Below are positions 1 to 32,795 of a stretch of 32,795 nt of DNA, in pieces (the stretch's first letter is position 1; every line of letters starts with the position of its first letter). The translations under genes and the position numbers were made by a program. Source of the stretch: a bacterium CPR1 (GTDB lineage: Bacteria > Vulcanimicrobiota > Xenobia > Xenobiales > QWHO01); contig QWHO01000127.1 in assembly GCA_021404945.1 (NCBI GenBank), positions 1 to 32,795 on the forward strand, given 5' to 3'. The notes below the pieces were generated by a model that was not told the origin of the DNA, made no database searches, and saw nothing but the letters and a program-made list of their open reading frames with translations.

Positions 1-255
1 TTGGCCGGGCCACCTGACGTGCGGTGAGAAGGTTGTTTCGAACCGCTCCCAAAGTGTTGTGGCACGGGCGATGCGACGAAGCTCAACCGGTTGAGAATTC
101 ATCGCACAGTCTATGCGAGGGAGTATAAGGAGCTCGCGCTCTGCATAGCCCAGTCTGACGAACACGCCCAGGGGCGGTAGACAATTCGTCTGCCGGTCGC
201 TGGAAATTTCTCTGGTCGAGCAGGCGTAGCCCCTTCGGGCGCTAAACTCCCGCCC
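1..255. other. Upstream region of rarA, no gene recognised
   Basis: No convincing gene is seen here. One frame is open from about 28 to 180 and ends in a stop, so the tail of an upstream gene cannot be excluded, but its translation resembles no family I know. The stretch contains a 14-bp perfect palindrome at 82-95 (listed separately). A weak TAAACT element at 243-248 lies only 7 nt before the rarA ATG and no Shine-Dalgarno is visible, so a leaderless rarA transcript is possible but not demonstrated. Confidence 0.4.
68..105. repeat. Nested inverted repeat upstream of rarA
   Basis: A perfect palindrome CTCAACCGGTTGAG sits at 82-95. It is flanked by the outer arms GCGATG (68-73) and CATCGC (100-105), which can pair to extend the structure with internal loops. 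No T-tract follows, so it is not a typical terminator. It could be an operator or an RNA hairpin; nothing in the sequence decides between these. Confidence 0.4.
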
Positions 256-1614
256 ATGCCCCCGCGCCGCCCGCTGACCTCGCACGAGCCTTCCCTGTTC
301 GACTCGCTCTTCGACCCCAAAGCCCCGCTGGCCGCCCGCATGCGACCTCGCAACCTGGACGAGTACGTGGGCCAGCAGCACCTGGTCGGGCCCGGTAAAA
401 TGCTACGCCGGGCCATCGAGCAAGACAACCTGCACAGCTCGATGATCCTGTATGGCCCTCCCGGCACTGGCAAGACAAGTCTTGCCCGGGTCATCTCCCT
501 GCACACCAGGGCCGAGTTCTTCACCTTGAGCGCGGTGCTGTCGGGGGTGGCCGACCTTCGTCGCGAGGTGGCCCGGGCGACCGAGCTCAAGCAGTCGGGA
601 CGGCGCAGCATCCTGCTCGTGGATGAGATCCACCGCTTCAACAAGGCCCAGCAAGACGCGTTGCTGCCCCATGTGGAGGATGGAACCATCCTGCTGATCG
701 GCGCCACCACCGAAAATCCGTTCTTCGAGGTGATCGGAGCCCTGGTGAGTCGCAGCCGCATCTTCCGGCTGCAGGCTCTGACCGAGTCCGACCTGGAGGA
801 GATGCTGCGCCGCGCCCTGACCGACGAGCGAGGCTACGGCGGGCGCGGCGTGGAGGCCCAGGAGGAAGCGCTCAGATTTCTGGCCGAGATGGCCGGAGGC
901 GATGCCCGCACGGCCCTGAATGCGCTGGAGCTGGCGGTGGAATCGGCCCCGGGCGAGCCGGTCACGCTGGAGCGAGCCCAGGAGGCCCTGCAGCGTAAGG
1001 CCCTGCGCTATGACGCCAGCGGTGATCAGCACTATGACACTGTCTCAGCCTTCATCAAGTCGGTGCGCGGCTCGGATGTGGACGCTTCGCTCTTCTACCT
1101 GGCCCGAATGGTGGAAGCGGGCGAGGATCCCCGGTTCATCATGCGGCGTCTCTTCATCCTGGCCGGCGAGGACATCGGCCTGGCCGACCCCCAGGGAGTC
1201 GTGGTCGTGGCCTCATGCGCACGGGCCCTGGAGTGGTGCGGGCTGCCAGAAGCAAAATACCACCTGGCCATGGCCACCGTCTACCTGGCCGCCGCCCCCA
1301 AATCCAACAGCATGATGGGTTACTTCGCCGCTGAGGCCGCCGCCCTCGAGCACCCCGACGCCGCCGTGCCTGTCCACCTGCGCGATGCTCACTACAAGGG
1401 CGCCGCCCGACTCGGACACGGCAAGGGCTACCGCTACCCGCACGACTTCCCGGGCCACTGGACCGCCCAGCAGTATCTGCCCGACAAGCTTGCCTCCCGG
1501 CAGTTTTACCAACCCGGTCCGCTTGGCTACGAGCAAAAGATTGCCCAACGACTTCAGGTCTACCGTCCCTCCCAAGAAGGAAGCATGGGCGGGACGGGTG
1601 GAAGATCACCCTAA
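256..1614 (+). CDS. rarA: Replication-associated recombination protein A (RarA/MgsA, AAA+ ATPase)
   Basis: This is a AAA+ clamp-loader-like ATPase that acts at stalled replication forks and at gaps left by replication (RarA/MgsA/WRNIP1 family). Walker A GPPGTGKT lies at residues 67-74, Walker B LLVDEIH at 120-126 and the sensor-1 segment ATTEN near 150-154. The C-terminal half carries the family's helical tetramerisation region, including the conserved MRRLFILAGEDIGLADP-type stretch and the YKYPHDF-like motif seen here as YRYPHDF. The length of 452 residues is normal. The start was chosen because the family N-terminus (a short disordered lead before LAARMRPRNLDEYVGQ) fits; no clear ribosome binding site precedes it. 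Genes for a small unknown protein and a MATE exporter follow on the same strand. Identification is firm. Confidence 0.96.
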   Translation: MPPRRPLTSHEPSLFDSLFDPKAPLAARMRPRNLDEYVGQQHLVGPGKMLRRAIEQDNLHSSMILYGPPGTGKTSLARVISLHTRAEFFTLSAVLSGVADLRREVARATELKQSGRRSILLVDEIHRFNKAQQDALLPHVEDGTILLIGATTENPFFEVIGALVSRSRIFRLQALTESDLEEMLRRALTDERGYGGRGVEAQEEALRFLAEMAGGDARTALNALELAVESAPGEPVTLERAQEALQRKALRYDASGDQHYDTVSAFIKSVRGSDVDASLFYLARMVEAGEDPRFIMRRLFILAGEDIGLADPQGVVVVASCARALEWCGLPEAKYHLAMATVYLAAAPKSNSMMGYFAAEAAALEHPDAAVPVHLRDAHYKGAARLGHGKGYRYPHDFPGHWTAQQYLPDKLASRQFYQPGPLGYEQKIAQRLQVYRPSQEGSMGGTGGRSP

Positions 1615-1637
1615 CCAGGATAAAGGAGCCCGCAGCC

Positions 1638-2018
1638 CTGTACAACATCGCTTCTCGGCTGAACCAGATCCGCCAGGCCATCGACCAGGTGCTCTCGGGC
1701 GAAATGAGCCCGGAAGCCTTCCGCGACTTTTTGAACACCACCCACGAAGCTCTGCTCGAAAAAGGGCGCGCCAACCGCGAATGGCTCGAGGAGAGTGGCT
1801 ACGCCGCCTCGGCGCCGGCCGAGGCCGAGCAGGCCTACGCCGCCATGGACCTCTACGAGGAGGGGATGACCGAAATTCGCCGTTACCTCGACGACCAGAA
1901 CCCCCAGCACCTCGAGGCCGGTTTCAACCTCTGCAAGGATGGCAACACCAAGATGAACAAAGCCATGACCATCAACCGCGACAGCTACGAGGAGCTGGAA
2001 ATCAACTTCCAGATGTAG
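1638..2018 (+). CDS. Small hypothetical protein, predicted helical
   Basis: I do not recognise this protein. It is acidic and rich in Glu, Ala and Leu, probably all-helical, with no signal peptide or membrane segment. Reading with a canonical start begins at GTG 1689 (109 residues). However, the frame stays open and codon-like upstream (around LYNIASRLNQIRQAID), and a strong Shine-Dalgarno AAAGGAG at 1622-1628 is correctly spaced for a CTG at 1638. I therefore prefer the longer 126-residue form, with a non-standard start. The gene starts 24 nt after rarA ends, and its TAG stop is immediately followed, in the same frame, by the MATE reading frame. The repeated Y/E-rich helices could form a coiled coil or small bundle. 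Function unknown; the start is uncertain. Confidence 0.6.
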   Translation: MYNIASRLNQIRQAIDQVLSGEMSPEAFRDFLNTTHEALLEKGRANREWLEESGYAASAPAEAEQAYAAMDLYEEGMTEIRRYLDDQNPQHLEAGFNLCKDGNTKMNKAMTINRDSYEELEINFQM

Positions 2019-2057
2019 CTCCTGGACCTCACCCGCGAACCGCTTCAGCGGGCTCTA

Positions 2058-3416
2058 TTGCGCCTTTCGCTCCCGATCATGGGAGCGATGTTGCTCGAGA
2101 CCCTGTTCAATCTACTCAACGCCTTCTGGGTCGGCAAGCTGGGCACGCTGGCCTTTGCCGCCGTCAACCTGGCCAGTTTTACCGTCTGGCTCCTGTTTGC
2201 CCTGGCGGCCATCATCACCACCGGAACCAATTCGGTAGTGGCCCAGCGCATCGGAGCCGGCGATCCGATGCAGGCAAGACGGGCCGCCCATGTGGGTATC
2301 CTCACCTCCTTCTGCCTGGGCGTGGTGGTGGCCTTTCCCGTGCTGATCTTCTCCGACGACCTGCTGGCCTGGATGGCCGGGAGCACCACGGAGGGCCGCG
2401 AGGCGGTCCGCATCGGCACAAGCTATCTGGGCCTGGTCTTCCTCTGGGCCCCCATCCACTGCCTCAACGACACCCTGTCGGCCATCTTTCGAGCGGCAGG
2501 CGACACGCGCACCCCTCTGCGAGTCTACGCGGTCGGCTTTGCGGTCAACTTCGTGCTCGATCCTCTGCTGATCTTCGGGCCGGGCCCGTTTCCCCGACTG
2601 GAGGTGGTGGGCGCAGCCCTGGCCACCAATCTCTCCTTCACTCTGGTCACAGTCCTCTACGTGACCCGGCTCAAGGACCTCCCTTTCCAACTCGGGCGAC
2701 GTCCCGGCGAGGATCTGCGCAAGGTGTTCAGCCGCCACTGGCTCTACGAGATCCTGCGCATCGGAATCCCCCCCTCCATTGCGTTTGTAACCTTTTGCCT
2801 GGTCTACATGCTGATCGCTCCCATCGTGGGAGCCTTCGGACCAGCGGCCCTGGCCGCGCTGGGCATCGGCCACCGCTGCGAGAGCCTGTCTTACCTGGTC
2901 TGCCATGGCCTCTCGCTGGCCGCCATCACCCTGGTGGGCCAGAACATCGGCGCCGGGGAGATGGAGCGAGCTCGCCGGGCGGCCTGGGTGGCGGTGCGCA
3001 TCGTTATGTTGGCCAGTCTGGGAACAACCACCCTCTACCTGGTGGGAGCCCCCCTGTGGGTGAGCCTGTTCTCGAGCGACCCCGAGGTGCTGGCCGTGGG
3101 AGTGCCTTATCTTCACATCATGGCCTTCGCCCAACTGCCCATGGGGGTGGCCATGGTCGTGCAGGGCGCCTTCTCGGGGGCGGGCGTGACCGTTCCGCCC
3201 ACCATCGTGGCCACCACCTCGGCCCTGCTGCGCGTCCCTCTGGCGCGCTGGTTGGCCCTTACCAACGGGCTGGGGCTGAACAGCATCTGGTGGGCCATCG
3301 TGGGCCTCACCACGGTGCAGAGCCTGGTAATGGCCGCCCTGTTCCATGCCGGACTGTGGAGGAAAGGGGCTAAGCGGCTTGAACCGCCCTCCAACCCAAT
3401 CGGAGGAACGCCATGA
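2058..3416 (+). CDS. MATE-family multidrug/toxic compound exporter
   Basis: This is a polytopic inner-membrane antiporter of the MATE (NorM/DinF-like) family, expected to export cationic drugs or metabolites using a Na+ or H+ gradient. About twelve hydrophobic segments are visible in two homologous halves. Hallmarks include PIMGAMLLETLFNLLNAFWVGKLG-like text near the N-terminus and IGAGDPMQARRAAHVG, repeated in the second half as GQNIGAGEMERARRAAW. The listed TTG start gives 452 residues. Residues encoded just upstream, from CTG at 2022, spell DLTREPLQRALLRLSLP, which matches the usual MATE N-terminus, so the true start is probably 2022 and non-standard. The 3' end overlaps the argF ATG by 4 nt (ATGA), implying translational coupling. 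The substrate cannot be inferred. Confidence 0.9.
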   Translation: MRLSLPIMGAMLLETLFNLLNAFWVGKLGTLAFAAVNLASFTVWLLFALAAIITTGTNSVVAQRIGAGDPMQARRAAHVGILTSFCLGVVVAFPVLIFSDDLLAWMAGSTTEGREAVRIGTSYLGLVFLWAPIHCLNDTLSAIFRAAGDTRTPLRVYAVGFAVNFVLDPLLIFGPGPFPRLEVVGAALATNLSFTLVTVLYVTRLKDLPFQLGRRPGEDLRKVFSRHWLYEILRIGIPPSIAFVTFCLVYMLIAPIVGAFGPAALAALGIGHRCESLSYLVCHGLSLAAITLVGQNIGAGEMERARRAAWVAVRIVMLASLGTTTLYLVGAPLWVSLFSSDPEVLAVGVPYLHIMAFAQLPMGVAMVVQGAFSGAGVTVPPTIVATTSALLRVPLARWLALTNGLGLNSIWWAIVGLTTVQSLVMAALFHAGLWRKGAKRLEPPSNPIGGTP

Positions 3417-4345
3417 AGACCTTGTTCGGCCGCCACTTTCTCAGCTTCGACGAGCTGAATTTTGACGAGATCATGCAGCTGTTTAAGACCGCCGAGTTGC
3501 TCAAGGCCGAGACCCGCATGCGCCGCTTCCAGCCTTTGCTGGCCAATCGGACGCTGGGCATGATCTTCGAGCAAACCTCCACTCGCACCAGAGTGAGTTT
3601 CGAGGTCGGCATGCGTCAACTGGGCGGGCACGCGCTCTTTTTGTCGGCCAACGACCTCAAGCTGGCCAAAGGGGAGCCCATCTCGGATACCTCTCGGGTG
3701 CTCTCGCGCATGCTCGATGCCATCATGGCCCGTATTTTCAGCCAGGCCAACCTGGAGACGCTGGCCGCCTATTCCAGCGTGCCGGTCATCAATGCCATGA
3801 CCGACATGTATCACCCCTGCCAGGCGCTGGCTGACATCTTCACCATCTGGGAGAAGCGGGGCAAACTGGAAGGGCTCAAGTTCGCCTACCTGGGCGATGG
3901 CAACAACGTCTGCCACACGGCCCTGATTAGCTGCGCCAAAGTGGGCATGAACGTCTACAGCGCCAGCCCCGAAGGGCACGATCCCGATCCGGCCGTGGTG
4001 GAGCGCTGCCGCGAGTACGCCCGGGCCTGGGGCTCGGAGGTCAAGCTCGTACGCGATCCCAAAGAGGCCTTCCAGGATGCCGACGTCATCTACACCGATG
4101 TCTGGCTCAGCCCGGGCCAGCAGGGCAGCGAAGAAGAACGCAAGGCCAGGTTCATGCCCTATCAGGTCAACAATGCGGCCATGAAGCTGGCCCATCCCAA
4201 ATGCCTGTTCATGCACTGCCTGCCTGCCAAGAGAGAGCTGGAAGTGACCGAAGAGGTCTTCGAAAGCGAGAGCTCGGTGGTCTTCGAGGAGGCCGAGAAC
4301 CGACTGCACGCGCAGAAAGCGCTGCTGGTTCACTTGATTCCCTAG
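3413..4345 (+). CDS. argF: Ornithine carbamoyltransferase-like enzyme
   Basis: A cytosolic transcarbamylase that normally makes citrulline from ornithine and carbamoyl phosphate in arginine synthesis. The carbamoyl-phosphate loop STRTR is at residues 56-60, the HPCQALAD motif at 134-141 and the HCLPA segment at 268-272 with the catalytic Cys. The length of 310 is typical. The ornithine-binding loop, usually SMG, reads SPG at 233-235 within DVWLSPGQQG; this is unusual and could affect the amino-substrate. A GGAGG ribosome binding site (3402-3406) lies inside the end of the MATE gene, and the start overlaps its stop. No other arginine genes are nearby. It ends convergently, 13 bp from the methyltransferase. 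Family assignment is firm; exact substrate is less so. Confidence 0.9.
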   Translation: MKTLFGRHFLSFDELNFDEIMQLFKTAELLKAETRMRRFQPLLANRTLGMIFEQTSTRTRVSFEVGMRQLGGHALFLSANDLKLAKGEPISDTSRVLSRMLDAIMARIFSQANLETLAAYSSVPVINAMTDMYHPCQALADIFTIWEKRGKLEGLKFAYLGDGNNVCHTALISCAKVGMNVYSASPEGHDPDPAVVERCREYARAWGSEVKLVRDPKEAFQDADVIYTDVWLSPGQQGSEEERKARFMPYQVNNAAMKLAHPKCLFMHCLPAKRELEVTEEVFESESSVVFEEAENRLHAQKALLVHLIP

Positions 4346-4358
4346 CTCAAGAGCCCGT

Positions 4359-5084
4359 CTAAGCCTGGGGCTTCACCGCCAGAGCCACCAGCGAAAGGCC
4401 GATGGGCAGCCCCGGACCGAGGACCACAGGAACTTCGGCGTAACAAAGCTGCGTGAGGGCCCAGTTCACGGGTCGGGAAGGGATGCTCATCTCCACGTGC
4501 GGCCGGCGCGGCATCAGGGCCACCGCCAGGCGCACCCCGATCACCATCGGCAGCACCAGCATGTTGACGTAGGAGGCGTGCAGCAGCCGGAAACCGGCCC
4601 GCTGGACGCGCTCGACCAGCTGGCCTTTGTAGTAGCGGCGCTGGTGCTGCACGATGCGGTCGTGCTCGCCATAAAGCCAGGGCAGGGCCGGGGTGTAGAT
4701 CAGCAGCGTGCCCGACGGGGCCAGCACCCGGTTCCACTCGCGCAGCGCCCCGTCGTCGTCAGCGATGTGCTCGATGACGTCGAAGGCTGTCACCAGGCCG
4801 AAGTGCCGGTCGGGGAAGGGTAGTCTCTCGGCGCTGGCTTCCTGTACCCGTTGGGAACCTCGCTTGCGACAGTAATCCAGGGCCTCGTGAGAGGGGTCCA
4901 CGCCGAAGGTCTCGCCAAACTCCTCCAAGAGCTTGAGGTTGTAGCCCGTGCCACAGCCCACGTCCAGCAACCGTCCTCGGGGGGCGTGACGGCGCAAGAG
5001 CTCAAAGCACACGGCGCGGCGGCCGCGATACCACCACATGTCCTGCTCGATCTCCCAGATCCGATCGTAGGCAATCGCTTCCAT
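4359..5084 (-). CDS. Class I SAM-dependent methyltransferase
   Basis: A soluble Rossmann-fold methyltransferase of 241 residues. Motif I, LLDVGCGTGYNLKLL, lies near residues 40-55, followed by an acidic motif-II region (FGVDPS). FDVIEHIADDDGALREWNRVL is typical of the UbiE/COQ5-like Methyltransf_11 group. The substrate is unknown. A hydrophobic stretch near 175-195 may lie against the membrane or a lipid. The gene begins 4 nt after the asparagine synthetase stop and is the last gene of a tight three-gene run with the upstream membrane/TPR protein. That context suggests modification of a cell-surface glycan or amidated small molecule, which is inference. Confidence 0.88.
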   Translation of the reverse strand: MEAIAYDRIWEIEQDMWWYRGRRAVCFELLRRHAPRGRLLDVGCGTGYNLKLLEEFGETFGVDPSHEALDYCRKRGSQRVQEASAERLPFPDRHFGLVTAFDVIEHIADDDGALREWNRVLAPSGTLLIYTPALPWLYGEHDRIVQHQRRYYKGQLVERVQRAGFRLLHASYVNMLVLPMVIGVRLAVALMPRRPHVEMSIPSRPVNWALTQLCYAEVPVVLGPGLPIGLSLVALAVKPQA

Positions 5085-5088
5085 CTGG

Positions 5089-6954
5089 CTACTCCATCCA
5101 GCGTTCGTGCCACAGCTGGAACATCAGCATGGTCCAGAGGGGCTTGCGATGATCCACCTTCCCGGCCAGGTGCTGCTGCACCATCCGGCCCAGGAAAGTG
5201 GGCTCGAACAGTCCCTGGCGGCGCAGCCGCTCGGGCTCCAGGCAGCGGTCGAGCAGAGGCTTGAGATCGGTTTTGAGCCACCGGGCCACGGGGATGCCGA
5301 AGCCTTTCTTGGGGCGCTTGAGAATGCTGGCAGGCAAGCTGTCCTTCATGGCCTGTTTGAGCAGCCACTTGCCATTCATCCCTCGCAGCTTGAGCGGCAT
5401 GGGAACACGAGCCAGTAACTCGACCAGAGTGTGGTCCAGGTAGGGCACGCGCCCCTCCAGCGAGACCGCCATGGTGGCCCGATCGAGCTTCACCAGCAGG
5501 TCGTCGGGCAGATAGAAGTGGAGATCCAGATGCTGGATGCCGGCGACCAGGTCGAGCCCGGCCAGCTCGGCTCGATGCTCCTCGAGTGGACGCCAGGTGG
5601 CCTGGTGAGGCAGGCTGGCCTGAAAAGACGAGGAGTAGAGACGCCGCTTGTCCTCGGTCGTAAATGAGCCCATCCAGTGGAAGTGACGTGGCATCGGGGC
5701 CTCGCTGGCGTGCCGAAAGAAGCGCTTGAGCTTGAAGTCGAGGCTCAGGTAGCTGGTCGAGACGGGCATCCGATTGACCACCCAGGAGGCAACTCGCGCC
5801 AGGGGCCGGGGCAACCCTGCGGCCACAGCGTGGGCCGGGTAGGTGGGATAACCTGCCAGCAGCTCATCGGCCCCCTCCCCGGTCAGCACCACCGTGACCG
5901 ACTGACGCGCATAGCGGCTCAGCAGGTAGGTGGGCAGAATGGCGGCGTCGCCGAGTGGCTCGTCGAGCTGGGCCACCACCGGATCGAGCACTTCCAGCGA
6001 GGCGCGCGGGTCGAGCAACTCTTCATGGTGCTCGGTGCCCAGCTCCCTGGCCACCAGGCGAGCGTGGGAGGACTCATCGTAAGTGCGATCCTGAAACCCG
6101 ATGGAGAAGGTCTTGACACGACCGGTGGCCTCGCGGGCCAGGGCGGCCACCGCCGAGGAGTCGATCCCGCCAGACAGGAACACGCCCAGCGGCACCTCGC
6201 TGATCAGCATGCGCTGCACCGACTGCTTGAGACTCTGGCGCAGCAGGCGCTGCCAGTCATCCGGCGAGAGGCTGCGGTCTTGCTCGCGCAGCTTCAGCTG
6301 CCAGTATCTTTGCACCAGGTTGGTAGCCGGACCGCGCACCAGGTAGTGGGCCGGGGGCAGCTTGGAGATGCCCTCCAGGATGCTCTCGGAAGCGGGCACG
6401 TACTCGAAGGTCAGGTACTGATCCAGTGCCACCGGGTTGAGGCTCCTGGCGATCGTAGGCAGCTCGAGCAGGGCCTTCAGCTCACTGGCGAAGGCCACCC
6501 CGCCAGGAATTTCGGCCGTGTAGAGGGGCTTGATACCCAGCCGGTCGCGGGCCAGAAAGAGTCGCTCCTTTTTCCGGTCCCAGAGGGCCAGAGCGAACAT
6601 TCCATTGAGGGCCTCCAGGCACTCCACGCCGCGCTCTTCGTAAAGGTGCACGATCACCTCGCCATCGGCGTGGGTGGCGAAGCGATGACCCCGCTCTTGC
6701 AGTCCGGCGCGCAACTCCTGGAAGTTGTAGATCTCCCCATTGAAGACGCTGACCAGATCGCCTGTCTCATTGCGATAGGGCTGGTGGCCACCGGCCACGT
6801 CGATGATGCTGAGCCGCTGGATGGCCAGTGCGACCGGTCCCTCGGTAAACAGGCCTTGCTCGTCCGGGCCACGATGATGGATGCGGGCGGCCATGCGGCC
6901 CAGGAGCTCGCTCTGGGGAGGGTGTTGGCTGTACCAACCGCAGATCCCACACAC
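5089..6954 (-). CDS. asnB: Asparagine synthetase (glutamine-hydrolysing)
   Basis: A two-domain enzyme that transfers ammonia from glutamine to an ATP-activated carboxylate, normally aspartate. The start is GTG at 6954, so that after Met removal Cys2 (MCGICGW) is the N-terminal nucleophile of the class II amidotransferase domain. HHRGPDEQG and FNGEIYNFQEL follow in the first 80 residues. The synthetase domain begins near residue 235, with the PP-loop SGGIDSS at 261-267. The length of 621 is normal for the exopolysaccharide-associated AsnB subgroup, which often sits in glycan clusters, so the acceptor may be something other than free aspartate. It starts 3 nt after the preceding gene and is followed at 4 nt by the methyltransferase. 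Confidence 0.95.
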   Translation of the reverse strand: MCGICGWYSQHPPQSELLGRMAARIHHRGPDEQGLFTEGPVALAIQRLSIIDVAGGHQPYRNETGDLVSVFNGEIYNFQELRAGLQERGHRFATHADGEVIVHLYEERGVECLEALNGMFALALWDRKKERLFLARDRLGIKPLYTAEIPGGVAFASELKALLELPTIARSLNPVALDQYLTFEYVPASESILEGISKLPPAHYLVRGPATNLVQRYWQLKLREQDRSLSPDDWQRLLRQSLKQSVQRMLISEVPLGVFLSGGIDSSAVAALAREATGRVKTFSIGFQDRTYDESSHARLVARELGTEHHEELLDPRASLEVLDPVVAQLDEPLGDAAILPTYLLSRYARQSVTVVLTGEGADELLAGYPTYPAHAVAAGLPRPLARVASWVVNRMPVSTSYLSLDFKLKRFFRHASEAPMPRHFHWMGSFTTEDKRRLYSSSFQASLPHQATWRPLEEHRAELAGLDLVAGIQHLDLHFYLPDDLLVKLDRATMAVSLEGRVPYLDHTLVELLARVPMPLKLRGMNGKWLLKQAMKDSLPASILKRPKKGFGIPVARWLKTDLKPLLDRCLEPERLRRQGLFEPTFLGRMVQQHLAGKVDHRKPLWTMLMFQLWHERWME

Positions 6955-6957
6955 GAG

Positions 6958-8784
6958 CTAGAGCCGCTCCAACAATCTCTGGGCGGGCTCGAACCTCAGG
7001 CGGACAGCCTTCTCGGCTTCGCGCCGCGCATCGATGGGCTTGTTCAAGTTGAGATACACGACCGCCAGGTTATAGTGGGCCACCCCGGAGTTGGGCCGCA
7101 GCGCCAGGGCTTGCTTCAAGTCCGACAGAGCCCCTCCTGCATCGCCCAGGCCCAGGCGGGCTTGACCGCGACCCAGGTAAGCTCCAAAATCGCTCCGATC
7201 CAGCTCAAGTGCACGCGTATAGGCTTCCAACGCCTCTTGCCAGCGCCTTTCGCGCCCCTCCAGCTGTCCCAGCAGCCACCAGGTCAAGGGCGAGCCCGGA
7301 TCGTCACCCAGTTTCGCTTCCACTTCGGCCCGGGCAGCCTGGGGCCCCTGAGGGAAAGGGTCCGCCAGGGCGGGATTCACCCCGCGGTAAGCTGGCAGCC
7401 CCAGTGAGCTGGGCACGTAGAGAACCGCGACGTCGTCGAAGTAGACCAGTGACCAGAGTGGGTCTCTGGCCAGGCGGCCGGCCAACCAGGAATGGGCCTC
7501 GGATGGGTCGGTGTAGTGCAGGAGATAAGCACCGATCGAGTACTTACTGGCTACTTCCTCCTGACGGACCGGGTCTTGCAGCGCGTCCAGGTAGTCCTGC
7601 ATCAAACTGTCGGGGAAGGTGCTCGTCATGCCGTGAATCATGACCGGAGCCTCGCGAAACACCAGATAGCCACCCAGGTGGTAGCTGTTGAATACTGTCC
7701 CGGGCACACGGTGGGCGCGCAGGAACTCCAGGGCCCCTTCCGGGTAAAGCCGCCGGGGAATGTCCCGGCGATTCCAGTCTCCCTCGCCGGGCCCGAGCAG
7801 CAGGACTCCAAGCAAAGCGATGAGCGCCACCAGGTTGAGAGGCTTGCGATCGGGCAGGGAGGTGCCCCAGGCGTTCGCGACCAGGCCCGTGGTGGCAGAT
7901 CCAAACTCGCCGACGGCGCGAATGTGACGCGCCGCCGTAAAGAGCATCCCCAGGCAGGCCAGGAGGTGACCCGGACGAAACCGTCCCTGCCTCCAGGCCA
8001 CCACGAACCCCCCCAGCATGATCAGCACGAAGAGGCCCGGGGGACCGAGCCAGGATTCCAGGGGAATCGGAAGCCACTCGATATTGTTCTCCATCATGGC
8101 TTTGCGGGCGAAGGTCTTGTGAACATAGAAAAAGATCTCCCAGCCGCCCGGGCGGACCATCGCGCCCAGAGCCGCGGCCATCAGGGCATAAAAATACAGC
8201 CGGCGAAATTTCGAGCCAACCCAGATGGCTCCCAGCACCGCCAGTCCTGCCGCCAGACCCGCGTGAACGTTGGTCCAGAATGCGTAAACGCAAAACATCA
8301 AGGCGGGAAGAAAGACACGCTCACTGCGTTCCTGACGCAGCACGAGCCACGTTTGCAGAGCCAGCAACAGGTCGGAAACCAGGTGGGGGCGCAACATGAA
8401 TCGCCCCTGCACCATCCAGAGCTCCAGGGCCACCAGAAGGACCGTAGCCCAGGGGGCCAGCCCCACCAGACGACAGCCAAGGCAGAGCACCAGGGCCAGC
8501 AGTGCCAGCAACAAGGCTTTTGCCACCGCCAGCCCGGGTAAGCCAAAGTGTTGGTAGACCTGCCAGGTGGCCCAGGCAAAGCCCCACTCGTCGTTGAGCC
8601 AGTGGGGAGCCTCAAAGAGGTTCGAGCTGGCCAGAAAGGTCTCCTGATGAGGGATCGCTCCGGTGCTGGCGATCTCCCGGCCCATGCGTAGATCGAACCA
8701 GAGATCGTAATCCAGGGGGGGACCGAGCGTTCGCAGGAAAACGCAGGCCACCAGCAACCCGATCAAGAGCACTGGAAGGCGCAT
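6958..8784 (-). CDS. Multi-pass membrane protein with C-terminal TPR repeats (GT-C-like)
   Basis: A 608-residue protein. The N-terminal two-thirds holds roughly ten hydrophobic helices. The last hundred or so residues form about three tetratricopeptide repeats (for example WQEALEAYTRALELDRSDFGAYLGRGQARLGLGDAGGAL-type text, given here in part only). The lead DYDLWFDLRMGREIASTG followed by IPHQETF resembles the first periplasmic loop of GT-C (PMT/ArnT-like) lipid-linked glycosyltransferases, where acidic residues bind metal or substrate. This supports a role in envelope glycan or protein modification, but the exact activity is unknown. Start ATG 8784 was chosen because a signal-like hydrophobic helix follows it and GGAGA precedes it; longer forms would run through rplM. 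It is the first gene of a minus-strand run with asnB and a methyltransferase. Confidence 0.8.
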   Translation of the reverse strand: MRLPVLLIGLLVACVFLRTLGPPLDYDLWFDLRMGREIASTGAIPHQETFLASSNLFEAPHWLNDEWGFAWATWQVYQHFGLPGLAVAKALLLALLALVLCLGCRLVGLAPWATVLLVALELWMVQGRFMLRPHLVSDLLLALQTWLVLRQERSERVFLPALMFCVYAFWTNVHAGLAAGLAVLGAIWVGSKFRRLYFYALMAAALGAMVRPGGWEIFFYVHKTFARKAMMENNIEWLPIPLESWLGPPGLFVLIMLGGFVVAWRQGRFRPGHLLACLGMLFTAARHIRAVGEFGSATTGLVANAWGTSLPDRKPLNLVALIALLGVLLLGPGEGDWNRRDIPRRLYPEGALEFLRAHRVPGTVFNSYHLGGYLVFREAPVMIHGMTSTFPDSLMQDYLDALQDPVRQEEVASKYSIGAYLLHYTDPSEAHSWLAGRLARDPLWSLVYFDDVAVLYVPSSLGLPAYRGVNPALADPFPQGPQAARAEVEAKLGDDPGSPLTWWLLGQLEGRERRWQEALEAYTRALELDRSDFGAYLGRGQARLGLGDAGGALSDLKQALALRPNSGVAHYNLAVVYLNLNKPIDARREAEKAVRLRFEPAQRLLERL

Positions 8785-8827
8785 AAGATGGGGCTTCTCC
8801 GAATGACAAAGCCTTCCTGGTGCGCTG

Positions 8828-8856
8828 TTGACAGCCCGGGGGGCCTTTGCTAGAAT
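8828..8856 (+). promoter_or_regulatory. Sigma-70 type promoter of rplM-rpsI
   Basis: TTGACA at 8828-8833 and TAGAAT at 8851-8856 are separated by exactly 17 bp. This is a near-consensus housekeeping promoter, expected to start transcription near 8863, about 57 nt before the rplM ATG. Confidence 0.85.
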
Positions 8857-8919
8857 GGGCAGGCTTTTGACCAGGGCAGGTCTTTTACTTGCTCCCGGTC
8901 GATTCCCAGGAGGAACTCG

Positions 8920-9360
8920 ATGGATACCTACACCGTAAAGACAGAATCGGTGAAGAAAGATTGGTTCATTGTGGACGCCAACGGCCAGACCGTAGGGCGC
9001 CTGGCCACCCGCATCGCCGAAGTGCTGATCGGAAAGCACAAGCCCCAATTTTCGACCCACGCCGACGTGGGTGACTTCGTGGTGGTCATCAATGCCGAGA
9101 AAGTTCGTTTCACCGGCCGCAAGTGGAGCCAGAAGCTCTATCGCCGCCATACCAACGGTCGACCGGGCAGCCTGTTCGAAATTCAAGCTGACGAGATGCA
9201 CCGCAAGTTCCCCACCCGCGTGCTTGAGCTCGCAGTGAAGGGGATGCTCCCCAAGAACAAGCTGCGCACCCCGCGCATGAACAAGTTGAAGATCTACCCC
9301 GGAGCCGAGCACCCGCACAAGTCGCAGCAGCCCAAGGCTCTCGAGTATTCGAAAGGTTAG
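8920..9360 (+). CDS. rplM: 50S ribosomal protein L13
   Basis: Large-subunit ribosomal protein L13, which binds 23S rRNA early in assembly. The 146-residue length is typical. Conserved stretches include WFIVDANGQTVGRLATRIAE, then DFVVVINAEKVRFTGRK, and the C-terminal VKGMLPKNKLRTPRMNKLKIY region with its AEHPH motif. An AGGAGGA ribosome binding site (8908-8914) precedes the ATG. rpsI follows after 10 nt, the near-universal L13-S9 pair. It diverges from the membrane/TPR gene across a 135-bp promoter region. Confidence 0.98.
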   Translation: MDTYTVKTESVKKDWFIVDANGQTVGRLATRIAEVLIGKHKPQFSTHADVGDFVVVINAEKVRFTGRKWSQKLYRRHTNGRPGSLFEIQADEMHRKFPTRVLELAVKGMLPKNKLRTPRMNKLKIYPGAEHPHKSQQPKALEYSKG

Positions 9361-9370
9361 GAAGTAAATC

Positions 9371-9784
9371 GTGGCCAACCAGAAGTTCTCGATCGGCTCG
9401 ATCGTCTATGCTGCCACCGGGCGGCGCAAGCGCGCGGTAGCGCGGGTACGCCTGGTCCCCGGCGACGGCCGCATCATCGTCAACGAGCGCACGGTGGAGG
9501 ACTACTTCACCCGCGCCACCCAGCTGATGCTGATCCGCCAGCCCCTGGAGAGCACACAGACGTTGACCAAGTTCAACATCCTGGCTCGCGTGCACGGCGG
9601 CGGGGTCTCCGGTCAGGCCGGCGCCCTGCGGCACGGCATCTCGCGCGCCCTGGTGGTGTTCGACGAGAATCTGAAGCCCAATCTTCGCCAGGGGGGCTTC
9701 CTCACCCGCGACCCGCGCGAGAAAGAGCGCAAGAAGTACGGAAGAAAGCGCGCCCGGCGCGGCTTCCAGTGGACCAAGCGTTAA
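9371..9784 (+). CDS. rpsI: 30S ribosomal protein S9
   Basis: Small-subunit ribosomal protein S9. The start is GTG at 9371, with AGGAAG just upstream overlapping the end of rplM. The family signature YAATGRRKRAVARVRL is near the N-terminus, GGGVSGQAGALRHGISRALV is in the middle, and the basic tail ends in TKR, which contacts the P-site tRNA. The 137-residue length is normal. It is co-transcribed with rplM, and a strong terminator follows 11 bp after the stop. Confidence 0.98.
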   Translation: MANQKFSIGSIVYAATGRRKRAVARVRLVPGDGRIIVNERTVEDYFTRATQLMLIRQPLESTQTLTKFNILARVHGGGVSGQAGALRHGISRALVVFDENLKPNLRQGGFLTRDPREKERKKYGRKRARRGFQWTKR

Positions 9785-9795
9785 GCTGAGACGCG

Positions 9796-9826
9796 AAACG
9801 GCCCTGCAAAAGGGCCGTTTTTCTTT
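9796..9826 (+). terminator. Rho-independent terminator after rpsI
   Basis: A perfect 10-bp stem AAACGGCCCT (9796-9805) / AGGGCCGTTT (9811-9820) has a GCAAA loop and is followed by TTCTTT. It ends the rplM-rpsI transcript before the NAD(P)HX repair gene. Confidence 0.95.
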
Positions 9827-9844
9827 GGTCGCGAAGGCCCGGCC

Positions 9845-11335
9845 ATGCGCGTGGTCACCGGCCAGGAAATGGCCCAGATCGATCGTCACACCATCACCGA
9901 GCTGGGCCTTCCGGGGCTGGTCTTGATGGAGAACGCAGGGCGAGCGGTCTATCGTGCCGCCCGGCGCGAGTGGCCTAGAGCTCGCACCTTCAGCATCGTG
10001 TGTGGTCCGGGAAACAACGGGGGGGATGGCTTTGTGCTGGCCCGCACCTTGCTGCAAAACGGTTTGCTCCCGCGCGTGGCCTTGCTCGGCGATCCGGGGC
10101 GTCTGACCGGGGATGCCCTGGCGCACTACGAGCTGCTCTGGAAGTTCGGCTGTCCGGTTGAAACGCTGACCGACTCTGCCTGGCTGGCCGAAGGAGAGGT
10201 GGTGGTGGACGCTCTGTTCGGCACCGGCCTGGCCCGACCGCTCGAGGGGCTGGCCCTTCGAGCCGTGGAGGCCTGCCAGGGGCGGCCGGTCCTGGCCATC
10301 GACATCCCCTCGGGCATCTGCTCGCGCACCGGCCAGATCCTGGGAGCGGCCGTGCAGGCTCAGCTGACGGTGACCATGGGCCTGCCCAAGCGCGGCCTTC
10401 TGCTCCACCCGGGCGCCGCCCACACGGGCCGGCTCGTGGTGGCCGAGATCGGTTTCCCCCCGGCTCTTCTGAGCCAGGCAGGCCAGGGGGAACAGCTGGA
10501 ACAAGCCCAGATTCGCTCCTGGCTACCGGCTCGCGAACCGACCTCGCACAAAGGCAGCTGCGGACATGCCCTGCTCGTGGCCGGGTCGGATCGCTATCCC
10601 GGGGCTGCTTTCCTGGCCACGGAGGGGGCTCTGCGGGCGGGTGCCGGCCTGGTCACCCTGGCGAGCGCCCCCGAAGTGCGAGCCAGGCTTGCCTCCAGGC
10701 TCTCCTCGCCCCTGTCTGTGCCCCTTTCGGGCCCCCGCCTTGGCCCCCACGACCGCGACACCTTGCTGGCCCAAAGGGCCTCAGCCTACCTGATCGGTTG
10801 TGGGCTCGATCTCGAGCCCGGGGCCGAACAGCTTGTACGCGAGCTGGCTCAAAGCTGGCAGCCTCTGGTGCTGGACGCCGGGGCCTTGCGCGTGGTGGCC
10901 GGCCACGGTCCGCTGGGGGAGGGGCGGGTGCTCACCCCCCATCCGGGCGAAATGGCGAGCCTGCTCGAACGTCCCGTAGCCGAGCTGGAGACCGATCGGA
11001 TCGAAAGCGCCCTGGAGTGTGCCCGGCGCTATCAGTGCATGGTGGTCTTCAAGGGAGCCCCGACCGTGATCGCCGACCAGGGTCAATTCTGGGTGAATCC
11101 CACCGGCACCAGCGTGCTGAGCCAGGGGGGCACGGGGGACGTGCTGGCCGGCCTGATCACCGGGCTGCTGGCCCAGGGGCTGGATTGCCAGCGGGCCGCC
11201 TGCTGTGGTGTCTACCTGCACGGGCTGGCCGCTCGCCTGGCTGGCCGCCAGATCGGCCCGCGCGGGGTTTACGCCGACGAAATCGCCGCCCGCTTGCCCT
11301 GGGCTCTGCGCAAGATACTCAGAGCCAGGACATGA
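9845..11335 (+). CDS. nnr: Bifunctional NAD(P)H-hydrate epimerase / ADP-dependent NAD(P)H-hydrate dehydratase
   Basis: A metabolite-repair enzyme that epimerises damaged NAD(P)HX and then dehydrates it back to NAD(P)H using ADP. The N-terminal YjeF_N epimerase domain carries GPGNNGGDG at residues 54-62 and a VLAIDIPSG motif near 155. The C-terminal ribokinase-like dehydratase domain starts around 225 and contains TPHPGEMASLL and the SQGGTGDVLAGL nucleotide-binding motif near the C-terminus. The 496-residue two-domain fusion is the usual bacterial architecture. It begins just after the rpsI terminator and ends convergently, overlapping the PilT-like gene by 17 bp. Confidence 0.96.
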   Translation: MRVVTGQEMAQIDRHTITELGLPGLVLMENAGRAVYRAARREWPRARTFSIVCGPGNNGGDGFVLARTLLQNGLLPRVALLGDPGRLTGDALAHYELLWKFGCPVETLTDSAWLAEGEVVVDALFGTGLARPLEGLALRAVEACQGRPVLAIDIPSGICSRTGQILGAAVQAQLTVTMGLPKRGLLLHPGAAHTGRLVVAEIGFPPALLSQAGQGEQLEQAQIRSWLPAREPTSHKGSCGHALLVAGSDRYPGAAFLATEGALRAGAGLVTLASAPEVRARLASRLSSPLSVPLSGPRLGPHDRDTLLAQRASAYLIGCGLDLEPGAEQLVRELAQSWQPLVLDAGALRVVAGHGPLGEGRVLTPHPGEMASLLERPVAELETDRIESALECARRYQCMVVFKGAPTVIADQGQFWVNPTGTSVLSQGGTGDVLAGLITGLLAQGLDCQRAACCGVYLHGLAARLAGRQIGPRGVYADEIAARLPWALRKILRART

Positions 11336-12431
11336 GGGGCGAGTCGTCGTCCATGAGGATGCTTGGAGTCGAGGCCTGAGACAGGGCCATCTCCGGCTGC
11401 TCTTCCATCACCGTCAGCTCGCTAGGATCGTCGAGCAGCTTGCTGGCCTCCTCGCGACTGACCAGGCCCACATCCACCATGCGCGACAGATGGCGACCCA
11501 GCGTCTGCATGTTCCCCTGGCGCATGGCCTCGTGCAGGCTGGAGGTCTCGCCCCTTCCGATTCCATCGGCCACTTCCTCGTTGCACTCGAGGATCTCAAA
11601 GGCGGGGAGCTTGCCTCGGCCATCGGCCCGGGGGACCAGGTACTGGCAGACGACCAGCTTCAAGACCCTGGAAAAGAGGCGCAGCATCCGGTTGTCATTG
11701 TTGTTGTAGAAAACTTCCACAATCTGATCTACAGCCCGCACTGCCGAGGGGGCGTCCAGCATGGCCAGCACCAGGTGCCCCCCGGCGGCAGCCTGGATGA
11801 CCACCTCCACCGTGTCCGGGTCGGGCAGCTCGCCCACAGCCAGAATGTCCGGGTCCTGCAGCACGGCCTGGCGAATCCCGTGGACATAAGTCTCGGTATC
11901 CACCCCGACTTCCCGCTGCACCACGGTGGCTTTCTTACTCTCGTGCCAGAACTGGATGGGGGATTCCAGGGTCACCACCCGCACCCGCTGCTGCTCGTTG
12001 AGGTGCGAGATCAGCGAGGCGAACGAGTTGATCTTTCCGCAACGCGGGCGTCCTACCAGGAGGATCAGCCCCTGACGCTGGTCGAGCAACTGCTCCAGGA
12101 CGCTGCCGGAAAGACCGAGTTGAGCAAAGCCGACCTCCATCCCCCGGGCCAGGGCCAGCAGATGCTCCTGATTGAGAACCTGCGAAAGCAGAGCCTGACA
12201 TTCACGGGGAGAAATGGCGTGCTCGCCAACCGGAACCAGCTCATGGTTGATGCGCAGCATCGGGAACGATCCCCCGTTGAGGTGCAGGAAGGTTCCCCGA
12301 TGCTTGACCATGACCGAAAGCAACTGTTCCAGGCTGAAACTCAGCTTGGGCTTGCCACTCTTCTCGGCCAATCCCTCTACGGCAGCCGTCAGTCGCTGCA
12401 GGGTGGCATTCAACTGCTCGTCGAAACTCAA
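11319..12431 (-). CDS. PilT-like secretion ATPase homologue with degenerate active site
   Basis: This aligns along its length with the twitching-motility retraction ATPase PilT, but key residues differ. The Walker A, encoded at about 12030-12053, reads GRPRCGKI: the Gly and Lys remain but the essential Ser/Thr after Lys is Ile. The Asp box TIEDPIE reads TLESPIQ, and the His box region (ATLHTNSA in PilT) reads AMLDAPSA. The Walker B-like VGEL keeps its Glu. I infer that it binds nucleotide poorly and acts as a regulatory or structural partner rather than a motor. TTG 12431, 10 nt after the rpoZ stop with GAGGG upstream, is preferred; an ATG at 12479 would overlap rpoZ. The protein is about 370 residues. 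It forms an operon with rpoZ. No other pilus gene is in the window. Confidence 0.8.
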   Translation of the reverse strand: MSFDEQLNATLQRLTAAVEGLAEKSGKPKLSFSLEQLLSVMVKHRGTFLHLNGGSFPMLRINHELVPVGEHAISPRECQALLSQVLNQEHLLALARGMEVGFAQLGLSGSVLEQLLDQRQGLILLVGRPRCGKINSFASLISHLNEQQRVRVVTLESPIQFWHESKKATVVQREVGVDTETYVHGIRQAVLQDPDILAVGELPDPDTVEVVIQAAAGGHLVLAMLDAPSAVRAVDQIVEVFYNNNDNRMLRLFSRVLKLVVCQYLVPRADGRGKLPAFEILECNEEVADGIGRGETSSLHEAMRQGNMQTLGRHLSRMVDVGLVSREEASKLLDDPSELTVMEEQPEMALSQASTPSILMDDDSPLMSWL

Positions 12432-12441
12432 AACCGATCCC

Positions 12442-12765
12442 TCAGTTGATGTCGGCTTCCAGCTCTTCCTCTTCGGCACCCGAGTCAGGGTCGGCGCTCA
12501 GGACCCGCGAGAGCGTGTCCTGTCCGTCCAGGTTGAGGTGGGGGAAGAAATCGTCGTCCTCGTTCACCCCGCGGGTGACCGAGATCTTTCCTGCCGCAAT
12601 CTCCCACAGAGCCTGGCTGACCGACTTGCGGGCGTTGGTCTCGGCCAGCACCGGGCTCCCGTCGTTCAACTGCCGCGCCCGCTTGAGAGCCAGCGTCACC
12701 AGCGCAAACTTGTTGTCCAGGGCTTCATTGCTCAGCAGCAGGTCGAGATTGGGTTCTACCAGCAT
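12442..12765 (-). CDS. rpoZ: RNA polymerase omega subunit
   Basis: The small accessory subunit that chaperones beta-prime in RNA polymerase. The omega signature DNKFALVTLALKRARQLN is near residues 17-34 and NARKSVSQALWEIAAGKI near 45-62. The 107-residue length is slightly long because of an acidic tail (EEEELEAD). The ATG at 12765 is preceded by GGAGG. It is the first gene of a minus-strand pair with the PilT-like ATPase and diverges from ftsK across 111 bp that must hold both promoters; I see no clear -35/-10 pair there. Confidence 0.88.
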   Translation of the reverse strand: MLVEPNLDLLLSNEALDNKFALVTLALKRARQLNDGSPVLAETNARKSVSQALWEIAAGKISVTRGVNEDDDFFPHLNLDGQDTLSRVLSADPDSGAEEEELEADIN

Positions 12766-12876
12766 CGGGGATCCTCCAGGGACGTTTGGGATTTACGAAC
12801 CAGCGAGGATACGCCGCGCCGAGTCGAGATTCCTGCAGGAAGGAGGGTATTCAAGCTTGATAGAAATTCTTTCGCC

Positions 12877-15327
12877 ATGCCATCTCAGCCACTGGAGAAC
12901 CCGATCGGGGAGACCCGGCCCAAGCGCCGCTCAAACCTGCAAGGGTGCGACAAGCCGAGCCGAAAGGCACGCCGGCGTCCCCAGGCTCCGGCAGTCTCGG
13001 TCAGCTCCCCTTCGGTAGCCGCGCCCGCGGCCGGCCTCGGCCTGTTGCTGGTGGGAGTGCCCTTCCTGACCATCTGCCTGGCCGCCCCGCACGTGACCGG
13101 AGCCGTTGGTCTGGCCGTCTCGGCCACTCTACACGCGGCCTTCGGCCGTTCGGCCTGGCTCCTGCCCTGGCTGGGGCTGGGCTGGAGCCTGCGCCTGTTG
13201 GCCCCGGGACTTCTCAAGGGAATGCAGGTGGGTTGGCCGGCTCTGCTGCTCTGGCTCGACCTCACCCTGCTGGCCCAGCGCATGGGGGGACAGGGGGGAC
13301 AGCTCGGCTACGGGCTCGACCTGCTGCTGGTGCGAGCCCTGGGACCGGCCGGCTCCTGGATCGTCGGGGGCGCCGGGCTGGCCGCAGGCCTGCTCATGGT
13401 CTGCCAGATTCCGCTCTCGGACGTGGGCCGCGTGCTGGCCGCGGGGGCGCGCCACCTGGGGCGGGCAGGTTGGAGGGTGCTGCGCACGGTGGGGAGCATG
13501 CTGGCCAGCCTCCACCCCGGACCCTGGGCCGAGGAGCCTTCCACCGAGGGCCAACCAGCCGTGGAGGTCTCCGAGGAGGCCCGACCCCTGACCGTCTGGG
13601 AGACCACGCCAGGATCCCCTGCCATCAGCGAGGAGGCTTATGAGACCGCAGTGGAGCCCAGCCTGCTCCCGGAGGAGGTCTTCAGTGATGAGGTCGATCT
13701 CATCCCCTCGGAAGAGGCCAGCTATCATCCCGAGCCGTCCTTGAGCCAGGAGCCGGAGCTTTTGCCAGAGCCGACTGAAGAGGCTCCTCAGCCTTCTCCC
13801 CCGACCGCAGAAGAGAAGCCGGCCCCCAGGCCACCGCGCCCGGCACCCATTCAGAACGGCGTTCTCGAAGATCCTGACGGCCAGTTGCGGCTCTTTCCGG
13901 GTCCGCCCCGCCTGCCGACGGCCACCTACAAACTGCCTCCCCTGTCCTTGCTCGACTCGCCCCCGGCCCAGGCGCGACGTCGTCCCGAGGAGGACAAGTC
14001 CCAGATCCTCATCGACACCCTGCAAAGCTTTGGCGTGGAAGCCCGGGTCATCCACACCGTGCGCGGTCCAACCGTCACCCGCTACGAGCTGCAGCCTGCC
14101 CGGGGCGTCAAGGTGAACCGCTTCACGGCCCTGACCAACGATATCGCGCTGGCCCTGGCGGCCACTGCAGTGCGCATCGAGGCCCCCATCCCGGGCAAGG
14201 CCGCCATCGGCATCGAGATCCCCAACCGCTCCACCGACCTGGTGGTGCTGCGCGACATCCTGTCAGCTCAGGTCTTCAGTAAGTCCAACGGGCTCACGCT
14301 GGGGCTCGGCCTTGATTTGACCGGACAGCCGGCCGTCACCGACCTGCAAAAGATGCCCCACCTGCTCGTAGCCGGCACCACCGGTTCGGGCAAATCGGTC
14401 TGCATCAACACGCTCATCTTGAGCCTGCTCTATCGCTTCACCCCGCGCCAGCTTCAAATGCTGATGATCGATCCCAAGCAGGTCGAGCTATCCATCTATG
14501 AGGGGCTTCCTCACCTGGTGGGCTTCTCCAACCAGAAACCGGGCCAGATCGTGGTCGACCCGAAGAAGGCCGCCCTCACCCTCAACCAGGTGGTGGAGCT
14601 GATGGAGCAGCGCTACGCCACCTTTGCCGCCCTGCGGGTGCGCAACCTGGCCGAGTTCAACTCCAAGGCACCCGAGCCGCTGCCCTGGGTGGTGGTGATC
14701 ATCGACGAGCTGGCTGACCTGATGATGGTGGCCTCTAAATCGGTCGAGACCAGCATCTGCCGGCTGGCCCAGAAGGCCCGAGCGGCCGGCATTCACGTGG
14801 TGGTGGCCACCCAGCGGCCGTCCACCGACGTGATCACCGGACTGATCAAGGTCAACATCCCCTCCCGCATCGCCTTCGCCGTCACCTCTCAGGTCGACTC
14901 GCGGGTCATTCTGGATACCGGTGGGGCCGAGCAACTTCTGGGCAAGGGCGACATGCTGTTCTTGCCGGTGGAGGCATCCGACCCGCGCCGCCTCCAGGGC
15001 GCTTACGTCTCCAACGACGAGATTCAACGGGTGGTCGAGTTCTGGAAAGCCCAGGCCCACCCGGAGAACCTGATCGAGCTGGCCATCAACGAAAACGCCG
15101 GCCTGGAGGCCGAGGAAGAGGGCGGGGGCGATGAGGACGACGCCCTGCTCCAGCAGGCCCTGGAGGTGGTGCTGCGCACCCAGCAGGCTTCGGCCTCCAT
15201 GCTCCAGACCGAGCTCAAGGTGGGCTACGCGCGCGCTCGACGAATCCTCACCTTGATGGAGCGCAAGGGCTGGGTCGGCCCGGCCGAGGGCAGCAAGCCG
15301 CGCAAGATTCTCTACAGCGGCGGCTGA
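12877..15327 (+). CDS. ftsK: DNA translocase FtsK/SpoIIIE
   Basis: A septal DNA pump that clears and resolves chromosome ends during division. In the 816-residue protein, about four hydrophobic helices lie at residues 45-180. A Glu/Pro-rich linker of about 150 residues (roughly 205-345) follows, then the alpha/beta motor with Walker A GTTGSGKS at 500-507 and VVVIIDELADLMM as Walker B. The C-terminal gamma winged helix (LQTELKVGYARARRILTLMERKGWVG in part) recognises KOPS-type sequences. ATG 12877 was chosen because the longer open frame runs antisense through rpoZ. Its ribosome binding site is poor: an AGGAGG at 12841-12846 is too far upstream. Confidence 0.95.
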   Translation: MPSQPLENPIGETRPKRRSNLQGCDKPSRKARRRPQAPAVSVSSPSVAAPAAGLGLLLVGVPFLTICLAAPHVTGAVGLAVSATLHAAFGRSAWLLPWLGLGWSLRLLAPGLLKGMQVGWPALLLWLDLTLLAQRMGGQGGQLGYGLDLLLVRALGPAGSWIVGGAGLAAGLLMVCQIPLSDVGRVLAAGARHLGRAGWRVLRTVGSMLASLHPGPWAEEPSTEGQPAVEVSEEARPLTVWETTPGSPAISEEAYETAVEPSLLPEEVFSDEVDLIPSEEASYHPEPSLSQEPELLPEPTEEAPQPSPPTAEEKPAPRPPRPAPIQNGVLEDPDGQLRLFPGPPRLPTATYKLPPLSLLDSPPAQARRRPEEDKSQILIDTLQSFGVEARVIHTVRGPTVTRYELQPARGVKVNRFTALTNDIALALAATAVRIEAPIPGKAAIGIEIPNRSTDLVVLRDILSAQVFSKSNGLTLGLGLDLTGQPAVTDLQKMPHLLVAGTTGSGKSVCINTLILSLLYRFTPRQLQMLMIDPKQVELSIYEGLPHLVGFSNQKPGQIVVDPKKAALTLNQVVELMEQRYATFAALRVRNLAEFNSKAPEPLPWVVVIIDELADLMMVASKSVETSICRLAQKARAAGIHVVVATQRPSTDVITGLIKVNIPSRIAFAVTSQVDSRVILDTGGAEQLLGKGDMLFLPVEASDPRRLQGAYVSNDEIQRVVEFWKAQAHPENLIELAINENAGLEAEEEGGGDEDDALLQQALEVVLRTQQASASMLQTELKVGYARARRILTLMERKGWVGPAEGSKPRKILYSGG

Positions 15328-15390
15328 CAGGAATCACGCCCGGTTTAGGGAACTCGCCCTCCTCATGTTGTCTGGAGTGAGGTATTCGTA

Positions 15391-16590
15391 ATGAGTCGTC
15401 CTTTCCGATCCGTTGTGGTGGCCGCAGCCCTGTATCTGACGCTACAAAGCCCCTCCTGGGCTCAACCTGCGGTGGCGAAGGTGGTCGAAATCGATGGTCC
15501 CAAGATGACCTACGAGCGCAAGTCGGCCACCGCCCTGGCCTTTCCTTTCATGAACACGATGGTGAAGGATGAATACCAGACCGACGCCTCCACCGTGGCG
15601 GCTCTGGAGTTTGTCACCGGAGGCCGGGTGGGCATCAACAAAGGCACCCGCATCGAGATCGTCAGCGAAAGCGAGATCAAGGAAGAAGGCAAGCCCGTCG
15701 TCAAGCGGATCAAAATTAAGGGCGGGCGGGTCTGGGCCAAGATGTCCAAGCGCAAAGAGCCGCTTGAGATCGAGACGGCCGGCGGAGTCATGGGAATCAA
15801 AGGCACCGAATTCGTGATCGCCACCGAAGACAACGGGGCCACCAGCCTGAACGTGCTCGAGGGCGAGGTGGAAGTGACCCCGGTCGGTGGGGGAGAGCCC
15901 ATCTCGGCAAAGGCGGGCACCAAGGTGGACATCCCCTACCAGCAGGTTCCGGTGGTCAAGCAGTATGACGACCCGGAGGCTCTGCGCGAGGAGATCCTCA
16001 ACTCAAGTGAGTGGCGAGACTTTCAGAAAGCCATGGACATCGTGCGCACCATCTCGAGCTACAGCTATATCCCGGGCAACATCGGCCTGGGAACCGCCGG
16101 CGAGGCCTTCTATTATGCCGGCACCGTCAGCGATTTCATCTCCGACCCCGAGCAGGCCGCCCTGAGCCTGGCCGCCAGCTATGTCCCGGGAGGTGGCTAC
16201 CTGGGCTACATTCCCCGTAACTCCAAACCAAAGAAACCCGATTTCCCCACCAACCCTGTGCCAGCCAACAACATGACCGTCTCCGGCCCGCCCAGCTTCA
16301 GCTGGACCCAGGTCGAGAAGGCCAGAGGCTATCTTTTGCTGCTCAGCCGCGAGGAGCAGATGGGCAACCTCGACTGGGCCACCAAAACCAGCAGCACCAG
16401 CGTGAGCTACCCGGCCGAAGCCGCGCCTTTGCCGGCCGGGACCTATTACTGGCGAGTCATGGGACTCGACGACGAGGGCAAGCCGTTGGGGAAGGCCACC
16501 CAGAGCGTTTTCGTGACCGAAGGTTGGGGAGCCCCCCCGGTTCCCGACCCTGCGACCTCGCCCGTGCCCGACCCCGCTCCCACGCCTTGA
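15391..16590 (+). CDS. Secreted FecR-domain protein with C-terminal Fn3-like domain
   Basis: A 399-residue exported protein. The first ~25 residues form a Sec signal peptide (hydrophobic core VVVAAALYLTLQ, likely cleavage after SWA). A FecR-type beta domain follows at about 85-180, with RIKIKGGRVWAKM and TAGGVMGIKGTEF, the usual FecR core repeats. Residues ~285-375 look like an Fn3-type fold (PSFSWTQVEKARGYLLLLSRE, then YYWRVMGLDDEGKPLG). The tail is Pro-rich with repeated VPDP. FecR domains outside iron signalling commonly accompany CHASE2-cyclases, as here, where two follow after 13 bp and a 4-bp overlap. I infer a periplasmic or surface ligand/partner for the CHASE2 sensors. A GGAGTGAGG site at 15373-15381 supports the ATG. 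Confidence 0.85.
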   Translation: MSRPFRSVVVAAALYLTLQSPSWAQPAVAKVVEIDGPKMTYERKSATALAFPFMNTMVKDEYQTDASTVAALEFVTGGRVGINKGTRIEIVSESEIKEEGKPVVKRIKIKGGRVWAKMSKRKEPLEIETAGGVMGIKGTEFVIATEDNGATSLNVLEGEVEVTPVGGGEPISAKAGTKVDIPYQQVPVVKQYDDPEALREEILNSSEWRDFQKAMDIVRTISSYSYIPGNIGLGTAGEAFYYAGTVSDFISDPEQAALSLAASYVPGGGYLGYIPRNSKPKKPDFPTNPVPANNMTVSGPPSFSWTQVEKARGYLLLLSREEQMGNLDWATKTSSTSVSYPAEAAPLPAGTYYWRVMGLDDEGKPLGKATQSVFVTEGWGAPPVPDPATSPVPDPAPTP

Positions 16591-16603
16591 ACCTCACCAC
16601 GCG

Positions 16604-18475
16604 ATGCTGAGTCGGCCCACCCTGGTTCTGGGTTGCGTCTTGCTCGGCGTCACGCTTTCGTTCCTGCCCTGGATGGACCGGTTGGAGCTTTCTCTTTACG
16701 ACTTCAGAATCGAGTTCATGCAGGAAGAGATGCGGAAGGTGGGGCTGCGCCTTCATCCGGCCATCCAGATGGTGGGGATCGACGATGCGACCGTCGAGCT
16801 CGATCTCTATCCGCGCTGGAGCCTCACCAAAGGGGAGCGATGGGGGCCGGACCAGCTGGCCCGGTTGATCGCCCAACTCTCCGGCCGTGGGGCCAGGGGC
16901 GTTCTCTATCTTCAAGCCGAGCCCGAACGCTCGGCCAGGGAGAGCAAGAATCGCTGGCGCCTTTCGGATGCGCTGCACATGGTGCAGGAAGGGACAGGGC
17001 TCTTGTCCCGAGGGCTGCGTCTGCGCCAGCAAGATGGCAAGTATCTCAGTGACTGGCAGGATCGACTCGCGGGCGATCCGATCCCGGCCTGCTCGGTCGA
17101 CTTCCTGGCCGACCAGGACGGCGTGGTGCGGCAGGCCTACCTGGCGACTCGTTTACCTGCCAGGGCTCGCCCCGTTCCATCGGGTGCCCTGGTACTCCTG
17201 GCCAGGCTGCTCGACGTTCTGCCCGAGGACATCAAGTATGGCCCCGATTGGATCCAGGTCGGCCCTCGCCTGATTCCAACCACACCGGACTACACCCTCA
17301 GGATCCGTCCCCTCAACCCGCGCAGCCTCAGTCTTAAGGACCTCAAGGAACAGGAGCTTGAAGGGATCCGGGTCGAGTATCTCGCTCCGGTGTCGGCTGC
17401 CCGCTTGCTCGACCTCGAGGATCCCCTCTACCAGCTCATCTCCGGGCGCATCGTCGTGATGGGGAACTTCCAGCATGACGCGACCGAGCAGGTCATGACC
17501 AGCTACCACCGGATGAAGGCCATCCAGTTTCAGGCCTGCGTGCTCGACACTCTATTGTCAGAATGGTACCTCCAGTCTCCACCGGCCTGGGCTCAAAGTG
17601 TCCTGCTGGTGGCCGGCACCTTTCTGATCGTCGCCCTGGCAGCGCTTCGCCGACCATTGTTCGCATTGCTGACGGTCACAGCCGGAATCGTCCTGCTGCT
17701 GGCAGTCAACCTGATCGCCTTCGAGCAAGGCACTTATCTCAACCTGGCCCGCCCTCTGGTCGCTCTGATCGCTTCCTCGCTCGCCCTGGTCGCCCTGCAG
17801 CTGGTGACACTCATGCGCAGCCTGCGAAAATTCGGGGGCAAGAGTGCCTTCGAAGCGGCCAGAAGCCTGGATGAGTCGGGGCTCAACGTGATCCGAGAGC
17901 AAGTGGCCACGATTGTCTTCTGCAACGTGCCCGAGCTGGTCAAGAATCTGGAGAAGGCCGACTCAACCGACTACTTTCGGCGGCGCCAGGAGTTCTCGAT
18001 GCTGCTCAACGACGTTGCCGTCGAGAACCGGGGCGTGGTGCTGGACTTTCAGGGCGACGCGCCGATGATCGGGTTCAACGCCGAACTGGAAAGGTCCGAC
18101 CCCCAGCACGCCTACCATGCCGTGCGGGCCTGCCTGGAAATCGTCTCCATGAGCGACAAGCTTCGCCAGCTTTGGTGGGATATCGACGACGACGAGCAGA
18201 TGGCAATTCGATGCGGCGTGGCCACCGGGCCGGTGGCCATCGGTCAGGTCGGGGCACGCTCGAGCAAACTGGCCTCGGCAGCTATCGGCGACACTACCAA
18301 CGTGGCCGCCCGACTGTTGGGGGCAGCCAGGCGTCTGAACGTAGAGGTTCTGGTGGCGGAGGAAACCCGCAATCTCTGCCACAATCGATTCCGCTTCGAG
18401 GACCTGCCTCCAGTCCTACTGAAAGGCAAAGCGAAACCGGTTCCCGTAGCCCGGATCAGATTGTCAGAGCTGTGA
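16604..18475 (+). CDS. CHASE2-domain class III cyclase homologue A (metal-site Asp replaced)
   Basis: A 623-residue membrane protein. An N-terminal TM helix is followed by an extracytoplasmic CHASE2 sensor (about 30-310), two or three TM helices (about 325-405) and a C-terminal class III nucleotide cyclase domain (about 430-620). Several catalytic positions deviate. The first metal-binding Asp of the FADI-type motif is Asn441 (VFCNV). The second, Asp485 (QGDAP), is kept. The substrate-selecting Lys of DKFIGD-like text is Asp. The transition-state residues are intact in IGDTTNVAAR (Asp563, Asn566, Arg570). Alone, a homodimer should be poorly active. The downstream cyclase B retains the metal Asp lost here, so a heterodimer is plausible. 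Its stop overlaps the start of B by 4 bp. Confidence 0.85.
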   Translation: MLSRPTLVLGCVLLGVTLSFLPWMDRLELSLYDFRIEFMQEEMRKVGLRLHPAIQMVGIDDATVELDLYPRWSLTKGERWGPDQLARLIAQLSGRGARGVLYLQAEPERSARESKNRWRLSDALHMVQEGTGLLSRGLRLRQQDGKYLSDWQDRLAGDPIPACSVDFLADQDGVVRQAYLATRLPARARPVPSGALVLLARLLDVLPEDIKYGPDWIQVGPRLIPTTPDYTLRIRPLNPRSLSLKDLKEQELEGIRVEYLAPVSAARLLDLEDPLYQLISGRIVVMGNFQHDATEQVMTSYHRMKAIQFQACVLDTLLSEWYLQSPPAWAQSVLLVAGTFLIVALAALRRPLFALLTVTAGIVLLLAVNLIAFEQGTYLNLARPLVALIASSLALVALQLVTLMRSLRKFGGKSAFEAARSLDESGLNVIREQVATIVFCNVPELVKNLEKADSTDYFRRRQEFSMLLNDVAVENRGVVLDFQGDAPMIGFNAELERSDPQHAYHAVRACLEIVSMSDKLRQLWWDIDDDEQMAIRCGVATGPVAIGQVGARSSKLASAAIGDTTNVAARLLGAARRLNVEVLVAEETRNLCHNRFRFEDLPPVLLKGKAKPVPVARIRLSEL

Positions 18476-19161
18476 GAAGCTCGCGCCTCTACCGCACCTT
18501 CCTGCCCTTTCTTCTGGCCCTGCTCGGCTGGCTGGCCCGGATCTCCCTGGAGGGGGTTCTTTCTCCTCTGGAAGCCTACCCGTATGATACAGCCTTGAAG
18601 TACCTGACCCGACAGGAGCAGGGAGCGAAGATCATCCTGGCCGGGATTGACGACGAAACGCACCAGCAAGGCAAATTCAACCGCTTGGCCCACGCCCAAT
18701 TCTTGATCAACATGCGCGAGCATGGAGCTCGCGTGGTCTTCCTTGATCTTCTGTTTGACGCCCCCCGCGACGAGGAGATGGATGCTGCACTGACCGAGGC
18801 CGTCAACGAGACGGGTCTGGCCGTGCTGGCCTGCACCATCGGACTTCAGACGGTCAAGACCGAAACAGGAGACTCGAAGATGAATCAGCGAGGCACCCTG
18901 ATCGAAAGCCTGGAGGAGAGTCTTGCAGCAGGCCGAGCACTTCCCGGGCTGATCAATTGCTACAACGACCCGACCGACCAGAAAGTCCGTACCGCCGCGC
19001 TGGCCATTCAGTCTCCCGACCTCGATCGCCCCTGGCCGGCGGCCGCGAGATGTGGGGCTTCCCCAAGAAGCTTACCTTCCCCGGGCGACAGGTCCGGACC
19101 TGAGTCCTTCCCGGCGCGCGATGCCTGTCATCCCTTACCACGAGTTGATCGACCCCGATAG
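18472..19161 (+). CDS. CHASE2-cyclase B, 5' part (frameshifted gene)
   Basis: This is the N-terminal part of a second CHASE2-cyclase. It starts at GTG 18472, overlapping the stop of cyclase A (GTGA). A TM helix (LPFLLALLGWLARISLEGVL) is followed by the first two-thirds of a CHASE2 domain (IILAGIDDETH, ARVVFLDLLFDAPRDEEMDAAL). The homologous text stops near 19030-19045; beyond that this frame runs into unrelated residues up to its stop at 19161. The CHASE2 domain and cyclase continue in another frame (19052-20239). It is either a real frameshift or a sequencing/assembly indel. Confidence 0.75.
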   Translation: MRSSRLYRTFLPFLLALLGWLARISLEGVLSPLEAYPYDTALKYLTRQEQGAKIILAGIDDETHQQGKFNRLAHAQFLINMREHGARVVFLDLLFDAPRDEEMDAALTEAVNETGLAVLACTIGLQTVKTETGDSKMNQRGTLIESLEESLAAGRALPGLINCYNDPTDQKVRTAALAIQSPDLDRPWPAAARCGASPRSLPSPGDRSGPESFPARDACHPLPRVDRPR

Positions 19162-20239
19162 CCCCGCCCTGAAAGCGGTCAAAGGCGCCGTCGTCATCGT
19201 GGGGGACAACACCGATGGCGAGACAGACCTTTATCCGACGCCGGTAGGACCGATGAAAGGGTTCGAAATCCACGCTCAGATCCTGAATACCCTTCTGACC
19301 GGCCCGTACGCGCGAGTCCTTCCTGAATGGGTCCAGGGACTGTTAAGCTACCTTCTCAATCTCGCCATTGCCATGGCAATCCTGCGGTCTCGCTCCAAGT
19401 GGACCGCCCTGTTCTCGTCCGTGGCCCTGCTCGGGGCGCTGCTGGGCGTCTACGGAGCGCTCTTCAGTCTCGGCAGGCAGACCGGCATCGCCGGCACCAC
19501 TGGAGGCTACCTGACAACCCTGGTGCTGGCCATCACCGCTCGTCTTCTCCTGACGGCCCAGGTGCTCCAGAGATTCATTCCGCCGGAAGTGGTCAGTGCC
19601 GTGATGGCCGCTGGCAGCGCCAGGCCCCGGAACGAGATCGCCACCATCATCGTGACCGATATCCGGGGTTACACCACCCTGTCCGAGACCAGGACACCGG
19701 TTCAGATTCTCACGTTGCTCAACGAGTATCACAGCGTCACGGTAGCCATCTACGAAAGGCACGGCGGCCGGGCCCTCACCTACCAGGGAGACGCTCAGAT
19801 CATCGCATTTCTCCACAAGAAGCAACTCAATCCATCCGCCGCCGCCATTCGGGCGGCCTACGAGATGCAGAAAGCAGTCGATATCCTCCGGGAGCGTTGG
19901 GGAATTTTCAATCGCTCCGAATTCGACGTGGGAGCGGCCGTCTGCACCGGACCCCTCACCATCGGGGAGATCGGTACGACCGGCTCCGGCCGAGCCGAGT
20001 ACACCGTCATCGGCGAAACCGTTCGGATGGCTCATAAGATTCAGTCTCTGAGCCAGATACTCCGCTGCAATGTGTTGATGGACGAGGCCAGTTTCCACGC
20101 ATCCAAGCTCTCGATGCACGTGGACGAGTTCAAGGATCGCCAATTGGAGGGCATGGACATACCGGTGACCCTTTACGGGCTCCGTTCACTGGCCGTTCCA
20201 GGTAAGAAGAGTGCAGTCAGCTTGGGAGTGGAACGTTAG
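19052..20239 (+). CDS. CHASE2-cyclase B, 3' part with class III cyclase domain
   Basis: This continues the gene begun at 18472 in another frame. It holds the end of the CHASE2 domain (VIPYHELIDPDSPALKAVKG, then GFEIHAQILNTLL), three TM helices (about 19330-19580) and a class III cyclase domain. The metal-binding Asp residues are present (TDIRGYT, codon 19658-19660, and QGDAQ, codon 19790-19792). The IGDTVNxAAR motif is degraded to IGETVRMAHK: Asp to Glu, Asn to Arg, Arg to Lys (20015-20038). This is the reciprocal of cyclase A. As an independent ORF it could start at GTG 19052, but the family N-terminal half lies upstream. The first roughly 20 residues in this frame are probably not native sequence, because the third frame (EMWGFPKKLTFPG at 19047-19085) looks more like CHASE2. 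Confidence 0.75.
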   Translation: MGLPQEAYLPRATGPDLSPSRRAMPVIPYHELIDPDSPALKAVKGAVVIVGDNTDGETDLYPTPVGPMKGFEIHAQILNTLLTGPYARVLPEWVQGLLSYLLNLAIAMAILRSRSKWTALFSSVALLGALLGVYGALFSLGRQTGIAGTTGGYLTTLVLAITARLLLTAQVLQRFIPPEVVSAVMAAGSARPRNEIATIIVTDIRGYTTLSETRTPVQILTLLNEYHSVTVAIYERHGGRALTYQGDAQIIAFLHKKQLNPSAAAIRAAYEMQKAVDILRERWGIFNRSEFDVGAAVCTGPLTIGEIGTTGSGRAEYTVIGETVRMAHKIQSLSQILRCNVLMDEASFHASKLSMHVDEFKDRQLEGMDIPVTLYGLRSLAVPGKKSAVSLGVER

Positions 20240-20266
20240 CCTCGCGGCTCGCTCCGAGGAGGCCGA

Positions 20267-20309
20267 ACCCCGGGCGGAGGAGTGGGGAGGATTCTCCTCC
20301 GCCCGGGGT
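20267..20309. terminator. Long GC-rich hairpin after the cyclase operon
   Basis: A perfect 15-bp stem is formed by ACCCCGGGCGGAGGA (20267-20281) and its complement at 20295-20309, around a 13-nt loop. It begins 28 bp after the cyclase B stop. No T-tract follows, so it is either a Rho-assisted stop, an RNA stabiliser or part of the larger structured region downstream. Confidence 0.5.
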
Positions 20310-20319
20310 CAGTTCTCAG

Positions 20320-20412
20320 GCGCGTTTGACGCGCTTTGTCGGGACCGCAAGCTAGCCGTTCAGGGGGGGTGAACGGCTGGGCTAGAGCGGTCTGTGCGCG
20401 CTGCGGCGCGCA
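20320..20412. other. Series of three further hairpins in the convergent intergenic region
   Basis: GCGCGT/ACGCGC (20320-20334) has a TTG loop and a TTTGTC tail. AGCCGTTCA/TGAACGGCT (20354-20378) closes a loop of seven G and is enclosed by outer arms GACCGC (20343-20348) and GCGGTC (20387-20392). TGCGCGC/GCGCGCA (20395-20412) has a TGCG loop. With 20267-20309 this makes four stems in 146 bp between convergent genes. It may be paired terminators for both strands or a structured non-coding RNA. Confidence 0.45.
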
Positions 20413-20455
20413 CTCGGATCTGGCCAGGGCGCTGGAAGGAGACTCAGCGCCAGGC

Positions 20456-20698
20456 TCAGACCTTGCCGAGCACCCACAGGCTGCTCAGCATCAGTGCCAG
20501 GGAGAGCCCGAAGCAGGCCCCCTCTCTGAGCTCGGTGCAGCGAGCCAGGCGGCCCATCTGATGGAGCAGGCGGCGGAAAGCCCGCTCGAAGTGGCGACGC
20601 CGGCGGCGGTCATGACTGCGCGGCATCATCCAGGTCTGAGGGCGGCGAGGGGTGACGGGTTTCCAGGGCAGGTCCAGGGGGATCGTCTGGGTACTCAT
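20456..20698 (-). CDS. Small protein with predicted C-terminal membrane anchor, lexA operon
   Basis: An 80-residue protein not recognised from any family. Residues 1-30 are Pro-rich, 30-57 are strongly basic (a DRRRRRHFERAFRRLL run) and 58-80 form one hydrophobic helix (GACFGLSLALMLSSLWVLG), suggesting an inner-membrane tail anchor with a basic cytoplasmic region. A GGAGGA site precedes the ATG by 11 nt, which favours this strand over an overlapping plus-strand frame. It is the third gene behind lexA on the same strand, 56 nt after the previous small ORF. Single-TM proteins of this size in SOS operons of other bacteria (SidA, DidA, YneA) block division; that is an analogy of layout only, with no sequence match claimed. 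Confidence 0.6.
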   Translation of the reverse strand: MSTQTIPLDLPWKPVTPRRPQTWMMPRSHDRRRRRHFERAFRRLLHQMGRLARCTELREGACFGLSLALMLSSLWVLGKV

Positions 20699-20754
20699 TG
20701 CGGTCTTGTTCCTCCAAGATCGTTCTTTTTTTTGTGTGTGTTCCCAGGGCTGTC

Positions 20755-20961
20755 TCAGGCGGTCTCGGCGGTCGAAGCAGACGGATGCGGGAAGGACTCC
20801 AGCACCGTGCTGCCGGGAAAGATCTCGAGTGCTCGCATCACGAACGCGGCGTGGGGAGTACGCCGGCGCGCAGCGCGCGATCGGTGGGGGGTCGCTGTGC
20901 GCCAGTTTTCCTGGGGCACAGTAGTGGTGTTTTGGACAAAAGAAGGCTTAAGAGGTGACAT
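20755..20961 (-). CDS. Small hypothetical protein downstream of lexA
   Basis: I do not recognise this 68-residue protein. It is basic in the middle (HRSRAARRRTPHAAF) and has a Ser/Thr/Pro-rich C-terminus, with no membrane segment. ATG 20961 is preferred because GGAGG lies 9 nt upstream; the alternative ATG at 20970 directly abuts that site. It starts about 42 nt after the lexA stop on the same strand, so it probably shares the LexA-controlled transcript. A plus-strand frame overlaps this region but has no good start signal. Coding status is likely but unproven. Confidence 0.5.
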   Translation of the reverse strand: MSPLKPSFVQNTTTVPQENWRTATPHRSRAARRRTPHAAFVMRALEIFPGSTVLESFPHPSASTAETA

Positions 20962-21003
20962 TGCTTGCATCCTCCGAGGAAAAGATCTAGGGAACTGACA
21001 GCT

Positions 21004-21630
21004 CTAGAGGTACTTTCGGATCAGGGCGGTGACCCGACCGAGCAGCTGGAGCGGCTGGCTCTCGGTCACGACGATGTCGGCAAAGTCGGGGTTGTCCGAG
21101 CGCAGAATCACTCGCTCTTTCTCGCGCCAGAAACGCTTCACGGTAGCCTCGTCATCGATCAACGCGACCACGATCTCTCCCTGCTGGGCGGTAGGGTGCT
21201 TCTCGACCAGAACCAGGTCTCCCGGTTGGATGGCCTCTGCCATACTGCGGCCACGCACGCGCAGCAGAAAGCTCTCTTTGTTGACGCCCAGCCAGTCGCT
21301 CCGAATCGGCAGACGATCCTCCACATTTTCAACGGCAGTGATAGGCAAACCGGCCGCCACCTCCCCCAGGAGAGGAATCATCTGGACCTCGTCCTGACCG
21401 GGCTGCCCTTCGAGTAGCTGAGGGGTGATCTGGATGGCCCGCGCCTTGGAGTCACGCCGGATGAACCCCTTCTTCTCGAGCGCCTCCAGGTGCCTTTGCA
21501 CACCCTGAGTGGAGTTGAGGTTGAAGTGGGCCGAGATCTCCCGAATCGACGGGGCGTAACCGCGCTCACGCACAGTGTCGATCAAGAAGCTCAGGATCTC
21601 GTCTTGTCGCGCCGTAATCTCTCGGGTCAT
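21004..21630 (-). CDS. lexA: LexA SOS repressor
   Basis: The SOS-response repressor and RecA-stimulated self-protease. The N-terminal winged helix occupies residues 1-66 (ARQDEILSFLIDTVRERGYAPSIREI). The cleavage site Ala93-Gly94 lies in GEVAAGLP, catalytic Ser129 in RGRSMAEA and catalytic Lys165 in EATVKRF. The length of 208 is typical. The ATG at 21630 follows GGAGG by 6 nt. Its promoter (21674-21702) is overlaid by two LexA-type sites, indicating autoregulation. Two small ORFs follow on the same strand. pgpH diverges from it. Confidence 0.97.
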   Translation of the reverse strand: MTREITARQDEILSFLIDTVRERGYAPSIREISAHFNLNSTQGVQRHLEALEKKGFIRRDSKARAIQITPQLLEGQPGQDEVQMIPLLGEVAAGLPITAVENVEDRLPIRSDWLGVNKESFLLRVRGRSMAEAIQPGDLVLVEKHPTAQQGEIVVALIDDEATVKRFWREKERVILRSDNPDFADIVVTESQPLQLLGRVTALIRKYL

Positions 21631-21644
21631 TTTCGCCTCCAGGT

Positions 21645-21662
21645 AGTGAACATTTGTTCACT
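21645..21662. promoter_or_regulatory. LexA operator (SOS box 1)
   Basis: AGTGAACATTTGTTCACT is an inverted repeat with arms GTGAAC (21646-21651) and GTTCAC (21656-21661) around ATTT. It matches the Gram-positive type GAAC-N4-GTTC SOS box. It lies about 12-29 bp downstream of the lexA -10 element and 15 bp before the lexA start codon, where it would block transcription initiation or early elongation. Confidence 0.9.
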
Positions 21663-21673
21663 GTCTGAAATTG

Positions 21674-21702
21674 ATTCTAGTGGACAGGCGTTCACCTGTC
21701 AA
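21674..21702 (-). promoter_or_regulatory. Sigma-70 type promoter of lexA
   Basis: On the minus strand, TTGACA (complement of 21697-21702) and TAGAAT (complement of 21674-21679) are 17 bp apart. The spacer holds a second, imperfect LexA-like site. This is the same element quality as the rplM promoter. Confidence 0.88.
21682..21693. promoter_or_regulatory. Imperfect LexA operator (SOS box 2)
   Basis: GGAC-AGGC-GTTC differs from GAAC-N4-GTTC at one base and lies within the spacer of the lexA promoter, centred 34 bp from box 1 (about three helical turns). It is also embedded in the larger palindrome GACAGG-N6-CCTGTC (21683-21700). Confidence 0.65.
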
Positions 21703-21709
21703 GACCATG

Positions 21710-21724
21710 TTGGAAATTTTCCAA
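21710..21724. promoter_or_regulatory. AT-rich perfect palindrome upstream of lexA
   Basis: TTGGAAATTTTCCAA is a perfect odd palindrome (TTGGAAA-T-TTTCCAA), 7 bp upstream of the lexA -35 element and within the lexA/pgpH divergent region. It could be an operator for a regulator other than LexA, or an UP-like element. Confidence 0.5.
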
Positions 21725-21953
21725 GATGGCTTCCTGCCGCGGGCTCGATCCCTTCGTGTGCTCGGACAGCGGAGAAGCGGCGGGAGGGCTCCGGGTGCAG
21801 GTCGAAAATAGCCCGGACAGAAGTGGCTCAGAGATTTTCTGGCCAGTGGGTAAACCAAGAAAAATGATGTTAATGCGCCAATATCGGGCCGCGAAAGGCC
21901 CGGGGGACTAAATCCGCGGTCTGCTCCAAAGGCTCCTGACCCTTCGGGAGCTG
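21725..21953. other. Intergenic region upstream of pgpH
   Basis: No convincing gene is seen. A plus-strand frame of about 60 codons (21726-21911) lacks any recognisable feature. A 6-bp hairpin CGGGCC/GGCCCG at 21885-21902 with a GCGAAA loop precedes pgpH. A promoter for pgpH must lie here, but I cannot place one with confidence. Confidence 0.4.
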
Positions 21954-24041
21954 TTGGCTGGCTTGCCACGCCTCCCGTGGCTACGCCGCGCATTCCACTG
22001 TTTCTGGATCTTTGCCGGACTGCTCTTGATCCTTTCAGTCGAGTTCTGGTCCGCTCCGCCCCCCCTGAAGGTGGGTCAGGTCAGCCCTCGAGACGTCATC
22101 GCGCCCCGCACCGTCGAGGTGGAGAACGAGCGCGCGACGCAATCAGCGCGCCAGGAAGCGGCCGAGAAAGTCGAACCCCAATACGCCTACGACCCCATGC
22201 CCGAGAAGGTGTCCGAGCGCAAGGTCGAGGATACCTTTGCAGCCCTCAAAAAGATGGCCGCAGCCTACCAGAACCTCCCGACCCAGGAGTCCGATCCTGA
22301 GATCGAGCGGCTCAAGAAAGACATCCCTTACCTGCCTAAAAACAGCACCCTGACGGTGCTCCTGATCTCAAGCCCCGAGACTCTTCAGCAGCTGGAAACC
22401 ACGACCCGCCAGCTGCTCTGGAAGGTTCAACACAACGGCGTGCGCGAGGACCGACTGGCGCAGGCTCGCCAGACCATCGCCTCGGACGCCGAAAAGATGC
22501 CTCAACTCGGCCCCGAGCAGGTCTTGGCCGTCACTGAGATCGCCAACGGCTGCCTGCTCTTCAACATGAGTCTGGACATGGAAGCCACCATTCGCGAGCA
22601 GCAGGCAGCCATGAACCGGGTCGAGCCGGTCCGCAAGATCATCCAGAAGGGCTATAAGATTGTCGGCAAGGGCGAGATGGTCGCGCCCGAGCACCTGCGC
22701 GAGATGCAAGAGCTGGGCCTGCACTCGTCCTGGAACCTGGCCCGTTTCGGGGGCTACGCCCTCCTGGTCATCAGTATGATGACCCTGGTGGCCCTCTATC
22801 TGCGTCGGCAACAAAAGGCCATCTATGAATCCGACCGAATGCTGGCCCTGACCGGATTCCTGGTGATCGCGGTGGCGGCCACCACCCGCTCCCTGACCGG
22901 CCTCTCCCCCTACCTGGCGCCGGTTGTGACCGCTTCCATCCTTCTGGTCCTGCTGGTGGAAGCACGCCTGGCCCTGATGGTCACTGTCTTCCTGTCAGCA
23001 CTGACCGGCGTCGAGACTGAAAACCTGGCCGCGGCCACGGTCAGCCTCCTGACCGGTGTCTCGGGTCTACTGGCTGTCTCACGTGCCCAGCAGCGAGCCA
23101 GCCTCATCACGGCCTCGCTGGCAGTCGTCTTCACCAATGCCCTGGGAGCGCTTACCTTCAGCCTGATCGCTTCCGACGACCTGAACACAACCTTGAACGC
23201 GCTGGCCTTCGCCAGCCTGAACGGGCTGACATCCACTCTGGTGGCCGTGGGCGCCCTGCCGCTGCTGGAGAACCTGTTCGGAATCACCACCAACTTCCGC
23301 CTGCTGGAGATCTCCAACCCCAGTGAGCCCCTGCTGCAGAAGCTGCTCAAGGAGGCCCCCGGAACCTACCAGCATTCCATCATGGTCGCCAATCTGGCCG
23401 AGTCGGCCGCCCAGGCAGTCGGGGCGGACGCCTTGCTCTGCAAGGTGGGGGCCTATTACCATGACATCGGCAAGATCAAGCGTCCTCGCTTCTTCGTTGA
23501 GAACCAGACCGGACAGGACAATCCTCATGATCGACTCAACCCCAACCTGTCCACGCTGATCATCATCTCCCATGTCAAGGATGGTCTGGAGCTCGCCCGC
23601 CAGTACAAGCTTCCCGACGTCATCCAACGTTTCATCGCCGAGCATCACGGCACCAGCCTGGTATCCTACTTCTATCATCAGGCCATCAGCCGGTCCACCG
23701 AGGCGATCTTCGAGGAAGACTTCCGCTATCATGGCCCCAGGCCGTCTCTGCGCGAGACTGGAATCGTAATGCTCTGCGACGGGATCGAAGCGGCCGCTCG
23801 CACCCTGCCATCGCCCACCCCGGAGGCCATCACCGAGCTGGTCCACAAGATGACCCGCCAGTGTCTCGAAGACGGCCAACTCGACGAGTGCGACCTCTCA
23901 TTCAAGGATATCACCGCGATCCGCGAATCGCTGATTCGCTCTCTCAAGGGCATCTACCACACCCGGATCGAGTATCCCGAGCCCAGCTCGCTGGCTTCAC
24001 CTCGCAGACAGAACGTTACCAGCCTGCGCAAGAAGGCGTGA
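21954..24041 (+). CDS. pgpH: 7TM-HD domain cyclic-di-AMP phosphodiesterase (PgpH/YqfF family)
   Basis: A membrane phosphodiesterase expected to hydrolyse c-di-AMP, a regulator of osmolyte and wall homeostasis. An N-terminal TM helix is followed by a long extracytoplasmic 7TMR-HDED domain (about 35-255), about seven TM helices (about 260-450) and a cytoplasmic HD domain. The HD metal ligands include His474 (YQHSIM) and His503-Asp504 (YYHDIGK), with a later EHHG motif. The 695-residue length is typical. The listed TTG start is weak: the frame remains open back to a stop at 21909 with plausible coding text, so a non-standard start upstream is possible. It starts a conserved run, pgpH-ybeY-dgkA, as in Bacillus. 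Confidence 0.92.
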   Translation: MAGLPRLPWLRRAFHCFWIFAGLLLILSVEFWSAPPPLKVGQVSPRDVIAPRTVEVENERATQSARQEAAEKVEPQYAYDPMPEKVSERKVEDTFAALKKMAAAYQNLPTQESDPEIERLKKDIPYLPKNSTLTVLLISSPETLQQLETTTRQLLWKVQHNGVREDRLAQARQTIASDAEKMPQLGPEQVLAVTEIANGCLLFNMSLDMEATIREQQAAMNRVEPVRKIIQKGYKIVGKGEMVAPEHLREMQELGLHSSWNLARFGGYALLVISMMTLVALYLRRQQKAIYESDRMLALTGFLVIAVAATTRSLTGLSPYLAPVVTASILLVLLVEARLALMVTVFLSALTGVETENLAAATVSLLTGVSGLLAVSRAQQRASLITASLAVVFTNALGALTFSLIASDDLNTTLNALAFASLNGLTSTLVAVGALPLLENLFGITTNFRLLEISNPSEPLLQKLLKEAPGTYQHSIMVANLAESAAQAVGADALLCKVGAYYHDIGKIKRPRFFVENQTGQDNPHDRLNPNLSTLIIISHVKDGLELARQYKLPDVIQRFIAEHHGTSLVSYFYHQAISRSTEAIFEEDFRYHGPRPSLRETGIVMLCDGIEAAARTLPSPTPEAITELVHKMTRQCLEDGQLDECDLSFKDITAIRESLIRSLKGIYHTRIEYPEPSSLASPRRQNVTSLRKKA

Positions 24042-24044
24042 GCG

Positions 24045-24500
24045 ATGGCTGCTCTGCAGGTGTGGGTCAATCAGCTCAAAGTCCCTCGCAACGACCGATT
24101 TCCCGTTGCGTTCCTGCGTATGGTAACCCGCTATGCGGCTCAGGAGGGTGGCTGTCCGGGCCCGGCTGAGATCAGCCTGACCCTGACCGACGATCCCTCT
24201 ATTCACCAGCTCAACCGCGACTACCGCGGCATGGACGCTCCCACCGACGTACTGGCCTTCTCCCAGGAGTGCTCGCCCGGCCCCACCCGGGTCCTGGGAG
24301 ACGTCATCGTCTCGCTGGAAACCGCCCGACGTCAGGCCGCCCACCAGGGCTGCACCCTGCGCCGGGAGGTGGCCTGGCTGATCAGCCACGGCGTTCTGCA
24401 CCTGCTTGGCTATGACCACCGTGACAATACCGAGCTTACCACTATGCGCGAGCGCGAGCGGGCCGTGCTCGAGCGTCTGGCCCTGGGTCCACTTCCATGA
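24045..24500 (+). CDS. ybeY: Endoribonuclease YbeY (16S rRNA maturation)
   Basis: A zinc-dependent endonuclease involved in 16S rRNA 3' processing and ribosome quality control. The three-His metal motif appears as HGVLHLLGYDHR near residues 115-126. MDAPTDVLAFSQ and LGDVIVSLETARRQA are family blocks. The 151-residue length is normal. It starts 3 nt after the pgpH stop and overlaps the next gene by 4 nt (ATGA), so it is translationally coupled. Confidence 0.97.
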   Translation: MAALQVWVNQLKVPRNDRFPVAFLRMVTRYAAQEGGCPGPAEISLTLTDDPSIHQLNRDYRGMDAPTDVLAFSQECSPGPTRVLGDVIVSLETARRQAAHQGCTLRREVAWLISHGVLHLLGYDHRDNTELTTMRERERAVLERLALGPLP

Positions 24501-25297
24501 GCGAAATCGGCGAGCAGGTCGAAGCGGATCTCCCTCTGCCGCGTCGACAGGTCTTTTCGCCCCCCCCCGTGGGACAGCGCAAGAATCCTTCCCTGATGAG
24601 CAGCCTCGACCATGCCGCCGATGGTCTGGTCTACGCCGTGCGCCGCGAGCGCAACCTCAAGATCCACTTTGTCATGGCGGTGACTGCGCTCTTACTCTGT
24701 CTGGGGCTCGATCTGAATGCCCTTCAGCTTCTCTGTGTTGCCTTCGCCATCGTCCTGGTCATCATTACCGAGCTCATCAACACGGCTATCGAGACCATGA
24801 TCAACTTGATGACCACGGCCCACCACCCGCTCGCCAAAGTGACCAAGGATGTCAGTGCGGGGGCGGTTCTGGTCGCCTCGATCAATGCCCTGGTGGTGGC
24901 CTACCTGGTCTTGCTGCCCCCGCTCATGCAGATGCTCAACCGCTCCGAAAGCGTCGTTCTCCGAGTGCAAAAGCACCCGGGCCACGCGGTGGCCCTGGCC
25001 ATCGCCCTGATCCTGGTGGCCGTGCTCGTCGGCAAAGCCGTAGGCCACCGCGGGACCTTCACCAAGGGCGGTCTCGTCAGCGGTCACGCGGCCCTGGCCT
25101 TCGGGGCGGCCACCGCCATCGTGCTGATCACCCGCCAACCTCTGGTCGCCGGGCTGGCCTTGCTCATGTCGGCCCTGGTGGCCCACAGCCGGGTGGAGGC
25201 GGGCATCCACCACTGGCGAGAAGTCGCTCTGGGAGCGTTGTGTGGCACCACCCTGAGCCTGGTCGTCTTCTACCTCTTCCAGGTCCTTGGCTACTGA
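24497..25297 (+). CDS. dgkA: Diacylglycerol/undecaprenol kinase fused to PAP2 phosphatase
   Basis: A 266-residue membrane protein with two domains. Residues ~30-140 match DgkA, a small integral lipid kinase: ERNLKIHFVMA, then ELINTAIETMINL and VTKDVSAGAVLVAS. Residues ~155-266 match a PAP2-type lipid phosphatase, with KGGLVSGH (usually PSGH) and HSRVEAGIHHWREV (SR-x5-H, with the usual final Asp replaced by Glu). The fusion places a lipid kinase and a lipid phosphatase together, consistent with undecaprenol/undecaprenyl-phosphate balancing in wall synthesis. It overlaps ybeY by 4 nt. Kinase assignment is firm; phosphatase activity is likely. Confidence 0.9.
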   Translation: MSEIGEQVEADLPLPRRQVFSPPPVGQRKNPSLMSSLDHAADGLVYAVRRERNLKIHFVMAVTALLLCLGLDLNALQLLCVAFAIVLVIITELINTAIETMINLMTTAHHPLAKVTKDVSAGAVLVASINALVVAYLVLLPPLMQMLNRSESVVLRVQKHPGHAVALAIALILVAVLVGKAVGHRGTFTKGGLVSGHAALAFGAATAIVLITRQPLVAGLALLMSALVAHSRVEAGIHHWREVALGALCGTTLSLVVFYLFQVLGY

Positions 25298-25360
25298 TAG
25301 CGTACTGCCTGAATTCTGAGTTTCCAGGAACTTTTCAGACATATCCAGTATGCTGACGGC

Positions 25361-27490
25361 ATGAACGTCCAGGTCACAGCAATGCAACCAGCCGCCACCC
25401 GCCCCATCAGGGAGGGCTGGGAAGTCAAGGGCCAGCGCTACGGCTCAACCGCCGAGCTGGTGGACAGGGTGCAGCTCGGTGGCCCCGAGCTGGGCATTTA
25501 TCGTCGCACCGAGCTGGCCCCGCCCAACCGGGTGAAGGGTGGCCTGATCGGCGCGGGTGTCGGTCTGGTGGCCAGCGCTCTGGTCGGCCTGGCCTCGAGC
25601 CCCGGCCTGCTGGTAGGCCTGTTGGCGGGCGCAGCCGTGGGCGCTGCCGTGGCACGTCCCCGAGAGATCGAGAAGGCGATCATCGGAACCCTGCAGCGCA
25701 ATGGTCAGGACTTGACCTTCACTCCGAACAACGACGCCACGCGCACCCTCACGCTGCAACCAGGCACTTCCCTGCCCGGAGCCCTGCAACCCCAAGATCC
25801 CAACGGCTTGAGCCTGGACCAGATCCGCCAGTTACCCGAGCTCGGCTGGGCCGTACCCACTCGCGAGGCCCAGATCGAGCGGCTGAAGAAGGAAGAGTTC
25901 GACGTTATCGTCATCGGCGGTGGCGCCACCGGCACCGGGACCGCGATGGAGGCCGCTCGCCGCGGCCTCAAGGTGGCCATGCTGGAGGCCTGGGACTTCT
26001 CCACCGGCACTTCCAGCCGCAGCACCAAATTGATCCATGGCGGCGTGCGCTACCTTGAGAAAGCTGTCAAGAAGCTTGACAAGGAGCAATACGACCTGGT
26101 CCAGGAGGGCCTTCAAGAACGTTCCAGCTTCCTGGAGATGGCCCCCCACCTCACCGACGAGCTGCGCCTCGTAACTCCCTGCTACAAATACTATGAGGTT
26201 CCCTATTACTTCGCCGGCCTGTGGCTGTACGACCGCATCGCCGGACAGGCCGGCCTGTCCGCCACCGAGGTGCTATCTGCCAAAGAGGCTGCCAAACAGT
26301 TCCCCATGCTCAAAACCGAGGGGTTGAAGGGGGCTATTGCTTACTCTGACGGCGAGTTCAACGATTCACGAATGAACGTGGGTCTGGCTCTCACAGCCGC
26401 AGCCCACGGAGCGGCCGTGGCCAACTACACCGAGGTGGTCTCGCTGACCAAGGACTCCAGCGGCAGGGTGGCGGGCCTGGAAGCGCGCGACCAGCGCACG
26501 GGCGAGACTTTCTCCATCAAAGGAAAATCCGTGATCAACGCCACCGGTCCCTTCATCGACAAGATCCGCCAGATGGACGACCCCCAGACGCCCGAGCTGG
26601 TCGTTCCCAGCGCCGGCACCCATATCTTCGTGCAGAACCTGAAGGTGCCCGAGGGGCTGCTCATCCCCTCGGCCCCCAACGGCTCGGTGGCCTTCTTCAA
26701 GCCCTTCGAAGGGGGCACGGTGGTAGGTACTACCGAGGAAAAGACCTCCCTCACCATCGAGCCCAACACCACCCAGCAAGAAGTCGACTATCTGCGCGAC
26801 CTGGCCAACAGCTATCTGGGCCCCAACCACCAGATTCAGCCCCACGACGTGACCTCGGTCTGGACCGGCATCCGCCCGCTGGTCAAGGACCCGGCCAAGA
26901 CAAACACCGCAGAGCTTTGCCGCAACCACCTGGTGGACGTCTCCGAGTCGGGGCTGGTCACCATCGGAGGCGGCAAGTGGACCAGCTTTGCCCGCATGGC
27001 CCAGGACGTGGTGGACGCCACCATCAAGAGCGCCGGCCTGCCCGACCTGCCCACCCAGCGCGAAGGGGCCCGCATCATCGGAGCCCACGGCTACTCCGAA
27101 GGGCTGGCCGCCCGTCTGGCCCAGCACTACGGCCTGGACGCCGAAGTCTCGCTACACCTGGCCAAGAACTACGGCGACCGGGCGATCCAGGTGGCCGACC
27201 TGGGTCTCAACCAGCGCCTGCACCCCGACCATCCTTACCTGGAGGGCGAAGTTGTCCACGCGGTGCGCCACGAGATGGCGGTGACTCCGGTGGACGTGCT
27301 CTCACGCCGCACCCGCCTCTCCTTCCTGGATGAGGCCGCGGTGAGAACGGTACTCCCGCGCGTGGTCCAGCTGATGGCCAGCGAGGCCGGCTGGGATCAA
27401 ACTCAGGCCGCCCGGGAGCTCAAGGACTCGGAGGACTACTTCGCTCGCAACGGCCTGGCCGCACTGCAGGCCCCCGTCAAACAGCCTTAG
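25361..27490 (+). CDS. glpD: FAD-dependent glycerol-3-phosphate dehydrogenase with N-terminal glycine-zipper domain
   Basis: A membrane-linked oxidoreductase that converts glycerol-3-phosphate to dihydroxyacetone phosphate and passes electrons to quinone. The catalytic part starts near residue 165. VIGGGATGTG (about 184-193) binds FAD, and SSRSTKLIHGGVRYL and INATGPFIDKIRQMDDP are conserved. Its PTREAQIERLK lead and overall wording resemble mitochondrial GPD2 more than E. coli GlpD, but there are no EF-hands. The first ~165 residues are unusual: residues 59-99 form a Gly/Ala-rich glycine-zipper membrane segment (GLIGAGVGLVASALVGLAS, then GLLAGAAVGAAVA), flanked by soluble stretches. The length of 709 compares with about 500-560 for GlpD. 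It is monocistronic, with convergent neighbours. Confidence 0.9.
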   Translation: MNVQVTAMQPAATRPIREGWEVKGQRYGSTAELVDRVQLGGPELGIYRRTELAPPNRVKGGLIGAGVGLVASALVGLASSPGLLVGLLAGAAVGAAVARPREIEKAIIGTLQRNGQDLTFTPNNDATRTLTLQPGTSLPGALQPQDPNGLSLDQIRQLPELGWAVPTREAQIERLKKEEFDVIVIGGGATGTGTAMEAARRGLKVAMLEAWDFSTGTSSRSTKLIHGGVRYLEKAVKKLDKEQYDLVQEGLQERSSFLEMAPHLTDELRLVTPCYKYYEVPYYFAGLWLYDRIAGQAGLSATEVLSAKEAAKQFPMLKTEGLKGAIAYSDGEFNDSRMNVGLALTAAAHGAAVANYTEVVSLTKDSSGRVAGLEARDQRTGETFSIKGKSVINATGPFIDKIRQMDDPQTPELVVPSAGTHIFVQNLKVPEGLLIPSAPNGSVAFFKPFEGGTVVGTTEEKTSLTIEPNTTQQEVDYLRDLANSYLGPNHQIQPHDVTSVWTGIRPLVKDPAKTNTAELCRNHLVDVSESGLVTIGGGKWTSFARMAQDVVDATIKSAGLPDLPTQREGARIIGAHGYSEGLAARLAQHYGLDAEVSLHLAKNYGDRAIQVADLGLNQRLHPDHPYLEGEVVHAVRHEMAVTPVDVLSRRTRLSFLDEAAVRTVLPRVVQLMASEAGWDQTQAARELKDSEDYFARNGLAALQAPVKQP

Positions 27491-27520
27491 CCGCGTGATG
27501 CAAGGTCATTCATCAGCCTG

Positions 27521-28264
27521 TCAGGCTTTGCCGGCTCGAGCCCAGAGCCTATGGATGTAATGATTCATCTGGATGTACCACCACTCCCAGTCGTGGGCCA
27601 CGTCATGACCCCACAGGTCGTAGTTGTGCGGGACGTCGATTTGCTCGAGCACGTCGTGGATTCGCTTGGACCAGTGCACGCGCTCCCAGGGACCCTGACC
27701 ACAGATGACATTGATGGAGCATTTTCTAAGGGCCGCGCGGTGGTCGCGAGAAGCATTGGGCAGGTAAGTGGTGGGGTTCTGCCAGTAACAATTGTCGTCG
27801 AAGTAGTTCTCGAAGTACTGGCTCATATCATAAATGCCGCTCATGAAAATGCCCCAGCGGAAGGCATCCGGGTGGCGAAAGAGCGTGTTGGAGGCGTGGA
27901 AGGCACCCAGGCTGGCGCCGGCGGTGGCCACCGGTAGCTTCCCGTGGCAGTCCTCATAGATGATCTCCACGAGCTCGCTGGCAATGTAAGCATCGTAGGC
28001 TGCCTGGCGAGTCAGACGCTCCTTAACGCTGACCTCGTAGTTGAACCAGCTCTGCCGGTTGATGGAGTCGATGCTGAATACCTTGACGTGACCGGCCTGG
28101 ATGGGGCCGCTCAGAGCGTCGATCATTCCGTGGCGCTCTAGCTCTTCGAAATCGGCCGAGGCCGTGGGGAAGAATAACAGGGGCACGCCAAAGTGCCCAT
28201 AAATCGAGACAGGCATCGTCTGGCCCAGAATGCGGCTGTGGGGGAAGAGTTTCTTGACGCGCAT
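27521..28264 (-). CDS. Alpha/beta-hydrolase esterase (Esterase family, COG4947-like)
   Basis: A cytosolic 247-residue hydrolase without a signal peptide. GASLG at residues 116-120 holds the presumed nucleophile Ser118. The C-terminal DLWGHDVAHDWEWW block likely supplies the catalytic His. The text YGHFGVPLLFFPTASADFEE and SIDSINRQSWFNYEV is typical of the short esterase group related to PHB depolymerase and enterochelin esterase. The substrate is unknown. It starts 3 nt after the hydroxylase gene, with TGAGGAG inside that gene's end, so the two are co-translated and probably act in one pathway. Confidence 0.82.
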   Translation of the reverse strand: MRVKKLFPHSRILGQTMPVSIYGHFGVPLLFFPTASADFEELERHGMIDALSGPIQAGHVKVFSIDSINRQSWFNYEVSVKERLTRQAAYDAYIASELVEIIYEDCHGKLPVATAGASLGAFHASNTLFRHPDAFRWGIFMSGIYDMSQYFENYFDDNCYWQNPTTYLPNASRDHRAALRKCSINVICGQGPWERVHWSKRIHDVLEQIDVPHNYDLWGHDVAHDWEWWYIQMNHYIHRLWARAGKA

Positions 28265-28267
28265 GGT

Positions 28268-29350
28268 TTAGCTCCTCAATGCGAGAGTGGTGGGGAGTGG
28301 TCGTTCTTGGCGCTCCTGCCAGCGTTTGCCGGTTGGCAGGTCGTGGTAGGCCTGACGCAGGACGCTCAGCGCCTCGCGTTCGGCCAATGACAGGCACGGG
28401 TGCCAGAAGTTCAAAAAGAGCACCAACCGTAACCGGTCGCTGCGGTTCCAGACCTCGTGCACGAATGAATCGTCGAAGACCAGCACCTTGCCTTCCTGCC
28501 AGGTGGTCTCCTGGTCGCCCACCCGCAGGCCGCACCCGTCCGGGATCACCATGGCCAGGTGACCGCGCAGGATGCCATTGAGGGGGCCGACGTGAGGAGG
28601 GATGACGCTCTGCGGATTGAGAGCCGAGAACAGGATCCACTCCCCGGTCTCAAAGCCGGGCAGTTTCTCGAGGAGAGCCAGAGTTCGCGGGCATCGGGCG
28701 GCGTTCACTTCATGACGCTGACCGTAGAGCCACAAAGGGTAGGTGTTCCAGCCGGCCACTGCAGTATCGTATTCGGTCTGGTAAGTTCCAAAGCCGGATC
28801 GATCAGCGAGCAGCCCTTCGAGCTCCTCGAGGATAACCGGATAACTCTCCTCCAGCGGGCGGGCCCAATCGAACTGCTCCTTGGGATAGAACCGATGAGC
28901 TGGAATGCCAGGCACCAGGTAATACGGACGCTGGTGGGGGTCGCTGGTCTCGGTTCGGGGGAGGGGGGCGGGCTCAAAGAAGACATCCAGGCAGGCGCTG
29001 CGCAAGAACATCGAATCCAAGCAGTTGCGAGCCCCGTGGGCGCGCGCTCCAAGGGCAAAGGTAGGGTGGCGGTCCAGAGCCGCGATGGCGTCGGCCAGCT
29101 GGCCAGCCTGCCGGAGAGTGAGCTGGCGGGCCATCTCGCACCAGTCGCGGGCCAACCGGTTGGGGTGATTGCTGCCCGAGCGTCCCCAGATCTGGCTCAG
29201 GCCCCAAAAAATCAGGGCGAACAGGGCGGGATGGTAGGAGGCCAGCCGGGCCGCAATTCGGCGCAGCCTGAGAGGCAATCGAAAGGGAGAGCGCTCGATG
29301 CCCACCGTGTCGTAACTCGTGCGCATGAGCTCGTCAAAGGTCTTCTCCAT
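28268..29350 (-). CDS. Aspartyl/asparaginyl beta-hydroxylase family dioxygenase
   Basis: An Fe(II)/2-oxoglutarate-type oxygenase of the AspH/LpxO family, 360 residues. The double-stranded beta-helix core lies in the C-terminal half. The first iron His is His253 in PPHVG, the second is His298 in DDSFVHEVWN, and Arg308 is a likely 2-oxoglutarate ligand. FLNFWHP is a family block. A hydrophobic stretch near residues 34-54 may anchor it to the membrane, as in LpxO-type enzymes that hydroxylate lipid acyl chains. The acceptor (protein side chain or lipid) is unknown. It overlaps a possible microprotein ORF at its start and is coupled to the esterase downstream. Confidence 0.87.
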   Translation of the reverse strand: MEKTFDELMRTSYDTVGIERSPFRLPLRLRRIAARLASYHPALFALIFWGLSQIWGRSGSNHPNRLARDWCEMARQLTLRQAGQLADAIAALDRHPTFALGARAHGARNCLDSMFLRSACLDVFFEPAPLPRTETSDPHQRPYYLVPGIPAHRFYPKEQFDWARPLEESYPVILEELEGLLADRSGFGTYQTEYDTAVAGWNTYPLWLYGQRHEVNAARCPRTLALLEKLPGFETGEWILFSALNPQSVIPPHVGPLNGILRGHLAMVIPDGCGLRVGDQETTWQEGKVLVFDDSFVHEVWNRSDRLRLVLFLNFWHPCLSLAEREALSVLRQAYHDLPTGKRWQERQERPLPTTLALRS

Positions 29351-29480
29351 AGCGTTCCGGCTGTTCTTGACCAGAGGGGTGCTCCCTTCTCGAGCGCAGC
29401 CGCCGCTCGCTCACGAAGACGAGAAGCCCGCCCATTAAGGCGCCCAGGACGGCGAACAGGGGGGCGACGTTGTCTAGCAA
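29334..29480 (-). CDS. Possible membrane microprotein overlapping the hydroxylase start
   Basis: A 48-residue frame starts at TTG 29480 and ends 17 nt inside the hydroxylase gene. It has a convincing topology: a short acidic N-terminus, one hydrophobic helix (VAPLFAVLGALMGGLLVFV) and a basic cytoplasmic tail (SERRLRSRRE). Tandem in-frame stops sit directly before the TTG, and the ribosome binding site is weak. In an alternative reading it is the end of a frameshifted slightly longer protein, since a neighbouring frame from GTG 29574 (LPVAILAPDSREALKSA) also looks coding. Low confidence. Confidence 0.35.
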   Translation of the reverse strand: MLDNVAPLFAVLGALMGGLLVFVSERRLRSRREHPSGQEQPERYGEDL

Positions 29481-29582
29481 TCATCACCGGGGGATCGTGC
29501 TCCGAGAGAACCTCACAGCACGCGGATTTCAGAGCCTCGCGAGAATCCGGTGCCAGAATCGCGACGGGTAGCACCGACCAGC

Positions 29583-29608
29583 AAAAAAAACCCCGCCGTT
29601 GCGGGGTT
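29583..29608 (-). terminator. Rho-independent terminator of the tRNA operon
   Basis: On the minus strand, AACCCCGC/GCGGGGTT (8 bp, 29589-29608) with a 4-nt loop is followed by a run of eight T (complement of 29583-29590). It ends the tRNA transcript 6 nt after the tRNA-Val 3' end. Confidence 0.93.
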
Positions 29609-29613
29609 CTCGG

Positions 29614-29690
<77 letters not shown>

Positions 29691-29729
29691 ATGGGCTATC
29701 TCGGGAGAGCGAGACAGCGAGGAAAACAC

Positions 29730-29805
29730 TGGTGACCCCAGCGGGGCTCGAACCCGCGATCTTCGGCTTGAAAGGCCGACGTCCTAACCACTAGACCATG
29801 GGGCC
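29730..29805 (-). tRNA. tRNA-Glu (anticodon TTC)
   Basis: Acceptor GGCCCCA/TGGGGTC, anticodon loop CTTTCAA between TCGGC and GCCGA, T loop TTCGAGC, and an encoded CCA. It is the middle gene of the tRNA operon. Confidence 0.95.
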
Positions 29806-29841
29806 ACGACATCCGACAGGACGAAACCCTCGGAGCCAACC

Positions 29842-29917
29842 TGGTGGGCCCACCTGGGTTCGAACCAGGGACCAACCGGTTATGAGCCGGCCGCTCTCAC
29901 CGCTGAGCTATGGGCCC
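29842..29917 (-). tRNA. tRNA with anticodon CAT (Ile2 or elongator Met)
   Basis: Acceptor GGGCCCA/TGGGCCC, anticodon loop CTCATAA between GCCGG and CCGGT, and an encoded CCA. It is not an initiator: positions 1 and 72 form a normal G-C pair. The C4-G69 and C5-G68 pairs are the acceptor features that TilS uses to choose tRNA-Ile2 in E. coli, so lysidine-modified Ile2 is my preferred reading. Met cannot be excluded. Confidence 0.9.
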
Positions 29918-29928
29918 AGGTTCGCCCT

Positions 29929-29957
29929 ATTATAGCGACTGCAGCCCGGACGGTCAA
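29929..29957 (-). promoter_or_regulatory. Sigma-70 type promoter of the tRNA operon
   Basis: On the minus strand, TTGACC (complement of 29952-29957) and TATAAT (complement of 29929-29934) are 17 bp apart. The -10 ends 11 bp before the first tRNA. The -35 lies only 2 bp beyond the stop codon of the GlmS-like gene. Confidence 0.92.
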
Positions 29958-29959
29958 TC

Positions 29960-32795
29960 CTAAGCCGTTGCGGCCACGGCGTTGCGGGCCACCTCCAGCA
30001 CCCGAGCGTTGAGTGCTTCGGTGGGCAGCGTCACAAGCTCCGACACCGACAACTCCTCGAGGTAGCTGTCGTGCCACTCCATGTCGGTCTCGGTGACAAA
30101 GCTCTTCAGGTCGTCGTAGCGCTGGGCCATGTCGCGCAGCAAGGCGACCTTGCGAGCCAGGGACAGCTCCTGAAACTCAAGATGAAACAGGACCAGAGTC
30201 TCCACCTTGCCACGCGGAATCACCGGCAGAATGACGATCGGCTTGAGATCCTTGCCGCCCCGGCCAATGTAGCCGGCCCGGGTGCGCACCACCTTCTCCT
30301 TAGTGCCCATCAGATGATGCGGATGGTCAGCCCGCGAGCGCAGGTTCCTGGCCGCCCCCAGCTTGGTCAACACCTGCAGGCTGGAGGTGGCCGTGGGCTC
30401 GCCCATGGGGCCCAGGCCGCTGACGCGATACTCGGTCACCCCCACGACCTCGCAGATGGCCGGGCTGATGGCCCGCAGCAGCATCAGGTCGCGATAAGGG
30501 ATGGACTCGAGGGCGACCTTCAGATCGCGCAGTCCGTCGAAGAGCGGACCGACCATCGTCTCCTCCGAACGCGAGATTCCTACGGTAATCGTCTTGGCCT
30601 GATGCTTGATGGCATCGATGGGCCGGGCCAGCTCATTGATCGCCGTCGTCAGGTTGGCGATGAGGGTGGCGGCCATCCCCTCGGAGGTCCCCGGGGCATC
30701 GAATTCGGCCCGAAACTGGCGCAGCGGTTGGGCCCCGGTAAAGTAGCGAAAGAGCAAGGAGAGTCGAGCCCCTACGTCCACCGAGAGCGAGCTGTTGAAG
30801 GCCCCGCGAGCGAGCCGTTCCTGGAACTGACGCCCCAGCGTGATCACCTGGCGCCAGACAGCCGAGCCGGGCGAGCTATCCGGGCGAATGGTCATGTACT
30901 TCACCGCCAGGGCCCGAGCAGGACGCAGTTGGGCGGCCCCCTGATCGATGGCCAGCGCGCAATAGTAGCCCCACAGATGCCCTACCAGAGTATTGAGAAG
31001 CACGGAAGCGTTCTCGGAGGCCTTGGGCACATAGATCACCCCGGCCGCGTACGACTCGAAAGCATCGAAGCCCTCCGAGCAAATCACGACGGGCACTGAC
31101 TTATGCGATTTGAAAATAGCTACCTCTTTGACCGCATCCTTGAGGGCCACCAGCGGCAGCCCGGCGGCGCAGATCAGCGTCAGTGGCTCGCTGGAGAGAT
31201 CGATGTGCTTCTTGTCCTCGATATAGTCTGTGGCGATGGATTTATAGCACAGCTCGCTTAGCTTGATGCGGATCTCGTCGGCGGCGGCCCGAGTTGACCC
31301 GCTGCCAACCACCGCCCAGTCGCGCCGGGTGGGGGCCCAGATTTCCGCCAGCCGGCTGACCACTGAATGGTCGGCCAGCACGGACTTCATCAGGTCGGGA
31401 AGCTGCAAAAGTGACTCCAGCTCGTGAAAGGCCTCCTCCTGGGCCAACGTGCCCATCAACAGGCCCATCTGGTAGGCCAGCAAGTAGCCGGCAACGACCT
31501 GACTGTAGAAGGCCTTGGTGGAGGCTACCGACATCTCGATGTCGCGTCCATCGGAGGTGTAGAGCACCCCGTCCACCTTGTAGACCAGATCGGAGTTACG
31601 TCGGTTCACGATGGCCAGCACCGAGGCACCCTTGCCTTTGACCAGATCCACCGTCCGATTCGTATCGGTGGTTGTACCCGACTGCGAGATGGCGATCACC
31701 AGGCAACTCGTCATATCTGCCAGCATGGAATAGCCCGAGAGCTCGGTGGCCTTCATGGCCCGTACGTCCACCGAGCCGCCCACCACTCGCTGCATCATCG
31801 AGGCCACCGCCTGGCCGGCCACGGCGGCTGTGCCCTGGCCGATCAAGAGAACGTGCTTGAGATCACTTTGCTTGAGCCGCTCGGCCAGCGCTGCCGGGAA
31901 GACGTCCTCGCCCAGCCGCATGGTCACGGCCGGGGGGTTCTCTTCCAGAACGAACTTGCCACGCAGGGTCTTGCGTACCGACTCGGGCGACTCGGAGATC
32001 TCCTTGAGCAGGAAGTGCTCGAAGGGCCCCCGGTTGATGTCGCGGGTGGTGATCTCGGCCTGCCTGACCTGCTCAGAGGTCAGCTCGAGCTGGTGACCAT
32101 CGAACGACCAGGCCTCGATGCCCTCGAGATCGTGCAACTTTCTCGCGTCCAACACGAGAACCTGTCCGGCCGTCTCGGGACGGCCGGCTTCACGCTCGGT
32201 GGTGCCGTCCATCCGCAAGAAGCGCGAAGTCTGCTCCACCACCCCGTAGAGCTCGGAAGCAAAGGTGTAGCCGTGGGGCCCGATGCCCACGAACAGACTC
32301 TGGCCACTCCCCCGCAGGGCCAGGTAGGTGCGATCAGGCTCGTGAGTGGAATGCATCACGACCGCAATGGAGCCCTGGCACTCTTGCATGGCCCGGCAGA
32401 AGGCCTGGCGCATGTCGCCCGTCTCGCGAAAATAGGACTCCACAAGCACCGGGATGATCTTGGTATCGGTGGTGATGAGGGGCGAAATGATGCGGCCACT
32501 CTCTCGGGCCAGTCGAGCCTGCAGCTCGATATGATTGTCGACGTCCCCGTTGAGGGCGGCCAGAATGCGGGGGGAGCCCTCGCGTGCCTGCTCGCGGTCG
32601 CTGCCCGAAGGAACAGTCAACTCATTGACCGGGTGACAGTTGGGCTCACTGATGATCCCGTTGGATGCCCAGCGGGTGTGGCTGAAGAGGTTTGTGCGCA
32701 CGTCCGGATCGCTCAGTGCCCTCCAGAAGCAGCTGTCTTCTAGAATGGAGTGGGCCAGGGCGGCCACGTTGTCGCCCAGGGCCCCCACCTCCTGG
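29960..32795 (-). CDS. GlmS-like glutamine amidotransferase/SIS protein with long C-terminal extension (5' end outside window)
   Basis: About 944 residues are visible; the N-terminus, with the expected catalytic Cys, lies beyond the window edge. The first ~200 visible residues are a class II amidotransferase domain (SHTRWASNG, LNGDVDNHIELQ). Two SIS domains follow: the first has IGQGTAAVAG and ISQSGTTTDTNRTVD, the second VVGSGSTRAAADEIRIKLSE and DYIEDKKHIDLS. These match glucosamine-6-phosphate synthase, including Lys and Glu of the isomerase helix and the His loop (here KKHID rather than KHGP). Canonical GlmS ends soon after the second SIS domain; here about 300 further residues follow (from roughly 30870 down to 29960), without a family I recognise. 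The GTG at 32786-32788 is probably internal. It may be a GlmS paralogue with added regulation rather than the housekeeping enzyme. Confidence 0.85.
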   Translation of the reverse strand, partial: QEVGALGDNVAALAHSILEDSCFWRALSDPDVRTNLFSHTRWASNGIISEPNCHPVNELTVPSGSDREQAREGSPRILAALNGDVDNHIELQARLARESGRIISPLITTDTKIIPVLVESYFRETGDMRQAFCRAMQECQGSIAVVMHSTHEPDRTYLALRGSGQSLFVGIGPHGYTFASELYGVVEQTSRFLRMDGTTEREAGRPETAGQVLVLDARKLHDLEGIEAWSFDGHQLELTSEQVRQAEITTRDINRGPFEHFLLKEISESPESVRKTLRGKFVLEENPPAVTMRLGEDVFPAALAERLKQSDLKHVLLIGQGTAAVAGQAVASMMQRVVGGSVDVRAMKATELSGYSMLADMTSCLVIAISQSGTTTDTNRTVDLVKGKGASVLAIVNRRNSDLVYKVDGVLYTSDGRDIEMSVASTKAFYSQVVAGYLLAYQMGLLMGTLAQEEAFHELESLLQLPDLMKSVLADHSVVSRLAEIWAPTRRDWAVVGSGSTRAAADEIRIKLSELCYKSIATDYIEDKKHIDLSSEPLTLICAAGLPLVALKDAVKEVAIFKSHKSVPVVICSEGFDAFESYAAGVIYVPKASENASVLLNTLVGHLWGYYCALAIDQGAAQLRPARALAVKYMTIRPDSSPGSAVWRQVITLGRQFQERLARGAFNSSLSVDVGARLSLLFRYFTGAQPLRQFRAEFDAPGTSEGMAATLIANLTTAINELARPIDAIKHQAKTITVGISRSEETMVGPLFDGLRDLKVALESIPYRDLMLLRAISPAICEVVGVTEYRVSGLGPMGEPTATSSLQVLTKLGAARNLRSRADHPHHLMGTKEKVVRTRAGYIGRGGKDLKPIVILPVIPRGKVETLVLFHLEFQELSLARKVALLRDMAQRYDDLKSFVTETDMEWHDSYLEELSVSELVTLPTEALNARVLEVARNAVAATA

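Follow-up and report, generated by a model that had tools for sequence, protein, structure and literature searches.

Reciprocal losses of catalytic residues in tandem CHASE2-cyclases of Vulcanimicrobiota suggest a heterodimeric class III nucleotidyl cyclase

The stretch of DNA analyzed here (the window; 32,795 nucleotides) is one contig (C354) of the 7.4-Mb assembly of bacterium CPR1, which comprises 798 contigs; some of its relatives are on record as MAGs of Candidatus Eremiobacterota, the phylum now called Vulcanimicrobiota. On its + strand, a gene for FtsK (12214-15327) is followed by one for a FecR-domain protein (15391-16590; Pfam FecR, 45 bits), the operon's first gene, whose product has a signal-peptide-like start, and then by the genes of two CHASE2-linked cyclases, A (16604-18475) and B (18472-20239), beyond which LexA is encoded on the - strand (21004-21630). 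The order FtsK-FecR-A-B was found again at a locus (L102) of another family within the same order. A FecR gene lies before A in the tandem as well as in the fused loci described below, and also upstream of single-cyclase genes in four other genomes. An adjoining FecR gene has already been described for a CHASE2 receptor gene elsewhere (PMC5192318), and the FecR protein is likely a periplasmic partner of the CHASE2 sensors. With 18 matches to PF00211 (cyclase) and 18 cNMP-binding matches, the genome as a whole is rich in cyclic nucleotide signaling.

Cyclase A is encoded by an uninterrupted open reading frame of 623 amino acids, in which the CHASE2 (PF05226; 77.7 bits) and cyclase (Guanylate_cyc, PF00211; 37.5 bits) domains both give full Pfam matches. 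Residue positions in A and B were set by alignment to solved cyclases and further cyclases from the phylum, and catalytic roles were assigned as described previously (PMC2576301 and PMC7384201). The first metal-Asp position of A is occupied by Asn441 (motif FCNV; 17924-17926, +), the second metal Asp is kept as Asp485 (18056-18058, +), and the ribose-orienting and transition-state residues, Asn566 to Arg570 (18299-18313, +), are invariant in A proteins, as is Lys607 (18422-18424, +), the triphosphate-positioning Lys of the beta7-beta8 loop. In the base pocket, Asp481 (18044-18046, +) stands at the base-specifying Lys position and Ala559 (18278-18280, +) at the second base-contacting position, which is Asp or Thr in adenylate cyclases. 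The first-pass annotation had read A as having Asn441 in place of the first metal Asp with Asn566 and Arg570 kept, which was borne out by the alignment to solved cyclases; Asp563, which it had also counted as catalytic, is only the D of the IGD motif, the base-contacting position being Ala559 (Thr318 in B).

Cyclase B starts at the very end of A, the two genes sharing the four nucleotides GTGA (18472-18475, +); a start/stop overlap of 4 nt (ATGA, GTGA or TTGA) is likewise present at the other split loci. While this overlap, reported in the first pass, is real, B does not form one open reading frame as assembled and is split over two frames. The N-terminal part (18472-19161, +) carries a membrane/CHASE2 segment (51.9 bits, profile positions 7-129), and the C-terminal part (19052-20239, +) the end of CHASE2 (45.6 bits, profile positions 170-251), membrane helices and the class III cyclase domain (Guanylate_cyc, 42 bits), so that PF05226 is whole in A and in two pieces in B, with profile positions about 130-168 absent, and PF00211 is matched above the Pfam cut-off by both proteins. 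Compared with intact homologues, homology in the first frame stops at about 19047-19062 and is picked up in the second at about 19073; the disruption (19040-19080, +) thus combines a frame change with the loss of CHASE2 codons, intact homologues carrying approximately 22 to 50 extra residues at this point. Programmed frameshifting was considered and rejected, because the break involves a loss of codons besides that of the frame and because all homologues are uninterrupted.

The break in B either exists in the genome or stems from faulty assembly. If it is real, B would be a pseudogene in this genome and A would be orphaned or paired with another cyclase, a reading that we regard as a serious possibility at somewhat under even odds and that is compatible with the family-level interpretation developed below. 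Besides the frame change and the approximately 22 to 50 lost codons, it is favored by the facts that the remaining window genes examined by Pfam appear uninterrupted and that no second, intact copy of B was found in the genome. On the other hand, the cyclase frame below the break runs for 395 codons without a stop and retains every residue typical of the family, and the sequence comes from a single MAG contig that may be misassembled at the break. In this frame (numbering of the reading frame 19052-20239), both metal Asp residues are kept, as Asp203 (19658-19660, +) and Asp247 (19790-19792, +), while the ribose and transition-state residues are lost, with Arg325 in place of Asn and Lys329 in place of Arg (20024-20038, +); the base-pocket positions are Thr243 (base-Lys) and Thr318 (base-Asp-or-Thr). 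The earlier claims that B retains the metal pair but has lost Asn and Arg, and that the usual Lys is replaced in both proteins (Asp481 in A, Thr243 in B), agree with this assignment, and checking against solved cyclases placed the metal, Asn and Arg positions as they had been noted.

To learn how widely these substitutions occur, 149 genomes from the phylum were searched, and a further scan covered 84,980 named species genomes with B patterns located upstream of the Asn/Arg motif, a choice that leaves the scan unbiased towards Asn/Arg loss. A search of genome contigs for related loci with cyclase A as the sole query returned nothing. Ten A/B pairs were recovered in all, namely that of the window, one from each of five genomes in a single genus, two from the MAG BWSM_10 and those of two genomes of another family, spanning three families with identities in the A cyclase domain as low as 29%. 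The first metal Asp is absent from all ten A proteins (Gly in five, Asn in three, Ser in two), with the second Asp, Asn and Arg kept, and all ten B proteins keep both metal Asp residues, with Asn replaced by Arg, and Arg by Lys, Glu or His. All four residues are kept in 47/47 other non-redundant related cyclase domains, none of which shows either loss pattern; since residue sets are inherited, these counts are given without a p-value, but the pattern is not chance. The triphosphate Lys behaves as a third complementary residue, being present in 10/10 A, in 17/18 singles of the parent type and in only 2/10 B. Within the window genome, 14 of the 17 alignable class III domains carry the full residue set, the only deviants being the two partners and a further degenerate copy (L136). 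The reciprocal substitutions noted in the first pass are therefore co-conserved in every pair, and among the ten pairs from three families no A or B has regained the full set.

These data bear on whether each protein could act without the other. One alternative is that each is a cyclase that works alone, as a homodimer whose catalytic chemistry has changed. It could draw on the second metal Asp kept in A and on the conservative nature of the Arg-to-Lys change in most B proteins; we consider it most improbable, since Asn is replaced by Arg in all B proteins, Arg has become Glu or His in three of them, and the first metal position of A, which may be Asn, Ser or Gly, drifts as though under no constraint. 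In none of the ten pairs does a protomer combine two metal Asp residues with Asn and Arg; the metal pair is on one subunit and Asn/Arg on the other, as in C1/C2-type enzymes. In the related genus, dN/dS values of 0.06-0.28 indicate purifying selection on both genes, with many of the dS values near saturation.

The two proteins also travel together. No lone B-type gene was found in the 84,980 species genomes scanned, all nine B-type loci adjoining or being fused with A. In a tree calculated with the six catalytic columns masked, A and B each formed one clade (support 100/96 and 100/99, respectively), and the two subtrees shared the same internal branching; the correlation of A and B identities was 0.97, a value inflated by shared descent. 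The 18 PF00211 matches in the genome would offer alternative partners, but the idea that A and B each pair with other cellular cyclases rather than with each other is highly unlikely in view of their adjacency or fusion at every locus found and of their mirrored trees.

In MAG BWSM_10, A and B lie in one open frame at two loci (L103:4514-8134, 1206 aa; L101:4709-8029, 1106 aa). The two fusions cluster together in both the A and the B subtree with moderate support, which makes a single fusion event followed by duplication the likeliest history. As to the origin of the pair itself, four genomes (G015, G016, G018 and G026) have FecR-CHASE2-cyclase loci with a single cyclase gene in which no catalytic residue is lost. 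Derivation of A and B from such a FecR-linked cyclase is likely but not proven, and the data fit tandem duplication with subsequent complementary loss. A single clade uniting A and B was not rejected by the AU test (p 0.27), but the tree itself does not show that clade.

A structural model was obtained for the 872-residue cyclase-CHASE2-cyclase part of a fused homologue, which stands in for the window's own proteins. When all A and B sequences were aligned with the fused protein in MAFFT, the A rows were set on its B half; the input of the improved model consisted of A cyclase fragments and whole B rows, a shallow alignment. The improved model reached a pTM of 0.53 with confident cyclase domains (most blocks at pLDDT 75-96), compared with a pLDDT of 53.5 and a pTM of 0.42 for the first model, built with A rows only, which gave the same top structural matches without the matching domain arrangement. 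Both cyclase domains matched solved cyclases, and the best full-chain matches of the improved model among solved structures were AC9, AC5 and AC8. Against the soluble C1-C2 unit of AC9 (7pdf), the TM-score was 0.71, normalized to the 453-residue target; this is beyond the reach of one domain, so both are predicted to adopt an arrangement like that of C1 and C2 in mammalian AC9, with the caveat that AlphaFold2 might arrange any pair of class III domains in this way. RMSD values against full-length cyclases were high (12-24 Å), owing to linker and CHASE2 segments that have no match.

The reciprocal losses in 10/10 pairs, the natural fusions, the third complementary residue and the C1/C2-like model all speak for the heterodimer proposed in the first pass. 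We assign a probability of about 0.78 to the reading, based on sequence comparison and modeling, that A and B of this phylum are obligate partners in a heterodimeric class III nucleotidyl cyclase whose dimer has a single functional site; A-B dimerization, cyclase activity, the role of FecR and ATP or GTP as substrate are what we infer from these data. The enzyme might work as follows: (i) B, like C1, would supply both metal-binding Asp residues; (ii) A, like C2, would supply Asn566, Arg570 and Lys607, by which ribose and triphosphate would be held and the transition state stabilized, and also the base pocket; (iii) the second, pseudo-symmetric site, in which B lacks Asn, Arg and usually Lys, and A one metal Asp, should be inactive since it is incomplete, and may be regulatory by analogy with the mammalian forskolin site (PMC3591389); and (iv) as each subunit has its own membrane-anchored CHASE2 sensor, and the FecR protein encoded upstream probably works with both, the cyclase could integrate two inputs.

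The base pocket complicates this picture. In ATP-specific enzymes, the subunit that provides Asn/Arg has Lys with Asp or Thr in its base pocket, and guanylate cyclases have Glu with Cys or Ser; A has neither combination but Asp with Ala in 10/10 copies, acidic as in guanylate cyclases but shorter. In the latter enzymes the Glu makes the main contact to guanine (PMC7384201), and an acidic Asp at the corresponding position makes cGMP a plausible product of A and B, with ATP or GTP as the candidate substrates. The remark in the first pass that the replaced Lys may alter the substrate stands, but Asp481 is no peculiarity of the pair: 18 single cyclases that carry all of D,D,N,R (here D-type singles) likewise have Asp at the base-Lys position, which is a trait of the parent family. 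We know of no assay of any cyclase with Asp at this position. Since the pocket formed by Asp481 and Ala559 is unlike that of any standard adenylate cyclase, activity cannot be read from the sequence, and a triphosphate Arg, which the metal subunit would be expected to carry, was seen neither in B nor in the related singles in our alignments. Both features would suit a heterodimeric pseudo-enzyme that binds nucleotide and relays the CHASE2 signal by contact, making no cyclic nucleotide. We nevertheless judge this unlikely, because decay would not leave exactly one complete catalytic set per pair at ten loci and because the base-pocket Asp is shared with the 18 singles in which all four catalytic residues are kept.

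A catalytic A-B heterodimer would have close counterparts among eukaryotic enzymes. Like mammalian adenylate cyclases (e.g., AC9, whose type provides the top full-chain structural matches of both fused-protein models), it would combine two diverged class III domains in one shared active site, with the metal Asp pair on one domain, Asn, Arg and Lys on the other, and two membrane modules, joined in a single chain in the BWSM_10 fusions. It differs from them in being bacterial and mostly encoded by two adjacent genes with the C2-like one first, in having CHASE2 sensors rather than six-helix anchors, in keeping one metal Asp in A, and in an Asp/Ala instead of Lys/Asp base pocket. Other heterodimeric class III cyclases are soluble guanylate cyclase alpha/beta and the chytrid rhodopsin-cyclase/NeoR (PMC3591389, PMC7655827). 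Neither homodimer of soluble guanylate cyclase has a full site, as proposed here for A and B, whereas both eukaryotic systems have other sensor domains and a base pocket of the Glu/Cys type.

A 2022 perspective described bacterial class III cyclases as homodimers, with a fused dimeric form unknown in bacteria, and asked what advantage duplication and fusion bring (PMC9552081). We found no bacterial heterodimeric class III cyclase in the literature searched, with bioRxiv preprints and many subscription papers outside its scope, and the C1/C2-like design is apparently new in bacteria. It seems fairly probable that a bacterial lineage evolved an obligate one-site heterodimeric class III cyclase independently of eukaryotes, one genome having arrived at a single-chain CHASE2-cyclase-CHASE2-cyclase of mammalian layout that possibly makes cGMP. 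The apparent steps, from a FecR-linked single with the full residue set through a tandem pair with reciprocal losses to a fusion, stand side by side in one phylum, so that ideas on how the asymmetric C1/C2 design arose can be tested outside eukaryotes. An enzyme with two different CHASE2 sensors would also serve as a model of how two inputs control a cyclic nucleotide signal.

Within bacteria, the single-gene CHASE2 class III cyclases, among them those from this phylum that are linked to FecR, share the domain plan of A and B, but have lost none of the four residues and should form symmetric homodimers; the D-type singles, four of which have an upstream FecR gene, resemble A in their base-position Asp. 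Of the solved structures, the guanylate cyclase Cya2 (PDB 2w01; E 2e-15) matches the sequence of B best; unlike the proposed pair, it is a homodimer with a full site, and its acidic Glu at the base-Lys position is comparable to the Asp of A, the residue in B being Thr.

Single-chain proteins in which both cyclase halves, corresponding to the tandem CHASE2 and class III cyclases A and B, are fused occur twice in the related MAG BWSM_10 (L103:4514-8134 and L101:4709-8029); the two are paralogues, and each carries the complementary residue pattern. Genome G014 encodes an 889-908-aa protein (L032/L063) whose class III domain is full and precedes a second cyclase-like domain that is a weak match (15.5 bits).

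The first-pass annotation of B overlooked a break in its CHASE2 domain (window 19040-19080), where the reading frame and approximately 22-50 codons are lost. An imperfect direct repeat of 13 nt lies nearby, at window 19075 and 19106. Elsewhere in the window, a Pfam search of a 662-aa open frame (1385-3373, + strand) returned no match.

Single CHASE2-type cyclases at many loci (e.g., L047, L046, L062, and L082) make up a family that keeps all four catalytic residues and has Asp at the base-Lys position, a type for which known rules give no substrate prediction. Within the window's own genome, the class III homologue L136 (G000:C544:21325-21774) has Glu, Glu, Ser, and Arg at its four catalytic positions and is probably inactive. 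Cyclases L124 and L126 (G000:C174 and C459) of this genome are guanylate-cyclase-like in having Glu at their base-Lys position.
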